Shown here: positions 1-64,000 of the stretch, in pieces
Numbering within the stretch: the first letter of the stretch is position 1
How the letters are laid out: every line of letters starts with the position of its first letter
DNA from: Syntrophomonas sp.
GTDB taxonomy: Bacteria > Bacillota > Syntrophomonadia > Syntrophomonadales > Syntrophomonadaceae
Length of the DNA stretch: 64,000 nucleotides
Direction: 5' to 3'
Assembly (NCBI GenBank): GCA_016841245.1
Contig: JAENZN010000002.1
Location: 134,843-198,842, forward strand
Position numbers and translations under genes: made by a program
Notes under the pieces: generated by a model
The model's input: the letters and a program-made list of their open reading frames with translations, nothing else
Told to the model about the DNA's origin: nothing
The model's database searches: none

Positions 1-1
1 A

Positions 2-436
2 GGTATTGCCTGCTGGCCTTACCTGGGACACAATTTCAAGACTCTGAAGAAATATGGAGTAAATATGGTTGGTTCAACCTATCCCGGTGCATGGACCCTG
101 CTTTACGAAGCAGGAGATCTAAATGGTATGGCCAGAGCCTATGCCGGAGTGATGAACAACACCAACCTGGCCCGCCAGGTAGAACTGAGAACAAGTATTA
201 TCAAAGATTTTAAGTGCGATGGAGCGATATACCATATGAACCGCAGCTGCAAATTGATGGATTTTATGCAGTATCAGCTGCAGAGAGAAGTGGCTGACAG
301 AACTGGTGTACCATATGTAGTATTTGATGGTGACCAGACCGACCCGCGTAACTTTGCTCAAGCCCAGTTCGAAACTAGGGTACAGGCACTTGTTGAAATG
401 ATGGAAAGAAACAAAATAAATAAAAAATCGATGTAG
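2..436 (+). CDS. 2-hydroxyacyl-CoA dehydratase, alpha-type subunit (C-terminal part, 5' cut by window)
   Basis: The frame is open from base 2 (reading GIACWPYLGHNF) to a stop at 436, so this is the 3' end of a longer gene and the first internal ATG is not its start. The reading contains the CDGAIYHMNRSC segment and the VPYVVFDGDQTD segment typical of the HgdA/BcrC-like dehydratase subunits, which hold a [4Fe-4S] cluster through cysteines. Known role of the family: radical, ketyl-dependent syn-elimination of water from (R)-2-hydroxyacyl-CoA to enoyl-CoA, after one-electron activation by a separate ATPase. The beta-type subunit follows about 12 bases downstream, so both are one operon. The ATPase activator is not in the window. 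The substrate cannot be read from the sequence. Confidence 0.85.
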   Translation, partial: GIACWPYLGHNFKTLKKYGVNMVGSTYPGAWTLLYEAGDLNGMARAYAGVMNNTNLARQVELRTSIIKDFKCDGAIYHMNRSCKLMDFMQYQLQREVADRTGVPYVVFDGDQTDPRNFAQAQFETRVQALVEMMERNKINKKSM

Positions 437-448
437 GGGGTGAAATCA

Positions 449-1585
449 ATGGAAAAAATCAATGCAATAATCGCTGAAATGAACACTGTTGTAAGCAGTC
501 CTAAGAAAGCTGTCTCAGCATTCAAAGAAGAAACCGGGAAAGAGGCAGTCGGATGTCTTCCGGTATACTGCCCGGAAGAAATCGTTCATGCTGCAGGAAT
601 ACTGCCGGTAGGAATGTGGGGAGGACAGACTGCTCTTTCTAAATCGCATACCTATTTCCCGGCGTTTGCATGTTCCATACTGCAATCAGCCATGGAATTT
701 GCTCTTAATGGGGTTTATGACAACCTGGCAGCGGTAATTATTCCGGCCCCCTGTGATACCTTGAAATCCTTTGGTCAGGACTGGATAAGTGCCGCTCCGC
801 AAGTGAGGAGTATACCTATAGTTTATCCACAGATGAGCAGGATAGAAGAAGGAGTTGAATACCTGAAATCCGAGTTTGAGATAGTGAAAAAAGCTATGGA
901 AGAAATAAGCGGGGAAACGATTACAGATGAGGCCCTGAATAATAGTATCGCAGTATACAATGAATACCGTAAAACCATGCGGGAGTTTGTAAAAGCAGCA
1001 GCAGAACATCTGGAAATAATCACACCTGCTATCAGGCATCTGCTTATCAAAGCCGCATTCTTTATGGAAAAAGGCAAACATACCTCTATGATGAAAGAGC
1101 TCATTTCGGAATTGAAAGCACAGCCGAAAGTTGAATACAAAGGGAAAAAGGTTGTTCTAACCGGTATAATGGCTGAACCTGATAGTTTATTGGATCTATT
1201 CGCCCAGAATAATATGGCGGTAGTGGCCGATGACCTGGCACACGAATCCCGGCTGTTCAGGACCGATGTTCCTGACGGTGAAGATGGCTTAGAACGTCTG
1301 GCCAGACAATGGCCGTTAATGGAAGGTTGTTCACTGATATATGATCCCCAGAAGAAACGAGGTCAGATGCTCATAGATATAGTCAGGGAAAACAGGGCAG
1401 ATGGAGTTGTACTTTGTATGATGAAATTCTGTGACCCTGAGGAATTCGATTATCCAATATTCCGGAAGGAACTGGAAGCAGCTGGTATACCTCTGCTGTA
1501 TCTGGAAATAGATCAGCAGATGCCATCGGCGGAACAGGCAAGAACCAGAATCCAGAGCTTTGCCGAAATGTTAGATAGCATGTAA
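449..1585 (+). CDS. 2-hydroxyacyl-CoA dehydratase, beta-type subunit
   Basis: A 378-residue HgdB/FldC-like protein and partner of the preceding subunit. Family landmarks are GCLPVYCPEEIVHAAG near residue 35, FACS near 70, PAPCDTLKSFGQDW near 100, and CMMKFCDPEEFDYP near 320. Their cysteines are candidate [4Fe-4S] ligands. A GTG lies in frame at 440, but it overlaps the AGGGGG ribosome site at 435-440. The ATG at 449 stands eight bases behind that site and is the better start. With the CoA-transferase and acyl-CoA dehydrogenase downstream it would supply the dehydration step of a hydroxyacid-to-acyl-CoA route; that pathway assignment is inference. Confidence 0.88.
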   Translation: MEKINAIIAEMNTVVSSPKKAVSAFKEETGKEAVGCLPVYCPEEIVHAAGILPVGMWGGQTALSKSHTYFPAFACSILQSAMEFALNGVYDNLAAVIIPAPCDTLKSFGQDWISAAPQVRSIPIVYPQMSRIEEGVEYLKSEFEIVKKAMEEISGETITDEALNNSIAVYNEYRKTMREFVKAAAEHLEIITPAIRHLLIKAAFFMEKGKHTSMMKELISELKAQPKVEYKGKKVVLTGIMAEPDSLLDLFAQNNMAVVADDLAHESRLFRTDVPDGEDGLERLARQWPLMEGCSLIYDPQKKRGQMLIDIVRENRADGVVLCMMKFCDPEEFDYPIFRKELEAAGIPLLYLEIDQQMPSAEQARTRIQSFAEMLDSM

Positions 1586-1841
1586 ATAAAGGTATTTGAA
1601 GCCTGCAGTTAGATTGTGATACTTGCATATAGTTACTTATGTCTTCCTGGAAAATGACTTCAGCGGAAGGTCTATATACGGGAAGAAGACAGCTAAGGAG
1701 GAGGGTACAATTTATTTGCTGGAATAAAAAGGAAAATTGCATTTCCTTTAACCACGGGGAATATTTTAACATTTGCATCAAAATTTTAATGTGAACCTAA
1801 TATGGCTTAGAGAGCAGCCATATTGCACGAGGAGGTAAAAT

Positions 1842-3209
1842 ATGATGAGTAAAAGCTTTTTAGATGAGTATAAGAGTAAACTTATGAGCGCTGACCAAGC
1901 AGTTAAACTGGTTAAATCAGGTGATTATGTTGATTATGGTCAGTTTGCCGCTATGACTTTGGACCTGGATGCTGCACTGGCCAAGCGAAAAGATGAATTA
2001 AAGAATGTTGTAGTGCGTGGTTGTACTTCCATGCATTATCCAGCAGTAATAAAGGTAGATCAGGAACAGGAACATTTTATATTCAGTGATTTTTCTCTTA
2101 GCGGTATATCGAGAAAGATGGCCGATAATAACCTGGCTTACGTAATCCCGGAATCATATCATGAGATCCCTAACCATTATCGCAAAAACACTCATACTGA
2201 CGTAGCTTTTGTAGCTGCAACTCCTATGGATAAATACGGGTATTTTAACCTGAGTACTTCCTGTTCAACTATTCCCGCCTCTATAGAAATGGCAAAACAT
2301 GTTGTGATCGAAGTTAATTCTTCCCTGCCTTATTGCTACGGCGATAATAGAGTTCATATTTCAGATGTAGACTATGTAGTTGAGAGCAAAGATAACCCGG
2401 TTTTACCGGAACTTCCTGAAGTCCCGGTTACTGATGTGGACAAAAAGATTGCGGCGCTTATTATGGAAGAAATCGAAGATGGTGCATGCTTGCAGCTCGG
2501 TATTGGTGGGATGCCAAATACGGTTGGTAAAATGATTGCGGAATCTGATCTTAAAAACCTGGGTGTACATACTGAGATGCTGGTTGATTCATATGTTGAT
2601 ATGTATAACGCTGGTAGAATCACCAATAAGGCTAAACAGATAGACAAAGGCGAAATGGTCTATACTTTTGCTATGGGAACCCAAAAGCTCTATGAATTCC
2701 TGGATCACAACCCCTCTTGTGTTATCCGTCCGGTGGACTATACCAATGATCCATTTATTGTAGCCCAGAATGATAAGGTTATATCCCTTTGCAGCTGCCT
2801 CAATGTAGATATTCTCGGTCAGATATCATCTGAATCTATAGGATTCAGACAGATATCAGCGACCGGGGGGCAGCTGGATTTTCATTTCGCCTCTTTTAGA
2901 TCCAAAGGTGGAAAAGGATTCGTATGTATGCCATCAACCAGCTTAGATAGGAAGACCGGTAAACTGGTATCCAAAATAGTACCGTCATTTACACCTGGAA
3001 CAGTAGTGACTGTTCCCAGTTCACTTACCAATTATGTGGTAACAGAATACGGTATCGTTAATCTTAAGGGGAAATCAACCTGGGAGAGAGCTGAGGCAAT
3101 AGTCTCTATCGCTCATCCTGAGTTCAGGGATGAACTGATTAATGCATGCAGAGATGCAAAAGTATGGAGAAAGAGCAGTAAAATAGATAGCTTATATAAT
3201 GCGATTTAG
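1842..3209 (+). CDS. CoA-transferase, 4-hydroxybutyrate/butyryl-CoA:acetate type (copy 1)
   Basis: A 455-residue member of the acetyl-CoA hydrolase/transferase (Cat2/AbfT-like) family, full length. It has the glycine-rich LGIGGMPNTVG loop around residue 220, an HTEM motif whose Glu245 probably aligns with the catalytic glutamate that forms the glutamyl-CoA intermediate, and the ATGGQLDF and VNLKGKSTWERAEA motifs of the C-terminal half. The ribosome site AGGAGG ends six bases before ATG 1842; an ATG directly follows as codon 2. It swaps CoA between an acyl-CoA and a free acid such as acetate. A 256-base gap separates it from the dehydratase, so it may have its own promoter. A close paralogue lies at 7822-9192. 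Confidence 0.9.
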   Translation: MMSKSFLDEYKSKLMSADQAVKLVKSGDYVDYGQFAAMTLDLDAALAKRKDELKNVVVRGCTSMHYPAVIKVDQEQEHFIFSDFSLSGISRKMADNNLAYVIPESYHEIPNHYRKNTHTDVAFVAATPMDKYGYFNLSTSCSTIPASIEMAKHVVIEVNSSLPYCYGDNRVHISDVDYVVESKDNPVLPELPEVPVTDVDKKIAALIMEEIEDGACLQLGIGGMPNTVGKMIAESDLKNLGVHTEMLVDSYVDMYNAGRITNKAKQIDKGEMVYTFAMGTQKLYEFLDHNPSCVIRPVDYTNDPFIVAQNDKVISLCSCLNVDILGQISSESIGFRQISATGGQLDFHFASFRSKGGKGFVCMPSTSLDRKTGKLVSKIVPSFTPGTVVTVPSSLTNYVVTEYGIVNLKGKSTWERAEAIVSIAHPEFRDELINACRDAKVWRKSSKIDSLYNAI

Positions 3210-3326
3210 GTTCCAAAGTACTGTAGATTAATCAAATAATATTGATGATAACTCTCATATCCGGGAATGAATTAAAGGTTTAACCCCCAAGCGAAGAAAA
3301 AATCATAGAATTAGGGAGGCAAAACA

Positions 3327-4484
3327 ATGGATTTCAGACTAACTGAAGAACAAGAAATGATAAGACAGATGAGCAGTGACTTTGCCGCAAATGAACTTGC
3401 ACCATATGCTGGACAGTGGGATAAAGATGATTATTGCCCGGTGGAGACTATCCAGAAGATGCAGGATCTTGGTTTAATGACTATCGGTGTGCCGGCAGAA
3501 TATGGTGGAGACGGATTAGATAATATATCTAAATGCCTGGTTATGGAAGAACTGGCCAAAGGTGATGCGGGACTTGCTACAGTAGTATGTGCTTCATCAC
3601 TGCTGGCATCAGACCCTATTCTGGTGGGAGCCAATGATGAACAGAAAAAGTGGTGGTATGGACGTATGCTGGAAGGAGCCTGCTGTGGATTCTGTCTTAC
3701 CGAACCAGGTGCTGGCTCGGATGCACTGGGGATGTCCACCAAATGTGTTAAAGATGGTGATTATTACATATTAAATGGAACCAAGCAGTTTATCACCAAT
3801 GGCGGCATTGCTTCACAGTTTTCAGTTTTAGCAACCATGGATAAGAAGCTGGGTAATAAGGGTATCTGTGCTTTCATGGTAGACAAAGATACTCCTGGTC
3901 TGACTATCGGCCCTAAAGAAGATAAACTCGGTATAAGAAGTTCCAGTACCACTCAAGTGATTTTTGAAGACTGCAGAGTACCGGCTAAGAACCTCCTGGG
4001 TGAAGAAGGTAAAGGAATCTACATCTTGATGGAAACCCTGGACCTTTCCCGTACCGCAGTTGCTGCCATGGCTACCGGCGTATGTCAGGCATCACTGGAA
4101 GCAGCAATCAATTATGCTAATGAGAGACAGCAGTTTGGGAAACCCATCAGCCATTTCCAGGCTATACAATTCATGCTGGCAGATATGGCTATTTTAACTG
4201 AATCATCACGGATGCTTTACCTAAAAGCTGCCAGTTTACAGGATGCAGAATTACCTTATAAATCCGTTTCCTCCATGGCTAAAGTCTGGGCTGGCGATGC
4301 AGCTGTTAAAGTATCCACTGATGCTATCCAGGTCTTTGGGGGCTATGGCTATACAAAAGAATATCCGGTTGAAAAATACTTCCGGGATTCAAAAATAATG
4401 CAGATATATGAAGGTACAGCACAGGTGCAGAGGATGGTAATAGGTAAAGATATCACTAAAAATGGTTATAAACCTTTTGTGTAA
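3327..4484 (+). CDS. Acyl-CoA dehydrogenase, short-chain type
   Basis: A 385-residue FAD enzyme of the butyryl/short-chain acyl-CoA dehydrogenase type, which interconverts acyl-CoA and 2-enoyl-CoA with an electron-transfer flavoprotein as partner. The sequence shows CLTEPGAGSD (family signature 1), QFGKPISHFQ, and QVFGGYGYTKEYPVEKYFRD (signature 2). The catalytic base is Glu362 in QIYEGTAQ. The ribosome site AGGGAGG lies before ATG 3327. It follows the CoA-transferase by 117 bases and precedes a hairpin terminator at 4566-4596, so it is probably the last gene of this transcript. No etfAB gene is nearby. Confidence 0.93.
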   Translation: MDFRLTEEQEMIRQMSSDFAANELAPYAGQWDKDDYCPVETIQKMQDLGLMTIGVPAEYGGDGLDNISKCLVMEELAKGDAGLATVVCASSLLASDPILVGANDEQKKWWYGRMLEGACCGFCLTEPGAGSDALGMSTKCVKDGDYYILNGTKQFITNGGIASQFSVLATMDKKLGNKGICAFMVDKDTPGLTIGPKEDKLGIRSSSTTQVIFEDCRVPAKNLLGEEGKGIYILMETLDLSRTAVAAMATGVCQASLEAAINYANERQQFGKPISHFQAIQFMLADMAILTESSRMLYLKAASLQDAELPYKSVSSMAKVWAGDAAVKVSTDAIQVFGGYGYTKEYPVEKYFRDSKIMQIYEGTAQVQRMVIGKDITKNGYKPFV

Positions 4485-4565
4485 AGAACATCGATTATCA
4501 AGTATTAATAAACCCTTTGGTACAGTAGGAGCAAGTTGAAGCTTAATACCTGGTTGTTAAACAAA

Positions 4566-4596
4566 AAGGACGGGGAATATTTCTCGTCCTTTTGCA
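4566..4596 (+). terminator. Rho-independent terminator after acyl-CoA dehydrogenase
   Basis: An AAAAGGACG arm pairs with CGTCCTTTT across a 12-base loop, ending in a T-run. It lies between the acyl-CoA dehydrogenase and the following membrane protein. Confidence 0.75.
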
Positions 4597-4644
4597 CAAT
4601 AAGGAAGACGTATGTCTTGTATGATTTGAATTAGAAGGGGTGAA

Positions 4645-5742
4645 ATGAAAGCAGTGTTACCCGGACTTATAATAATACTTATTCTGGTATTAACCGTACC
4701 CTTTATATTTAAAAAAGTTGAAGAAAACTTAGAACCTTTTTTGTTCGTTATGGGCGTGGCTGCGGCTTTGATATCTGAATGCATGTCTGCACATCTGGTA
4801 CTGGAAGCGCTGTTAGAGCCTGTTATGATATCAGGTGCTGTACTGGCAGCAGGATTATTGTTCTATCTGCTTAAAGAGCAGTTTGCATGTTTTATCGAGA
4901 ACCTGTGTGTTAAGCATCCGATACAAATTATAGTTTCTATTATAGTGTTGGCCCTGGGATTATTATCCAGTATTATTACCGCGATAGTAGCTGCCATCAT
5001 TCTGGTTGAAGTGATATACCGACTCCCTCTGCTTAGAAAGGATAAGATTGTGGTTTGTGTGCTGGCCTGTTTTGCTATCGGACTGGGTGCGGTACTGACA
5101 CCGGTGGGAGAACCGCTGGCTACAATAGCGATATCAAAACTGGATAAGGAATTCCTGTTTTTGCTAAAGCTGCTGGGAAGATACATCATTCCATTGGTAA
5201 CCATCTTTGCAGTACTGGCGGGTATGTATGCTAAAATGGCATATGCCAGGAATTTTCAAGGAACAGAGTTTGCGGCTGCCAGCGAGGTACAGACAGCAGA
5301 TATAGAAATAGCATTGATAGATGATGAAGAAATAGAGGAGGATACCTTGAAAGGTGTATTTATAAGGGCCATAAAAGTGTATCTTTTCGTAATGGCGCTG
5401 GTGTTCCTGGGGCAGGGATTTGAACCGCTTATCAATGCGTACATATTGGGTCTGGCTCCCGAGCTGCTATACTGGGTAAATACGGTTTCTGCTGTGCTGG
5501 ATAATGCTACTCTATGTGCAGCTGAGGTCAGCCCAAGCATGTTGAATAATATGATAACCATCAGGGCGATATTAATGGGCCTGCTTATTAGTGGTGGTAT
5601 GTTGATCCCGGGCAATATCCCAAACATTATTGCTGCATCCAAGCTGAGAATTGGGAGTAAAGAATGGGCGGTGCTTGGAATGCCGATAGGTCTTGTTTTC
5701 CTGCTAATATGTTACGTTGCTATTTTTGTATGCGGGTTCTAA
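4645..5742 (+). CDS. DUF1646-type polytopic membrane carrier
   Basis: A 365-residue protein with about ten hydrophobic segments. It opens with a membrane helix (GLIIILILVLTVPFIF) and has a short acidic cytoplasmic-looking stretch near residues 210-235 (IALIDDEEIEEDTL). The sequence resembles DUF1646 proteins, which belong to the ion-transporter-like carrier superfamily with uncharacterised, perhaps sodium- or proton-coupled, function. TPVGEPLATIAISK and IPGNIPNIIAASKL look like the paired re-entrant loop motifs of that superfamily. AGAAGGGG lies six bases before ATG 4645. It stands alone between two terminators. A role in moving the acids handled by the neighbouring acyl-CoA genes is a guess. 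Confidence 0.7.
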   Translation: MKAVLPGLIIILILVLTVPFIFKKVEENLEPFLFVMGVAAALISECMSAHLVLEALLEPVMISGAVLAAGLLFYLLKEQFACFIENLCVKHPIQIIVSIIVLALGLLSSIITAIVAAIILVEVIYRLPLLRKDKIVVCVLACFAIGLGAVLTPVGEPLATIAISKLDKEFLFLLKLLGRYIIPLVTIFAVLAGMYAKMAYARNFQGTEFAAASEVQTADIEIALIDDEEIEEDTLKGVFIRAIKVYLFVMALVFLGQGFEPLINAYILGLAPELLYWVNTVSAVLDNATLCAAEVSPSMLNNMITIRAILMGLLISGGMLIPGNIPNIIAASKLRIGSKEWAVLGMPIGLVFLLICYVAIFVCGF

Positions 5743-5768
5743 AAATATTATAAGAACAGTAAAAATAT

Positions 5769-5810
5769 TATATATAAAAAAGCCCAAAAGTTTGGGCTTT
5801 TTTATATATA
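5769..5810. terminator. Bidirectional terminator, 20-bp perfect stem
   Basis: A perfect inverted repeat with a two-base AG loop; core arm AAAAAAGCCCAAA and its complement. A- and T-runs on both sides let it serve both the DUF1646 gene (plus) and the sigma-54 activator (minus), whose stops face each other here. Confidence 0.92.
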
Positions 5811-5847
5811 TAGTCTCTCGAAAGTATCATCAAAATATTATTAGCTG

Positions 5848-7257
5848 TTATTTTTTGCAAAATCCGTATTTCTGACATTTTCTAATTACCGTCGATTGAT
5901 TAATGCCTAACATATCAGCGATTTTTCGGCTTGTTTTGTATTCATCCAGAGCATAAGAAAGAATTTTTTTCTCCACTTCTTCTATGGCGTTGGCAAGAGG
6001 TATTATCCTATTAATATTTATAGCATCAGCATCATCATGTTCCTCATGTTTTTTATACCAGGGAAGGGCGATAGTCTGCAGATATTGACCGTAACTCACT
6101 ACTACTAATCGCTCAATAACGTTTTTAAGCTCACGTATGTTGCCAGGCCAGTCGTGTTTTTCCAGCTGTTTTAAGACATCGTAGCTCATCCTTTTGTCAT
6201 ATTTATATCGATGATTAAATTTATTTAAAAAATTGATACTTAAAGGAACGATATCTTCAGGTCTTTCACGGAGAGGCGGGATTTTTATCTGGATGACATT
6301 TAACCGGTAAAACAGGTCATCCCGGAATTCACCTTTATGAACCATATCTTCGAGGTCACGATTGGTGGCCGCTAGTATCCTCGAATCGATCAGGGTGGGA
6401 GTGGTTGCTCCGATACGAGTTATTTCATGGGTTTCCAGTACCCGCAGCAATTTTACCTGCAGATTCAAGGGGAGCTCTCCGATTTCATCCAGGAACAGGG
6501 TACCATTGTGAGCCGCTTCAAATAGACCGGCTTTACCGTTTTTCAAGGCTCCGGTAAAAGCGCCGCCAATATAACCGAAGAGTTCTGATTCTAAAAGCTG
6601 TTCGGGGATAGCCCCACAATTTATGGTTACGAACGGCCCTTCTTTATAGGTGCTGTTATCATGAATGTATTGGGCTACTACTTCTTTACCGACTCCAGAT
6701 TCACCTGTGATGAGTACATTAACCGCAACCGGGCTCACCTGTAAAGCAAGAGCCAGTACTTCTCTCATCACTTCACTGACCGCAACCGGACTATTATTAT
6801 CATTATATTCTGCAGCATTATCAAACTGATTATAGAAGGTTCGCTCCATTTCCTGTGCTCTTTCGAGTTCTTCACGTAAGTTGTTTATTTCTGTTATATC
6901 ACGCACATTTATGATCACCATATCAATTTTACCGCTTTGGTTAAAAATAGGGGTTGCTGTTGTCAGCGCCACGCAGTGCGGAAGATTGGTATGGTTTACA
7001 GTGATAGTTTTTCGTGCTTCCAGTGCCATTAAAGCAACTGATTTTTCTAAATAGTTTTCATCCACGAACTCCTGCATATTTCTGCCAATAATGCCTTCTT
7101 CAGGTAACCCTGCAATATTTAAATATGCTCTATTTACCAGGAGAACATTACCATTACCATCTGTTACTAGAATTCCATCATAGGAAGATTCAATAACAGC
7201 GTGTAGATCATCTAGAGTTAAGCATGGATCATATAGGGTAATAGAATCGGTCAACAC
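5848..7257 (-). CDS. PAS-domain sigma-54-dependent transcriptional activator
   Basis: A 469-residue enhancer-binding protein. It has an N-terminal PAS domain (about 15-125), a short coiled linker and a AAA+ domain: Walker A GESGVGKE at 185-192, the sigma-54 contact loop GAFTGA at 232-237, Walker B TLFLDEIGE, and arginine-finger region FRDDLFYRLN near 311. A C-terminal Fis/TyrR-like helix-turn-helix ends in DMLGINQSTVIRKCQKYGF. The start is a GTG preceded by AGGGAG at seven bases. There is no receiver domain, so it should sense a ligand or redox state through PAS. Two consensus -24/-12 promoters in the window (7493-7509 and 26088-26104) are candidate targets; the nearer drives the divergent second CoA-transferase. 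Confidence 0.92.
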   Translation of the reverse strand: MLTDSITLYDPCLTLDDLHAVIESSYDGILVTDGNGNVLLVNRAYLNIAGLPEEGIIGRNMQEFVDENYLEKSVALMALEARKTITVNHTNLPHCVALTTATPIFNQSGKIDMVIINVRDITEINNLREELERAQEMERTFYNQFDNAAEYNDNNSPVAVSEVMREVLALALQVSPVAVNVLITGESGVGKEVVAQYIHDNSTYKEGPFVTINCGAIPEQLLESELFGYIGGAFTGALKNGKAGLFEAAHNGTLFLDEIGELPLNLQVKLLRVLETHEITRIGATTPTLIDSRILAATNRDLEDMVHKGEFRDDLFYRLNVIQIKIPPLRERPEDIVPLSINFLNKFNHRYKYDKRMSYDVLKQLEKHDWPGNIRELKNVIERLVVVSYGQYLQTIALPWYKKHEEHDDADAININRIIPLANAIEEVEKKILSYALDEYKTSRKIADMLGINQSTVIRKCQKYGFCKK

Positions 7258-7346
7258 TTTATCACTCCCTGTACTATTATCCAGCTTCTATTTTAGTTTA
7301 AATAATATGTAAAGTGAAGCTGTGGTGATGTATTTTGGAAATTAGT

Positions 7347-7362
7347 GATGTTACAGAACATC
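7347..7362. promoter_or_regulatory. Candidate upstream activator site (GATGTT-N4-AACATC)
   Basis: A perfect 6-bp inverted repeat with a four-base spacer, about 130-145 bases upstream of the sigma-54 promoter. That is the usual distance for an enhancer-binding protein site. It also lies about 90 bases upstream of the activator gene. Binding is inferred only from position and symmetry. Confidence 0.3.
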
Positions 7363-7492
7363 GCTGTCTTAACAATGAGTTAAAATTACCGGCAAATATA
7401 AGTGAGTATGTGTTTTTACCCATTTTTTTAATACCGTATATTTTCAATTGTTAAGTCATTGAAAACATTAAGCTATCTATGGATATAGGTGT

Positions 7493-7509
7493 TTGGCATG
7501 TTACTTGCA
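7493..7509 (+). promoter_or_regulatory. Sigma-54 (-24/-12) promoter for CoA-transferase copy 2
   Basis: TTGGCATG, four bases, then CTTGCA match the consensus TGGCACG-N4-TTGCW at all key positions, with the invariant GG and GC ten bases apart. Transcription would start near 7520, giving a leader of about 300 bases before the CoA-transferase start at 7822. Confidence 0.8.
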
Positions 7510-7582
7510 TCAATAAGCACATATATCTGCATTTCAATAATACAGTGTGTATATATTATGTTTTGGAAAGAGGTGTAATAGC

Positions 7583-7642
7583 TTGAGTAAAAAACTAATG
7601 GTAAAAAAACCTAAAGGTAAAAGCATTATAACAATGGCATAG
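7583..7642 (+). CDS. Possible 19-residue leader peptide
   Basis: TTG at 7583 opens a 19-codon frame ending at TAG 7642, reading MSKKLMVKKPKGKSIITMA. AAAGAGGTG lies about eight bases before it, a fair ribosome site. The peptide is strongly basic and sits in the 300-base leader between the sigma-54 promoter and the second CoA-transferase. It matches no family I know. It may be a short regulatory leader or chance; codon evidence is too little to decide. Confidence 0.3.
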   Translation: MSKKLMVKKPKGKSIITMA

Positions 7643-7821
7643 AGGTAAAAAGAATTGGTATCTAGTCTATATTATTAATTCACAATAATTCTTAGAAGCT
7701 ACTATGAGTATATGACAGTTATACCAGATAATCAAGTCCATGATGTATACCTGCTGGTAAAGATTCGTTAGATCGCCTGACAGACAATGGAAAGAGGATT
7801 AACAAACTTAGGAGGTTAATA

Positions 7822-9192
7822 ATGAGTAATAGTTTTTGGAATGAATATAGAAATAAGCTGGTTGGAGCTGATGAAGCGGTTAAAATAGTTAAATCAGGTG
7901 ATTATATCAGTTTTGGTCAGATAGTTACGCCCACACTGGAAGCAGATAAGGCTCTGGCTAAACGCAGAGATGAACTAAAAGAAGTTTATATTCGCTCGTC
8001 CAGCATGTCCAACTATTCTGAAGCAGTAAAATCAGATCCCAGTAAAGATCATTTTATAATGAATGATATCTCCTTCTCCGTAATAGAACGTAAAATGCAG
8101 GCTGATCAGCTTGTTTATCATATCCCATCACTGCTGCATGAGGTGCCGGAATTTTACAGGAGAAAGCCTTCAGATGTAGTTTTTCTTGCTGCTGCCCCGA
8201 TGGATGACAGGGGATTTCTTAACCTCAGTGTTACTGGATTGAGTCTGGCGGCTCAATTGGAAACAGCAAAACATGTTGTAGTTGAGGTGCATGATACTTT
8301 GCCTGTTGTATATGGACCTGATCAGTGGCTGCATATATCTCAGGTGGATTATGTGATCGAAGTTGAGGACAGTAAATTACCGTTATGCTTGCCGCATATA
8401 GAAGCTACAGAAATCGAAAAAAGAATTGCGGAATATATAGTAGAAGAAATAGAAGATGGCGCATGTTTACAGCTTGGCGTTGGCGGGACTCCAAATGATG
8501 TGGGGAAAATAATTGCAGATTCTGATCTGAAAGATTTGGGTGTACATACTGAACTGCTCGCTGATGCTTACGTGGACATGTATGAAGCAGGCAAGATAAC
8601 CGGACGGAGGAAGAGCATTGATAAGGGGACCATGGTATGCAACTTTGCTATGGGAACAGGAAAGCTGTATGAATTTATAAACAAAAATCCTCTAGTGAGT
8701 ATTGCTAGTTCAGATTATACCAATAACCCATATGTTATTATGCAGAATGACAAAGTGATTTCTATCTGCGCCTGTATAAATATAGATATACTGGGACAAG
8801 TTTCCTCTGAATCGGTTGGACGCAAACAAGTGTCCGGGACTGGTGGACAGTTCGATTATCACTATGCTGCATATCACTCAAAAGGAGGGAAAGGAATCAT
8901 TTGTCTGCAGTCAGCCCGGAAAGATAATGAGACAGGTAAATATATATCAAACATAGTGCCTGCATTTATTCCTGGTACTGTTGTAAGCATGCCAAGTGCC
9001 GTAACCAGTTATGTTGTTACCGAATATGGAATAGTAAACCTCAAGGGTAAATCCACCTGGGAAAGAGCAGAAGCTCTGGTATCAATAGCACATCCAGAGT
9101 GCAGAGAAAAATTGATAGAAGAATGCGCTAAAGCCAATATATGGAGAAGAACAAACAAGATTTCGCGGGGCCTGATTTCTGCAAATATATAA
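7822..9192 (+). CDS. CoA-transferase, 4-hydroxybutyrate/butyryl-CoA:acetate type (copy 2)
   Basis: A 456-residue paralogue of the protein at 1842-3209, colinear over its length with the same landmarks: LGVGGTPNDVG near 221, HTELLAD with the probable catalytic glutamate, GTGGQFDY, and VNLKGKSTWERAEALVSIAHP. The N-terminal third differs most, which suggests a different acyl substrate. Ribosome site AGGAGG precedes ATG 7822. Unlike copy 1 it has its own sigma-54 promoter 310 bases upstream and so is probably inducible by the neighbouring PAS activator. It is transcribed alone and ends before a GC-rich hairpin at 9329-9354. Confidence 0.9.
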   Translation: MSNSFWNEYRNKLVGADEAVKIVKSGDYISFGQIVTPTLEADKALAKRRDELKEVYIRSSSMSNYSEAVKSDPSKDHFIMNDISFSVIERKMQADQLVYHIPSLLHEVPEFYRRKPSDVVFLAAAPMDDRGFLNLSVTGLSLAAQLETAKHVVVEVHDTLPVVYGPDQWLHISQVDYVIEVEDSKLPLCLPHIEATEIEKRIAEYIVEEIEDGACLQLGVGGTPNDVGKIIADSDLKDLGVHTELLADAYVDMYEAGKITGRRKSIDKGTMVCNFAMGTGKLYEFINKNPLVSIASSDYTNNPYVIMQNDKVISICACINIDILGQVSSESVGRKQVSGTGGQFDYHYAAYHSKGGKGIICLQSARKDNETGKYISNIVPAFIPGTVVSMPSAVTSYVVTEYGIVNLKGKSTWERAEALVSIAHPECREKLIEECAKANIWRRTNKISRGLISANI

Positions 9193-9328
9193 AAAATCGG
9201 GTCATATTGTCCGCCTGTGGGTACGTGTTATTTCCAGATAAGGGTGTGTAAGAGGTAAACAAAAGGATTTTAAGCAGGGATACCTGGAAACACAAGGATT
9301 CTGTTAGAGGAGCAGGGAATGGATTCTG

Positions 9329-9354
9329 ACCGGGGACTAATGTCGGTCCCCGGT
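9329..9354. terminator. Hairpin between convergent genes
   Basis: ACCGGGGAC pairs with GTCCCCGGT across an eight-base loop, with a weak T-rich tail. It lies between the CoA-transferase (plus) and the diguanylate cyclase (minus), whose stop is two bases beyond. Confidence 0.6.
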
Positions 9355-9355
9355 T

Positions 9356-10936
9356 CTATTCAAATAGATAGGGCTCATCGGCCCGGTATTTCTCGACCCG
9401 GTTTCTGCCATTATTTTTGGCTTTATATAATGCCTGATCAACCTTTTCTATTATTGCATCGAGATTTTCATCACTGGTTTCCAGTTCAGCCACTCCGAAG
9501 CTGGCTGTGACCTGGTGGCATTTATCAAAATTATAGTCAGCCAGGGATTTTCTTAATCTCTCCGCAACCGCCAGGGCTTCTTGTAACGGAGTTTCGGGCA
9601 GCAGGAGGATAAATTCTTCTCCTCCCCAGCGGGCAAAAAAGTCTGAATATCGTTTATTTTTACTGATTATTTGAGCTACGGTTTTTAAAACATAGTCTCC
9701 TGTTGCATGTCCATAATTGTCGTTGACTTTCTTAAATAAATCCAGGTCAAAGAGAATGATGCTTAACGGACGCCCATATCTTCTGAATTTCTCTATCTCC
9801 AGGAAGGCTAGTTCCAGGAATTTATAACGATTATAAATAAGGGTTAAGGGATCGATATGAGCCTGCCTCTCGAATTTCATTCTGCTTTTAATATGGTACA
9901 GGGATGCAGCTGCCAAAATCAAATATAGTAAAGTTATCAGCAGTATATTAAGGGAATAAGCGGTACGTATCGCAGGGAGCTGCTGATTGACCGAATAAGA
10001 AACAAAATAGGCGGCCGGATCACCTTGAAAGTTTTTTATAACTGCAAATGAAATCAGATAATTGACTTGCTCCACTTTTTCTTCTACTGCAAAATCATTC
10101 ATCTTTTGTATGTTCTTGATCAGTATCGGATCACTTTTTATCTGAGAAATTAATTTATAGACCAGGTCTGTTTCAGATTTATCCCAATAGTTGGTATTGG
10201 CAAGATAGGCCTCCCTATCATAATAAAAATCATCGCTTAATAATGAGGTTATATAATTAGATGTTTCGGATTCGTCAAGCACATTATCAACGATTTCCTT
10301 CCTTACAATAAATTCATGATAATCATCTGGAAAGGCAGCGTTTAAGGTTTCTTGTATCGTTTCTGGGGATATACCCAGCTCCACGCTGCCGATATACTTA
10401 TTTTCATAAAATAGTGGATAAACAAAACGGTAAGCACTATAAACCCTGCCTACTTCAAACCCGGAAACGAATTTTTGTTCTATATTGGCCTGCTTAATCA
10501 TTTCCCGGACATCAAATAAATAATCACCAAAAAGTTCAGGGCGGTGCATACGCAGGAAAATCGTCCCATCCCGAAAATGAAATAGCATATTTCTAAATCC
10601 ATAATGGCTTATACTGCTGTAATCCCGATGGAGAATATCGTATAATTGTGATCTAAGCTGTTCCACCTGCTGTTCATCATTAGTATTTAAAGCTGCTGAC
10701 ATGGGCCTGAGAACCTCGGATTCATTGATTTTGTCGTTGAATATATAAAGAGAGAGCTGCTCATGCATTGCGATGGAGGAATTTATTTCAGTACGGAGAG
10801 CATTTATACTGCTGTTTTTTATGTCGAATTCTTTTTTATCCAATTCGGAAGAAAGCTGATAGACTATTACTGAATATATACATCCGGTAAATAAAATGAG
10901 TACCAGCCATTTAAGATACATACTAGGTTGCTTCAT
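9356..10936 (-). CDS. Membrane sensor diguanylate cyclase (GGDEF)
   Basis: A membrane protein of 526 residues that makes c-di-GMP from GTP. It has an N-terminal helix (LVLILFTGCIYSVIVY), a long extracytoplasmic sensor region of about 290 residues that looks Cache-like, a second helix near residue 300 (NILLITLLYLILAAASLY) and a GGDEF domain with an intact GGEEF signature. RYSD stands five residues before it, the RxxD inhibitory site, so product feedback is expected. The open frame extends upstream to 11095, but ATG 10936 follows GGAGGGGG and starts just before the signal-anchor, so it is chosen. Confidence 0.9.
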   Translation of the reverse strand: MKQPSMYLKWLVLILFTGCIYSVIVYQLSSELDKKEFDIKNSSINALRTEINSSIAMHEQLSLYIFNDKINESEVLRPMSAALNTNDEQQVEQLRSQLYDILHRDYSSISHYGFRNMLFHFRDGTIFLRMHRPELFGDYLFDVREMIKQANIEQKFVSGFEVGRVYSAYRFVYPLFYENKYIGSVELGISPETIQETLNAAFPDDYHEFIVRKEIVDNVLDESETSNYITSLLSDDFYYDREAYLANTNYWDKSETDLVYKLISQIKSDPILIKNIQKMNDFAVEEKVEQVNYLISFAVIKNFQGDPAAYFVSYSVNQQLPAIRTAYSLNILLITLLYLILAAASLYHIKSRMKFERQAHIDPLTLIYNRYKFLELAFLEIEKFRRYGRPLSIILFDLDLFKKVNDNYGHATGDYVLKTVAQIISKNKRYSDFFARWGGEEFILLLPETPLQEALAVAERLRKSLADYNFDKCHQVTASFGVAELETSDENLDAIIEKVDQALYKAKNNGRNRVEKYRADEPYLFE

Positions 10937-11149
10937 ATTCCACCACCCCCTCCGGATATTTATTATAGAGTAATTATATGCTACCAGACAATTGTCGTTA
11001 TTATCAATAATATTAAATATATTATCGTTATTTGGGGGAAAAAGGGTGAAATATTTTCCAATACTTCGATTGTTTATTAATAAGTTATAATTCAAGAAAA
11101 ACGTCTAATACTTTAAGATCGATAAATTACATATGGATTCAATCATATT

Positions 11150-11175
11150 GTGTATATCACTGCTGTAATATACAC
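11150..11175. promoter_or_regulatory. Operator-like dyad in the intergenic region 10937-11309
   Basis: GTGTATAT and ATATACAC flank a ten-base spacer, about 135 bases before the coiled-coil gene at 11310. The rest of this 373-base AT-rich gap shows only poly-A/T tracts and no open frame with a ribosome site. Function is unknown. Confidence 0.25.
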
Positions 11176-11309
11176 TATAAGCAAAGCCTGGTTGGGGTCA
11201 AAATGGTCCTTTTATGTAGGTCTATTGTTTGATCACCACACGACCATGGGGTAGTATTTCTGATATATACAACAGGTTCCTATAAAGAAGAATGGAGGGT
11301 AGGACTAAA

Positions 11310-11594
11310 ATGTTTAAACGAAGTAAAATTGAAAACGAAATGGGAAAACTGGCTAAGCAGTCAGGCATTCTCTTTGAGACAGGTAAGCTGAAACTTCAGA
11401 TAACGCAAATGGAAAATGATTTATATAATTTGAAGGCGGAACTGGGTGATGTGGTATTTAAAGCCTTTCAAAATCAGGCACTACAGGGGGAAGAGGAAGG
11501 CCGGGAAATAGAAGCTGTTTGTGAAAAGATTTCTCAAATGGATGCTTCAATAAATGAGCTCAAGCAAGCGGTAGAAAGAATAAATAAAGATTGA
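11310..11594 (+). CDS. Small coiled-coil protein, paralogue of 17647-17919
   Basis: A 94-residue soluble, charged protein predicted to be almost all helix, with heptad-like hydrophobic spacing. Residues 20-60 contain GKLKLQI and LKAELGDVVFKAF, which match GKIKLNI and LKSELGNTLYNAF of the second copy. ATG 11310 is preceded by GGAGGGT and gives the same MFK start as the paralogue; an in-frame start at 11292 overlaps the ribosome site. Related small proteins in Firmicutes often carry a C-terminal zinc ribbon, which is absent here. Function unknown. Confidence 0.75.
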   Translation: MFKRSKIENEMGKLAKQSGILFETGKLKLQITQMENDLYNLKAELGDVVFKAFQNQALQGEEEGREIEAVCEKISQMDASINELKQAVERINKD

Positions 11595-11769
11595 GACCCT
11601 GCACTGGTCTTGCTCTACATAAAAGTGAATATTTTCTCCTTCTAACCCCCCTGTATACAGTGACTGCCCGGGGGGAATCTGATAATATTTATTAATAGGG
11701 AAGAAACTCTGCTTAAGTTGCTTTTAAAAGTAATTATCGAAATAAACAAGGATATGTTTGGGGCAAAGG

Positions 11770-11817
11770 CGTCCTTAGATCCTACCGATACTGGTACGGA
11801 TTTAAGGACGTTTTTTT
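11770..11817 (+). terminator. Rho-independent terminator
   Basis: CGTCCTTAGATCC pairs with GGATTTAAGGACG (one G-U) and is followed by seven T. It ends the transcript of the coiled-coil gene. Confidence 0.85.
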
Positions 11818-11829
11818 ATGTGGAATGAG

Positions 11830-12030
11830 TGGACATCGGGAACGGTTCTCCTGTCCACCATCTGCACCATCTGAATATTATAAAAAACTTATTAAAGATA
11901 AGATAGTAATACCAATCGTAAATACAAATCATAGAGGTAGTTTAGTAATTGATAAAGTTGACCAAGAGAACCATCTCCAATGACTAGGGTGACAGTTAAT
12001 GGTGGACAGGAGAACCGTCCCTGTGTCCAT
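11830..12030. repeat. Inverted pair of GTCC-rich 31-base repeats (MITE-like)
   Basis: The arm at 11830-11861 and its near-exact reverse complement at 11999-12030 share the core GGTTCTCCTGTCCACC and differ at about two positions. They enclose 137 AT-rich bases without a coding frame. The shape is like a small non-autonomous element, but I see no clear target duplication. The right arm overlaps an in-frame ATG upstream of the next gene, which argues against that ATG as the start. Confidence 0.6.
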
Positions 12031-12058
12031 TTTCAAGGTAGAGGAAGGGGGTAAAGAC

Positions 12059-14662
12059 TTGAATGAGATAGAACGAGCGTCAACTGGTATAACTGGGTTG
12101 GATGATATCCTGCATGGTCTCCGCTTGGGAGATAATGTGGTATGGCAGGTTGACTCAATAAACGATTATTGTGAATTCGTCCGGGCTTTTGTCCTACAAG
12201 CTCTGCTGGAAGAACGACGGGTAGTGTATATGAGGTTTGGGCAGCATAACCCGATTTTGGAGGAAAATGATGGGGTACGGGTTTGTCTGCTCGATGCAGA
12301 AGAAGGTTTCGAGAGTTTCTCCAGTCAGGTGCACCGTATAGTTAGTGAAGAAGGATACCAGGTCTTTTATGTTTTTGATTGTCTATCGGATCTGCTGACC
12401 TCATGGGCTACCGACCTCATGACCGGGAACTTTTTTCGGGTTACCTGCCCGTATCTTTATGAACTTGATACCGTTGCTTATTTTGCCATCTTGAGGAATC
12501 GTATTTCCAATAATACTATTGCTCGCATAAGAGAGACTACCCAGCTTTTTCTGGATATACACCGGCAGGAAAACGAAATCTTTGTCCATCCCATAAAAGT
12601 ATTTGATCGCTATTCACCAACCATGTATCTGCCCCACCTGCGTTTAGCAGGAGGGGATTTTGTCCCGGTGACCAGCAGTGTACAGGCGGCTACCCTTTTT
12701 TCGCGCTTTAAAGGACCCGGAAATGTAGAAAGCAAGCTGGATTATTGGGATAGAATGTTGTTAAATGCCAGTGAACTGATCACTAAAGATGAATCGGAAA
12801 TACATGAAGAAAAAAGGGCTATGCTGATACAGCTCTGTAAAATGATGATTGGCCGGGACCCGGAGATTTTAGAACTGGCTGAGAGATATTTTACCCTGGA
12901 GGATTTACTGGAAATACGTACCCGGGTTATAGGTTCCGGGTATATTGGTGGTAAGACTGCAGGTATGCTGCTGGCCAGGAAGATACTTACTTCCCCGGCA
13001 GACAGTCCCTGGCCTGAATGGCTGGAAGCCCATGACTCTTTTTATATTGGATCTGATTTATATTACACTTATCTGGTTGAAAATGGATGCTGGAAACTTA
13101 GAATGGAACAAAAGAAAGAGAAATATTTCTTCACTTATGCTCCAGAGCTTAAAGAAGGAATTTTAAAAGGTGTTTTCCCCAATTTTATTAAAGAGCAGTT
13201 CTACCAGATGCTCGATTATTTTGGCCAGGCACCAATAATCGTACGATCCAGCAGTCTTCTGGAGGATGGCTTTGGAAACGCATTTGCCGGCAAATATGAG
13301 AGTGTATTCTGTGTTAACCAGGGTACTCTAACAGAACGCTATGAAGCTTTTGAAAAGGCTTTGAAGACTGTATATGCCAGTACCATGAGCGAAGATGCGC
13401 TGGCTTATCGTATGCAAAGAGGGCTGGTGGATCGGGATGAACAGATGGCATTACTGGTGCAGAGGGTCTCGGGTTCACATCATTCACATTATTTCTTCCC
13501 GGATCTAGCAGGAGTGGCTATGTCTTTTAACCCTTATGTATGGAGGGAAGACATGAATTCTGAGGCGGGGATGATGCGGCTGGTACTTGGTCTGGGAACC
13601 CGGGCGGTAGATCGGGTAGATGACGATTACCCGCGAGTTTTCGCTTTGGATCAACCGAATCTTAGACCAGATGCTACCATGGAGGGTTTGAGGGTGTTCT
13701 CTCAGCATCAGGTTGACGTACTGGACAGCCTGACTAATAAATGGGGGAGCATACCATTAAATAAGATACCTGAACTCGAACCTGGCTTGCTTAATTGGAA
13801 ACTAATGGCTATCCGGGACCATGATACAACCCGCCGGATGCGGGAGTTGGGGGTAAATTCTGAAGAATGGCTGTTAACTTTTGATGGACTTTTAAATCAT
13901 ACTCCTTTTATCGAACGGATGAGAATAATGATGCAGGAACTGCAGAAAGCTTATCAATATCCAGTGGACACTGAATTTGCCTGCAATTTTTTATCTGATG
14001 CCGATATGCGGATTAATCTCCTGCAGTGCCGCCCTCTCCAGACTTTAGTACAACAGGAGGGAAGAGAGGCAGAATGCGGAAGGAACAGCGGAGATTTACT
14101 ATTCTCTACCCGCGGCAGGTTTATGGGGTATGGTGTAACCTGGTATCCGGAAAAAATAGTATTTGTTGATCCGCTGGAATATATTGCTTTATCGCAGCAG
14201 GGTAAATACCAGGTTGCCCGGCTGGTAGGCAACTTAAACCGAATGTTCAAGGACGGCAATTACGGGCATTTTGCATTAATAGGCCCGGGCAGATGGGGGA
14301 CCAGCATACCTTCTCTGGGTGTTCCGGTATCATTCAGTGAGATATGTAATTGTTCCGTACTGGTTGAAGTGGCTGTAAAGGAGAAAGGCTATATGCCTGA
14401 GCTTTCATTTGGAACTCATTTTTTTCAAGATCTGGTAGAGGCAGGAATATTCTATACCGCTTTGTTCCCCGGGGAAGATGGAACGATTTTTTATCCGGAA
14501 TTATTAAATGGAGAGGATAATATATTAAATGAATTAATTCCGGATTATGCCAGATACTGTCATGTTATAAAAGTCATAGATCTGTCGCTAACCGGCAGGA
14601 AACTGCTGGTAGATGTGGATATAAGTTCCCGCCAGGTATCAGCATTCTTCAGCTGTCCATAG
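12059..14662 (+). CDS. PEP/pyruvate-binding-domain protein with degenerate KaiC-like N-terminus
   Basis: Length 867 residues from TTG 12059, which stands seven bases after GGAAGGGGG; the ATG at 11999 lies inside a repeat. The N-terminal about 200 residues start like KaiC/RadA ATPases (TGITGLDDILHGL), but the Walker A position reads GDNVVWQVDS, so nucleotide binding there is probably lost. From about residue 290 there is a PPDK/PEP-synthase ATP-grasp region: YIGGKTAGMLLA, PIIVRSSSLLEDGFGNAFAGKYES and the late motif GPGRWGTS. No phospho-histidine swivel domain or PEP C-terminal barrel is seen, so it is not a complete dikinase. Similar proteins exist in other anaerobes without known function. 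It is followed at once by a long hairpin. Confidence 0.75.
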   Translation: MNEIERASTGITGLDDILHGLRLGDNVVWQVDSINDYCEFVRAFVLQALLEERRVVYMRFGQHNPILEENDGVRVCLLDAEEGFESFSSQVHRIVSEEGYQVFYVFDCLSDLLTSWATDLMTGNFFRVTCPYLYELDTVAYFAILRNRISNNTIARIRETTQLFLDIHRQENEIFVHPIKVFDRYSPTMYLPHLRLAGGDFVPVTSSVQAATLFSRFKGPGNVESKLDYWDRMLLNASELITKDESEIHEEKRAMLIQLCKMMIGRDPEILELAERYFTLEDLLEIRTRVIGSGYIGGKTAGMLLARKILTSPADSPWPEWLEAHDSFYIGSDLYYTYLVENGCWKLRMEQKKEKYFFTYAPELKEGILKGVFPNFIKEQFYQMLDYFGQAPIIVRSSSLLEDGFGNAFAGKYESVFCVNQGTLTERYEAFEKALKTVYASTMSEDALAYRMQRGLVDRDEQMALLVQRVSGSHHSHYFFPDLAGVAMSFNPYVWREDMNSEAGMMRLVLGLGTRAVDRVDDDYPRVFALDQPNLRPDATMEGLRVFSQHQVDVLDSLTNKWGSIPLNKIPELEPGLLNWKLMAIRDHDTTRRMRELGVNSEEWLLTFDGLLNHTPFIERMRIMMQELQKAYQYPVDTEFACNFLSDADMRINLLQCRPLQTLVQQEGREAECGRNSGDLLFSTRGRFMGYGVTWYPEKIVFVDPLEYIALSQQGKYQVARLVGNLNRMFKDGNYGHFALIGPGRWGTSIPSLGVPVSFSEICNCSVLVEVAVKEKGYMPELSFGTHFFQDLVEAGIFYTALFPGEDGTIFYPELLNGEDNILNELIPDYARYCHVIKVIDLSLTGRKLLVDVDISSRQVSAFFSCP

Positions 14663-14740
14663 GGGGATGACAAGGGGACGGGGTTATTGTCAACATTACT
14701 CAAAAATGTTGACAATAACCCCGTCCCCTTGTCATCCCCC
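14662..14740. repeat. Perfect 36-bp hairpin repeat
   Basis: Two 36-base arms are exact reverse complements, separated by a seven-base loop (ACTCAAA); the arm core is GACAAGGGGACGGGG. It starts on the last base of the preceding stop codon and could end transcription, though no T-run follows. Its GGGGAC/GTCCCC core resembles the repeats at 11830-12030, 28215-28240 and 46265-46285, so it may be a member of a dispersed family. Confidence 0.9.
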
Positions 14741-14802
14741 TTGTGTATAGAGATTCATTGGAGTAAAATTTATTAGATTAGACTTTTCAGGAGGGAATGG
14801 AT

Positions 14803-15873
14803 ATGCACAAGAAATTGTTTATACCGGGACCGGTTGATGTGAGAACTGATGTGTTGCAGAAAATGGCTCTGCCAATGATTGGACACCGCAGCAAGGATGC
14901 ATCAATGCTTCAGCATAATATAAGTGATAAGTTGAGAAAGTTATTTTATACTAATAATGATATACTGCTCTCTACTACTTCCGGCAGCGGACTTATGGAG
15001 GGAGCGGTTCGGTCCTGCACCATGAAGAGGGCGGTGGTTTTTTCCGTGGGAGCCTTTGGGAAAAGATGGTTCGAGATGGCTCAGAGCAATAATATCCCCT
15101 CCGATATTTTCGAAGTTGAGTGGGGCCAGGCCACCCGAGCTCAACAAGTTGATGAAGTACTGGCTAGCGGTAAATACGATCTGATCACCATTACTCATAA
15201 TGAAACATCGACCGGGATTATGAATCCGCTGGAAGAGATTGCTGAAGCAGTGAAAAAATACCCGGAGGTAGTATTTTGTGTGGATGCTGTAAGTTCGGCC
15301 GGGGGCAGTAAAATAGAAGTTGATAAACTGGGGATAGATATATGTATTACCTCCACCCAGAAGGCACTCGGATTACCTCCCGGATTGGCGATTTGTACTT
15401 TTTCTGAAAAAGCACGCCATCGGGCAGAACAAGTACCATTCCGGGGTTATTACCTGGATTTGCTTCAGCTCTATAAATACATACTGGAAAAAGATTACCA
15501 GTATCCCTCTACTCCTTCACTGTCCCATATGTTTGCTCTGGACTACCAGCTTGACAACATACTGCAGGAGGGATTGGACAGCAGGTTTAACCGGCATATT
15601 GAATTGGCGGAGTATGTACGGACCTGGACCCGTAAGAATTTTACTATTTTTGCCGATAAAAGATATATGTCTAACACTCTAACCACTATTACTAATACTA
15701 GAGATATAGATGTAGGTGCTTTAAACAAGGAGCTGGGTGCAAGAGGGTTCCAGATTTCCAATGGTTATGGCAAGATGAAAGAGAAGACTTTCCGCATTGC
15801 CCATATGGCTGAATGCCAGTTGGATGATATTAAGGAACTTATTGATAATATCGATGATATTCTGAATTTATAA
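14803..15873 (+). CDS. Class V aminotransferase (alanine/serine-glyoxylate type)
   Basis: A 356-residue PLP enzyme of the SGAT/AGAT family. It opens with KLFIPGPVDVR, the usual FxPGPxxV start of this family. The PLP-binding lysine is in STQKALGLPPG near residue 190, and the cofactor aspartate is in FCVDAVSS. The start chosen is ATG 14803, eight bases after AGGAGG; ATG 14797 is too close to that site. Enzymes of this type are often coupled to phosphoglycerate dehydrogenase in serine synthesis, and a DUF1015 gene follows as it commonly does, but serA is not found between them. The substrate therefore stays open. Confidence 0.85.
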   Translation: MHKKLFIPGPVDVRTDVLQKMALPMIGHRSKDASMLQHNISDKLRKLFYTNNDILLSTTSGSGLMEGAVRSCTMKRAVVFSVGAFGKRWFEMAQSNNIPSDIFEVEWGQATRAQQVDEVLASGKYDLITITHNETSTGIMNPLEEIAEAVKKYPEVVFCVDAVSSAGGSKIEVDKLGIDICITSTQKALGLPPGLAICTFSEKARHRAEQVPFRGYYLDLLQLYKYILEKDYQYPSTPSLSHMFALDYQLDNILQEGLDSRFNRHIELAEYVRTWTRKNFTIFADKRYMSNTLTTITNTRDIDVGALNKELGARGFQISNGYGKMKEKTFRIAHMAECQLDDIKELIDNIDDILNL

Positions 15874-15907
15874 GAAAACATTTTCCGGATCAAGGTGTTA
15901 ATATAAA

Positions 15908-15942
15908 AGACAGAGTGCAGTTAAAAAGCACTCTGTCTTTTC
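15908..15942 (+). terminator. Rho-independent terminator
   Basis: An 11-bp stem, AGACAGAGTGC with its complement, nine-base loop, then TTT. It lies downstream of the aminotransferase. Confidence 0.8.
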
Positions 15943-16049
15943 ATCCGTTTTTAAACCAGGATACCCGGTGTTTGATTATATATTCAACTTAGGTTTTAAA
16001 TTAGTTGAAATATTGTATGTGTATGCACCATATTGATACAGGTTAGTGG

Positions 16050-16160
16050 GTGGTGCTTCAGGTTGGGAAAAATATTCTGGCTGCAGCCGAATCCCAACTT
16101 AATACGGTTGAGAAGTTGAACCATAAAGGCTATTATATTGTAGAAGTGTACTATGATTGA
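16050..16160 (+). other. Short unexplained open frame in intergenic region 15943-16294
   Basis: GTG 16050 opens 36 codons that read VVLQVGKNILAAAESQLNTV and end KGYYIVEVYYD. The composition looks protein-like, but there is no ribosome site and no relative that I know. It may be a gene remnant. The rest of this 350-base gap holds only the upstream region of the DUF1015 gene. Confidence 0.2.
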
Positions 16161-16294
16161 ACTGGGATAAGCCCCCGGGTAAATTAAATCCGGTACCCTG
16201 GCAGGGGTGACTCAGAGATTAATAGCAGATGCGGCAGTGCAAATAATTACATACTTTTTATTAGAATATTACAAACTTGCAGGAGGGTATATAT

Positions 16295-17542
16295 ATGGCA
16301 GTAGTTAAACCGTTTCGGGCTGTACGTCCGGCAGCAGAAGTGGTGGAAAGAGTAGCGGCGCTTCCCTATGACGTTATGAGCAGCGATGAAGCCAGAGAGA
16401 TGGTTAAGGGAAATGCGTATTCATTTTTGCATGTTGACAAGGCCGAGATCGATCTGGAGCCGAACATTGATCTTTATGACCAAAGGGTATATGAGAAGGC
16501 CAGAGATAATCTTTATCAGATGATCGAAAAGGGTGTTTTTCTTAAGGAAGAAAAGTCCTGCCTGTATATATATCGGCAGAAAATGGGGGAGCGGTATCAG
16601 ACCGGGGTGGTGGGCTGTGCCTCTATTGATGATTATATGAATAATCTAATTAAAAAACACGAATTAACCAGGGCCGATAAAGAACAGGACCGTATCAAAC
16701 ATGTTGACTACTGTGATGCCAACACCGGCCCTATATTTCTAACTTATCGGGCTCAGAGCGAGATCGATGTCATGGTTGAAGAATGGATAGAAAGAAAGGA
16801 ACCAGTCTATAATTTTTTTTCTGAGGATGATATTGGTCATACCATATGGGTTATTGATGATGATAAGGTAATAGAGCAGCTGGTAGATTTGTTCGCTCAG
16901 GTCGACTGCCTTTATATTGCCGATGGGCATCACCGTTCTGCCTCTGCAGTCCGAGTAGGGCAGATGAGAAGGGCGGAAAACACCAATTACCATGGAGATG
17001 AGGAATTCAATTATTTTTTATCGGTAATATTTCCGGATAATCAGCTGCATATTATGGACTACAACCGGGTGGTAAAAGACTTAAACGGCCTGGAAAGCGA
17101 TGAATTTATGGAAAAATTGAGCTTGCAGTTTGATATCGAGCTTTATACCGGGGAGGGTCCTTATAAACCGGAGGCCCAGAAGATTTTTGGTATGTTACTG
17201 GATGGGAAATGGCATATTCTTAAAGCTAAAGCAGGAACTTATGATGAAGATGATCCAGTAAAAAGATTAGATGTGTCAATACTGCAGTATAATCTGCTGG
17301 GACCAATTTTGGGTATCGAAGATCCTCGAACCGATAAAAGAATTGATTTTGTGGGCGGCATAAGAGGATTAAAAGAACTTGCAAGAAGAGTGGAAGAGGG
17401 TATGAAAGTTGCCTTTTCTATACACCCGACCACCATTAAGGATCTTATGGATATTGCCGATGCTGATCAGATAATGCCTCCTAAATCAACCTGGTTTGAA
17501 CCCAAATTAAGAAGCGGGATATTTGTCCACCAACTGAAATAA
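16295..17542 (+). CDS. DUF1015 family protein
   Basis: A soluble protein of 415 residues, full length for DUF1015. Family landmarks are VKPFRAVRP at the start, AALPYDVM, NAYSFLHVDK, CLYIYRQK, VVGCASIDDY, and ADGHHRSASA near residue 215 with a histidine pair. The C-terminal part reads DKRIDFVGGIRG and PPKSTWFEPKLRSG. ATG 16295 follows AGGAGGG; the upstream in-frame codon at 16277 overlaps that site. The family often sits beside serine-pathway genes in Firmicutes, as here beside a class V aminotransferase. Its biochemical activity is not known to me. Confidence 0.88.
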   Translation: MAVVKPFRAVRPAAEVVERVAALPYDVMSSDEAREMVKGNAYSFLHVDKAEIDLEPNIDLYDQRVYEKARDNLYQMIEKGVFLKEEKSCLYIYRQKMGERYQTGVVGCASIDDYMNNLIKKHELTRADKEQDRIKHVDYCDANTGPIFLTYRAQSEIDVMVEEWIERKEPVYNFFSEDDIGHTIWVIDDDKVIEQLVDLFAQVDCLYIADGHHRSASAVRVGQMRRAENTNYHGDEEFNYFLSVIFPDNQLHIMDYNRVVKDLNGLESDEFMEKLSLQFDIELYTGEGPYKPEAQKIFGMLLDGKWHILKAKAGTYDEDDPVKRLDVSILQYNLLGPILGIEDPRTDKRIDFVGGIRGLKELARRVEEGMKVAFSIHPTTIKDLMDIADADQIMPPKSTWFEPKLRSGIFVHQLK

Positions 17543-17646
17543 TTTTTTTCAGGATAAATATGGGTTAAAATACTATATAGGGTGAGATTTAGGAGTGAAG
17601 TTAAACCTTACCCCATATATAACTTATTTAAAGGGAGGGTTGCAGA

Positions 17647-17919
17647 ATGTTCAAATTTGACAAAAACAAGCTGGGAGAACAGGCTAATAAAATTAAGCAA
17701 AAGTCCGGTGATATGGTAGAAGGCGGGAAAATTAAACTGAATATTGCTAACCTGGAAAAAGAGATAAATTTGCTAAAATCGGAACTGGGCAATACTCTGT
17801 ATAATGCCTTTAAGGCAGGTAACAACGCTGAAGCTGAGTTAACGGAGATATGCAAAAAGATAGACGGTAAATATTTAGAAATAGACAGCCTGCAAAAGCA
17901 GTTGGATGATCTAAAATGA
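17647..17919 (+). CDS. Small coiled-coil protein, paralogue of 11310-11594
   Basis: A 90-residue helical, lysine- and glutamate-rich protein with GKIKLNIANLEKEI and LKSELGNTLYNAF in the middle, colinear with the protein at 11310. GGGAGGG precedes ATG 17647 by eight bases. It follows DUF1015 by 100 bases and precedes a hairpin at 17970-17999. The C-terminal 30 residues (KKIDGKYLEIDSLQKQLDDL) continue the coil. Function unknown; self-association is likely. Confidence 0.75.
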   Translation: MFKFDKNKLGEQANKIKQKSGDMVEGGKIKLNIANLEKEINLLKSELGNTLYNAFKAGNNAEAELTEICKKIDGKYLEIDSLQKQLDDLK

Positions 17920-17969
17920 TGTGTAATTAAGAGGAATAATCTGAAACGGAGTTTAGTGGCTTTCAATAG

Positions 17970-17999
17970 CAGGATAGAAGCAGACATTTTTCTATCCTG
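17970..17999. terminator. Hairpin between convergent small genes
   Basis: CAGGATAGAA and TTCTATCCTG enclose a ten-base loop. The T-run is weak. It may serve the coiled-coil gene (plus) and the small membrane gene (minus). Confidence 0.5.
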
Positions 18000-18023
18000 T
18001 ACAATTAAATTAACTATATTAAG

Positions 18024-18215
18024 CTATAAGAATAAAGTGTATATGAAGTAAGCTGTCGCAGTGATTAACAAAGCGGTTAAAACAAAATCAATCAGTCTCT
18101 CAAAAGGGCCGTTCTTTACTTTTGGGGGATTATTTTTTTCTTTAAGCATGGCATTGGCAGATTCTTTATTGCGGGTCCAGTCCCATCTCGTCGGTCCACC
18201 CATTGATGCAAACAT
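18024..18215 (-). CDS. Small single-pass membrane protein
   Basis: 63 residues: a polar N-terminal half (GGPTRWDWTRNKESANAM) and one C-terminal hydrophobic helix (FVLTALLITATAYFIYTLFL). The ribosome site is weak (AGGG about eight bases upstream). It stands alone between a coiled-coil gene and the HD-domain gene. I recognise no family. The clear helix supports a real tail-anchored protein, but the evidence is thin. Confidence 0.45.
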   Translation of the reverse strand: MFASMGGPTRWDWTRNKESANAMLKEKNNPPKVKNGPFERLIDFVLTALLITATAYFIYTLFL

Positions 18216-18337
18216 AATATCAACCCTATCATTGTAAGCAGCAATAATTGATTTTACTGCAAAAAGTAATCTTCAGGGTTTTGGCAGTTTAATTTTAAAG
18301 TTAATGAAATACAACCGACCTGGTTGAAGATACTTAA

Positions 18338-19675
18338 TTATAAGTAAGAATTAAGAATCTGTCGGGCCAGAAGAGGTAATTTTTGGGCTGATTTGGTTCT
18401 CAATAGCCTAATATCCAGGTCGTTAATGCGAATTCGGTCCAGGCCATCGGCATCTTTAAATATTTTAAATAGTGTGGTAGCTTCGGCCTTATCCCTAATG
18501 TTATACTTATCTATCTTATTAAGGGCTTTAGTATCTTCAACACAGTGATTAGTAATAATAAAGTTTATTATTTCCCGGTCGGTAGTATTTTCGATTTCAT
18601 CCAGCAGGTCCAGGCGGTTTATTTTCCTGCAGCTGGCGCGACCGTGGTGAGGATCAAAATTATCATTGGTTCTGCCAATATCATGATACAATGCTATGAT
18701 ACTCAACAGCTGGCTGCAGCGGGGACTTAAATTTTCTAAATGGGCTAAAATCAATACCAGCAAGAGTACCCTGCGGGTATGGGATAGGCCATGAATTCCG
18801 GTAGGATTATGAAAATATTCAGGTTTAAGTCTAGAACTATAATACTCATAGGCGGCCAGGACTCCTGTGTCTTCAAGCTCAGGCAGCAGGTCATCGAAAG
18901 ACATAAAATGTTCTTTGCTGATATTCTGAATGTCTTCCGGGTAGGCTAATATTTCTTTGTCATTATGACGTTTGATATAGGCGATCACTTTATCCTGATG
19001 TATACGTGCACTAAATATAGTACCGGACTGGTTAAAGCGGGTGGCGTAATAAATAGCGGTGTTTAGGTCTGTGGTCCATGAAGTAGCCAGGCTTACAGGA
19101 ATAGAACCAGCAATCTGCCCCCGATATATTTTGACATAACCATCAGTCCCTGCATCCTCCCGGTGTTTCTCCCGGGGACGGTAACGTAATACTTCACTAA
19201 CTGCCTCTCGGTTTAATTGTTCCAGATGATAACCGCAGCGGAAATAAATAAGCCATAGTAAATCATATTTATCGTTATCAGGAATAATATCAAAAAGTTC
19301 CTGATAAGCAAAAAGGGCAATTCTATCATCTATCATGTAAAAGAAATTTTTAAAATTTTTTTCTGCCAGGGCAGTTTGGAGCCGCTCACTTTCCAATTCA
19401 ATAAACTCCAGGATTCTGAAATCTTTGAGACATGGTTCGGTAAAATGAGTTATATCGATTACCACATATTTATGGTAATAACAGAACCACGACATATAGC
19501 TGCCCCGGTTAAAGTAAAAGTCTTTTATATCATAGCCTTTTGCAGCTAGATACTCATAAGCTTCCGGGTAATGGAATTTGTCTTTTATATCACCCATAAG
19601 GGCAAAAACATTGATGGGGGTAATGTTTCTTATAAATCTGCTTGCTTCCGGTTCAAAAAGGTTCATATTATCCAA
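18338..19675 (-). CDS. HD-domain phosphohydrolase with possible ADP-ribosyltransferase-like segment
   Basis: Protein of 445 residues from a TTG that follows AGGAGAG by eight bases. The C-terminal half has HD-superfamily residues: H295 and H299 in IHGLSHTRR, H331-D332 in ALYHDIGR, HH in DPHHGRA, and D388 in FKDADGLDR. HD enzymes hydrolyse phosphate esters, often of nucleotides. Residues 180-250 read KIYRGQ (R185), SWTTDLNTAIYYA (S199) and KEILAYPE (E241, E247), in the order of the R-S-E signature of ADP-ribosyltransferases. That reading is my inference from short motifs. The N-terminal 150 residues match nothing I know. It is monocistronic. Confidence 0.65.
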   Translation of the reverse strand: MDNMNLFEPEASRFIRNITPINVFALMGDIKDKFHYPEAYEYLAAKGYDIKDFYFNRGSYMSWFCYYHKYVVIDITHFTEPCLKDFRILEFIELESERLQTALAEKNFKNFFYMIDDRIALFAYQELFDIIPDNDKYDLLWLIYFRCGYHLEQLNREAVSEVLRYRPREKHREDAGTDGYVKIYRGQIAGSIPVSLATSWTTDLNTAIYYATRFNQSGTIFSARIHQDKVIAYIKRHNDKEILAYPEDIQNISKEHFMSFDDLLPELEDTGVLAAYEYYSSRLKPEYFHNPTGIHGLSHTRRVLLLVLILAHLENLSPRCSQLLSIIALYHDIGRTNDNFDPHHGRASCRKINRLDLLDEIENTTDREIINFIITNHCVEDTKALNKIDKYNIRDKAEATTLFKIFKDADGLDRIRINDLDIRLLRTKSAQKLPLLARQILNSYL

Positions 19676-19851
19676 GATGAATTCTCTCCTATAAGGGTAT
19701 TCTAATATATTTTATCTTTTGGGCTATGTTTTTACCACTCTTAATACAATTTTTAGGGAAATATGGGGACGTTCTTAATAGAAGATATGGCAAATGCTAA
19801 AGTTGAGTTATTATTAATAGGATAGTTGAATTTGCTGATGGAGGTTTCCAT

Positions 19852-20655
19852 ATGGTATTGGGGAAAAAAATCCACCTGCTTCGTGAAGAATTTAGAAGGG
19901 CAGAAAAAATAATCCTGGCATTTTCAGGAGGCGTAGACAGCACCCTCTTGGCCTGCATAGGCCAGGAAGAATTAGGCGGGAGCTTCCAAGCCATTACCGT
20001 TAATAATGGTATGCAGAGTAATTTTGATATGACTAATGCATGCCATATGGCATCCTGTTTGGGAATAAAACACAAGATATTGGAAGTTGATTCCTTACAG
20101 ATTGAGGAAATCAGAGGCAATACGGTCAGACGATGCTATTACTGCAAAAAACTATTGCTGGAAAGAGTGCTTATGGCAGCTGCAGAAGAGGGCGGTCAGG
20201 TAATGGAAGGGTCCCATATTGATGACTCCCTCCAATATCGCCCGGGGCAGCAGGCCTTACTTGAATTGGGTGTTATTAGTCCTCTGCAGAAATTCAGTAT
20301 CAATAAAAGCGAAATTCGACAGTTGGCTCGTGATTTGGGGATACCAAATTGGCAAGCGCCGGCATCGCCCTGTCTGGCTACTCGCTTTGCTTATGGAGAA
20401 ACTCTGACTCCAGGTTATTTGAGGCGGGTGGAGGCTGCAGAAAACATAATTCGACAGCTAGGATTTCAACAGTTCCGAGTTCGTTCCCATGGAGATTTGG
20501 CCAGAATTGAAGTGGGTGCAGCGGAACGGGAGCGGTTTTTTAGTACTGACTTCATGGACGAAATTGAACGGGCATTGCGCAGTATTGGCTATACTCATGT
20601 CAGCCTGGATTTGTGCGGATACCGGATGGGCAGCATGGATAATGGGATAATATAG
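19852..20655 (+). CDS. larE: Sacrificial sulfur transferase LarE
   Basis: A 267-residue PP-loop ATPase. The ATP-pyrophosphatase loop FSGGVDSTLLA is at 24-34. RRCYYCKKLL (94-103) and SPCLATRF with Cys174, the counterpart of the sacrificial Cys176 of Lactobacillus plantarum LarE, mark it as LarE and not another PP-loop enzyme. Family role: adenylates the carboxylates of the nickel-pincer nucleotide precursor and donates its own cysteine sulfur. ATG 19852 is preceded by GATGGAGG. It is the first gene of larE-larB-larC, with 11-base gaps between the genes. Confidence 0.93.
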   Translation: MVLGKKIHLLREEFRRAEKIILAFSGGVDSTLLACIGQEELGGSFQAITVNNGMQSNFDMTNACHMASCLGIKHKILEVDSLQIEEIRGNTVRRCYYCKKLLLERVLMAAAEEGGQVMEGSHIDDSLQYRPGQQALLELGVISPLQKFSINKSEIRQLARDLGIPNWQAPASPCLATRFAYGETLTPGYLRRVEAAENIIRQLGFQQFRVRSHGDLARIEVGAAERERFFSTDFMDEIERALRSIGYTHVSLDLCGYRMGSMDNGII

Positions 20656-20666
20656 GAGTGATATAA

Positions 20667-21461
20667 GTGGAAAAAGATGAGCTGCGGATAATACTGAAAA
20701 ATATACAAGAAGGGAACCTGGACATAGACACAGCATTGAAACGGCTGCGGCATATGCCTTTTGAGAGCTTGGGCTATGCTTGTGTTGATCACCATCGAAA
20801 TCTGCGTACCGGTTATCCAGAAGTCATCTACTGTACAGGTAAAGAAATGGAACAGGTGCAGGGAATCGCAGCTGCCTTGTTGTCCCAAGGCAGTAATTTA
20901 CTGGCTACTCGAGCCAGTGAAGAAATCTTCGAAGCTATCCAAATGATCCATTCGGCCGCCGTATATCACAAACTGGCTCGCCTGGTAGTAGTTCAGCAGC
21001 AGCAGATCAAGCAGATCAGCGGTACCATTGTGGTCATCACAGCCGGTACTTCCGACCTTCCTGTGGCTGAAGAAGCGGCTGTTGTTGCGGAGACCTTTGG
21101 CAATAAGGTAGAGCGCCTTTACGATGTGGGTGTAGCTGGTATTCACCGACTGCTAGCCAGCATAGAATTATTGCAGGAGGCCCGGGTAATTATTGCTGTG
21201 GCTGGTATGGAGGGAGCTCTGGCCAGTGTTGTAGGTGGTCTGGTCGACAAGCCGGTTATAGCAGTACCCACCAGTGTCGGATATGGGGCCAGCTTCGGGG
21301 GATTAGCGGCCTTGTTGGCTATGCTGAACAGCTGCGCATCGGGTATTAGTGTGATGAATATTGACAATGGTTTTGGTGCGGGCTGCCTGGCCAGCATTAT
21401 CAATCGTCAGGTTGACCAGGCTTTACATACCAACCTGGAGCAGGATAGGCTGAAGTTGTAA
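20667..21461 (+). CDS. larB: Pyridinium-3,5-biscarboxylic acid mononucleotide synthase LarB
   Basis: A 264-residue protein with the PurE-like C-terminal half. It shows VVITAGTSDLPVAEEAA near residue 120, IAVAGMEGALASVVGGLVDKPVIAVPTS near 175-200, and SVGYGASFGGLAALLAMLNSC. LarB carboxylates and hydrolyses nicotinic acid adenine dinucleotide to make the cofactor precursor. It starts at GTG 20667 after AGGAGTG, and lies between larE and larC in one transcript. Confidence 0.94.
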   Translation: MEKDELRIILKNIQEGNLDIDTALKRLRHMPFESLGYACVDHHRNLRTGYPEVIYCTGKEMEQVQGIAAALLSQGSNLLATRASEEIFEAIQMIHSAAVYHKLARLVVVQQQQIKQISGTIVVITAGTSDLPVAEEAAVVAETFGNKVERLYDVGVAGIHRLLASIELLQEARVIIAVAGMEGALASVVGGLVDKPVIAVPTSVGYGASFGGLAALLAMLNSCASGISVMNIDNGFGAGCLASIINRQVDQALHTNLEQDRLKL

Positions 21462-21472
21462 GGAGAGTTAAC

Positions 21473-22678
21473 ATGGATAAAGTCCTTTTCTTTGATTGTT
21501 TTGCCGGTATCAGCGGCGACATGATAGTAGGTGCCCTTTTAGACCTGGGAGCTAAAGAGGAGTATCTATATCAGCAGTTAAGCAAGCTTAAGCTCCCAGG
21601 CTATAGTCTGCATATAGAGAAGAACCAGCGGATGGGCATTTGGGGAACCGATTTTCGCGTACTGCTGGAGGAAAGCGGCAACCACTCCGATCACCAGCAT
21701 CATTCTCATCGAGGTTTTTCTGATATAGCTTCTATAATAGGGGAGAGTGATCTGTCTCAAGAGGTGAAGATGCGCAGCCTGGATATATTCAGACGCATTG
21801 CGGCAGCAGAAGCCCATGTTCATGGTATCAACCCAGATGAAGTCCATTTTCACGAGGTGGGAGCAGTCGATTCTATTGTGGATGTGGTGGCCGCCTTGAT
21901 ATGTATGGAGGATCTGAAGATTAAAAAGGTATATGCTTCACCCCTTCACTTAGGCGAAGGCTTTGTGCACTGTGCCCACGGCTTGCTGCCAGTACCAGCC
22001 CCTGCGGTATTGGAGATACTCAAGGGGATACCGGTATATACAACGGGACTGCGGTCAGAACTGGTAACACCTACTGGTGCAGCAGTTATTTCTAATTTGA
22101 CCGAATACTTTGGACCGATTCCGGAGATGGTTGTTGAGGCAGTTGGATACGGCCTGGGAGATAAAAATTTAGAAATTCCCAATATGCTGAGAATTATAAG
22201 AGCCAGACAAAGCTCCCTGGAGCACCTGTGGATACTGGAATGTAATATTGACGATATGAATACCCAGTACTATTCGTATCTATTTCCATTACTGATGGAG
22301 CGAGGAGCCTTGGATGTATATTTGACTCCCCTGATGATGAAAAAAAACCGGCCGGGTAATTGTTTGAAGGTGCTTTGCGAGGAGGGTTTTATCGATGAAT
22401 TAGAAGAAATCCTGTGGCGAGAGACCAGCACCCTGGGGGTGCGCAGGCTGCAGGTACAGCGCCGTATTCTGGAGCGAGAGCTGGTATCCGTACCTACCCG
22501 GTGGGGACCGGTTACTATCAAGATTGCTTATCATAATGGGCGGCTGCTGAAATTTGCTCCTGAATATGAGGACTTGAGCCGTATTGCCAGAGAGGCTGAT
22601 CTGCCTTTGCGGGAAATTCATGCCCAGGTGCAGATAACGGCTGCGAAGTGGCTGGAAGAGCAGGGTATACTTGCTTAA
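21473..22678 (+). CDS. larC: Nickel-pincer cofactor nickel insertion protein LarC, unsplit
   Basis: A 401-residue continuous frame containing both LarC1 and LarC2 parts, with FFDCFAGISGDMIVGALLDLG at the start and a His-rich stretch (HSDHQHHSHRG) near 72-82. HVHGINPDEVHFHEVGAVDSI and VTPTGAA follow. In L. plantarum the two parts are joined by ribosomal frameshifting; here no shift is needed. LarC inserts nickel into the pincer nucleotide with CTP. GGAGAG precedes ATG 21473. The cognate racemase LarA is not in the window, so the cofactor must serve an enzyme encoded elsewhere. Confidence 0.94.
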   Translation: MDKVLFFDCFAGISGDMIVGALLDLGAKEEYLYQQLSKLKLPGYSLHIEKNQRMGIWGTDFRVLLEESGNHSDHQHHSHRGFSDIASIIGESDLSQEVKMRSLDIFRRIAAAEAHVHGINPDEVHFHEVGAVDSIVDVVAALICMEDLKIKKVYASPLHLGEGFVHCAHGLLPVPAPAVLEILKGIPVYTTGLRSELVTPTGAAVISNLTEYFGPIPEMVVEAVGYGLGDKNLEIPNMLRIIRARQSSLEHLWILECNIDDMNTQYYSYLFPLLMERGALDVYLTPLMMKKNRPGNCLKVLCEEGFIDELEEILWRETSTLGVRRLQVQRRILERELVSVPTRWGPVTIKIAYHNGRLLKFAPEYEDLSRIAREADLPLREIHAQVQITAAKWLEEQGILA

Positions 22679-22961
22679 ATATAAACGTCGAAAAAACTGA
22701 AGGAAAACAGCAGGATATGGTTTCAATCCGAATTTTTTACAATATCACATAATTAGAGCAGCATTTATCCCACATTTATAGCTTAAATTAATAACAGACA
22801 AAGAAAATACATACTGTTGAATTTAAGGAGGTGGGATAAACAAAGAACAACATTTGGTTTGATACGTTTATCGAACCATATAAATTTGATAAAATATATT
22901 TCAGATAACCCTTCCTCTTAGACTAAGTTAAACTCATAAAACAAATCCAGGAGGACATATA

Positions 22962-23633
22962 ATGTCTTACAAAATCTACCTGGTAGAAGACGAAGAAAAC
23001 CTGAACGAACTCTTATCCTCTTATCTCTCCAAAGAGGGCTGGCATGTCCAGCCCTTTTTGTGTGGAGAAAAAGCTATGCAGGCTATACCTGAGCGGCCCG
23101 ATTTATGGATATTGGATATAATGCTGCCGGATATTGACGGTTACAGACTCCTGCAGCATATAAAGGCAGATGATCCGTCCATCCCGGTAATATACATATC
23201 CGCCCGGGATGCGGAACTGGATCGAGTTCTGGGTTTAGAGATGGGAAGTGATGACTACCTTCCCAAGCCTTTTTTGCCGCGAGAACTGGTAATTCGTACG
23301 CGTAAACTATTGGAGAGAGTATATGGTGAACATTATGTCGATATCAACGTTATAAAAGTTCAGCCTTATTTAATTGATGAAAGAAGACGCAAATTAACCC
23401 AGGATGGACAGGAAATTGATTTAACTTCTAAAGAATTTGATTTAATGGTTATGTTGGCCAGGAACCAGGGTCAGGCATTTTCCAGAGAGCAGGTTTTAGA
23501 CCATGTCTGGGGCCAGGATTATGTGGGTTCTGACCGGGTGGTAGATGACCTGGTCAGAAGACTGCGCAAAAAACTGCCTGAATTTAGAGTAGAGACTATA
23601 TACGGCTATGGCTACCGGTTGGTGAAATCATGA
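22962..23633 (+). CDS. cssR: Response regulator, CssR-like (OmpR family)
   Basis: A 223-residue regulator: receiver domain 1-120 with acidic pair ED near 10, phospho-acceptor Asp52 in LDIMLPDIDGY and Lys in YLPKPFLPREL. The winged-helix domain contains LTSKEFDLMVMLARNQG and the end VDDLVRRLRKKLPEFRVETIYGYGYRL. The sequence follows Bacillus CssR closely, notably the start YLVEDEENLNELLSSYL and RDAELDRVLGLEMGSDDY. CssR responds to misfolded secreted protein and controls htrA-type proteases. Ribosome site AGGAGG precedes ATG 22962. No htrA gene is nearby. The assignment of stimulus is by family only. Confidence 0.85.
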   Translation: MSYKIYLVEDEENLNELLSSYLSKEGWHVQPFLCGEKAMQAIPERPDLWILDIMLPDIDGYRLLQHIKADDPSIPVIYISARDAELDRVLGLEMGSDDYLPKPFLPRELVIRTRKLLERVYGEHYVDINVIKVQPYLIDERRRKLTQDGQEIDLTSKEFDLMVMLARNQGQAFSREQVLDHVWGQDYVGSDRVVDDLVRRLRKKLPEFRVETIYGYGYRLVKS

Positions 23634-24991
23634 AAAATAGTCCTCTGGCATTACAAATATGGATGATTTTTGTGATTATCACTATTGGCATCTCCACCTT
23701 ATTTATGCTGCTGGTTCCCTGGGCATTAAGGGATTTTTTCACCCAGCAAACTTATGCCACCATACGAGAAGCTCAGTCCATTTACCTTTCCAATGGCAAG
23801 ATGCTTTCCGATATTCATGATATAGCCGAATGGGATCAGATAAATCAGCAATACCAGACGGTTAAACACATCGTCTTTTTAGAAGATGGAGAGGTTATAG
23901 CAGGTTCAACCTCTCTGCTGATATTTAATAATTTCGATTTTATTATGGAGGAATCAAAAAACCAGCATGTAGCCGCCCAACAGTATTCTCGGGACATTAA
24001 TGGGGAGAAAATGTATTATATAATTCGCCGGGGAGAACTGGCCAGTGTTCCGGTGTATCTGTTTTCGTACACCTGGGAATATTATCAAAATGATCTGGTG
24101 GAAAATCTTTTTGCTCAATTATTATGGCTGATTGCGGTCATACTGCTTTTAAGCTGGATACCTTCATTTTTAATGTCCCGTTATATAACTAAACCAATTA
24201 TTAAAATGGAAAATCATGTGCGCAGTATAGCTAATCGGGACTGGTACGAATCGATCGATGTGGATCGTGATGATGAAATAGGCAAACTGGGACAGTCCAT
24301 CGAACGTATGAGGCAGCGACTGGTAGAGCAGGAAGATATGCAGCGCACCTTTTTACAGCACATATCTCATGAATTAAAGACCCCAGTTATGGTAATTCGC
24401 AGTTATGCTCAGGCCATTGCCGATGGGATTTTTCCTAAAGGTGGCCTGGAAGGATCAATAGAAGTGATAGAAAAAGAAGCTGCGCGTATGGAAAAAAGGG
24501 TTAAAGACCTTTTGTATCTTACCAAATTGGATTATTTATTTAGTAAACGTTCATCGGATGACTTGATTAATATGGGGGAACTGATTGAAAATATAGTGGA
24601 ACTTTTGCGATGGCAGCGTCTGGAGCTCAGCTGGCAGTTAGAAATGGTAAATATCGTATTTAGAGGTGGACAGGAACAGTGGCAGGTAGCGATTGAAAAT
24701 CTTTTGGATAACCAAATTCGTTATGCAGAGTCTTTGATCAGTATAACGCTTAGTGAATATTATAAAAATAAGCAGCCCTATATGTTTATTCGCATATTTA
24801 ACGATGGCCCTTCGCTGGAAGAAGGGCTTATCGATAAACTGTTTGAAGAGTATCAGCAGGGATATAGAGGTGAGTTTGGACTAGGTCTGGCCATTGTAAG
24901 GGAAATAGCCGTATATCATGGAGGGAAAATATGGGCCAGCAACGAAGAGAATGGAGTTGCTTTTTATCTCGATATCCCCAACAAAGATTAG
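23630..24991 (+). CDS. cssS: Sensor histidine kinase, CssS-like
   Basis: 453 residues, overlapping the regulator by four bases (ATGA). Helix 1 is at 8-32, an extracellular loop of about 125 residues follows, and helix 2 is at 160-182. Then come a HAMP region with DEIGKLGQSIERMRQRL, the phospho-histidine His247 in HISHELKTPVMVIRSYAQ, and ATPase motifs NLLDNQIRYA, NDGPSLEEG and GEFGLGLAIV. The start KNSPLALQIW, the loop tail RDINGEKMYY and IADGIFPKGGLE match CssS of Bacillus. It should sense envelope or secretion stress and phosphorylate the preceding regulator. Confidence 0.85.
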   Translation: MKNSPLALQIWMIFVIITIGISTLFMLLVPWALRDFFTQQTYATIREAQSIYLSNGKMLSDIHDIAEWDQINQQYQTVKHIVFLEDGEVIAGSTSLLIFNNFDFIMEESKNQHVAAQQYSRDINGEKMYYIIRRGELASVPVYLFSYTWEYYQNDLVENLFAQLLWLIAVILLLSWIPSFLMSRYITKPIIKMENHVRSIANRDWYESIDVDRDDEIGKLGQSIERMRQRLVEQEDMQRTFLQHISHELKTPVMVIRSYAQAIADGIFPKGGLEGSIEVIEKEAARMEKRVKDLLYLTKLDYLFSKRSSDDLINMGELIENIVELLRWQRLELSWQLEMVNIVFRGGQEQWQVAIENLLDNQIRYAESLISITLSEYYKNKQPYMFIRIFNDGPSLEEGLIDKLFEEYQQGYRGEFGLGLAIVREIAVYHGGKIWASNEENGVAFYLDIPNKD

Positions 24992-25159
24992 CCAGAAACT
25001 CAGCTAATAAGCAATCTTTATCCGCAGGTAGAAGTCGACCATGGTTCGCAAATACTGGCCTGCCCAATAGCTTGTTTTATTTTCTGTTCATATCGTTGAT
25101 GAAAATGCATACTCAAGTATATATAGAAAGAAATTTATTTGGGTAAAGGGGGTATTATT

Positions 25160-25597
25160 GTGTTCAAGAATATCCTGGTGCCAGTGGACGGCTCGCGGTA
25201 TTCTACCAATGCTGCTATAAAAGCCGTTTTTATCGCCAAAAAGTATGGCAGTAAAGTTAAGCTGCTGCATGTGGTAAATCATTGTCAGCTCTTCGGGGCT
25301 ACTCGTTCCATGCCGGTAACAACAAATACCATGATTGAGAATCTAAATAAGGTAGGACAATCGATTCTGGAGGACACCCTTAAAGCCATAAACCCTCTGA
25401 CCGTAATGGTTGAAGCTGAATTGGTATGGGGCCTCCCGGCCAATGTTATACTGGAAAAAGCCCGTGAGAAACCATATGATCTTATTGTAATGGGAAGCCT
25501 CGGATCAGGTGCCATTTTAAACTTATTACAGGGCAGTATCAGTGAGCGGGTAGCCAAATTATCGAACTGCCCGGTTATGATTGTGAAAGATATATAG
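25160..25597 (+). CDS. Universal stress protein, UspA family
   Basis: 145 residues from GTG 25160, seven bases after AAAGGGGG. The frame runs upstream to 25139, but those codons lie over the ribosome site. It has FKNILVPVDGSRYSTNA at the start, the middle DLIVMGSLGSGAILNLLQGS with the GxxG-type ATP loop, and a C-terminal CPVMIVKD. Such proteins bind ATP or dimerise under stress, with diverse roles. It follows cssS by 170 bases in the same direction and may be transcribed separately. Confidence 0.9.
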   Translation: MFKNILVPVDGSRYSTNAAIKAVFIAKKYGSKVKLLHVVNHCQLFGATRSMPVTTNTMIENLNKVGQSILEDTLKAINPLTVMVEAELVWGLPANVILEKAREKPYDLIVMGSLGSGAILNLLQGSISERVAKLSNCPVMIVKDI

Positions 25598-25854
25598 TAT
25601 ATAGAGGTTCTTGGTTTATATTATTTGCTATAAGTGATAATCCACCAAAGGAACCGTACCTCCGGGCAGATGTGTACACCTGAGCTCTTAATGTGTTCAC
25701 TAGCGATCAATATTTGAACAGGTCTTTATTCCCTGGCCTTAACCGGCGATGATCAAAAAATACCATTATATTAGGCATAAGGCCTTTAGGGAAGCAGTTG
25801 GGGAATGGTATGGGGATTCAATAAAATATGATTTACAAGTTAAATCTATTAATA

Positions 25855-25868
25855 GTCAGATATCTGAC
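25855..25868. promoter_or_regulatory. 14-base perfect palindrome, candidate activator site
   Basis: GTCAGATATCTGAC is about 220 bases upstream of the sigma-54 promoter at 26088. Nothing else coding is seen in the 545-base gap 25598-26142. Enhancer function is inferred from its position only; its sequence differs from the candidate at 7347-7362. Confidence 0.25.
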
Positions 25869-26087
25869 ACTTGATACAGAGTATATGTCAACAAATGGTC
25901 ATATAGTGAAGCGTTTCACCAACAGGTCTGTCCTGAGGTTATTCCGGCTGCAGGGTGTTATGGTTGTACCAAATAGGGTTTAGAATTTGAATAAGATGTT
26001 CTTGGAATTGATATGATTTACAGGTATCAAACGAAGGTTTAAGCTGACATATGGTTAAAATATGGTGAAATATAAAGCCCATGTGAG

Positions 26088-26104
26088 CTGGCATGATATT
26101 TGCA
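26088..26104 (+). promoter_or_regulatory. Sigma-54 (-24/-12) promoter
   Basis: CTGGCATG, four bases, then TTGCAT; GG and GC spaced by ten bases. The -24 TGGCATG and -12 TTGCA elements are the same as in the promoter at 7493-7509. It lies about 40 bases before the start of the gene at 26143. Confidence 0.8.
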
Positions 26105-26142
26105 TTTAATTAATAGAGAAATGTGTTGGTGGGGGGGATAAT

Positions 26143-26526
26143 ATGATTCCTATTAGAATGACAGAGCCTAATGTTTTAATAGTATCAGGCCGCAATAAGC
26201 GTATAAGCCGTAATGTAGGAATACATTACACCAACCTGGGTGCCATGGTGATGATTGTAGATATTAACCTGCAGAAAAATAGGCTAATTATCGAAAATCT
26301 TAATGAAAAAGGTGTAAAATATGCATCGATCACCAGGGAAGTAAGCGATGAAAACGAAGCCCGGGAAGTGCTGCATAACTATCTGGATGACTGCAACAAA
26401 TTTAGTGTGGTAATTAATTTAGCAGGTGAAGAAAGTGCTGCAGCAAGCAGACTCATAGATATGCTGGACCCGGAAGGTGGGATTTTATACACAGACGTAA
26501 TGGGCTGTGGCAATAAATGTTCCTGA
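26143..26526 (+). CDS. Short Rossmann-like protein with a lost nucleotide loop
   Basis: A 127-residue protein resembling the first half of a short-chain dehydrogenase: a beta strand (NVLIVSG), a helix, then TNLGAMVMIVDINLQKN (strand 2 with the acidic end), an ITREVSDENEA stretch and VVINLAGEE where such enzymes have NNAG. The dinucleotide loop GxxxGxG is replaced by SGRNKRISRNVG, and the catalytic Tyr-Lys half is absent, so oxidoreductase activity is unlikely. It ends in GCGNKCS. ATG 26143 is preceded by GGGGGGGAT. A consensus sigma-54 promoter directly upstream shows that it is regulated, not decayed. Function unknown. Confidence 0.6.
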   Translation: MIPIRMTEPNVLIVSGRNKRISRNVGIHYTNLGAMVMIVDINLQKNRLIIENLNEKGVKYASITREVSDENEAREVLHNYLDDCNKFSVVINLAGEESAAASRLIDMLDPEGGILYTDVMGCGNKCS

Positions 26527-26537
26527 TTATAATAACC

Positions 26538-26936
26538 TTACCGGGGTCCAAAAACCTTGCCTTTATGGCTCAAGGCCTTAACTCTGTCCACAATAAGTGA
26601 TGACAGGCGTTCATGTTTTCTCCAGCGGGTATAGGTGCGAGCAGGGTCCAACCCATATTCTGAAAGAATTGACTTTAAAGTGGCAATTTCCATATCTTGT
26701 AAAAATGCCATCAACCCTACTCCTCCCTTTTCATAATATATCTTAAACGGGTCAAAGCCTTCTGGAATGGAAGGCTTGTTGCTTTTCCCAGGAAGGCCGC
26801 TTTCAGCTTTTGCCCCGTTAAGGTAGTCCATAAATGGACCAGACAAATGTTTGGCCAGGGATTTATTAGTCTCTAATTCTGAGGCCAGGAGTCTCAAGAA
26901 CTCCGCCATATACGGGGTAGGATCAGTCTTGGACAT
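26538..26936 (-). CDS. Small protein coupled to ParA-like ATPase
   Basis: 132 residues, helical and charged, without a ParB nuclease or helix-turn-helix domain that I can see. The start ATG 26936 lies inside the upstream ParA gene (14-base overlap) with GAGGTATT before it, so translation is coupled. It ends in RWRKHERLSSLIVDRVKALSHKGKVFGPR, a basic tail. It could be the cargo adaptor or DNA-binding partner of the ATPase; that is inferred from its position. Confidence 0.6.
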   Translation of the reverse strand: MSKTDPTPYMAEFLRLLASELETNKSLAKHLSGPFMDYLNGAKAESGLPGKSNKPSIPEGFDPFKIYYEKGGVGLMAFLQDMEIATLKSILSEYGLDPARTYTRWRKHERLSSLIVDRVKALSHKGKVFGPR

Positions 26937-27786
26937 TTTGTAATACCTCCTCTGTTAATGCGGTATAGGCTGCGTAAGGAATTTCATAACCATATTTTTG
27001 GTGCAGATTCATACATTTTACGGTATAGTCCATGGCTGCTGCTGCGCGTGCAGTTTCTGGGATAATAGTATTAAAAAATCTACGGTAACCTCCCTCGGAT
27101 TCTCTTAACTTAAGCAGGTTGATTTGATTAGAATGATGTATGTTTTGTTTACGGAACTTGTTGGCGACTACACCCAGGGGGTTAATTCTAATTCCAGTGC
27201 TATCTGATAAGCGACTAATGCGGCTTACAATCTGGGGGATGCCATAGGTGGACAGAATATCAGGAATAACAGGTATCAAATAGTGCTGACTGATAATAAG
27301 ACCGTTTTGGGTAATCAAACCCAGATTGGGAGGACAATCTATGAGTACTATATCGTAGTGGGCAAGGTGGTTGACTAATGCCTCGGCCAGTACCGTAACT
27401 GGTTTTAAGGGCAAAAATCTGCTCACCGGGATGGTGATTATAAGATCCTGCAGGTCGATTAAATCCAGACTCGATGGAAGTAAATCGAGAGCGTTTATTC
27501 CACCTCCGACATTAGATACATTTTTTATTATAGCCTCTTCAGCTGAGAAGATATTAGTATTCTCGATTTTATCACGGAACAGCTGCATTAACGTCTGTCC
27601 CCGGATATTTCTTTTTACCCAGCTATCTTCCCCAATTAAAGCAACCGTAGCATTAGTCTGGGGGTCCAGGTCTATGATCAGCACTTTCAGGTCATAATTG
27701 AAGGCCATTATTTCTCCAAGAGCTATGGTGATAGTAGTCTTTCCTACTCCGCCTTTTAGATTTATGATACTTATTACTTCAGGCAT
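26923..27786 (-). CDS. ParA/Soj-family ATPase
   Basis: 287 residues. It has the deviant Walker A motif KGGVGKTT near residue 11 with the signature lysine, DLDPQTNATVAL (A' motif), and VLIDCPPNLG (Walker B). Such ATPases position DNA or protein cargo on the nucleoid or membrane. ATG 27786 after AGGA is preferred to GTG 27801, which overlaps the ribosome site. The gene is followed by a coupled small protein and not by parB, and no chromosomal parS-like site was recognised, so it is probably not the chromosome segregation Soj. Confidence 0.85.
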   Translation of the reverse strand: MPEVISIINLKGGVGKTTITIALGEIMAFNYDLKVLIIDLDPQTNATVALIGEDSWVKRNIRGQTLMQLFRDKIENTNIFSAEEAIIKNVSNVGGGINALDLLPSSLDLIDLQDLIITIPVSRFLPLKPVTVLAEALVNHLAHYDIVLIDCPPNLGLITQNGLIISQHYLIPVIPDILSTYGIPQIVSRISRLSDSTGIRINPLGVVANKFRKQNIHHSNQINLLKLRESEGGYRRFFNTIIPETARAAAAMDYTVKCMNLHQKYGYEIPYAAYTALTEEVLQNVQD

Positions 27787-27865
27787 AAAGCATTTCCTCA
27801 CCGTTGTCAGTATTTTTATTAATCTTTCTTTACCAGAGCTATTTAATCCTGCATGGGAGCAGGAA

Positions 27866-28240
27866 CTAACTTACTAACTTACTAACTTAACCTTCACAGT
27901 TAACATACTGTCGCGGCTACGGCTTGGAGAGCATTATGCTTTGTCCCGCCGTCACCCTTGGGCACTACCCCAAACCGGGACAACTGATGTGCATTTACTT
28001 GGTTACTGCACTATTAAGGTTGCTGATGTTCCCGTTGGTAACTATTAATGTTGCGGCCGGTCTTATTTTAACCCTGTAGAAAACTTCATAAGTTATATCT
28101 GGTTATTCAATCTATTTACCCTCTGTAACCGCCTTATCCTTCTTGCCAAAACCAAGCATAACTCGTCAGTTGGGTACGAAAGTGAGTTAGCAAGTAGTGC
28201 CTGACCCCTTAACGGGGAAACTGTCCCTGTGTCCCGGTTA
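27866..28240. other. Intergenic region with tandem octamers and nested hairpins
   Basis: This non-coding gap before the lipoprotein has three tandem copies of ACTAACTT (about 27867-27890). It also has a nested hairpin at 27943-27981, with GTCCCG pairing CGGGAC around TTGGG/CCCAA, and a GTGCA/TGCAC stem at 27989-28011. Near 28215-28240 there is a GGGGAAACTGTCCC repeat of the dispersed family. No ribosome-site-supported frame was found. It may be a structured RNA or a decayed mobile element; I recognise no known riboswitch. Confidence 0.35.
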
Positions 28241-28350
28241 CATCATGATATAATAAAATATATGTAAGATAGTATCGTTTTTATCATAATATCTGTTAGA
28301 AGGGAAAAGCAACCAGGAATAATATTATAACAAAGAGGGGAGGACATAAT

Positions 28351-29322
28351 TTGGGAAGATTTTCGGAAAGTAACAATAACAAGTATTCTGTTGTTTTGCT
28401 CTTATTAATAATTTCACTGCTGTTTTCAACCAGCCTAACCGGCTGTGCCAGTTCATCATACCTGGAAACGCGGCAGGAAGCAACAAGCAATCAGGCTGCT
28501 CCTGAATATTCGGGATTGAGTGATTCCAGTGTGGGTAATGAGGCTGCAAAAACCACCAGCCCTGATTATAATGAAATGGCTCAGTCCGTTCCTGACCATG
28601 AACGAAAAGTGATACAAAACGCCGGTATGGTTCTTGCTGTCAGCGACGCCAGCCAGGCTATGGACCAGATCGTTAAAATCGGCCAGGATAATCAGGGTTA
28701 TACAGTAAGCAGTAATTTCTCTCGAGGGGATGATTGGGTACGTGGAGAGGTAAATATTAAGGTGCCCTCAGCTAGACTGAGCAGTGTTATGGATGAAATA
28801 GCTGCTTTGGGTGAAATAAAAGACAAAAATATTACCACCCAGGATGTAACCGAAGAATATTACGATTCCCAGGCCCGGTTGACGGTATTGAAAAAGAAGG
28901 AAGAGCGCCTGCTGATATTATATGACCAGGCTAAAACAATTGAAGAAATAGTAGCAGTTGAAAATGAATTAACCCGGGTTAGAAGTGACATAGAAGTCCT
29001 GCAGGGGAGACTCAAGTACCTGGAAAATGCCACCAGTTACAGTTCGATTTCGGTGTCCTTAAGCCAGGTAGCCCCGGGTACGGTCGAAGTTCCTGAAGGT
29101 GTATGGGCTAAAGCTATGCAGGCCTTTATTAATAGCGCCAACGGGGTTGTAAATTTCTTGAGTGGGTTCTTTATTTTTCTCATTGCCTTTATACCCTGGG
29201 CGATTCTCCTGGCCTTGATAATCTGGGTTTTCCGTGTCTTGAAGAGAAAATACCATTGGAGTTTTAAGAAGAATAAAAAAAATATAGTACCTGCAACAGC
29301 AGAAGAAGACAAACGAGAGTAG
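28351..29322 (+). CDS. DUF4349 lipoprotein
   Basis: 323 residues. The start is TTG 28351 after GGGGAGG. An N-terminal signal of the lipoprotein type ends in the lipobox LTGC near residue 31, then a polar linker. Residues about 85-240 form the DUF4349 region (RKVIQNAGMVLAV, WVRGEVNIKVPSARL, TTQDVTEEYYDSQARL) with a long coiled coil EELLILYDQAK to TRVRSDIEVLQGRL. A C-terminal membrane helix (FLSGFFIFLIAFIPWAILLALIIWVF) and a basic tail follow. It is probably an outer-face membrane-anchored protein. Function unknown. A strong terminator follows. Confidence 0.82.
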   Translation: MGRFSESNNNKYSVVLLLLIISLLFSTSLTGCASSSYLETRQEATSNQAAPEYSGLSDSSVGNEAAKTTSPDYNEMAQSVPDHERKVIQNAGMVLAVSDASQAMDQIVKIGQDNQGYTVSSNFSRGDDWVRGEVNIKVPSARLSSVMDEIAALGEIKDKNITTQDVTEEYYDSQARLTVLKKKEERLLILYDQAKTIEEIVAVENELTRVRSDIEVLQGRLKYLENATSYSSISVSLSQVAPGTVEVPEGVWAKAMQAFINSANGVVNFLSGFFIFLIAFIPWAILLALIIWVFRVLKRKYHWSFKKNKKNIVPATAEEDKRE

Positions 29323-29350
29323 GTTTCAATAAGCAATGGAGGTCTATTAT

Positions 29351-29382
29351 CAAGAAGCCGGCGGTGGCCGGCTTCTTGTTTG
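29351..29382. terminator. Rho-independent terminator, 12-bp stem
   Basis: CAAGAAGCCGGC and its perfect complement enclose a GGTG loop; TTT follows on the plus strand. It separates the lipoprotein gene from the convergent sensor gene. Confidence 0.88.
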
Positions 29383-29393
29383 GGTGTCGCGAA

Positions 29394-31886
29394 CTATGCA
29401 GGGTACTCCGATAGACTAGTTGCAATGGAAAAGATATCCTCGTCCAGGTTAAATCCCTGGCTTGATATGAAGATGCCTACCAGATAAGGATCGAACTGTT
29501 TAGTAGAACAGCGCCTCAGCTCCAGCAAGGCTTCCTGAACAGACAATTTATCTTTATAAGGGCGTCCCTGAGTCATAACATCAAAAGCATCTGCAATAGT
29601 CAGCATACGTGCATGCAGCGGTATGTTTTCACCCTGTAAACCCAATGGATAACCGGTGCCATTCCAGGATTCATGGTGATACAATATAGCTTCTGCCACT
29701 AATGCCATCTCTGGAGATGATTTGGCAATTCGGTATCCTATCTCGCTGTGCTTTTTCATAATATCCCATTCGCTGCTGGTGAGCTGCGAGGTTTTCTTTA
29801 GAATACTGTCCGGAATAGTTATCTTACCAATATCATGCAGTGCTGCCAGCAAAATAAGTTCGTCCATATCACTATCCGGAAGCTGCATGTATTTTGCCAT
29901 TTTAATCAGTATATCCTTGAGCCTCTGAGTATGCTCTGCTGTTTCGTGATTCTTGGACAGGAGGGTTTTTAGCAGTGATTTAATTACTGCATTATGATTG
30001 CTGGTATGCTGCAGCAGCTTGTTACGATACATTTTTTCTTCCGCTTGGCGCAGTATTTCACCGATGTCTTGATTAGGGTCATTTTTAGTCATTATTCCTA
30101 AACTGGCACTTACCTGTAAACCTTGTATTTCAATTTCGTTTATAGCACCTTTTATTCTTTCGCAGATTACCGAGGCAATGGCACTGCTGGTGGAAGGAAA
30201 CAAGAGCATATATTCATCTCCGCCCCAGCGGCAGGTAATGTCATCTCGGCGACAGGAACGCTTTATAACCCGGGCTACCTTGATTAATAGTTCATCCCCC
30301 CGGTCGTGACCCAGAGCGTCATTTATGAGTTTTAGTCCATTGACATCGATAACTACCAGGCTCAAGGGCAGGTTATCCAATGTGTTCAGTAGATCTAATC
30401 TATCTTCAAAATAGGAGCGATTATAGAGACCGGTAAGTTTATCATGATAACTTAAATATTTCACTTTTTCTTCAGCCTGTTTCCGTACCGAAATATCCAT
30501 CATATAACCCTGGATTTGAATCAATTCATCATCATGGTCAAAAATGCCTACTATGTTTTCCAGTATCGTAATCGACCTGCCGTGGATATCGTGGATGATT
30601 TTTTCCGAATTAGTAATTCTTTTTTCCTGCTGTAATTTTTTCAATATAGTTTGTTTATTAACAGAATGGAAAAGATTCCAGGCATTAATAGAGGATATTT
30701 CCTCAAAGGATTTATAACCCAGCATATCCAGAAAGCTTGGGTTACAAAGCAGGATTTTACCTTCCGGTGTACATATATAATTGGCTGAAAGTGCTTCCTC
30801 AAACATCTGCTGGTATTGCTGCCGGTTCGTTGATAGCTGTTGATGGGTGGATTCGATCTCGGCCATCATAAGATTAATGTTCTGAGTAAGGCCAGAAACT
30901 TCGTCCCGTCCCATTACAGGTATCCTGATGGAAAAATCCTGGTGGCAGCTTATTTCGCTAACCTTGCTAGACAAGAGTTTAACCTTGCTCAAGATCAATT
31001 TACTTAAAAGGAAAATGATAAGCCCGGTCATTAGTGTTATAACCAGGATGATTGCATATCCGAAATAGTGAAGAGAGGTCTGGGCCTGTTGAGATATATC
31101 TCGGGGCAGATTAACTTCTAACACCACCGCCGGATTATCATAGATGTCTTTTAAGACGGTATGGCCCGTCATTATATGGTCGTCAAGCACTTCGCAAGCG
31201 ATATTCTCACCATTTTGGATTTCGATAATAGAAGTATCTTCCGACAGCCGGTGGGAATTGTAATCCAATATGGAAAAAGATATATGAGTCGTTTCGGCCA
31301 GTCTACTTATCAAATTTCGGTCCAGCATACGTCCCATAAACATAGTGCCGACTGCCGGGCCTTTTCCATCGCTATTCAAAATAGGATGAGCGCTGAACAA
31401 CAGTATCCCCTCCGGTAGTTTGAGCAATCCATTTACCGTACCTTGTGCGGCGGTGGTAGTAAGGATAGTGTTATCTGGCTCAAAATGCTGCAACAGGCTC
31501 TGGAGATGGGCTATCTGCTGATTGCGCTGAGAATCATAAGTGCTTCCCGCAGCTACCGCTCCGTTTTTATCAATTAGCAATATAGTGTACAAATTAAGGG
31601 AGGAACAAATATCATCTGTTAGGCAGCTTTGAAGGTATTCCTGATTGTTATTAGACATGAAATCGTAGGAATCATCCCAGACAGCCCAATCACCGCAAAG
31701 AATATCAAGAGATTTAAGCTGTCCATCAATAGCCCCGGATACCTGTTCTACTTTTAATGCGGTATATTTATTTTCTAACTGCTGAAAATTATCCATAAAT
31801 ATTACATCTGAAATATAATATAGCGAAAATAATAATATAATGCTTACTGTGACCAGGATGACAAATGTCTTCCGAATCAAGGTCAT
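29394..31886 (-). CDS. CHASE4-type/HAMP/PAS/GGDEF/HD-GYP c-di-GMP enzyme
   Basis: 830 residues. An N-terminal helix is followed by an extracellular region (about 30-270) with WAVWDDSYDF, typical of CHASE4 sensors. Then come a second helix, HAMP, a PAS domain (about 360-470), GGDEF (about 490-640) and HD-GYP (about 650-830). The cyclase signature is GGDEY with an RRDD inhibitory site five residues before it. HD-GYP is intact: HDIGKITIPDSIL, HSEIGYRIA and HHESWNGTGYP. It may both make and degrade c-di-GMP in response to an external signal. The start is the first codon of the signal-anchor helix, preceded by AGGAGG. It is the second c-di-GMP gene in the window. Confidence 0.9.
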   Translation of the reverse strand: MTLIRKTFVILVTVSIILLFSLYYISDVIFMDNFQQLENKYTALKVEQVSGAIDGQLKSLDILCGDWAVWDDSYDFMSNNNQEYLQSCLTDDICSSLNLYTILLIDKNGAVAAGSTYDSQRNQQIAHLQSLLQHFEPDNTILTTTAAQGTVNGLLKLPEGILLFSAHPILNSDGKGPAVGTMFMGRMLDRNLISRLAETTHISFSILDYNSHRLSEDTSIIEIQNGENIACEVLDDHIMTGHTVLKDIYDNPAVVLEVNLPRDISQQAQTSLHYFGYAIILVITLMTGLIIFLLSKLILSKVKLLSSKVSEISCHQDFSIRIPVMGRDEVSGLTQNINLMMAEIESTHQQLSTNRQQYQQMFEEALSANYICTPEGKILLCNPSFLDMLGYKSFEEISSINAWNLFHSVNKQTILKKLQQEKRITNSEKIIHDIHGRSITILENIVGIFDHDDELIQIQGYMMDISVRKQAEEKVKYLSYHDKLTGLYNRSYFEDRLDLLNTLDNLPLSLVVIDVNGLKLINDALGHDRGDELLIKVARVIKRSCRRDDITCRWGGDEYMLLFPSTSSAIASVICERIKGAINEIEIQGLQVSASLGIMTKNDPNQDIGEILRQAEEKMYRNKLLQHTSNHNAVIKSLLKTLLSKNHETAEHTQRLKDILIKMAKYMQLPDSDMDELILLAALHDIGKITIPDSILKKTSQLTSSEWDIMKKHSEIGYRIAKSSPEMALVAEAILYHHESWNGTGYPLGLQGENIPLHARMLTIADAFDVMTQGRPYKDKLSVQEALLELRRCSTKQFDPYLVGIFISSQGFNLDEDIFSIATSLSEYPA

Positions 31887-32044
31887 GACTTCCTCCTGGA
31901 TATAAAAAAACTTTTAAAATATATTCCACGAATTGGTGCAATAATCCTGCCTTAATAGGATAAAATTCACAAAATAACATAAAATGTACACATGTACTTA
32001 TCAAATCAATGCGTGTACGGGCGTGAGGTGGCAAATAGGCATGG

Positions 32045-32260
32045 CTAGGGCATTAATTGGGGGAAATACTTTCCGTTATCCAATCCTATCCCGGCTATTT
32101 TTTCCCTGGCTTGATCGAAATCTTCCTGCTTAGGATATACTCCCAGGTCTACCGGCTCGACATTAGCTGATATATATGGTACAGCCAATTTTAATATTAG
32201 GTAAATACCAATCGGTATTAAAAGAAGTACAGCTAATAATATATAACGAGAAAGTTTCAA
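32045..32260 (-). CDS. Small membrane protein
   Basis: 71 residues starting at TTG 32260, eight bases after AAGGGGG; the upstream ATG 32269 abuts the ribosome site. One membrane helix (ILLAVLLLIPIGIYLILKLAV) is followed by a polar tail (NVEPVDLGVYPKQEDFDQAR). No family recognised. It is the last host-type gene before the tRNA-Leu repeat array. Confidence 0.55.
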   Translation of the reverse strand: MKLSRYILLAVLLLIPIGIYLILKLAVPYISANVEPVDLGVYPKQEDFDQAREKIAGIGLDNGKYFPQLMP

Positions 32261-32509
32261 TTCTTCCATCCCCCTTTGTCTATTATAAAATGCTTTACTA
32301 ATAAATAGTATATCCGCAAATATTTGAATATTTATTCTATAATATAGTTAATATTTATACATAAGGAAAGCAGGGGAGGGTCGAGCAGGATGAATATAAG
32401 CGGAAGTTCTGCCATAACCGCCTGGCTTTTGTGAACGGCAATGGAGGGATTATGAGTACCCAGTCCAGCCTGATATTAGGGAGGGAAAGAAATGGTAGAA
32501 GATAATGGT

Positions 32510-33110
32510 AATAAATGGTATAAAAGAGGCCGCACGACACTCAAAATCTATTGCGCAAGAAGCCCTTTTCGACCGGTCAGTGGCTCCCGAACCCGCGTGG
32601 CTGCTGGGTTCTTGATAAATGAAAGTCTCTAGGGTTTTTAATATCCCTCCACCATATCCCTCCAAATTCCAAAGATGGATTATGAAGAGGGAAATTGAAA
32701 TAAATTTGCCGATGTGGCGGAATTGGCAGACGCACCGCACTCAAAATCCAGTGCGCGAAAGCCCATTTTTGATCGGTCGGCGGCTCCCGAACCCGCGTGG
32801 TTGCTGGGTTCTTGATAATCGAATAGTCTTTATGGTTTTTAATATCCCTCCACCATATCCCTCCAAATTCCAGAGACGGATTAGGGAGAGGGAAATTGAA
32901 ATATAACTTGCCGATGTGGCGGAATTGGCAGACGCACCGCACTCAAAATCGTGTGCGCGAAAACCCCTTTTCGACCGGTTGGCGGCTCTCAAACCAGCGT
33001 GGTTGCTGGGTTCTTGATAATTGAATATCCTCTATGATTTTTAATATCCCTCCACCATATCCCTCCAAATTCCAAAAGCGGATTAGGGAGAGGGAATTTG
33101 AAATAAACTT
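32510..33110 (+). repeat. Three tandem ~201-bp units carrying tRNA-Leu 5' halves
   Basis: The motif TCAAAAT of the tRNA-Leu anticodon loop recurs at 32541, 32741, 32943 and, in the intact gene, 33144: periods of 200, 202 and 201. Units beginning at 32708 and 32910 repeat the first ~40 bases of the intact tRNA exactly, and the unit near 32525 is decayed. Each then diverges from the tRNA just after the anticodon loop into a conserved ~90-base tail (GGTTGCTGGGTTCTTGAT core) and a ~70-base CCCTCC-rich stretch that also stands upstream of the intact tRNA. Next to an integrase this looks like stacked attachment-site scars. Confidence 0.85.
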
Positions 33111-33196
33111 GCCGATGTGGCGGAATTGGCAGACGCACCGCACTCAAAATGCGGCGGATAACCTCCATGCCGGTTCGACTCCGGCCATCGGCACCA
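33111..33196 (+). tRNA. tRNA-Leu (anticodon CAA)
   Basis: 86 bases with an encoded CCA. The 7-bp acceptor stem is GCCGATG/CATCGGC and the anticodon stem is CCGCA/TGCGG. Loop CTCAAAA gives anticodon CAA at 33145-33147. A long variable arm of class II type and a T-arm GCCGG-TTCGACT-CCGGC complete the fold. It is the probable integration target: the integrase gene of the conjugative element follows 170 bases downstream. Confidence 0.95.
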
Positions 33197-33211
33197 GAAA
33201 CAATCGCTCTT

Positions 33212-33246
33212 AAAGCCGCGATACAAGCGGATTTGAGGGCTTTTTT
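33212..33246 (+). terminator. Probable terminator after tRNA-Leu
   Basis: AAAGCC pairs with GGCTTT and is followed by a T-run (six T). The long loop can fold further (CCGC/GCGG). Confidence 0.5.
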
Positions 33247-33366
33247 CTTTTCTGGCGAAACCCTTCTGTTTGCCGCCCGAATACCGTCACATGAACCATT
33301 TTAGCGCATATTGGCAATGCTCTCAGCTCCCTTTCCACCTGGCATTCCGCCCGTTTTGGAGGGATG

Positions 33367-34842
33367 TCAGGAGGGATATACGCCGATGATGGCGTTGGCC
33401 GAAGCAACCTTGGAGCTGAAATCCAGGTGGGTGTAGATATTCGAGGTTGTGGAAATATCACTGTGCCCCAACCATTCCTGGATCTCTTTCAGGCTGACGC
33501 CGTTGGCGTACAACAAACTGGCGCAGCTATGGCGGGTATCGTGGAAGCGGATTTTTTTGAGGCCGTGGTTTTTCAGCGTGAGCGAGAAATTCTGAGTGAT
33601 ATATCCCGGCTTGATCCTTTCTCCCAGCTCATTCACGTAGATGTAGCCAAGATGCTCCCGGCAATAGGCTTTTCCGCATACTTTTTGATCGCGCTCCTGC
33701 TCTGCCTTGAGCCGCAGGAGAAGCTTTTCAAAAGGCTCTACCAGCGGCAGGGTGCGGTGGCTCGACTTGGTTTTGGTGCGGTCCTTTTCCACGATGATGG
33801 CTTTTCCGTCCACCCTTACCTCGGTTACGGTGTGCTTGATGGTCAGCGTCTTTTTTTTGAAGTCAATCGCGTTCCATTTCAGCCCTACGATCTCACTGCG
33901 GCGCAGTCCGTAAAACGCGCCTAAAATAACGGCCAACTCTATCGGTCTATTTTTCACAACGGCGAACAAGGCTTCCAATTCGCCGGCATCGTAAATACTG
34001 CCTACAAATTTCCCGGTTTTAGGCCGCTCGATCCGATCGGCGGGGTTAAAGTTGATCAGTCCCACTTTGAAAGCGTACTGCAATGCTTTACGAATATTGG
34101 CATGGCGATGGATCACCGTGTTGGCACTCAGCCCTTTTTCGTTAAGCTCATACTGATAATAATCCTGAATGTGCTTTGGTGTTATATCCTTCAAGGTAAG
34201 CTTGAATTCCTTAAAATAGGGAATGATGCGGCTCTTAATGGTAACAACATATGATGCGTAGGTAGTCATTTCAACATTGTGTTTCATCATCTCCAGCCAT
34301 TCCAGCAGGAAGTCGGTAAACAGTATTTGCACCTCACCGGAGATCGGGTTTACTTTATCAGCCGGATTTTCCCGGATCAGTTCAAGCTCCACGGCGTATT
34401 CCAAGGCTTCTTTGATGACCTCGTGATATTGGAGCAGGGCATTGTTTAAGGCGCGATTTCCTGTTCTCTCATACTGATAGTAGCCTTCTATATCCTCCGG
34501 CTTTATTTTCGCTACCGTAACGTCGGTATTCTTAAAGTAAGGGATGATGAAATTTTTTGTATCGTATAAGTAGAGGGCGTAGGTATCAGCATCCACTCTG
34601 CCGATAACATTTTGCAGCCATTTTGTTAGGAAGCTTGCAAACAAAGCGTTCTTGTCAATCATTGCCGTGTCGGGATTAAACTCTTTCCTGGTTTTCAAAA
34701 GCAGTGCTTCAGCACGTTTTTTATTCCCCTTGATGGGAAGTTCCGTACTGACAGACTTGGTTTGGCGCTTTCCGTTCATATCCTTATAGGTGAGGATCAT
34801 GTGGAAAAAGCCGTTTTTTTCTCGCAGATGTCCTGTTACCAT
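33367..34842 (-). CDS. Tyrosine integrase with duplicated core-binding domain
   Basis: 491 residues, about 100 longer than usual Tn916-like integrases. The N-terminal arm-binding region (about 1-60) resembles Tn916-type integrases. Two similar core-binding units follow: about 67-165 (LFASFLTKWL, FIIPYFKN, YYQYERTGN, ENPADKVNP) and about 174-273 (LFTDFLLEWL, RIIPYFKE, YYQYELNEK, FNPADRIERP). The catalytic domain has Arg in YGLRRSEIVGLKW, HDTRH, LGHSDISTTSNIYTH and the nucleophile Tyr. It should integrate the element at tRNA-Leu. It is transcribed towards the tRNA. Confidence 0.95.
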   Translation of the reverse strand: MVTGHLREKNGFFHMILTYKDMNGKRQTKSVSTELPIKGNKKRAEALLLKTRKEFNPDTAMIDKNALFASFLTKWLQNVIGRVDADTYALYLYDTKNFIIPYFKNTDVTVAKIKPEDIEGYYQYERTGNRALNNALLQYHEVIKEALEYAVELELIRENPADKVNPISGEVQILFTDFLLEWLEMMKHNVEMTTYASYVVTIKSRIIPYFKEFKLTLKDITPKHIQDYYQYELNEKGLSANTVIHRHANIRKALQYAFKVGLINFNPADRIERPKTGKFVGSIYDAGELEALFAVVKNRPIELAVILGAFYGLRRSEIVGLKWNAIDFKKKTLTIKHTVTEVRVDGKAIIVEKDRTKTKSSHRTLPLVEPFEKLLLRLKAEQERDQKVCGKAYCREHLGYIYVNELGERIKPGYITQNFSLTLKNHGLKKIRFHDTRHSCASLLYANGVSLKEIQEWLGHSDISTTSNIYTHLDFSSKVASANAIIGVYPS

Positions 34843-34944
34843 AATTCTAACCTCCTTAAAATCAGTAACAGTCTATATTCACCTACCATTGACGGGTACA
34901 GTGTAACAGGCTCCAAAACGATTTACAAATGTGCGAACGATGTT

Positions 34945-35166
34945 TTACGCATCGGATTCCTGTACGACCGCCATGTATTCGAAAATATGGAGCTTGGGGA
35001 TTTTATACGTTCTGCCTATCTTAAAATGCTTGATCTGATTTTGCCGCAAAAGGCGGTATCCTGTTTTTGTGCTGATACCGCCCAGCATTTCACACATTTG
35101 CTCCACACTGACCACATCCGGGTAATCCCGAAAAACCAGCTTATATGCTTCATTGCTTTTCAGCAA
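34945..35166 (-). CDS. Excisionase-like helix-turn-helix protein
   Basis: 73 residues from TTG 35166, seven bases after GAAAGGGG; a longer frame to 35271 lacks a ribosome site. The core VVSVEQMCEMLGGISTKTGYRLLRQNQIKHFKIGRTYKIPK is the MerR/Xis-like winged helix, with YRLLR recognition helix and the wing FKIGRTYKIPK. Excisionases bend DNA at attachment sites and direct the integrase to excision. The position directly upstream of int fits. Confidence 0.82.
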   Translation of the reverse strand: MLKSNEAYKLVFRDYPDVVSVEQMCEMLGGISTKTGYRLLRQNQIKHFKIGRTYKIPKLHIFEYMAVVQESDA

Positions 35167-35663
35167 AGTATCAGCCCCTTTCCTCTCGGAAATACAATGC
35201 AGACAACAGGGGCGCGCCCATGATTGGGTACACATACAGCTCGCACCAAGGTGCGCACCCCTAACCTGCATTGTCTGTTTCAGTTTTATCGTTACGGGCT
35301 TATCGGTGGACGGCGGCTTACCGTCCTCATAGGAATTTCACCTCCCCCCATACTGACGGGCCATCCCCATTGCCTGCGACGCTTTTAACGCTCGGACTGT
35401 GGCTAGACGGAAGTATCATTATCCCTCCGTATGTGTCGCCGCCTTAAATGCAACCAACATTTATTCGTTGCACGGTATTGATCGCTCGCACCTTACCTTC
35501 ATCCAATCCGTAACGGCATGGATACTTCGGCTGTGATCCGGCTAATGCCGGACAGATGGTCTTGGCGTACCTGCAATCTGGCTTCCCTTTTCAAGGCATA
35601 CGGGGAACGTACCGGAAAGACACCTATTCACTTGTCAAAGACCGTGAGGGGGAAGCTTTCTTA

Positions 35664-35695
35664 CCCTCTCGCCCTATACATTGAAAAAAGCCCCG
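35664..35695 (-). promoter_or_regulatory. Repeated promoter-like element, copy 1
   Basis: The 22-mer reading on the minus strand as TTTCAATGTATAGGGCGAGAGG is identical to 36451-36472 and is followed in both copies by AAAATACAGG-type sequence. It contains a TATAGG -10-like hexamer. It lies in the 586-base gap 35167-35752 upstream of the excisionase gene. No convincing gene was found in that gap; the plus-strand frame there has no ribosome site. Confidence 0.4.
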
Positions 35696-35752
35696 CAAAA
35701 TACAGGGTAAAAAAACAAGGCTTGCAGAATTTTTTCCTGCAAGCCTTATAGC

Positions 35753-35953
35753 TTATTTGTCAAACCGCTTTAGCTCAAAGTTGTGTACCGCCAATATGAA
35801 TTCCAGCGTTAAATGCTGCCTACAATCCTCGTCTAGCTTTCCGAACAGGCAGGATTTGTCGATAATCAGCGGTTCAAACTGCCGGATAAGAGTTTCCATT
35901 GCCCGCTCGTTACCATGCTGGGCCTCTTCGATTAAATCCAGTATTTCCGGCAT
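35753..35953 (-). CDS. Tn916-like helix-turn-helix regulator
   Basis: 66 residues, the short HTH_16-type protein found next to xis in Tn916/Tn1549 elements: EILDLIEEAQHGNERAMETLIRQFEPLI followed by a short acidic middle. It resembles the first region of a sigma factor (the pattern NERAMETLIRQF is like sigma region 2.1). It is followed downstream by the excisionase and preceded by the sigma-like gene, all minus strand. Confidence 0.8.
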   Translation of the reverse strand: MPEILDLIEEAQHGNERAMETLIRQFEPLIIDKSCLFGKLDEDCRQHLTLEFILAVHNFELKRFDK

Positions 35954-36030
35954 GCCCTTTCCTCCTTTCCGTAAAAATGGTTGGTTTTCACGGAAAAGGC
36001 GGGGCGCGGATTAGATAGAAGATGGCTGGT

Positions 36031-36438
36031 TCATATCCGAAACCGATTTTTCAGCTTTTTCAGAATCCGGTTTTTGCGCTCGCTGATGCTCTGCTGCGTC
36101 ACGCCGAAAATGAGGGAAAGCTGATAGTCGGTCTTATTCTCGTAGTATTTCAGGAAAAGCAATTGCTTGTTCTTTGAATTGAGAGTGCTGATAACCGCAG
36201 ATAGGATTTCATTTTCGATATAATCATCTAGCTTGTCCCCATTAGAAACAGGAAAGGTGATGTCTATGTCCGCTTCGGCGCATAAGTTGATTTCCTCCAC
36301 TTCCTCCAAGGGGATGCTCCTGCTGAAATACTTGTATTGGGCGCGGAAATATCCCCGTGACGAACGGGTTATTACGATTTTTATGTAGGCGCAAAACGCT
36401 TTTTCTACCGCCTTATAGGTTTCAGCACTCCTTTTCAT
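36031..36438 (-). CDS. Sigma-70-like regulator of the element
   Basis: 135 residues, similar to the ORF7-type sigma factors of Tn916 relatives. The C-terminal region 4 helix-turn-helix reads KTDYQLSLIFGVTQQSISERKNRILKKLKNRF. The N-terminal half (FCAYIKIVITRSSRGYFRAQ) is a shortened region 2. It probably directs transcription of transfer genes. AGGAGATG precedes ATG 36438, and copy 2 of the 22-bp promoter-like repeat sits directly upstream. Confidence 0.83.
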   Translation of the reverse strand: MKRSAETYKAVEKAFCAYIKIVITRSSRGYFRAQYKYFSRSIPLEEVEEINLCAEADIDITFPVSNGDKLDDYIENEILSAVISTLNSKNKQLLFLKYYENKTDYQLSLIFGVTQQSISERKNRILKKLKNRFRI

Positions 36439-36450
36439 AGGGCTTCATCT

Positions 36451-36472
36451 CCTCTCGCCCTATACATTGAAA
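36451..36472 (-). promoter_or_regulatory. Repeated promoter-like element, copy 2
   Basis: The same 22 bases as 35664-35686, here 15-35 bases upstream of the sigma-like gene. Conservation of the element before two genes of the element suggests a shared promoter or regulator site. Confidence 0.4.
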
Positions 36473-36604
36473 TGAAAAGGATAAAATACAGGTTTTTGGG
36501 GAAATAATTTTTTAGTGCTACCTTTATCCCAATATTACGGCTTCCTTTTTACAACAAAAGCTGCTGTTTTTCTTTCGCATTCCACAAATAGCGACAATGT
36601 AAAA

Positions 36605-36650
36605 GCGTAGGCCGCAAGGAAACCTTGTAGCCTACGCCCTGATTTGACAA
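36605..36650. repeat. Hairpin ending in 22-bp direct repeat (left copy)
   Basis: GCGTAGGC and GCCTACGC pair around an inner CAAGG/CCTTG stem. The last 22 bases, 36629-36650 (AGCCTACGC core, then CCTGATTTGACAA), recur exactly at 41335-41356. Between 36651 and 37129 there is no supported gene; a second near-perfect palindrome lies at 36778-36807 (GCAAGCTGG-CGGCAA-TTGCCG-TCAGCTTGC). Confidence 0.7.
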
Positions 36651-37129
36651 AAAATGCGGAGGATAAACCTCTTATGTCTTGAACCGAATATTTAATTGTC
36701 TGTCATAAGTTCTCATTGCCATAAGTGCTGCAAGGACACAAAATTTACCTCCAATAAATTAAATGTTTAATAAGCGGGCAAGCTGGCGGCAATTGCCGTC
36801 AGCTTGCAAAAGAGCCTCGGTTTGCCGCAGGGATGTACTTTTGTATGATAAATACTGTCTTTGCCTACCCTGATCAGCCAGCAAATGAGCTGATCTTAAA
36901 AGCGGTACAAAGCTATATAAGATCAAAAAAAGGTCAAAAAATACGATTACCCCGGATATTATTAACAAACTTGATGTGCTGTTGTCAGAATACGAACAAT
37001 AAATATAGCAACAACCGTTTCTATTGCCATAATCACTAAAAACGCGTAGTTAAAATTTCTCATTTGTTGATTGTTTTTTTATTGGTAAAGACGAGATTTT
37101 GACGAGTTAGCACATTTTATTATTCCTTT

Positions 37130-38599
37130 CTAATTTAACAGTTGTTGGAATCTATCATTATATAGCCTTCTTCCCAGGTTAAGACAAATAATGATAACCG
37201 TAGCAGCAATTGTTATCAGTAACCACATCCTGACTAAAGACATTCCACCAGGCATATTGCCAATTGACCAGATAAGACCAATAAAGCCAACTGGCAGCAA
37301 CAGAGTCCAAAAAAACATGTATATTACTTGAGGATTAAAATTCGCAAAACTATATTCGTAGATCATACTCTCCATAATCCCCATGTCACGTGTTTCCATG
37401 TTTAATAACCTGCTTCCTAAGCAAATGAGGATCGATATATGAGCCGAATTGAGCAATAACAATAATATGGCGAAAGTGATCGCCTCTCCCAATCCAAGAG
37501 AAAGCTTATACCAAGTTAGAAGAGTAGCCAATATGATCAGAGGAATGATTTGAAGCATGCCCGTTGAAAACTTGGCTATCCCAAGCCACCATGACCTTGA
37601 GGCGGGTAGGATAAAGCTTAGTATATTCCCTTCCTTAATGAAGGTAGTCGAATAAGTTTCGTGAAAATTGGCAAAAACCATGAAATAGAAAAATAAAATG
37701 GCGGCCATCAACTCTCTATCGGAAAAGAAGGCTATTTTGGATAGTGGTAAATACAATAGCATAAAAAGAGCGGAGCCGCCGTATCTGACGTAAAGATAAA
37801 AACTTCGTTTGTCGGTAACCAATTCTTTATACAAAATTGCACGAAAAACTCGAGGTAGAAAACTATTATATAGTACTGTCCGTTTCATAACCTGGCTCTT
37901 AATCTCAAAGTTTATTTCCACACCTGCCGAGTCTAAGCATAGATAATAAACTCGACGTGCAAAGTTAGGAGCTAACCAGATAATAAATAGACATAACAAA
38001 GTAATACCGGCATAAAACAGTACATGATCATTGAACCAAAAATATAAAAATCCACTTGATAGAATTGCTAATGCTACTGGTAGGCCTAGTAAATTAACAA
38101 GACGGTTCTTGAAATACATTAGATAAAACATAATAAAAAATCCCAAGTTTACGGACAATATTAATAATCCTAGAAAAAAAGCTACGATTGCAAGCCCAAT
38201 AACCACTCCATGAAGTTTAATCGCTAAAAAGATCAAACCGGTCATCATCATAGGTCCGCAAACATAAATAAATCTAGTCCATGTGTTCAAACAGTGGATG
38301 GTGTACATTTGATAAAACCCCAAAGGTGCGGTAGTGTAATAAAATGCATCCTCGGAGGTAAACCAGGTTTTAAATGCGGTAATACAGGCAAACATTACAG
38401 CAAACAAAGCGTTGGCTAGAATCATCCATATCAGACCCAGGTTCTGTTTATTGAGCGGAAAAATATTTGATTTAAAATAGAATAATACCAGCACTCCAGC
38501 ACTTACTAGACAAATGCTGACCAAATTTCTAGTTTCCCAATGCATTTTTATTAATCGCGCTCTTAAGAACAGCAATTTTAATGCCTCTTTCAAAATCAA
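37130..38599 (-). CDS. ABC-2-type exporter permease
   Basis: 489 residues with about ten to twelve hydrophobic helices and a hydrophilic middle loop (RRVYYLCLDSAGVEINFEIKSQ), the profile of a large exporter permease. The start is TTG 38599, close to AGGAGAG; TTG 38593 is equally possible. It follows the ATPase gene by 85 bases in the order MerR, small protein, ATPase, permease. Substrate unknown; a MerR regulator of multidrug-binding style would fit export of a toxic compound. Confidence 0.75.
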   Translation of the reverse strand: MILKEALKLLFLRARLIKMHWETRNLVSICLVSAGVLVLFYFKSNIFPLNKQNLGLIWMILANALFAVMFACITAFKTWFTSEDAFYYTTAPLGFYQMYTIHCLNTWTRFIYVCGPMMMTGLIFLAIKLHGVVIGLAIVAFFLGLLILSVNLGFFIMFYLMYFKNRLVNLLGLPVALAILSSGFLYFWFNDHVLFYAGITLLCLFIIWLAPNFARRVYYLCLDSAGVEINFEIKSQVMKRTVLYNSFLPRVFRAILYKELVTDKRSFYLYVRYGGSALFMLLYLPLSKIAFFSDRELMAAILFFYFMVFANFHETYSTTFIKEGNILSFILPASRSWWLGIAKFSTGMLQIIPLIILATLLTWYKLSLGLGEAITFAILLLLLNSAHISILICLGSRLLNMETRDMGIMESMIYEYSFANFNPQVIYMFFWTLLLPVGFIGLIWSIGNMPGGMSLVRMWLLITIAATVIIICLNLGRRLYNDRFQQLLN

Positions 38600-38684
38600 G
38601 ACTCTCCTCTCTCAGGCGCTTACTACCTGGGCAGCTTCCATCATGTCGCTAATCTTAAAATTCAACAAGGATTCTTGCTTGCTC

Positions 38685-40013
38685 TTAACTAACTTGTACC
38701 AGTTTAATGAAAATCTCTTCTAAAGACGCCGTATCCATTCCCATCCTTTTCCTTAATTCTGTTACTGTTCCTACATATATTAGTTTCCCGCCAACTATAA
38801 TACCTAATCGATCACATAGCTTCTCGGCCATTTCTAAAATATGAGTTGACACTACTACAGTTTTTCCTTTTGCGGCAATTGATCTTAAAAGTTCCTTCAC
38901 TTGCACAATGCCATTAGGATCTAATCCATTAGTGGGTTCATCTAGGAGCAAAATAGAGCTCTCTTTAATTAATGTTGCAATTAGTGAGAGTTTTCTTTTC
39001 ATCCCCTGTGAGTACGAACCAATGGGACGATCTGCAGCCGATCCAAGATCAAATCGTACTAAAAGTTCGTTCATTTCCTGGCGTAACTGATTTGGATTAC
39101 GCTTATATAGAACCCCTAAAAACTCCAAGAATTCTCTTCCGCTAAGTCGCTCGTATAGAACCATAAATTCAGGCATATATGCAATGGATCTGTCATTTTT
39201 TATAGATATTTCCCCTCCGGTAGGTTTAAGTAGTCCGCTAATCATTTTCAATGTAGTGGTTTTTCCGGCTCCATTAGGTCCAAGAAACCCAAACAGCTCA
39301 CCCGGATAGAGGTCAATACTCAAATTCTGTACCGCTATTACTTCACCATATTTTTTGCTTACATTGGTAATACTCAGTGTCGGCTCCTTATCAGTAATTG
39401 GTGAATTAACTACTGCAGTATAATCGTTCAATGATTTTTCGCGATTAGTAACAACATCAATTAATGGACCTTTGTTCGTTCCACTAACACCTACCATTTC
39501 TCTAGCCATATCTGGATCATCAAAATTAACCACAAATTTATCGAGATATCCGTAATTCCGAAACATGCTCTTTACTCGAATCGGCTGCTTAAGGGTTATT
39601 AATAGATGGTTTGATGGGCCTGTTGCTAAAAACATAACACCGGTCTTTGCTTCCTTCGCTATACCAAACGGCACCAAAAGTACAGTTGATTGCATGTTAG
39701 TTTCTTCCATGGATATAATATTCCGCATCGGAATTGATACCTTTATCTGATACCCATAATTTAACACCAAGTTATCTTTATCAATGTAGTTCTGCTTCCT
39801 TGCAGGGCTTAGAAATAGCATATCGGTTAGCAATAACCCCAGGAACAAAACGCCGGCTGCCACATAAGGTATTTGACTCCAGCTAAGCCAAATTTTCGCA
39901 AAGACAACCGCTAACGCCATTTCCAGGATAATCATAAGAATCATCATGATTGCATATTTATGTGATACAGTGGTTTTAGATTTTGATAATACTTTTGTCT
40001 GTACATTACTCAT
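38685..40013 (-). CDS. ABC transporter ATPase fused to a membrane domain
   Basis: 442 residues. The N-terminal about 200 are unusual for an ATPase subunit: two membrane helices (MMILMIILEMALAVVFAKIW and VAAGVLFLGLLLTDMLFL) and a beta-rich segment (VSIPMRNIISMEE) that could be a PH-like fold. The ATPase domain begins near 210 with LSITNVSKKYGE: Walker A GPNGAGKTT, signature YSQGMKRKLS, Walker B LLLDEPTNGLDP, and the switch His in STHI. It should energise the permease at 37130. Its start overlaps the small upstream frame by eight bases. Confidence 0.85.
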   Translation of the reverse strand: MSNVQTKVLSKSKTTVSHKYAIMMILMIILEMALAVVFAKIWLSWSQIPYVAAGVLFLGLLLTDMLFLSPARKQNYIDKDNLVLNYGYQIKVSIPMRNIISMEETNMQSTVLLVPFGIAKEAKTGVMFLATGPSNHLLITLKQPIRVKSMFRNYGYLDKFVVNFDDPDMAREMVGVSGTNKGPLIDVVTNREKSLNDYTAVVNSPITDKEPTLSITNVSKKYGEVIAVQNLSIDLYPGELFGFLGPNGAGKTTTLKMISGLLKPTGGEISIKNDRSIAYMPEFMVLYERLSGREFLEFLGVLYKRNPNQLRQEMNELLVRFDLGSAADRPIGSYSQGMKRKLSLIATLIKESSILLLDEPTNGLDPNGIVQVKELLRSIAAKGKTVVVSTHILEMAEKLCDRLGIIVGGKLIYVGTVTELRKRMGMDTASLEEIFIKLVQVS

Positions 40014-40227
40014 AATGGATTCCTTTCAACCTGCCAATTTGGTTTGTAAATACATTTTGTTGAAGTTGTGGGTTATTGCACTGCTCTAATACCTCATTTA
40101 ATGCGAATGCAAGCACCTCAACATTGGGATTTTCAATGATTGACCCATGATCTCCTTTCCCCAGCAATTGTATTGGCAATGCATAACGGGATATTTTAGG
40201 ATTTGACAGGAAATTTTTCAGCCTCAC
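40006..40227 (-). CDS. Small protein coupled to the ABC ATPase
   Basis: 73 residues, starting at GTG 40227 after AAGGGTGAGGG, between the MerR gene and the ATPase. The end overlaps the ATPase start by eight bases, so translation is probably coupled. It reads IQLLGKGDHGSIIENPNVEVLAF and then a short helix. No membrane helix and no known family. It could be a fragment of a longer protein, but the coupling and position suggest a functional part of the operon. Confidence 0.5.
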   Translation of the reverse strand: MRLKNFLSNPKISRYALPIQLLGKGDHGSIIENPNVEVLAFALNEVLEQCNNPQLQQNVFTNQIGRLKGIHYE

Positions 40228-40265
40228 GCCCTCACCCTTTTCTTGCGCTTATTTATCATTGGTGT

Positions 40266-41096
40266 TTATTCCAGCCAATCCCCAGTTCCCTTCTCCGCCC
40301 AATACTCCTCCATATACAACTGGCAGAGGCGGCAGAACTGAGCCTGGGCAGGTGTTAACAGGTTATTCACCATCTCGCTGATCAAAGGCTCCAAGGGGTT
40401 GTGGGGTTCTTCTCCCCTGTACCAGGTCTTGAAAAGCGGAATGCTTGTCAGAATGTCTACACAGTCCCGGGCCAATTCCTGCACTTCTTTAGCATCCTCC
40501 GGTAAATCCGCTATGGCGTCAACACGTTCGCTGCAATCCAACATGCGCTGGTATTCCTGGGGATACGCCTGGAAATATTCAGCCATCTGGCGCAAAAGTT
40601 CCTGGTGGTCCAGTCCCCAAGCAAAATCGTCGAAAACCCCAGAGATTTGCCGGTCCAGTTCCATTAATTGGGGATGATTATCATATAGCTGTGTCCCGAC
40701 AATTTCGGTAACCATGCGAAAGGAAGCGGGGTCCTCCCGGGTTTCATGCAGACTGGCCGGTTCGGCAGTCAGCAGTTCCCGCACTCTGTTCAGGCGATGT
40801 TGCAAAGTATTCATTTGTAGCAATAATTCTTTCTCCAAGGATTCCAGAACCGAGCGCTCGGATTTAGGGTCGGTCACTTCTCCTACCACCGCTTTGATTT
40901 GCTCCAGGCTTAACCCCAAAGTCTTTAAGCGTTTTATCGCCTGCAGGCGATTGAGTTCGCCCGGACCATAGAGGCGGTAGCCGCCGGGAGAGCGCAGCGG
41001 CTCGGCTAAAAGACCGATTTTGTGATAATGAAGAACGGTTTTTACCGTCACTCCGGTCAATTTTGCAAATTCTCCTATCTGTAACCGTGATTTCAT
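40266..41096 (-). CDS. MerR-family regulator 1
   Basis: 276 residues. The N-terminal winged helix (QIGEFAKLTGVTVKTVLHYHKIGLL, SPGGYRLYGPGEL) is followed by a dimer coil and a 150-residue C-terminal region that matches the second MerR protein of the window (FDDFAWG against LDDFQWS; EYQRMLD against KYQIALD). This is an effector domain I cannot name. It should control its own operon, which includes the ABC exporter, from the promoter at 41119-41149 whose 19-bp spacer carries a palindrome. GAAGGCATG precedes its start. Confidence 0.88.
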   Translation of the reverse strand: MKSRLQIGEFAKLTGVTVKTVLHYHKIGLLAEPLRSPGGYRLYGPGELNRLQAIKRLKTLGLSLEQIKAVVGEVTDPKSERSVLESLEKELLLQMNTLQHRLNRVRELLTAEPASLHETREDPASFRMVTEIVGTQLYDNHPQLMELDRQISGVFDDFAWGLDHQELLRQMAEYFQAYPQEYQRMLDCSERVDAIADLPEDAKEVQELARDCVDILTSIPLFKTWYRGEEPHNPLEPLISEMVNNLLTPAQAQFCRLCQLYMEEYWAEKGTGDWLE

Positions 41097-41118
41097 GCCT
41101 TCACCTCAGTTCACCCTT

Positions 41119-41149
41119 AGTATAAACTCCTACCTAAGGTCAGGGTCAA
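41119..41149 (-). promoter_or_regulatory. MerR-type promoter with 19-bp spacer
   Basis: On the minus strand -35 TTGACC and -10 TATACT are 19 bases apart, the elongated spacing that MerR proteins correct by twisting DNA. The palindrome ACCTTAGGT lies in the spacer. It is 25 bases upstream of the MerR gene at 40266-41096. Confidence 0.85.
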
Positions 41150-41334
41150 TCAGTTATTTTTATATCTTTATTCCACATAATAACTATCAGCATTTATCAT
41201 AAGCATCTTCGCTGTTTAGAAAAAACTCTAAAAATATTTGCTGATTTATAAAAGTTTATTTTCCAAATATGAAGGGAGCTATTAAAATCAAAGCCGTCGA
41301 TTAGTTTTGATAGAAATAAATTCTTTGTTTTTGC

Positions 41335-41356
41335 AGCCTACGCCCTGATTTGACAA
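41335..41356. repeat. 22-bp direct repeat (right copy)
   Basis: Identical to 36629-36650. It marks the other side of the MerR/ABC cassette and includes only the right half of the hairpin seen at the left copy. Confidence 0.75.
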
Positions 41357-41383
41357 GCAATGCAGTTCTTAGCCTGGTGTCTA

Positions 41384-44026
41384 TTACATATAGACCTTGC
41401 CTTCATCCCCGTCTACTACCACATTTTGCCCATCCTTAATAAGGCGCATAACACCGGGTATGTTTAAAACAGCCGGTATTCCAAATTCGCGGGCGACAAT
41501 GGCACCGTGGGATGTAGCCCCGCCCGACTCTACAACTATGGCTGAAGCCCGCAAAAATAGAGGTGTCCATCCCGGGTCGGTGGAAGGGGCAACGAGCACA
41601 TCTCCCAAATTTAACTTTTTCTCCTGATTGGGATGTTGCAAAAGTTTTGCTATGCCGGAAGCCTTTCCGGCTGAAACTCCCAGCCCCTGCAGAAATGAAT
41701 CCGAACCTGGCGAGATGGCTTCAATAAAATGCGAGGTCTCGTCTATGTAGTAGTCGGGAGGTGATAGCTTCTCCATGTTTTCCATCAATTTTTTTCGCTC
41801 TTCTACCAGTAAATTCAATCCCTGGCCGTTCCAATCCCTCTTTAGAACGGAGAACAATTCTGTCCAACTGCAATGAAAGACGTCGGTCTCTTCTCCCAGG
41901 ATATCTCTTTCTTGTAAGCGACTTCCCATTTCCAGGAATACCTTACGGATTACTTCATAAAACATGAGTAATTCAAATTTAGCCATTTCGCGTAAATTAG
42001 CACCTTTTACGGCCTTTTCCACCTGTTTTCTAATCATGTTATGACGAGATTTAGGTAGGCCTTGTTCTACCTCCTGCCAGGTCTCTTTAACCTTCATTTT
42101 TTGTCGGGCTTTGAATTCTTCGAGATTAGCGGTTTCCATGTTGCTTTTGATGATATGTAAAGGGTAAGAAGGATCTTCTCTCCAACGGGGATTACTTATA
42201 TCCATTTCATAGATGCCCCGGTGCCCGTATTGGGCCAGGAAACTTCGAAATAATGGTTTAAACGATGAACCCTCAGGAAGTTCCTTTTCCCAAGTATAAG
42301 GATTGAAATCGCTCCTGCCTAAATAGTCCTGGACATCATTATCACTCCGAGCTACTTCAGCCAGTTCTATAAGACGGTAACCTTGTTCGGCGCTAGTTAT
42401 ATCCCCCTGGCCGATCATTAAGGCATTGGCTATAGCATTTCCTCTGCCGCGAAAATACTTCTCCAAGGTTTTCACCAAGGGACCTATATTGGCCATCGAC
42501 ATGTTGCACGCGCTGAAAACCGGTAAATACTCACGCCACGCAGCTTTAATTACAGCTATGGTATTGATTAAATCGTTATCGGAAAGACCTTGTAAATCTT
42601 GCTTATTTAAATTATCTGTGAACTTATCTACCTGTTCGAAAGCCGCCTGAGTGTTCCTGCTATTTTTAATGATAAAAAGGACAAACTTAATAAATCGCCC
42701 TATTCTTTTCAATCCTTTAATGCCACGGTAAGGTTTATCCTCGTTAATCTTGATTTCCGGCTCATGTCCCCCAAGTGTCTCGTTTGTCTGACCAGGTTTC
42801 GTCCCAAAGCAATCAAAACAAATCCATTGGTTCAATGAAGAGTTCCAATAAAATCGCCCTCCGAACCGTTTAGTACACTGCAAACCTGGGGGTATTTGAA
42901 AACCGACAAAACTAACTAACCCCCAAGGTCCTATGTCCATCCAAGTCTGTTGGATCAGATTCCAACTAAGCATGGGCAAAACCATGGGAACCGCCTCTTT
43001 TAAATTGGTATTGGACCATATATCGGGCTGGTCTTTAAGTTCTGGAAAGGTATAGCGGGGCTTGGTGGTCACCGGGCGCGCTTGGACCAGAACAAAGTCC
43101 CGGCCGTCAAACACCCATTCTATATCCTGGTGCTGTTCACTACCTCCTAAAGCATCGTAGACCCGCCGGATGAGCAAACTCAGCCGTTTAATATTTTCAT
43201 CGCTTAGCACTTGTTGGGCAGAGGAGCCCGGAGAAGCAATCAATTCTGTTCTGCCATCGGGGCAGGCCGTGGTTTGACTTTCTTTCCGGCCCATTCTCCG
43301 CTCCATTATTTCCAGTTTGGCATCCAGGCAGTATTCATCCGGTTCAACAGCACCGCTGACCACACTTTCTCCCAATCCGAAATTGGCGTTTATTAATACC
43401 ACATCGTCCCGGCCGCTGCGCGGGTCACAGGTAAAACCGACCCCTGCTGCCACGGCTTTCACCATTTCAAGGATAACTATTGCTTGAAATACCTCATCAT
43501 CCTCCACTTTCATTTTGCGCCGATATGCGACAGCTCGGGGAGTCCAAAGGGAAGCATAGCATTCTTTGACAGCCAGTATGATATTGTCGGTTCCTCGGAC
43601 ATTTAAAAATGAATCATGCATCCCGGCAAAAGAGGCCCGGGCCGAATCCTCGCAAGTAGCGGAAGAACGGACCGCCAGCGGCTTGGATAGGATGTCCATG
43701 CCTTTGAGTTTGGTGATCAATTCATCCTGGATATACACAGGGAATAATCCTGCTTTGATTTTCTCTCTTAGCTGAAAAAGGTCTTCTTCAATTTCTTTTT
43801 CTGTAATATTGGTGATGGTAATCTTTGCAGATAGCTTCACTATGGCCTCAGATAGCTTGTTTTCACTAATAAAGGCCCGATAGGCATCAGCAGTCAAAAC
43901 ACCACCAACTGGAATAGTAAAGCCATAACGTTCCAACCGGCCCAGGTTCCAACCCTTCCCCCCGACATCTTCTACCCCGGCGGTAAAAGCTTCCGGCCAG
44001 TTAAAGAAAAAACATTCCCCAACCAT
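41384..44026 (-). CDS. Rifampin-phosphotransferase-like PEP-utilizing enzyme
   Basis: 880 residues. The N-terminal ATP-grasp region shows GGKGWNLGRLERYGF, PLAVRSSATCEDS and QDIEWVFDGRDFVLVQARPV. A middle domain of about 400 residues is followed by the C-terminal phospho-histidine swivel domain VESGGATSHGAIVAREFGIPAV. The order ATP-grasp / middle / His domain at about 870 residues without a PEP barrel is that of rifampin phosphotransferase (Rph); true PEP synthase is different in its C-terminus. Rph phosphorylates rifamycins with ATP. The exact substrate here is unproven. GAGGGGG is seven bases before ATG 44026. It follows a TetR gene by 38 bases. Confidence 0.75.
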   Translation of the reverse strand: MVGECFFFNWPEAFTAGVEDVGGKGWNLGRLERYGFTIPVGGVLTADAYRAFISENKLSEAIVKLSAKITITNITEKEIEEDLFQLREKIKAGLFPVYIQDELITKLKGMDILSKPLAVRSSATCEDSARASFAGMHDSFLNVRGTDNIILAVKECYASLWTPRAVAYRRKMKVEDDEVFQAIVILEMVKAVAAGVGFTCDPRSGRDDVVLINANFGLGESVVSGAVEPDEYCLDAKLEIMERRMGRKESQTTACPDGRTELIASPGSSAQQVLSDENIKRLSLLIRRVYDALGGSEQHQDIEWVFDGRDFVLVQARPVTTKPRYTFPELKDQPDIWSNTNLKEAVPMVLPMLSWNLIQQTWMDIGPWGLVSFVGFQIPPGLQCTKRFGGRFYWNSSLNQWICFDCFGTKPGQTNETLGGHEPEIKINEDKPYRGIKGLKRIGRFIKFVLFIIKNSRNTQAAFEQVDKFTDNLNKQDLQGLSDNDLINTIAVIKAAWREYLPVFSACNMSMANIGPLVKTLEKYFRGRGNAIANALMIGQGDITSAEQGYRLIELAEVARSDNDVQDYLGRSDFNPYTWEKELPEGSSFKPLFRSFLAQYGHRGIYEMDISNPRWREDPSYPLHIIKSNMETANLEEFKARQKMKVKETWQEVEQGLPKSRHNMIRKQVEKAVKGANLREMAKFELLMFYEVIRKVFLEMGSRLQERDILGEETDVFHCSWTELFSVLKRDWNGQGLNLLVEERKKLMENMEKLSPPDYYIDETSHFIEAISPGSDSFLQGLGVSAGKASGIAKLLQHPNQEKKLNLGDVLVAPSTDPGWTPLFLRASAIVVESGGATSHGAIVAREFGIPAVLNIPGVMRLIKDGQNVVVDGDEGKVYM

Positions 44027-44064
44027 ACCTTTTCCCCCTCTACTTACGGTTTAAGACTTTATTA

Positions 44065-44706
44065 TCAGGAATCACCTGACTTGTTTTCTACCCCCTTGAG
44101 GAAAAATTCCACATCCCTTTCGATCCTCTCATTTATTGATATTAGTTCCGGATAATTTAGCCATACAATGGCTGAAATAAAGAGGTGAAATTCCAACTGA
44201 GCAGCCAAAAAGATGTTGTCCGCAATAGAAATATCCGGTCTGATTTCACCTGATTCTTTACCCAATTCCAAAATATGTTGCAAGATGGTGCGGAAGCCAC
44301 TGCTTATACCCGGATCTCTCTCTCTAAAGGCTTGCACTACCTTGGACATTTTGTAGGTATAATACCGTTCAAATAAATCATTGGTTAAATCAACATGCAT
44401 CCACTCCAGTGATTTTTGCAGGGCGGCGATGAGCCGCGTCCGGGTATCAGGTAAACTGTCCAAATACTCTATGGTTTCCACCCCTTGCGCTCCTATCACC
44501 CGTTTGACATGTTCAACAATAATAGCTTCCTTTTCAGGGAAATGGTTAAAAACGGTACCTTTGGCGACATCCGCTTCCATGGCGATTTGGTCTACGGTAG
44601 TCTTATCAAAACCCTGCCGTTTGAATAAATCCATGGCCACTGCCAAGATTTTTTTTCTTGTTTCTTCCTTTTTCCTTTCCGTCCTGCTCTTTTTGTTCGC
44701 CTCCAT
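44065..44706 (-). CDS. TetR-family regulator
   Basis: 213 residues: N-terminal helix-turn-helix (ILAVAMDLFKRQGFDKTTVDQIAMEADVAKGTVFNHFPEKE) and a helical ligand domain. It lies immediately upstream of the Rph-like gene on the same strand and probably represses the pair. GAGGTGAAGGC precedes ATG 44706. The AT-rich upstream region contains TTAATTAA at about 44769, a possible operator centre. Confidence 0.9.
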   Translation of the reverse strand: MEANKKSRTERKKEETRKKILAVAMDLFKRQGFDKTTVDQIAMEADVAKGTVFNHFPEKEAIIVEHVKRVIGAQGVETIEYLDSLPDTRTRLIAALQKSLEWMHVDLTNDLFERYYTYKMSKVVQAFRERDPGISSGFRTILQHILELGKESGEIRPDISIADNIFLAAQLEFHLFISAIVWLNYPELISINERIERDVEFFLKGVENKSGDS

Positions 44707-44822
44707 GCCTTCACCTCTATACCAAGTTTATTTTTGTGCCGAGTACATTATTAATCTTAGTTTATTTTACATTAATTAACATAATTGTGCAAGGATAATG
44801 TATTTTTGCCGTCATTCCTTCT

Positions 44823-45059
44823 AAGCAGGGACATTATACCCCTGAACATGGCAGCTGGCTAAATATCGCCGAGATAGACTTGAGTGTTCTTTCAAAGCAA
44901 TGCTTAAGTCGCAGAATTAATAATCTTGATCTCTTGAATACCGAATTAACAGCATGGGAAAGCTCAAGATACTCTGCCCAATTAGGTGTTGATTGGCAAT
45001 TTACTACCGAGGATGCCAGAATCAAATTGAAAAGACTTTATCCGCAGTTTAAGAGTTGA
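44823..45059 (+). pseudogene. IS630-family transposase remnant (C-terminal fragment)
   Basis: The frame reads GHYTPEHGSWLNIAEIDLSVL, then NNLDLLNTELTAWE and VDWQFTTEDARIKLKRLYPQF, ending at TGA 45057. HGSWLN-AE is the third catalytic acidic region of IS630/DDE_3 transposases and DARIKLKRLYP their usual C-terminus. The two first catalytic aspartates are missing; the upstream sequence to 44780 is out of frame. It is a decayed element next to the truncated MFS gene. Confidence 0.8.
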
Positions 45060-45275
45060 CAGACTACTAGTTTGGGGTTCTCCATCTGGGCGGTTTTCAA
45101 GAGACCGGCCAGTCAGGAGAACAGGCGCTGTTCTCCCTGGAAGGAAGTTACTATCTGGATTAGGGTTTTACCCTTGGACTTATCTCTAAGGATGTTCTGG
45201 ATCTCCTCGAATAGCTAACGGCATAGGTATGGAAGCGCTCGGCAACCTTCCGGTGATTGCAGGGCAAGTCCGATA

Positions 45276-46244
45276 GTGGCCACCGACCTTATCAGTGGGG
45301 TGTTGCTTTTAGGTCTGGCTTTTGCTGCCTATTCGGACCGTATGGATCTAACTCTGCTTCTTTCGGTTCAGGTACTGGTCGCCTTGCTGTATGGCTTTTT
45401 TGATACCGCTACCAAAGGCATGTTGCCGCAACTGGTCCCCCAAAATGAACTCACCCGGACCAACTCGGCACTTGCTTCGGCACGCATACTCTCCGTTATG
45501 TTGAGTCCGGTGATCGGTGCTGCCTTGTATGCCCGGCTGGGCATATTCGCTCTCATCTTAATCAACGGGATTTCATTTATCATATCGGCCGGCAGTTCGA
45601 TGCTGATTAAATACAGGCATTCCAAGCGGGATTCAGCCATGGGCGTATCCGGCTTGTTAAAGGATCTGTCCGAGGGCATCAGGTTCATTCGTAATAATAA
45701 GGCAATCCGCGCACTGTGCGGGTTTTCCCTGGTCGTGTTTGCCTCGATCCAACCGATATTCGCCGTAGTGCTGCCCTTGTTTTTTAAGACCCGGCTGGCA
45801 TATTCGGACACCCAGTACGGCTATCTGCAAATGATAATAATATTGGGAGCAATGGTGGGGAGCATTCTGGTGGGCTTGATGTTCAGCAAAGATAAAGAAG
45901 TAACCAGACCGCTAGTAGCCGGCTGCGCCCTGATGATGTCTACCATGCTGGCATTTTCGGCATTGCTGGCCGGTGTTCTGAGACTTTTAAGTATTTCCAT
46001 CATGTTCATCAATGTGCCGGTTCAGACCTACATCCAAAAAGCGACCCCGGATGAGTACATGTCCCGCGTATTTTCAATCGTGGTAATGATCAGCAAGGGC
46101 GGCATGCCTATCGGTGTTCTCATATACGGATTTGTTCTTAACCGGCTCGAAATACATTGGACGGGATTGGCATCTGCCCTGTTGATGATGATTATATCAG
46201 TTGCATTCCTGGTTTCGTTATTGAAAACTGATGAACTAAAATAG
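45276..46244 (+). pseudogene. MFS transporter, N-terminally truncated
   Basis: 322 codons, with about nine membrane segments, similar to the MFS_3/macrolide-efflux type (VATDLISGVLLLGLAF, GTDFIS-like loop region and LVPQNELTRTNSALASARI). Full members have about 410 residues, so about 90 N-terminal residues (two to three helices) are absent. GTG 45276 has no ribosome site, and the reading continues upstream in frame (CRASPI) without a proper start. The IS630 remnant lies 220 bases upstream. The protein is probably not functional. Confidence 0.7.
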
Positions 46245-46264
46245 TGCCTGCTGGCATGAAGTAA

Positions 46265-46285
46265 CAAGGGGCACTGTCCCCTATG
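46265..46285. repeat. Short GGGGCACTGTCCCC repeat
   Basis: AGGGG and CCCCT pair around CACTGT. It resembles the GTCCC-rich repeats at 11830, 14662 and 28215. Nothing else was seen in the 326-base gap 46245-46570. Confidence 0.35.
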
Positions 46286-46570
46286 AGCCACAAAACCTAT
46301 CTTCAATACTATTGTGCTTGAGGTTAGTTCAAACTCACATTCCCTTTTTACCAGGGCAAAGAGAAATCCTCCATTTTTTCTTATCTTTTCAACCGTAGCC
46401 TAGCCGGGGGGTTATTAAGAATGAAATGCGCCGGACAACCGACAGGGTCCTTTTGCCTTTGCCGTAATCCTATCTTTCGTCCTGGCCGTTTTTCCACGTC
46501 TGTCATTAGAGCATTGGCTAGAACTAGATTCTCAATAAAACATTTTTTTATATAGACTTGTTTTGAACTT

Positions 46571-47251
46571 TTACCAAATGGATGGAATCAACCGATAACG
46601 TGTCTTTAAACAATAATCTTTGTACCCCCTTAGGTCTCGTAATAGCAATTCCTCTTCACCTTTTATCCTGAGTACTAAATACGGTATAAAGAGAAGAAAA
46701 GAAGGTATTAATGCCCAATAAGAACCAAGGGCAAGAGTAGTAAACAACTGCATTAATAACATCCCCAGGTACATTGGATGGCGGACTATGGCGTAGGGAC
46801 CGGTTGTAATTACCTGTTGTTCTTTCTCAACCTGTATGACAGCGGAAGCATAACTATTTTCCTTAAAAACAAAGATAATAAGTGTATAGCCCATGAAAAC
46901 AATAACGTTCGCGGCAATTACAATCCAAAAAGGCACAGTCGACCAATGAAAACGGAAATCAAGGCCGGGAATTAAGTAACCGAATAAATTTAACGTGGCC
47001 AAGAAGGAAGGAATTTTTTGCGTAGTCTCTTTTTCTTTAGTCTGCCTTCGCCTCGATAAAAGCTCGGGATCTTTCTTCAGAAAATAGGCAGTAATAAACA
47101 ACGTCAGTGCAGATATTTGCAACCAAAAAATCCATGCCTCCCAAAACCTGAATGACCCTGCGGTAATGAATAAGATAGCGCCCAGCACAATCAATATAAC
47201 TATCGGCCCAAGATAAGCTTTTAACTTGGACTCTTTAGTGTTGCCTTCCAT
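46571..47251 (-). CDS. Isoprenylcysteine-methyltransferase-like membrane protein
   Basis: 226 residues with four to five membrane helices. The C-terminal motif region TTGPYAIVRHPMYLGMLL and KGEEELLLRDLRGYKDYCLKTRYRL is that of ICMT/phospholipid-methyltransferase proteins (RHPxY and EE residues of the SAM site). The start is ATG 47251, after AGGAGGTGGG; the frame to 47278 overlaps the site. It is probably in the operon of the second MerR gene, 134 bases upstream. The methyl acceptor is not known. Confidence 0.82.
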   Translation of the reverse strand: MEGNTKESKLKAYLGPIVILIVLGAILFITAGSFRFWEAWIFWLQISALTLFITAYFLKKDPELLSRRRQTKEKETTQKIPSFLATLNLFGYLIPGLDFRFHWSTVPFWIVIAANVIVFMGYTLIIFVFKENSYASAVIQVEKEQQVITTGPYAIVRHPMYLGMLLMQLFTTLALGSYWALIPSFLLFIPYLVLRIKGEEELLLRDLRGYKDYCLKTRYRLIPSIW

Positions 47252-47384
47252 AGGACCCACCTCCTGCATTTCTTGCAATAAATCCTAAAAAGTACTGGTT
47301 AATTTAGTGATAAAACTTATCCTGCTTCCCAGAGCATCGTCAGTATTTAGCTGACTATACCAATTTACTGGTCTGGTGGTTGCA

Positions 47385-48236
47385 TCACCTACATTTTGTC
47401 TTCGTCTTACCACCTGTTTGTTGGCCAATCTCGGAATAGATATACTGCTCGTAAAGCTGGTAATACTTTTTCCGGGCTGGTGGGAGAACGCCGATAATCA
47501 TTTCATTACGTAAGCGCTGAAGAGGTTGGGGTAGTCCAAATTGTTGGGTGAGCTCCGCTAATAAAGGTATACTTCCGATAAATTCGGAAGTTTCCCGGGC
47601 GAGATGTTCAATCTCAGGATCATCTTCGGACAGATGTTCTAGCCTGATAATACGTGCCCCATAGTCCAAAGCAATTTGATATTTCTCGGGGTGTGTATTC
47701 CAAAACTCGGCCATGTCCCGAAAAGCATCGTGGTAATACTCGCTCCATTGGAAATCATCCAGGATGCCGAATAATTTTTGTTGCTGGTTGTAAATTTCCG
47801 GACAAGTTCGAGCATAGTTTTCAATTTGATCTGCTCCCAGGATCTCAGCCATCTTTTGAAAAGTGGGGGATTCCAAAGAATCTTGATCAAGTTGTACCAT
47901 GCCCTGGTTCAGCATTTTGTCAATCTTCTCTATGCGCTCTTCAATGTTTTTTTTATCAAGCGTGAGCTCGCTTCGCAGCAACTGCAACACTTCCTGCAAG
48001 GTTGCATTATTGTTAATACCACCCAGTATCTCTTTGATGCGTTTGAGATCCAGCCCCAGAGATTTTAAATGTTTGATTAAGCGCATACGATTCAACTCTC
48101 CCGGTCCGTATAAACGGTATCCCGAGGCGGTTCGCTCCGGTTTAGGCAGCAAACCTATCTTATGGTAATATCTGACGGTTTTAAGTGTGCTTCCGGTTAA
48201 TTTAACGAAATCGCCGATTTTTATCCGGTTCTCCAT
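47385..48236 (-). CDS. MerR-family regulator 2
   Basis: 283 residues, paralogous to the MerR protein at 40266 over its full length (IKIGDFVKLTGSTLKTVRYYHKIGLL, SGYRLYGPGELNRMRLIKHL, then the same effector domain). ATG 48236 is seven bases from AAAGGTGG; ATG 48242 is possible. The promoter at 48259-48289 again has a 19-bp spacer with a perfect palindrome, GGCCCC-T-GGGGCC. Likely target: itself and the ICMT-like gene. Confidence 0.88.
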   Translation of the reverse strand: MENRIKIGDFVKLTGSTLKTVRYYHKIGLLPKPERTASGYRLYGPGELNRMRLIKHLKSLGLDLKRIKEILGGINNNATLQEVLQLLRSELTLDKKNIEERIEKIDKMLNQGMVQLDQDSLESPTFQKMAEILGADQIENYARTCPEIYNQQQKLFGILDDFQWSEYYHDAFRDMAEFWNTHPEKYQIALDYGARIIRLEHLSEDDPEIEHLARETSEFIGSIPLLAELTQQFGLPQPLQRLRNEMIIGVLPPARKKYYQLYEQYIYSEIGQQTGGKTKTKCR

Positions 48237-48258
48237 TGCCATACCACCTTTTAAGTAA

Positions 48259-48289
48259 AGTATAAACCAGGCCCCAGGGGCCGAGTCAA
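48259..48289 (-). promoter_or_regulatory. MerR-type promoter with 19-bp spacer
   Basis: On the minus strand -35 TTGACT and -10 TATACT are 19 bases apart, with the palindrome GGCCCCTGGGGCC central. Its geometry is identical to 41119-41149, but the operator sequence differs. The region 48290-48574 has no gene. Confidence 0.87.
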
Positions 48290-48574
48290 TTTTATTTTTG
48301 AGAGCATAGAATAGGCTAACCCTAAGCAAATTTATCCATCATTCCATACAGTGATAATAATTTCATTGGATTGTATATGCAATTTTTAGTTCTTCCGCTT
48401 ATTTTACTTTTTCATTCTAATGATTAAACGGTGGTCTGCCCATGTAAACTTCAATGAACTAATGTCGGACACACTGTCGTCTGCATCGTCCCATATGATA
48501 TTAAAAAATACTTTGTGTAACTTATCATATCGTTTAGCTTTTGTTGGGGGACTTGTAAAATGATATAGAGTGAT

Positions 48575-48932
48575 ATGATAATGCGTAACGAAGGTAAATA
48601 CGACTTTTCGGCTTTCGGGCAGGCTATAAAAGAAGCGCGGGAAAGCAAAGGCTGGACACAGGAACGGTTGGCACAGGAAGTGGTTCTTGCGCCTCGTTAC
48701 ATTATGTCCATTGAAAACAAAGGGCAGCACCTCAAGCTTTCAGGTTTTTTATGAGCTTGTCACCTTATTTCACATATCGGTAGATCAATTCTTTTTTCCA
48801 GATACCGACGCGGAAAAAGCAACGCGCCGCCGCCAGCTTGAAAGTCAACTTGACGGATTAGAGGAAGCGGATTTAATTATCATGGCGGCTACCGCAAAGG
48901 GGATACAGGAAGCCAAAGGAACGGGGGAATAA
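48575..48932 (+). pseudogene. XRE-type regulator, frameshifted
   Basis: The first frame from ATG 48575 reads FGQAIKEARESKGWTQERLAQEVVLAPRYIMSIENKGQH, a complete Cro/C1 helix-turn-helix, then leaves the frame near 48730. The rest, SFQVFYELVTLFHISVDQFFFPD and TRRRQLESQLDGLEEADLIIM, continues in the next frame to 48932. This is the usual full sequence of these short regulators in Firmicute mobile elements, so a small indel has broken the gene. Confidence 0.8.
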
Positions 48933-48969
48933 AATCTCCCGCTTTCTTTTTTAAATTGAGCTTATGTAT

Positions 48970-49002
48970 GAAACGCCGTAACCTCATAGATTGCGGCGTT
49001 TT
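48970..49002 (+). terminator. Rho-independent terminator
   Basis: AACGCCG and CGGCGTT enclose a 14-base loop, followed by TTTT. It lies downstream of the broken XRE gene. Confidence 0.75.
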
Positions 49003-49110
49003 TCCTGCGTCTAAAATCAGAAAAAATAACTTGTGTTCCTGTTTGCCAAAAAAGAAGATTCTAGCTCATAGGCGGGATAGATATTTGTATCACATTTTGG
49101 ATTTCGGTCA

Positions 49111-49809
49111 TTAGCGGGTATTTTGAAATCTATTTCGCTTTTCAGCTATGGGTATTGCGCCTAATGCAATCGGTTCATAATTTGCTTTATCTTTGCAGTG
49201 GTCAGGTATGCTTCCTCTTTCTGCCATAGAAGAATAGTTTCCGCTACCCACAATAATGTGATCTAGGACTTTGATCTCCAAAGGATGAAAAATATCTACA
49301 ATTCTCTGGGTCATTGCTTTATCTTCCGGGGAAAATTTTTGGGAGCCTCCGGGATGGTTATGGGCCAGAATGACCGCATTGCAATCACAGGCCAAGGCGT
49401 ACTTTAATATTTCCCTTGGATAAACGGCTGTCTGACCAACACTCCCTTCCGACATGGTTTTTATTTCGATGACGTTATTGCCCCTGTCTAGAAAAGCGAC
49501 CATAAATCGTTCTTTATCTTTCATCCCGCTTAAGATGGCGTAAAAATATTGGCCTGCCGCAGTTGATGAATTGAAAATAATTTTTTCATTGCTCTCATAG
49601 ATTTTCAAAAGGTTGTAGGAGGCAATGAACTCGTTGAGCAGTCCGATCTTTTCGAGCTGCTTTTCATTTGGTTCCATAATGCGGGGATGTTCCAAGATGT
49701 TAAAGGGGTTGTTTTGTTTTACATACTGCTGAACCTTTTTGGAGGGCAGACCTGTTAATGCGGTCAGCCCTTTTAGAAATTTTTCGGTATGCAGTGTGTC
49801 TGGCCTCAT
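49111..49809 (-). CDS. RadC-like JAB-domain protein
   Basis: 232 residues. The C-terminal half is the RadC/JAMM metallo-domain, with ILAHNHPGGSQKFSPEDKAMT (HxH and D metal ligands), and DHIIVGSGNYSSMAERG. The N-terminal half differs from chromosomal RadC, as in element-borne copies. Function of RadC proteins in mobile elements is not known. Its ATG 49809 is two bases from the stop of the preceding gene. This gene and the next are the end of the minus-strand conjugation block. Confidence 0.85.
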   Translation of the reverse strand: MRPDTLHTEKFLKGLTALTGLPSKKVQQYVKQNNPFNILEHPRIMEPNEKQLEKIGLLNEFIASYNLLKIYESNEKIIFNSSTAAGQYFYAILSGMKDKERFMVAFLDRGNNVIEIKTMSEGSVGQTAVYPREILKYALACDCNAVILAHNHPGGSQKFSPEDKAMTQRIVDIFHPLEIKVLDHIIVGSGNYSSMAERGSIPDHCKDKANYEPIALGAIPIAEKRNRFQNTR

Positions 49810-49810
49810 G

Positions 49811-50047
49811 TTATAACCGCCCCCCTTTGTCGTCCATTATCTCAATTAAGGCTTGTATACTTTGCAGCTTCTCGGAAGTCTCAGGAGATAAGTCCGCCGA
49901 TTCAAGGTGTTGAAAAAAGCTTTTGATTCCCGTGCGTTGAAAGCATTTTTCAATTTCTTCTTCCGTATCTGCATCCAAGTCAAGCAATTCAGCCAATAAC
50001 CCCGCGCACTTTCTATATTCCGTCACCCTTAATTTTTCTAAATTCAT
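49811..50047 (-). CDS. Small acidic protein upstream of RadC-like gene
   Basis: 78 residues, acidic and helical (AGLLAELLDLDADTEEEIEKCF; LQSIQALIEIMDD). It is directly followed by the RadC-like gene, so one mRNA. No family recognised. Confidence 0.6.
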   Translation of the reverse strand: MNLEKLRVTEYRKCAGLLAELLDLDADTEEEIEKCFQRTGIKSFFQHLESADLSPETSEKLQSIQALIEIMDDKGGRL

Positions 50048-50123
50048 CTCTTTTTCCGCCTTCCCTATGGTTTAGTCAAAAATTATTATGTCTGATTTCC
50101 TATGGACAGAGTAATATTCATAA

Positions 50124-50157
50124 TTCAATAAAAGCCCCGTATATTAGTACATGGGGC
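50124..50157 (-). terminator. Terminator at the end of the transfer operon
   Basis: On the minus strand GCCCC pairs with GGGGC (with GTA/TAC inner pairs), then TTTTATT. It follows the M23 peptidase gene. A further GGAACGG/CCGTTCC hairpin is at 50200-50238; there is no gene in 50048-50299. Confidence 0.7.
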
Positions 50158-50299
50158 ATGGAGAAAGGAACAAAAACAACCCATTGGAACAATATTAGGA
50201 ACGGATGCTCAAAGTTTTATTTATGCAGCCGTTCCCACATTTGTATTTGGATTGCCCCTTCAAATCTAAAGCAGGACGCAGCTTTCCTCACACTGTTTT

Positions 50300-52297
50300 T
50301 TACCATGCCGCCGTATAATTGGAGAAATACAGCAGGGGGTCAACCCTGGTACCGCCGACATAAACCTCAAAATGCAGATGCGGGCCTGTGGACAATCCCG
50401 TGCTGCCCACGAAGCCAATGGTCTGACCCTGCGTCACCGTCTGCCCGACAGCGGCGCTCATTTGGCTCATGTGGGCGTAAAGGGTATTATTGCCGTTGCC
50501 GTGATCGATGATGATATAGTTTCCATAGCCGCCCGCATCGTAAGCGGCGGTTGTGACCACGCCGTCTGCGGCAGCCAGGATCGCCGTTCCGTATCCCGCA
50601 CCGATGTCGATACCGGTATGGGTTTTGTAAATGCCCAGAATGGGATGCAGCCTGGTGCCAAAAAAGGAAGTTACATAGTCACTGGCGGTGCTGGGCCAGA
50701 TATAAAAGCCCTCCGCAATAACCTCCGTCCCGTCCCCCAGGTGTCCCAACCCCGTGATCAGGGCCAGATAATACTGGTCGTATGCGCCGCTCAGAAGTTC
50801 CTCCAGCAGTTCGTTTTGGTTGTCGTTAAAGTCGTAGATTTCTGCCTGTTCCCCTGCGGTTCGCTGGGTGATGATGATATGCAGAATGCGCTCGTACCAC
50901 GTTCCCCCGTCGCTGTCGGTATGCTTCACGGTTTCTATCCAGTGGTCGATTTCTGTCATATCCCAAAACACTTCCCGGATAAGGTCAACACGGGTCTGGT
51001 CAATGGTGAAAACATCCATGCCCTCGTCGGTCATGGCGGTTTTGACGGCGAACACGGCCAGAATGTCTATCCAGATATTGCCCCGGCTGCCTCCGGTGCC
51101 GACGTACTGAACATCCAGCCTATCCCATGTGTTGTCGTTCTTGATTTCCTCTATCCGCTGATTGTATTCCTCATTCACTTCCTGTATCACCACGGAGACG
51201 GGTGTTACCTCCGCATCCTTGTTCTCATCGGAAAAGAGAAGGCCAAAGGGAGACGCAAACAAGGCAGCTACGGCGATAATAATCAGGAACAGGGCAAGAA
51301 CGGCCCCGCCTGAGCCCACCAGTGCGATCAGGCTCTTGGTCAGTACAGCGGCGGCTTTAACGGTCAATTCCGCCATATGAATCGTGAATTTGGCGGTGGC
51401 CCTTGCTGTCTGCGCTGCCCGTTGCACCGCTTTAGCGGTGGCCTGCGCGGTTTTGGGGGCGGCTTTAGCCGCCGTCTGAGAGGTTTTTGCAGCGGTCTTG
51501 GCGGTTTGCCCGGAGATCTTGACCGATTTTCGCGCCGTTTTAATGGTGCCCTTGGTAGTTTCCTTGACCGCTTTGCTGCCGGACCGGGCGGATGGTCGGA
51601 AGGTGCGAGTGCCGCCAATGCCGGTTGGGAAGGTATGCCGTGTTGTATTTCCGCCTGATCTGAACACAGGACTTGGGATGGCCTGGGCGGTTTTGGCTTC
51701 CGCCGGCTGAATTTCTCTGTTTAGGGTAAACCGCGCCTTTGCCCGGCTCTGAACAAACCGCCGTTTCGCCAATTCGTTGGGCTTGGCCAGGGTATATTTT
51801 CGTTTGCGTCTTTCCTTCGCTTTGAATGGGGCGACTTTTCGCTGGGCCGATTGTTTGGCCTGTGCGGGCGCGGGGTACTGCTCTGGTAATTTTCCGGCTT
51901 TGGGCGAGGCAGCTTGCTGTCCTTGAGGGGAATCGGTGCTCCGGCGCGTTTGGGGACTGCCTGGTTCGGATAGGGAGGACGTCTGCTCCGTAGCATGGCC
52001 GTCGCCAGCGTCGGCGTAATGGCTGTCCGCAGGAGGATTGCGGCGTTCCTTGATTTTTTGAACCGCCTTTTGGCTCTGACGCCCCATCGTATGAACAACT
52101 TCATTGCCGACCGTTTCCACGCTTTCCTTTGCCTTATCCTCGGCATACGCCAGATAGCTGTCGTGTTCCGGTTCCTGCGTCCGCTCAGCCTGGTCCTTGG
52201 TCCGGATAAAAGCGTTTTTCGCCCTGCGGGTCACATCGAGGCTTTTGTCCAGCGTTTTGATATCCTTGACGGTGGCTTTGGTTTTGATGTCTTTCAA
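50300..52297 (-). CDS. Conjugation-module M23 peptidase (cell-wall hydrolase)
   Basis: 665 residues. The start is TTG 52297, nine bases after GGAAGGAGG; TTG 52306 overlaps that site. N-terminus basic (KDIKTKATVKDIKT), then a long Ala/Lys/Thr/Arg repeat stretch (about 250-320: KTAAKTSQTAAKAAPKTA), one membrane helix (VLALFLIIIAVAALFA) and an extracellular half. The C-terminal M23 domain has HTGIDIG, YAHMS and GPHLHFEV, the metal ligands of LytM-type endopeptidases. In the Tn1549 family this is the peptidoglycan-opening enzyme of the mating channel. It is the last large gene of the transfer operon. Confidence 0.88.
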   Translation of the reverse strand: MKDIKTKATVKDIKTLDKSLDVTRRAKNAFIRTKDQAERTQEPEHDSYLAYAEDKAKESVETVGNEVVHTMGRQSQKAVQKIKERRNPPADSHYADAGDGHATEQTSSLSEPGSPQTRRSTDSPQGQQAASPKAGKLPEQYPAPAQAKQSAQRKVAPFKAKERRKRKYTLAKPNELAKRRFVQSRAKARFTLNREIQPAEAKTAQAIPSPVFRSGGNTTRHTFPTGIGGTRTFRPSARSGSKAVKETTKGTIKTARKSVKISGQTAKTAAKTSQTAAKAAPKTAQATAKAVQRAAQTARATAKFTIHMAELTVKAAAVLTKSLIALVGSGGAVLALFLIIIAVAALFASPFGLLFSDENKDAEVTPVSVVIQEVNEEYNQRIEEIKNDNTWDRLDVQYVGTGGSRGNIWIDILAVFAVKTAMTDEGMDVFTIDQTRVDLIREVFWDMTEIDHWIETVKHTDSDGGTWYERILHIIITQRTAGEQAEIYDFNDNQNELLEELLSGAYDQYYLALITGLGHLGDGTEVIAEGFYIWPSTASDYVTSFFGTRLHPILGIYKTHTGIDIGAGYGTAILAAADGVVTTAAYDAGGYGNYIIIDHGNGNNTLYAHMSQMSAAVGQTVTQGQTIGFVGSTGLSTGPHLHFEVYVGGTRVDPLLYFSNYTAAW

Positions 52298-52327
52298 CGT
52301 GTCCAACCTCCTTCCAGGGTTTACTGA

Positions 52328-52735
52328 CTACCGCGCCTTTGCAAAAATATGGGGCGCGGTGCGTTCCAAGCTCCGGCAATATTTGGGATAGCGCAGCCGG
52401 ATGGCTTCAAAAAAGTAGGGGGCAAATCCGCAGTCAAACAGCTCGTAGGGCGCGGAACGGTTTTCTTTTCCTTCTTCCGTCCAGCCGTTCCAGAGGTTGA
52501 AGGCCAGGCGGCACAAGCGGCGAGTTCCACCTGTCTGCCAGGCCGCCGCAAGGCCCTCCGGCCTGATGCCGTCCTCCTCGAAATCAAAGAGGGTATGGAT
52601 GTTACGCCTCGTTTCCGGGCAGATGCCCATTGTATAAAAAAACGCCCGGTGATAGGTGTCATCATTGCAGGTTTTGGCCAGCATTTCGCTAAAAAAAGCC
52701 TTGTGTTCCCTGCCTGCGAACAAGATGGTTTCCAT
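52328..52735 (-). CDS. Transfer-module protein of DUF6075 type
   Basis: 135 residues from ATG 52735, preceded by AAGGAGG. It begins METILFAGREHKAFFSEML; CPETRRNIHTLFDFEEDGI and LCRLAFNLWNGW follow. Such proteins are common between virB4 and the M23 peptidase in Tn1549-like elements, where their function is unknown. The DUF number is from memory. Confidence 0.65.
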   Translation of the reverse strand: METILFAGREHKAFFSEMLAKTCNDDTYHRAFFYTMGICPETRRNIHTLFDFEEDGIRPEGLAAAWQTGGTRRLCRLAFNLWNGWTEEGKENRSAPYELFDCGFAPYFFEAIRLRYPKYCRSLERTAPHIFAKAR

Positions 52736-52811
52736 TTTGTTTTCCTCCTTCAAAGTAAATGAACGGCTGACCGGAAAATTACGGCCAGCCGTTGGTGCTT
52801 TGCCGCCTAAT

Positions 52812-55148
52812 TCAGCCCTGGGCCTGTTCGCCCGGCTTGGTGGTCATCAGGTTATAGAGCTTGGTATTGCGCGGGAATTGGTCGGTAAAGGGCACCAGGG
52901 AACTGCCCACCTTGATAAGCCCGTTGCCCGCGTCCACGTTGGTAATGTAAGAAAGCTGGAGATCGGAAATGTTCAGGAGCTTGGCAAGCTCTATTCTGTC
53001 CGTGGAAGCCTGGTTGAGCATAACGATGAATTCGCTGTTAGCTAGCATGGTCCGGGCCGTATGCGATTGTAACAGGTCGTCTACGTTTTGGGTGATCCCT
53101 GTGCAAAATGCGCCGTACTTACGCACCCGCTTCCAGAGGGTAAACAGGAAGTTGGCGCTGTACTCATGCTGGAACAGGAGATATATTTCATCAATAATGA
53201 TGAAGGTGTTTTTTCCCTTTGCCCGGTTTTGGGTGATGCGATTCAGGATGCTGTCCAATACGACAAGCATCCCGATGGGAAGAAGCTGCTTGCCTAAATC
53301 CAGAATGTCGTAGCAGACCAGGCGGCTGGTCACGTCCACGTTGGTGAGCTTGGCAAAGGTGTTCAGGCTGCCGGAGGTAAAAAGCTCGATAGCCAGTGCG
53401 ATTTCCTGAGCCTCCGGCTCCGCTTGCTTCAGTAACTCGGCATGGAAGTCCTGCAAGGTGGGTGTTTTTCCCTTAAAATTGCTTTGCAGGTATTTTCGAT
53501 AGACATTGGCGGTGCAGCGGTCGATCAGGGATTTCTGCTTTGCCCCCAGGTTCTGACCGCCGATAAGCTGCTCGCACAGGGATAGGACAAATTCCGATTT
53601 CAAGATGACCGGGTTTGCGCCATCGCCGTAATCCTTGCTCATATCCATTGCATTGATGTGGTTTGGAGAGGTCGCGGAAATATGGATGATCTCACCGCCC
53701 ATCGCTTTGACAAGGGAGGAATACTCCCTTTCCGGATCAATCAGTATAATGTCGTCGTCGCTGGAAAGAATCTGATTGACAATTTCCCGCTTGGCCGTGA
53801 ACGATTTGCCGGAACCGGAAACACCGAGGATGAAGCTGTTGCCGTTTAGCAAATGCTTGCGATTGGCAATGATCATGTTCTTTGAGATGACATTCTGACC
53901 GTAGTAAATGCCGCCGCTATGGGCGATTTCCTGCGCCCGGAAAGGGATGAACACTGCCGTGCTTTCGGTGGTTAGGGTCCGGATGGCGTGAATTTTGCGC
54001 AGGCCGTAGGGCAGCGCCGTGTTCAGGCCGTCCATCTGCTGCCAGGTCAGGGGTGAAAACTGGCACAAGTGCTTTCTGGCCGTGGTCAGCAAAATTTCCG
54101 TGTCGCTGTCAAGCTGCTCCTTGCTGTCCGCGATATGCACCATCGTCAAAACGGCGAACATCATGCGCTGGTCGCGGGTGGTCAGATCGTCCAGAAATTC
54201 TTTGCTCTCTTTTCTTTGCTGTTCCATGTCGTAAGGAACAACAGCGGAAAAGTTATTATTTTGATTCTGTCTTCGTTGCCAGTTGGTGATGTTGGTTTCC
54301 ACGCCCAGCAGCCGGTTTTCCACCTCCCGCACGGCCTCGTCGGTGGGGATGGGGATGATGTCCATAGATAGCATTATGCTGCGGTTTAAGTCGCACAGCT
54401 CGGTCACCATGCTGTCCTTGATGAAGCTGGCGTACTCTCGCAGAAAAATGACTCGTCCAAACCTGTTGCCCATGCGGAAATAGTCACGCTCAAACTCCAA
54501 GGTGTCGGGGCAGATATAGTCCTTGAAGTCGTGTCCCTTGCGCATGGTTTCGGAGAGGTCGAAACGGAAAAACGTTTCCTCACCAGCCCGGAAAAAGTCG
54601 TGCAGGATTCTCAGGCGGTCAGTGGCATCCAGTTCCACGCATTTAGAGCCCAGGTGGGAAAAGTGGGTGATCAGGTCCGTGCCGACGCGGGAAAAGTAGT
54701 TTCGCGCCTCCTCGATGCTTTTTTTCGCTACCGACACGGTGACGTATTTGTCCTGCACGATGCTGTTCGCGCCGGTGGCCTTCTCCAAAAGCATTCGGTT
54801 GTATTCCCTGCGGTATTCGTCCAGGGAGTCCTCCCGGAGGGGGATCAGAATGGAGTTTTCAAAGTCCGTCTTGTTCAGGCGGCGGTTGTTGATGGTGATT
54901 TTGGTGGTCGCGCCGCTGTCAAAGGAATTCAAAAGCTCTGAATAGGAGAGAAACATGGCTTCCTTGTCCTCCTTGGAGGCCACGGCGTAATTGATGTCCT
55001 CAAAGCGAAAGGTCCGGGAAAACTTATTGTCTACCTGAAAAATCCCCTCCGGCCAGATGGCGCGGATGGGGATGGCCTGTTGTACGCCCTTGGGGACAAC
55101 AAACCTTTCCTTGTCCTGCTTCATGATTTTTTGCAGGGTTTTAATCAT
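52812..55148 (-). CDS. VirB4-like conjugation ATPase
   Basis: 778 residues. An N-terminal CagE/TraE-like region is followed by the RecA-fold ATPase: Walker A ILGVSGSGKSFTAK near 455, Walker B region FIIIDEIYLLF near 650, and the TQNVDDLL motif. VirB4 ATPases power pilus/channel assembly of the type IV secretion system at the membrane. Its start overlaps the PrgI gene by eight bases. The GC-rich codon use matches the other transfer genes and differs from the AT-rich host. Confidence 0.94.
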   Translation of the reverse strand: MIKTLQKIMKQDKERFVVPKGVQQAIPIRAIWPEGIFQVDNKFSRTFRFEDINYAVASKEDKEAMFLSYSELLNSFDSGATTKITINNRRLNKTDFENSILIPLREDSLDEYRREYNRMLLEKATGANSIVQDKYVTVSVAKKSIEEARNYFSRVGTDLITHFSHLGSKCVELDATDRLRILHDFFRAGEETFFRFDLSETMRKGHDFKDYICPDTLEFERDYFRMGNRFGRVIFLREYASFIKDSMVTELCDLNRSIMLSMDIIPIPTDEAVREVENRLLGVETNITNWQRRQNQNNNFSAVVPYDMEQQRKESKEFLDDLTTRDQRMMFAVLTMVHIADSKEQLDSDTEILLTTARKHLCQFSPLTWQQMDGLNTALPYGLRKIHAIRTLTTESTAVFIPFRAQEIAHSGGIYYGQNVISKNMIIANRKHLLNGNSFILGVSGSGKSFTAKREIVNQILSSDDDIILIDPEREYSSLVKAMGGEIIHISATSPNHINAMDMSKDYGDGANPVILKSEFVLSLCEQLIGGQNLGAKQKSLIDRCTANVYRKYLQSNFKGKTPTLQDFHAELLKQAEPEAQEIALAIELFTSGSLNTFAKLTNVDVTSRLVCYDILDLGKQLLPIGMLVVLDSILNRITQNRAKGKNTFIIIDEIYLLFQHEYSANFLFTLWKRVRKYGAFCTGITQNVDDLLQSHTARTMLANSEFIVMLNQASTDRIELAKLLNISDLQLSYITNVDAGNGLIKVGSSLVPFTDQFPRNTKLYNLMTTKPGEQAQG

Positions 55149-55506
55149 GGTGTTTCCATGCCTCCTTTTCGCGTTTTTCCAGGGCGGGCTTCAGGGCTTC
55201 GTAATAGATGTTGGTCGGATGAAAGGTCAGGCGCTTGGGCAGGAGAAATTCCGACTTAAGGTAGGCCCAGAGAAATTGCTCCGCCGTCATGCCGTGGTAT
55301 TGAATGAAACCGAGGGCGGCAAAGGGGGCAGCCCCCAGAATGCACATCCAGCTTACAGTTTCCGTGCCGAAGAAGCTGCGCAAGCCGAAGTAGATGCCGA
55401 TGGCTACGATGACGGCCAGAACAGAAAAAATGAACTGCCGCATGGACAGTCCAAAAAACAAGCTCTCGGTATAGTCCCGGATTTCCCGGTTAATCTTGAC
55501 TTCCAA
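55141..55506 (-). CDS. PrgI-family protein (VirB3-like)
   Basis: 121 residues: TTG 55506 is eight bases after GGAGGTGA. Two close membrane helices (FIFSVLAVIVAIGIYFGL and WMCILGAAPFAALGFI) and the C-terminal AYLKSEFLLPKRLTF are typical of the PrgI/VirB3 protein that sits before virB4. It forms the inner-membrane platform of the channel. Confidence 0.88.
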   Translation of the reverse strand: MEVKINREIRDYTESLFFGLSMRQFIFSVLAVIVAIGIYFGLRSFFGTETVSWMCILGAAPFAALGFIQYHGMTAEQFLWAYLKSEFLLPKRLTFHPTNIYYEALKPALEKREKEAWKHHD

Positions 55507-55567
55507 AATATCATCACCTCCACAAAAAATAGCGTTTCTTTAACGAAGCGCCATCGGATTGTCGGTC

Positions 55568-55765
55568 TTATCGTTCCTGCTGGATTTTCCTGTGCCGTTC
55601 TTGCTCTTTAGTTACCTTAACTACCAAGGCGTCAACCTTGCGGTTCTGCGCCATAAATGCCTCATCTTGGGTAAGGGGAACACCGTTTTTCAAGGCTTCC
55701 TCCCCAAGCCTGTTGAGTTTTTCCCTTTCTTTTTCCAGCTTTTCATTGAGAGACGCCTTTTTCAT
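55568..55765 (-). CDS. Small coiled protein of the transfer module
   Basis: 65 residues from ATG 55765 after AAGGAGA; the frame to 55804 overlaps the upstream gene. It reads KASLNEKLEKEREKLNRLGEEAL and VKVTKEQERHRKIQQER, highly charged and helical. This small Spo0E-like-sized protein is frequent in Tn1549 relatives; function unknown. Confidence 0.7.
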   Translation of the reverse strand: MKKASLNEKLEKEREKLNRLGEEALKNGVPLTQDEAFMAQNRKVDALVVKVTKEQERHRKIQQER

Positions 55766-55800
55766 GCTCAAATCTCCTTTGCCTGATTCATTTATTATTA

Positions 55801-56385
55801 TCACCGCGCCCCGGTATCCCGCCGCGGAGCTTTCGGCTGCAAGTCCATGGGCCTTCTGCCGTCAAGCGGCTTGACAAAATCGACATAGTTCACGGCATAG
55901 ATGGCATTGTCGTTTAGCTGCCGCTGCCATGCACCTTCTCGCGGCGACCAGTGAAAGCCCTTGTGCTTCAAAACGGAACAGCTTTCTTTGTCCGGCCTCT
56001 CGTCGAAAAAAAGCTGCAGGCGATTGATGTCATTGTTGACTACCGCCTCGCCACCCTCAAACTTCCATCCGGCAAAACCGACATCCCGATGCTTTTCAAG
56101 CTCATTGATACGCTGCTTTATCCGTTTTATCTCGGAATTGTTGTTGGTCAGCTCATAGCTTGAAAACGGCTGCTTATCCCACGAATAAGACGAGCTTTCG
56201 ATTTTCGCATCTATTTTAGCGGCCATCTCGTCCGATACACCGGGGCAGCCCTTGCAAGTGCCGAACTTTCGGTAATGGGCGTTGATTCCTTTCATAAGCG
56301 TCTGCCGCTTCTCGCAGGCTTCGAGCTTGGCGTTCAGTTTTCCCAGAGCATTGGGATCACTGCTTGAAATCGCATTATTACTCAT
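55801..56385 (-). CDS. Transfer-module protein, DUF3560-like end
   Basis: 194 residues from ATG 56385, after GGGAGGA. The N-terminal half is helical with CEKRQTLMKGINAHYRKFGTCKGCPG. The C-terminal half, RLQLFFDERPDKESC and KHKGFHWSPREGAWQRQL, is the short domain found in DUF3560 and several element proteins, of unknown activity. It lies between the virB6-like and prgI genes. Confidence 0.65.
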   Translation of the reverse strand: MSNNAISSSDPNALGKLNAKLEACEKRQTLMKGINAHYRKFGTCKGCPGVSDEMAAKIDAKIESSSYSWDKQPFSSYELTNNNSEIKRIKQRINELEKHRDVGFAGWKFEGGEAVVNNDINRLQLFFDERPDKESCSVLKHKGFHWSPREGAWQRQLNDNAIYAVNYVDFVKPLDGRRPMDLQPKAPRRDTGAR

Positions 56386-56407
56386 TTGCTTTCCTCCCAT
56401 CCAAAAA

Positions 56408-57247
56408 TTATAATCCCATCATCTCCCGCACTACCCGGTCGGCCATCTTCACCGCCCCAACCAGTATCAGCATGTTGAAAATCAACTCTCCGATATAGCT
56501 CCACACCATCGTCACGGCGCTGGCGCTGGCGTCCACTACCGGCGGTGCGGCCGCAAAGACGGAAAAGATGACGCAGGCCAGGACGATGATGACCCCCTCC
56601 AGGCAGACGGCGGCATAGCTTTTGAGGAAGGCTTTGCCGATGCTCTGGCTGGGCTCTCCGGCAAAGGAGGCCAGAGGCACGGGGGCAATGGCGGTGTATA
56701 AGAACAATTTGAAAAAACGACCGTATACCGACAGGATCATGATGAAGGACAGCACCGTGATGAACAGGCTGCCGATGATCGTCACCGCCCATAGAGGGAT
56801 GCTCGCCAAAAAGCTGCACTCCTCGACGGCCTGCACGATGGCCTGCGGCAAAACGGCTTGGCTTGTGGTTCCGAAGCCCGCGCTGCTCATGATGGTGGAG
56901 ATGATCCCCTGGGCAATGGTAAATAGCGTCATCATCAGCTCCAGGCCGTAGGTCACAACGCCTTTCGCCAAAGCAAAGCGGATAAACAGCTTCAGCGCGT
57001 GTTCGGGTTTTTTCACCTCCGCAAAGCTGCCGCAGGTCTTGACGACGCCAATCACAAAAAACAATACCAGCAGGGCCAGGCCGGTAGCCTGCAACGCGCC
57101 GTGGATATTGGCAATGACGTTCCAGATGCCGCCGCCTCGAAATTCCGTGGGGGACTGGGTGACAAGCTGCCAGATTTCCACCAGCTTTTCGTTCCAGGTT
57201 CCCAAGGCGTTGTTCAGGTTCTCAATCACCCAGTTGCCGCTTTCCAA
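56408..57247 (-). CDS. VirB6/TrbL-like conjugation membrane protein
   Basis: 279 residues from TTG 57247, after GAGGTGAG. Six to seven membrane helices; the family marks are NWVIENLNNALGTWNEKL, FRGGGIWNVI, FRFALAKGVVTYGLELM and AIAPVPLASFAGEP. These proteins of the CD1112 type are the inner channel of the mating apparatus. It lies between the Maff2 region and the DUF3560-like gene. Confidence 0.9.
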   Translation of the reverse strand: MESGNWVIENLNNALGTWNEKLVEIWQLVTQSPTEFRGGGIWNVIANIHGALQATGLALLVLFFVIGVVKTCGSFAEVKKPEHALKLFIRFALAKGVVTYGLELMMTLFTIAQGIISTIMSSAGFGTTSQAVLPQAIVQAVEECSFLASIPLWAVTIIGSLFITVLSFIMILSVYGRFFKLFLYTAIAPVPLASFAGEPSQSIGKAFLKSYAAVCLEGVIIVLACVIFSVFAAAPPVVDASASAVTMVWSYIGELIFNMLILVGAVKMADRVVREMMGL

Positions 57248-57311
57248 ATAAACTCACCTCGTTTCCAAGGCAAAGCCCGCTCTTGAAACGCGGGCTTTGC
57301 TTCTGTGATCG

Positions 57312-57538
57312 TTATCGGCATAGTGCGTCTCTGCCGGGGTTTTTGTCCTTGATGACGCCATACTTGTCATCCACATAGAAATGATTGACAAAAGGGTTGT
57401 AGATGGCATGGCACCTGACGCCGTTATACTCGGCAAGATAATCGTTGTTTCCCAGTCGCCCCAGGATGCTGGCTTCCCGCAGTTCGCCGTCCAGGGAATG
57501 AATGTGCATTTTTCTGTAATGGGGAATTTGTTAAACAT
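57312..57538 (-). pseudogene. Small transfer-module protein in two frames
   Basis: ATG 57538 follows AGGAGG by nine bases and reads FNKFPITEK, then leaves the protein-like frame. The other frame, from ATG 57509 to 57312, reads HIHSLDGELREASILGRLGNN, YNGVRCHAIYNPFVNHFYVDD and KYGVIKD, which looks like the real body but has no ribosome site. The change occurs at a run of five A (GAAAAATGC). One more A would join both parts. It is either a frameshifted gene, slippage on the A-run or re-initiation at ATG 57509. Confidence 0.6.
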
Positions 57539-57543
57539 AACGA

Positions 57544-57849
57544 TCAACCTCCTGTGATGAGATTAAGGATTTCCTTGGCAAAGGTGATGATGACGCCGCC
57601 CGCCAGGGTCAGAAAGCCGTTGGCCCGCTGGCTTGGGTCGTGGGATTTCAGCGACAGGCCGATCTGCACGATGCCGAAGCCCAGCAGGATCATCCCGATG
57701 GCGCGGATCAGCCCGAAGATAAATTCGGACAGATTGTTGACGACTGTCAGCGGGTCGTCAGTCGCGTAAGCAGGGCTAGCAAACAGGACCAGCAGCGCCA
57801 GCACGCAGCAAACTGTATAAAACCTTTTGGTTTTTCCAGACATTTTCAT
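57544..57849 (-). CDS. Maff2-family membrane protein
   Basis: 101 residues from ATG 57849, ten bases after AGGAGG. A signal-like helix (FYTVCCVLALLVLFASPAYA) is followed by two membrane helices, with the family core FGIVQIGLSLKSHDPSQRANGFLTLAGG. It is VirB2-pilin-like in topology and position, next to virB6 in Tn1549 elements. Confidence 0.88.
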   Translation of the reverse strand: MKMSGKTKRFYTVCCVLALLVLFASPAYATDDPLTVVNNLSEFIFGLIRAIGMILLGFGIVQIGLSLKSHDPSQRANGFLTLAGGVIITFAKEILNLITGG

Positions 57850-57869
57850 ACGTATCATTCCTCCTGTTT

Positions 57870-59633
57870 TTATGATGGGGACAGGCTTTCGAGTTCTTCC
57901 TCGGAGAGAAGCTCGTAATCGCCTCCTTCCTTTAAAACCACGGCTTTCCAGTCCAGGGCGTATTCCGTGGTGCCGTGCCGGAAGGGTTGCCCGCCGCCGT
58001 CAACCATCAGCTTTAAATTCGGGTGTTTGAGAATATCGTACTTGTCGTCCATGACAGCGTGCTCGCCCCGGATGAACAGCAGGGCGTAGCGGTTGTCCAG
58101 CATCCGCACCTCGTCGGGGGTCAAAAGCTCCCGCCCCGACAACTGAAAATTGGTGGAGTAGCTGCCGTTCCTGCCCTTGCTCTGACCGTAGGTGTTCAGG
58201 TCGATGGTTTCCTTGCCTAAAAGCTCGGACACATACTTGTGGGTGCTTTGCTCATTGCCGCCCAGATACAAAAACTCGTCGCAGTTGCCGACGATGGACT
58301 CCCAGGTGTCTTTGAACAATGCTTTGAGCTGGGCCAGGTTTTGCAGGATGATGGAGACGCTGACCTCCCGGCTGCGCATGGTGGAAAGGAGCTTGTCGAA
58401 CTCATCCGGCAGGGCGACGTTAGAAAATTCGTCCATCACGAAATGGACGTGAAGGGGCAGCCTGCCGCCGTAAACATGGTCGGCCAGGTAGTAAAGCTGC
58501 TGGAAAAGCTGGGTGTATAGCATTCCGACGATGAAATTAAAGCTGCTGTCGTTGTCGGGTATTACGGCAAAGAGGGCCGTCTTTTTCTCCCCGATGGCAG
58601 GCAACGCCATTTCATCCACCGTGGTGATTCCCGCGATGGTGGACAGGTTGAACTTTTCCAGCCGGACGCCCAGGCTGATGAGAATGCTTTTGGCCGTCTT
58701 ACCCGCCGCCAGCTTGAAGATGTTGTACTGCTTGACCGCCAGATGCTCCGGTTCCCGCATGGCCAGCCGCTCAAACAGCTCGTCCAGGGGGCTTTGGTAG
58801 GTTTCGTCCTCCTCCCGCACCTCGGCGGCGGCGATCATCTCCATGACCATCGGAAAGTTTCGTTCATCCCCCGGCGCTTTGTAGAGCAGGTAGAGAATCA
58901 GCGCTTCCAATAGCGCGGTTTCGGAGCGTTCCCAAAAGGGGTCGTTGGTATTGCTGCCCTTGGGCGTGGTGTTGCGGATCAGGTTGGTGACCAGTTTAAG
59001 CACGTCCTTGTCGTCCTGCAAATAAGTAAAGGGATTGTAGCAGTGGGACAGGTGCAGGTTAATTAAATCCAGCACTTTGATGTCATATCCTTTTGCCTTC
59101 AGCAGGTTTCCCGTATCCCTTAGAATTTCTCCCTTGGGGTCGAGGATCACAAAAGAGGTGTTGGTCTGCATGACGTTGGGTTTCGCGTAAAACCTGGTCT
59201 TGCCGGAGCCGGAGCCGCCCACCACCAGGACATTCAGGTTGCGCCGGTGCTTCCTGCCGTCCAGCCCGATGCGGACGTTCTGGGTCAGGATTTTGTTCTT
59301 ATGCGCATTCTTGTCCCGGTATTTCTTATCGACAGCCGCCGCGCCGCCCCAGCGGGCGCTACCGTGTTCCTCCCGGTGCCGGTAATTGCGCTTGGTGGAC
59401 AGGTATATCCCGATACCCATGCCGTAGGCGGCGATAAAGAGCAAAACGCACTTGAGCGAATTGCCTACCCATTGGATATGAAACGGATCGTTCAGCGCCG
59501 CCGTGAGGTTTTCCAGGATTTCGGGCAGTCCGCCGGAAAGGGAGGGGGCGACCAGCAACGCCGCCCACACCACCGGAATTAAAAAAACCGCCCAGAGGAT
59601 GAGATTGCTCTTGGCGGTTTCAGCGCGTTTCAT
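57870..59633 (-). CDS. VirD4-like type IV coupling protein
   Basis: 587 residues. Two N-terminal helices (LILWAVFLIPVVWAALLV; CVLLFIAAYGMGIGIYL) precede the ATPase: Walker A VVGGSGSGKTRFYAKP near 140, DPKGEIL, FVMDEFSNVA (Walker B) and the TraG motif GNCDEFLYLGGNE. It brings the relaxase-DNA complex to the channel. It overlaps the upstream 65-codon frame by 14 bases. GC-rich as the rest of the module. Confidence 0.94.
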   Translation of the reverse strand: MKRAETAKSNLILWAVFLIPVVWAALLVAPSLSGGLPEILENLTAALNDPFHIQWVGNSLKCVLLFIAAYGMGIGIYLSTKRNYRHREEHGSARWGGAAAVDKKYRDKNAHKNKILTQNVRIGLDGRKHRRNLNVLVVGGSGSGKTRFYAKPNVMQTNTSFVILDPKGEILRDTGNLLKAKGYDIKVLDLINLHLSHCYNPFTYLQDDKDVLKLVTNLIRNTTPKGSNTNDPFWERSETALLEALILYLLYKAPGDERNFPMVMEMIAAAEVREEDETYQSPLDELFERLAMREPEHLAVKQYNIFKLAAGKTAKSILISLGVRLEKFNLSTIAGITTVDEMALPAIGEKKTALFAVIPDNDSSFNFIVGMLYTQLFQQLYYLADHVYGGRLPLHVHFVMDEFSNVALPDEFDKLLSTMRSREVSVSIILQNLAQLKALFKDTWESIVGNCDEFLYLGGNEQSTHKYVSELLGKETIDLNTYGQSKGRNGSYSTNFQLSGRELLTPDEVRMLDNRYALLFIRGEHAVMDDKYDILKHPNLKLMVDGGGQPFRHGTTEYALDWKAVVLKEGGDYELLSEEELESLSPS

Positions 59634-59811
59634 CGTGGTCCCTGCGCTTCTGCTTTTTGGTTGGGGCGTCGATGGTTTTCAAAAGCAGTTCGTCCACGGC
59701 GTCGGTGGGCCGTTCTTCTTTAATCAGGTCGTTTCGCAGCTCGTTCAAAGCATTCACCACCACGCCGTATTCATAATCGTCCAGGGTCAGCACTCTTTCT
59801 TCTTCCTTCAT
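59620..59811 (-). CDS. Small acidic protein preceding virD4
   Basis: 63 residues from ATG 59811, after AGGAGGG; another in-frame start is 59817. It reads KEEERVLTLDDYEYGVVVNALNELRN and a basic tail that overlaps the coupling-protein start. No membrane helix. This small gene is usual in Tn1549-type elements; function unknown. Confidence 0.7.
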   Translation of the reverse strand: MKEEERVLTLDDYEYGVVVNALNELRNDLIKEERPTDAVDELLLKTIDAPTKKQKRRDHDETR

Positions 59812-59823
59812 GGACAATCCCTC

Positions 59824-60726
59824 CTAACGTTCCGGCTCCTGCCGTTTTTGCTGCCGCTGCTGGTTAAGCATCCGGTTCATCCTGCCGGAGATTTCGCCCG
59901 CCGCTTCCTTGATGGTGGTAAGCTCGGCACGGATCTCCTGCGGCTCCAAAGTCTCCAGCCTTTGGGGAACGCCCTCGAAGTGGTAAAAGCCGTCCGTTTC
60001 CACGCCGTACTGCTTGCAGAGCATATACGACGCGCAATAGGCGTGGAAGCCGTACTCGGAACGGTTGTAGCTCCCGTCGCCCTTGTCCATTTCCGCCTGG
60101 GCCAGTTCCTGGGCGAGGGCGCGGAAAATATGATTGGCGTCCAGGCCGCGCCGGATTTGGATTTCCCGTGTGTCCGGCTGGTACAGGGCGTTCACGCCGC
60201 TCGGCAGCGTATCGCTGATCCGGACAGGCACGGAGGCGTGATCCAGCAATGCCTTGATGCGGGTGCGCTCGTCGGGATAGGCGGGGTTTTCCCGTTTGCG
60301 GCTGTTCCCGGTTTGGGAAATGTCGAACATCTTTTTGGGGTTGTAGCTGATGCCGATGGAACCGTCCTCGCGTTGATATTCCTCACCCGGCTCGATGATG
60401 TAAAAGCCGGTTTCTTTTTTGCGGATGTACGCGCCCTGGTCCTTCCAGGTGTCAAAATCTTTAATGACTGTGGCATTGGGCCGCTGTGCAAGGATAAGCA
60501 GGGCGTTGGAAACACTGTAACGGTCAAAGCGGCTCTGCACGTCCAGATATTTTTGGAAGGTATCTCCGTCCCCCGCCACGGCTGTTGCCGTCTCGTCGAT
60601 CATTGTATACACCGCTTCCCGCTGCTCCTGCTTTTTCTGCGCCCAAGCCTCCTTGTCGAAGGGCTGGTCGCTTATGGGCGGGGCTTGGCCTTGTTCCTGC
60701 CGGAAAAGATCGTCAAAATTGCTCAT
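59824..60726 (-). CDS. ArdC-like protein with lost metallopeptidase motif
   Basis: 300 residues. The N-terminal half fits the ArdC ssDNA-binding type (YSVSNALLILAQRPNATVIKDF, then WKDQGAYIRKKETGF). The C-terminal half has the peptidase layout (SGVNALYQPDTREIQI, GFHAYCASYMLCKQYGV) but RALAQELAQAEM stands where HExxH would be. The Zn site is therefore lost. ArdC proteins protect incoming DNA from restriction; here only a DNA-binding role is supported. Start ATG 60726. Confidence 0.7.
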   Translation of the reverse strand: MSNFDDLFRQEQGQAPPISDQPFDKEAWAQKKQEQREAVYTMIDETATAVAGDGDTFQKYLDVQSRFDRYSVSNALLILAQRPNATVIKDFDTWKDQGAYIRKKETGFYIIEPGEEYQREDGSIGISYNPKKMFDISQTGNSRKRENPAYPDERTRIKALLDHASVPVRISDTLPSGVNALYQPDTREIQIRRGLDANHIFRALAQELAQAEMDKGDGSYNRSEYGFHAYCASYMLCKQYGVETDGFYHFEGVPQRLETLEPQEIRAELTTIKEAAGEISGRMNRMLNQQRQQKRQEPER

Positions 60727-60732
60727 CGCACT

Positions 60733-61545
60733 TTACCTCTCTTTCGGTTTTTTAGATTTGGATTTTGTTTTCGGTTGGCCCGATTTGGCGGGCTGGCCGG
60801 TGGATTTGGATTGCTCCTTGGATTGTTCGCGCTTGGATTCCGTCTGCTCCCTGTGGGCATCCCGGATTTCCTTCAGTTCCTGCCGGACGGATTTTCTCTC
60901 CGGCTCACTCGTACCCCCGGCGGCTTTCCCGCTGCGCTCGTAAGTAGGCTCGGACGGAGGGGATTTCTCCGCCTTCGCCGCCGTAGGGTCCGTCGTGGGG
61001 TTGGGGTTGTCGGTCCGCTCCTGGTCCGACTCCGGCTGCTCGGGCTTGGCCAGAAGTTCGTCCAAAAAATCTTCCGCGCTTTTTTCTGCGGGCGTTTCCT
61101 TTTCGGCGGGCGCTTTTTCCTCCTGCCTGGCGGCTTTGGATTTTTGGATTTCACTCTTGATGCTGGCGGTGTCCACAGTGGCCAGCTTGAAGCGTTCTAC
61201 AATCCGGTTGATCTTGGATGCATCCTCGGCCCGCACCATGATGTCGCACATGCCGTCCGTGTCCTTTTTGTCACGGAGGGCGCAATAGAGGATGCCGTAG
61301 CGTTTGGCTTCCTGGGTGAATTTTTGCAAGTCCTCGTTCCTGACCGCAAAGACTTTCAGCTCCTTGCCGCTGCGCAACAGCCCTTCCAGCCGGATTTTCC
61401 CCCTGGTTTTCTTTTGGTCTGTGAGAACGGCATACAAATAGGTGGCGAGGTTTTTGGCCCCCTCGCCGGAGATTTTAGCCATGACCTCGATCCCTTTAAG
61501 AGTCATGTTGACGACTTGGTCCGCGGCGGCGGCTTCGCTGTTCAT
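60733..61545 (-). CDS. PcfB-family (DUF3801) protein
   Basis: 270 residues from ATG 61545, after AGGAGG. The first 130 residues are the PcfB core (VNMTLKGIEVMAKISGEGAKNLATYLYAVL; FAVRNEDLQKFTQEAKRYGILYCAL; DIMVRAEDASKINRIVERF). The rest is a low-complexity charged tail rich in Lys, Glu, Pro and Ser. PcfB is an accessory of the relaxosome and coupling protein in Gram-positive transfer systems. It overlaps the end of the relaxase by 50 bases. Confidence 0.88.
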   Translation of the reverse strand: MNSEAAAADQVVNMTLKGIEVMAKISGEGAKNLATYLYAVLTDQKKTRGKIRLEGLLRSGKELKVFAVRNEDLQKFTQEAKRYGILYCALRDKKDTDGMCDIMVRAEDASKINRIVERFKLATVDTASIKSEIQKSKAARQEEKAPAEKETPAEKSAEDFLDELLAKPEQPESDQERTDNPNPTTDPTAAKAEKSPPSEPTYERSGKAAGGTSEPERKSVRQELKEIRDAHREQTESKREQSKEQSKSTGQPAKSGQPKTKSKSKKPKER

Positions 61546-62887
61546 AGGCTTTTGCCTCCTTTCGCTGTTGGATTTCTTCCTGTTTGATCCGGGACAGCTT
61601 TTTCTGCATTTCCCCGGAACGGGACAGGATACCCGTGCAGAGCTTCACCTCCTTGCGAAGCTGGCTGATTTGCCCGGTCAGCCCGGCGATTTGTTCCTTG
61701 CAGGCCGTCACCTGCTCCTCGTCCCCGCACCGGCGGATGCGGTTGTAAAGGGACTTGCGCGCGGCGGACAGGGCGCTCATTTCCCGCTCCACGGTTGACC
61801 GGTAGGCGACAAGCTGTTCCTTGCCGGAAATATGGTTTTTGCAGAGCAGCTTGGTCTGCGCGGTGAGTTCATTCAAATAGCGGAGGTCCTCGCGCAATAA
61901 AAAATGCGTCCTTTTGCTGGACGCGCGGGGCTTGAGCAGAATGCCCATTTTATAGAGGTAGTGGAAATATAACGCTTGCAGGCCGGTTATTTTTTTCGTT
62001 GTCTTGAGGGAGCCTTTGAAGGTACAGCGTTTTCGCTTCGGTTCCGGCAAGGGGGGCGGTCGCTTGGGTATGCGGTTTCGCAGGATGCACTGCTTGATGG
62101 CTTCCTCGGTGTAATCGTCGCCCAGGGTTTTCAGCCGGACAAATCGCTCCTTGCCTAAAGGACGTACCGCCAGGTGTTTCACGCCGGTTTTGACCTCATA
62201 GCCCTCTTTGCGCAGGGCGGCGATAAATTGCGTGAAGGTCATGGCGTCGTCAATGGCTTTGTCCACGTCCTCCCGGATTAGGCCCCGCCAGGTGGGTTTG
62301 CCTTCCTGCTCAGCTTTCCATTCAGCGTAGTGCTTGGATTTGCCGCGCTGCGGGTTTTCAATGACAGACAGGGCTTGTTCCCGGCACAGCCGGTCGGAGG
62401 TCTTGCGCATGAGAGCGTAGGTAGCGTTGTTGTCGTAATACCGCTTACCATCCCGAAAGGACACGGAATTCAGGACAAAATGGTTATGAAGATGCTGCTT
62501 GTCCAGGTGGGTGGAAACCACCACCTCAAAGCGGTCGCCCCATAGCTCTTTCGCCAGCTTCACGCCAATGGCGTGGGCAGTTTCGGGAGTGGCCTCTCCC
62601 GGCGCAAAGGCTTGGTAGCCGTGAAAGGCCAGGATGCCGTCCTGCTTCTGATATTGCCGCTTTGTCCGAACCATCTGCTCGCAGGCGGTAGCCGGATCGC
62701 AGTTGATGCCTGTTACATAGAACTGCTTTTCAGTTTTGACATCCTGCTGGGTATAATCCAGCACCTTGCGCAGGCCTTGAAAGACGGGACTGGTAAAATC
62801 GGGGTTTTCGGTTTTTTCGGGGTTGGCGGCGTAGTCGATTACCCGGTCAAGGCGGTCGGTTACGTCCCATATTGCTGTAGTTGCCAT
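61496..62887 (-). CDS. Relaxase (MobP/VirD2-like)
   Basis: 463 residues. The N-terminus MATTAIWDVTDRLDRVIDYAANPEKT and FYVTGINCDPATACEQM, then VVVSTHLDKQHLHNHFVLNSVSF, the three-histidine metal motif of MOBP relaxases. The C-terminal region is basic and coiled. The enzyme nicks oriT and stays bound to the 5' end. It is in the order MobC, DUF3848-like, relaxase, PcfB. Confidence 0.95.
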   Translation of the reverse strand: MATTAIWDVTDRLDRVIDYAANPEKTENPDFTSPVFQGLRKVLDYTQQDVKTEKQFYVTGINCDPATACEQMVRTKRQYQKQDGILAFHGYQAFAPGEATPETAHAIGVKLAKELWGDRFEVVVSTHLDKQHLHNHFVLNSVSFRDGKRYYDNNATYALMRKTSDRLCREQALSVIENPQRGKSKHYAEWKAEQEGKPTWRGLIREDVDKAIDDAMTFTQFIAALRKEGYEVKTGVKHLAVRPLGKERFVRLKTLGDDYTEEAIKQCILRNRIPKRPPPLPEPKRKRCTFKGSLKTTKKITGLQALYFHYLYKMGILLKPRASSKRTHFLLREDLRYLNELTAQTKLLCKNHISGKEQLVAYRSTVEREMSALSAARKSLYNRIRRCGDEEQVTACKEQIAGLTGQISQLRKEVKLCTGILSRSGEMQKKLSRIKQEEIQQRKEAKAYEQRSRRRGPSRQHDS

Positions 62888-62890
62888 TGG

Positions 62891-63235
62891 TCATCGCTCC
62901 GGCTCCCCATGCTTTTTCATCAAAGGGTAATCCTCAAGGCCCTCTTGCTTATCACAGATTCTCGCCACGATAAGCTCAAGCATATTTTCCGCATACCGGA
63001 ATTCCTCCTGATATTGGTCGGCCACAACCTCCAGGGGGTTTTGAAACAGCATGAGGTAATCCAGTTCCTCGGGATCATAGCTGTGATTTTTTGTCATATT
63101 TCGGTGAACCTGGGTATAGGCGGCGATTTCTTCCGCTTTTTCAAAGATACCTTGGCCGTCCAGGTTGAGCAGCTTTGCCTTGTAGTCCGCAAAGTTCCGG
63201 TGGATACGGTTTATTAGTAGTGTTTTCTTATCCAT
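62891..63235 (-). CDS. DUF3848-like small protein
   Basis: 114 residues, helical: LLINRIHRNFADYKAKLLNLDGQGIFEKAEEIAAY, HSYDPEELDYLMLFQNPLEVVADQYQEE. It is similar to DUF3848 domains of conjugative elements. The first base of the start codon overlaps the MobC stop; the relaxase starts three bases after this gene. Function unknown. Confidence 0.7.
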   Translation of the reverse strand: MDKKTLLINRIHRNFADYKAKLLNLDGQGIFEKAEEIAAYTQVHRNMTKNHSYDPEELDYLMLFQNPLEVVADQYQEEFRYAENMLELIVARICDKQEGLEDYPLMKKHGEPER

Positions 63236-63564
63236 TAGGTTCTCCTTTCCGGGGCTGTGACCGCCTCTATAATATCCTGTACCGCCTTTCTGAGCCGGTT
63301 GGCTTCATATTGAAATACCGTCTTGTCAATATGCCCGGTGGCATTGGCCTTCGCCGCAATTTGGTTCAGGTTGCCGCCGATGGCGTGCAGTTCCCGCGTC
63401 ATAGAAAAATAGTCGGGAGGGGGCAGCTCCTTGGGTACATAGTCGTTGATGAGGGAGCGGAGATAGCCTTCCTGTGACAATCCCGCTTTTTGGGCGCTGG
63501 TATGAAGCCGTGTATTTTCTTCTTTATTCAGCCAGACTTGAACACGGATACCTCGTTTTCTCAT
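63235..63564 (-). CDS. MobC-like relaxosome accessory protein
   Basis: 109 residues: an N-terminal ribbon-helix-helix (RGIRVQVWLNKEENTRLHTSAQKAGLSQEGYLRSLI) and the MobC region RELHAIGGNLNQIAAKANATG. It binds oriT and helps the relaxase. Its start shares four bases with the stop of the 30-codon gene upstream. Confidence 0.9.
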   Translation of the reverse strand: MRKRGIRVQVWLNKEENTRLHTSAQKAGLSQEGYLRSLINDYVPKELPPPDYFSMTRELHAIGGNLNQIAAKANATGHIDKTVFQYEANRLRKAVQDIIEAVTAPERRT

Positions 63565-63653
63565 CGCACCGTCTCCTTTCGCGCATAATGAGTATCCTTG
63601 AACTCAATGAGGGTGCGAAATTCCTTCCTCCACTTTTGTTGAAATTCGTTCAT
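63561..63653 (-). CDS. 30-residue open frame before mobC
   Basis: ATG 63653 follows AGAGGTG, reads NEFQQKWRKEFRTLIEFKDT and ends HYARKETVR, stopping at TGA that overlaps the MobC ATG (ATGA). Ribosome site, protein-like composition and translational coupling support a real micro-protein. No known relative. Confidence 0.55.
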   Translation of the reverse strand: MNEFQQKWRKEFRTLIEFKDTHYARKETVR

Positions 63654-63702
63654 TCATAACACCTCTTTTCTTGATTGATAGGAGCGTAGCATGAAGGGGG
63701 TA

Positions 63703-63784
63703 TTAGGGGCGAAAGCCCCTAACAAGCGAATTTGGGAGACCAAATTCAGTGCTTGCTGCAACACAAGACAGCTGTCTTGTGTTG
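63703..63784. other. Candidate oriT: three consecutive perfect hairpins
   Basis: Hairpin 1 is 63703-63722 (TTAGGGGC-GAAA-GCCCCTAA). Hairpin 2 is 63728-63747 (GAATTTGG-GAGA-CCAAATTC). The third is a 26-base perfect palindrome 63759-63784 (CAACACAAGACAG and its complement). All lie about 50-130 bases upstream of the mobC/relaxase operon, the usual oriT position. The nick site cannot be fixed by sight. Confidence 0.65.
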
Positions 63785-63882
63785 AAATGCGGTTGCGATT
63801 AACTTCAGATATCACCAGCCGAAAAGAGAGAGTAGGAGAATATAAATATCGCTTATGCCTGCGGCGTTGTGATTTTGCTCCC

Positions 63883-64000
63883 TTACGGCCATTCCCTTTT
63901 CTCGTGTGCTAAACCAGCTAAGTGTTCAATATAGTGCATTCCTCGTTCCCCTGTTTTTATTTTTGTACGGACCGGTACCATCACTTTGGCTTTTCCTGCG
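63883..64000 (-). CDS. Possible partial CDS running out of the window
   Basis: The minus frame is open from the window end to TAA at 63883-63885, reading VMVPVRTKIKTGERGMHYIEH and LAGLAHEKREWP at the end. Composition is protein-like, but only about 38 codons are visible and no family is recognised. It may be the C-terminus of the next gene of the element. Confidence 0.3.
   Translation of the reverse strand, partial: AGKAKVMVPVRTKIKTGERGMHYIEHLAGLAHEKREWP

Follow-up and report, generated by a model that had tools for sequence, protein, structure and literature searches.

We find that a short tandem array in front of a tRNA-Leu(CAA) gene of Syntrophomonas sp. is very probably the nested left-end record of three successive integrations of conjugative elements (ICEs), a reading to which we give a probability of about 0.9. 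Three is probably also the number of large conjugative elements that were inserted one inside another. The window, that is the whole stretch of DNA that was analysed, has 64,000 nucleotides and corresponds to positions 134843-198842 of contig C16 in a 3.9 Mb genome (G000). Coordinates without a contig name refer to the window.

Structure of the array

Three repeat units stand upstream of the intact tRNA-Leu(CAA), with start-to-start distances of 200, 202 and 201 bp (Table 1). When the whole genome was searched with the tRNA, 32708-32747 and 32910-32949 each matched tRNA positions 1-40 with 100% identity. Both of these 5' halves break directly after ACTCAAAAT, a 9-bp core made up of the anticodon loop of tRNA-Leu and the pair that closes it, and the crossover mapped here agrees with the original prediction of a break just past the anticodon loop. 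That prediction had described three tandem units of tRNA halves, one of them decayed. The three repeat units and the two exact halves hold up well, but the sequence taken for a decayed half (about 32510-32547) is host coding sequence and aligns with the first codons of a gene for a ChsH2-like Zn-ribbon/OB-fold protein. The array is thus made of two tRNA halves and one host-gene junction. The motif CACTCAAAAT has 4 copies in the window compared to 0.2 expected by chance, and in an Rfam scan the tRNA alone passed the threshold.

Elements that use tRNA genes as sites canonically rebuild the split tRNA with a matching 3' half. At attL1, attL2 and attL3 we instead see the core and then a tail, with the intact tRNA about 161 bp further inward and wholly borne by the element. 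The repeat ATCCCTCC is found twice in each tail, as an inverted pair at the end of the integrase gene, and three times at the right end of the third element (ICE3), where the copies are followed by GAGGGACTCAAAAT and adjoin a tRNA 3' half.

Table 1. Features of the array and of ICE3, in window coordinates.
Feature	Position	Strand	Evidence or partner
Host side of attL1: first 19 codons of the ChsH2-like Zn-ribbon/OB-fold gene, cut at ACTCAAAAT	32492..32547	+	Uninterrupted orthologues in G003 (L106) and G001 (L107)
attL1 core ACTCAAAAT (ICE1 in host gene, secondary site)	32539..32547	+	Partner attR1, C56:32814-32822
ICE1 left-end tail; ATCCCTCC repeats at 32643 and 32656	32548..32707	+	
5' half of ICE1 tRNA-Leu(CAA); cut by ICE2 at core 32739-32747 (attL2)	32708..32747	+	100% over tRNA positions 1-40
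ICE2 left-end tail; ATCCCTCC repeats at 32844 and 32857	32748..32909	+	
5' half of ICE2 tRNA-Leu(CAA); cut by ICE3 at core 32941-32949 (attL3)	32910..32949	+	3' half C16:239744-239798 in attR3
ICE3 left-end tail; ATCCCTCC repeats at 33046 and 33059	32950..33110	+	
Complete tRNA-Leu(CAA) of ICE3, with core 33142-33150 inside as a potential attB	33111..33196	+	ARAGORN; Rfam tRNA 58.1 bits
Inverted ATCCCTCC pair at integrase end, candidate arm-type sites (putative binding)	33358..33377	-	
ICE3 tyrosine integrase, 491 aa	33367..34842	-	Pfam Phage_integrase 1.2e-26
M23-peptidase protein, conjugation module	50300..52306	-	
VirB4/TraG-type ATPase of type IV secretion system	52812..55148	-	Pfam P-loop_TraG
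Type IV coupling protein	57870..59633	-	Pfam T4SS-DNA_transf 5.7e-58
MobA/VirD2-type relaxase	61496..62887	-	Pfam Relaxase 1.9e-39

The elements and their far ends

The array adjoins a tyrosine integrase gene, which is followed by VirB4, coupling protein and relaxase genes, so the integrase and conjugative element named in the original prediction are both there. An integrase, a relaxase, a coupling protein and a type IV secretion ATPase lie inside one element whose two ends are defined, attL at 32941-32949 and attR at C16:239744-239752. This makes ICE3 71,961 bp long from core to core (about 72 kb), with the array at its left end. The original prediction had also proposed looking for an attR with the 3' tRNA half at the far end of the element. 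The whole-genome search with the tRNA returned one further 3' half, at C16:239744-239798 (98%), which is beyond the window. Read through attR3, the order is the ICE right end, the core, the tRNA 3' half, a spacer that is the same as the one after the intact tRNA, and then a second integrase (88% identical). We conclude from the 3' half and the second integrase behind attR3 that ICE3 sits within the tRNA gene of ICE2; at attR3 the outer element's attR leads into the left end of the element that owns the inner site.

The right part of ICE3 (L126, L108; C16:198800-239700) holds a gene for a protein with an ABC-3C-type C-terminal domain, AAA genes, two C5-cytosine methylases, a 2076-aa helicase/Eco57I-like protein and a PIN_8 protein. 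This set of genes is possibly defence cargo.

For the three ICEs, two integrases and two attRs (attR1 and attR3) have been located. We searched the genome for attR2, expected between ICE2 and ICE1, and for the ICE1 integrase and found neither; contigs end where these are expected. The remnant of ICE1 on contig C56 is decayed and includes a deletion fusion of VirB4 and the M23 gene (L124:11560-13290). Its VirB4 parts are 98-99% identical to those of ICE3, yet the left-end tails are 84% alike, and this high VirB4 identity suggests that modules have been exchanged between ICEs resident in the same cell. A fragment of a transposase-like gene, judged by eye, is located 77 bp inside the right end of ICE1 (L123:1260-1500, contig C56).

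Host insertion site of the first element

ICE1 entered a protein-coding gene at a core-like sequence. The ChsH2-like gene is uninterrupted and without array units in G001 and G003, two genomes of the same genus, which supplies the empty site that the original prediction had called for. An empty-site relative that already has the array, named there as the refuting case, was sought among the genomes of the genus and not found (G001, G003). In G000 the remainder of the gene lies on contig C56, where it immediately follows an ICE right end and core (C56:32814), and this order of right end, core and rest of the host gene defines attR1. Joining window positions 32492-32547 to the C56 flank gives an ORF of 126 aa, of which 110 residues are identical to G003. 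A pattern search found the native tRNA-Leu(CAA) intact elsewhere in G000 (C6:18721-18805, L228), and the ChsH2-like gene was therefore a secondary site.

The native gene at C6 has the ACTCAAAAT core and is unoccupied, despite three ICE junctions of the same specificity in the genome. The idea that the genus had lost its native tRNA-Leu(CAA) and relies on the ICE copy was dropped with the discovery of this intact gene. Beside the insertion site, a thiolase-like gene (window approximately 32360-32440) has an internal deletion of about 1.07 kb here; its intact comparator in G003 has 406 aa and there is an orthologue in G001.

The same layout in other genomes

In three genomes of other genera, G023 (L009), G012 (L010) and G038 (L007), the 5' half of a native tRNA-Leu is followed by the tail, a complete ICE tRNA-Leu(CAA) and the integrase gene. 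The native half in all three differs from the ICE tRNA, and G038 has two units. The native tRNA-Leu(CAA) is cut in G023 and G012 and intact in G002 and G004, where it lies beside a gene which we take from its sequence to be polA. Given that the same tail runs from native halves into a complete tRNA and integrase, the ICE carries the tail and a whole tRNA, not a 3' half. We considered presenting G038 as a fully resolved nest and rejected this, as the second 3' fragment there, on contig C19, belongs to a decayed relic of ICE type whose right end is not clear.

To see how common the layout is, genome contigs were scanned with the integrase and the best 80 loci were kept, all Bacillota as far as titles and ranks show. 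The counts among these best 80 loci are judged on the integrase and the tRNA and not on the whole ICE. A tRNA-Leu or tRNA-Ser lies beside the integrase in 73 of them; this is mostly Leu(CAA), and Leu(TAA), Leu(CAG) and Ser(CGA) also occur. An extra 5' half 130-260 bp upstream is present at 52 of the 73 loci in a strict scan. When the loci are read so as to include diverged halves (L132, L151, L178, L180) and secondary sites (L133, L187), the whole-tRNA layout is seen at about 58/73. Stacked units occur at seven of the 73 (L131, L154, L155, L170, L175, L201, L204); Faecalibacterium sp. I4-1-79 (L201) and the cultured Syntrophomonas wolfei subsp. methylbutyratica are examples of organisms with a stack. 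At L131, in Desulfotruncus arcticus, the inner half has the ACTCAAAAT variant and the adjoining intact tRNA has TCTCAAAAA, and since these are different variants two different elements must be stacked there.

A minority of related loci have no extra half and are scattered over the integrase tree. Parsimony of its presence or absence on this tree gives 14 changes compared to 13.8 after shuffling, which is a scatter at the tips with no clustering. The integrases of L157 and L169 are nearly identical and sit at one and the same cluster of host tRNA genes. An extra 5' half is present at one of these loci, and at the other the tRNA-Leu is directly beside a tRNA-Val. This pair of sequences suggests that a unit may collapse or that integration may take place through the tRNA's own core. 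In two further comparisons (L164 to L165, and L135 to L134 and L136) the spacer (95-99% identity) and the integrase are the same, the whole tRNA is different and there is no extra half.

Weighing other explanations

The regular spacing of 200-202 bp and the tandem order of the units could be produced by slippage or unequal crossing-over, through which a 201-bp unit from one integration is locally duplicated. Comparison of the tails speaks against this. Within the array they are 84.4-86.3% identical, whereas they reach up to 90.0-91.9% in other genera: the best match elsewhere is 90.0% for the tail of unit 1 (Desulfotruncus alcoholivorax) and 91.9% for that of unit 3 (D. arcticus), and that of unit 2 has 91.3% to the outer unit of Syntrophomonas wolfei subsp. 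methylbutyratica. Duplication also does not account for a first unit that starts in host coding sequence, for the genomes of the same genus without units, or for the second integrase after attR3, which stacking predicts. The divergence of the tails, the empty site and the presence of a second integrase led us to reject local slippage, and we consider duplication highly improbable. The original prediction had offered two further readings, a series of scars left by recombination at the anticodon loop beside an integrase, and accretion of mini-elements. Mini-elements of about 200 bp, each carrying its own upstream region and a 5' half, would have the form of a single unit taken alone. Elsewhere, though, the same tail is the left end of an integrase-bearing element beside a native half, and the right ends that go with these tails are those of large elements, one 72 kb away and one on C56. 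Each unit represents an ICE left end into which the following ICE has inserted, and we regard accreted mini-elements as the least probable of the explanations considered. The reading as a series of scars is correct.

A different kind of explanation is that the halves have been retained because they are transcribed as functional, tRNA-half-like RNAs. Such a role could be read from the exact match of two halves over 40 nt, set against a difference of about 14% between their tails, and from the region upstream of the tRNA that the halves retain. The exactness can be explained in another way, as the ICE tRNAs are conserved between elements (that of ICE3 is 99-100% identical to those of G012, G023 and G038) and each half was part of a gene until it was cut; the differences between the tails reflect their origin in different elements. 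The substitute stem (GCAC/GTGC) proposed in the original prediction is not maintained over 52 related junctions, where halves pair with their own tails no better than with shuffled ones (mean helix 4.19 for the true pairs and 4.06 for the shuffled; 216 of 1000 shuffles did as well). Scans for promoters and terminators give no more than chance, and the folding z-scores are ordinary (-1.7 and -0.6). Functional half-RNAs seem very unlikely to us, if slightly less so than duplication, and successive nested integration is the reading that we follow below.

Proposed mechanism

The model of nested integration is built from the core, the tails, the whole tRNA, attL1 to attL3, attR1, attR3, the second integrase, the empty site and the layout common in Bacillota, all of which are read from sequence. 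The tyrosine integrase would recombine a target core ACTCAAAAT with the identical core in attP, with strand exchange probably within the 7-nt loop and the arms of the integrase presumably binding to the ATCCCTCC repeats. The split tRNA is not restored, and the core is followed by the tail of about 161 bp with its arm-type repeats, a complete tRNA-Leu(CAA) and the integrase gene. As the whole ICE tRNA contains the core it could serve as a fresh attB for the next ICE. On this model ICE1 went into the host ChsH2-like gene, ICE2 into the tRNA of ICE1 and ICE3 into the tRNA of ICE2, each step leaving a 5' half plus tail and the tRNA of the last ICE staying intact. The ICE tRNA is presumably transcribed, and it may make up for the loss of the host tRNA when an element hits the native gene. 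A promoter scan upstream of the ICE tRNA gave no recognisable promoter.

Relation to known systems

Complementation of a broken tRNA by a carried spare is known from temperate phages, mainly those of Actinobacteria. The closest known system is this tRNA-dependent lysogeny, in which the phage Fionnbharth integrates at tRNA-Lys-TTT and Gaia at tRNA-Leu-CAA, the latter with a core of 8 bp (Guerrero-Bustamante & Hatfull 2024, PMC10865867). The likeness extends to the tyrosine integrase, to a short core in a tRNA gene (about 8-17 bp in the phages and 9 bp here), to secondary attB sites in protein-coding genes, to a junction at which the tRNA is not reconstructed, and to a complete tRNA of the cut isotype on the element (PMC10865867). 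Unlike in the phages, the carrier here is a conjugative element of Bacillota with the tRNA directly between attP and the integrase gene, the element tRNA is itself used as attB, which leads to nesting, and the native tRNA is intact in this genome. No phage record that we found covers 80% or more of the integrase, and with conjugation genes present we describe the element as working like the phage system and do not class it as lysogeny.

Other systems share individual parts of this picture. By description, the ICEMh1/ICEPmu1-like ICEs of Pasteurellaceae are likewise found in the anticodon loop of a UUG-reading tRNA-Leu, with an 11-bp direct repeat, and ICEMh1 comes with one full-length tRNA and fragments, including a third, disrupted copy upstream of the full-length one that is mentioned without explanation (PMC6861422). 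The authors of that study explain the full-length copy by conservation of the T-loop side of attL and propose neither whole-gene cargo nor nesting, and ICEMh1 uses a XerC/D-like pair of recombinases (PMC6861422). ICE/CIME accretion also gives tandem integrated elements with common att sites, whose members are often decayed, but the shared att there is the end of the host target gene (PMC5704250), whereas here the new site is the complete tRNA gene from the previous element and the elements are one inside another. ICEBs1 has a tRNA-Leu primary site and also uses core-like sequences in protein-coding genes; its secondary insertions come mainly from strains without attB (PMC3715440), while here the secondary insertion became the base of a stack in a genome whose native tRNA-Leu(CAA) is intact. 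In the open-access papers searched we found no description of a conjugative element that nests by way of the whole tRNA gene it carries. To judge by these papers, this nesting in a conjugative element is new, and the spare-tRNA principle, accretion and secondary sites are each known separately.

Significance

These findings indicate that a spare tRNA is a common design of this integrase family of conjugative elements across Bacillota. The spare is also the next target, which leads to nesting and to a count of past invasions that can be read from the sequence. The model explains orphan tRNA fragments beside integrases and predicts nested element ends. A broader and more tentative proposal, whose chances we put a little below even, is that in this ICE lineage of Bacillota the element's own whole tRNA gene is a self-renewing attachment site, which would both offset the damage that integration causes and provide a landing pad for later relatives. 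The half-tRNAs would then count integrations, and the double core may allow a switch between whole-gene replacement and canonical restoration through a 3' half, as L157 and L169 might illustrate. The balance between target damage, host dependence and the entry of relatives becomes directly testable.
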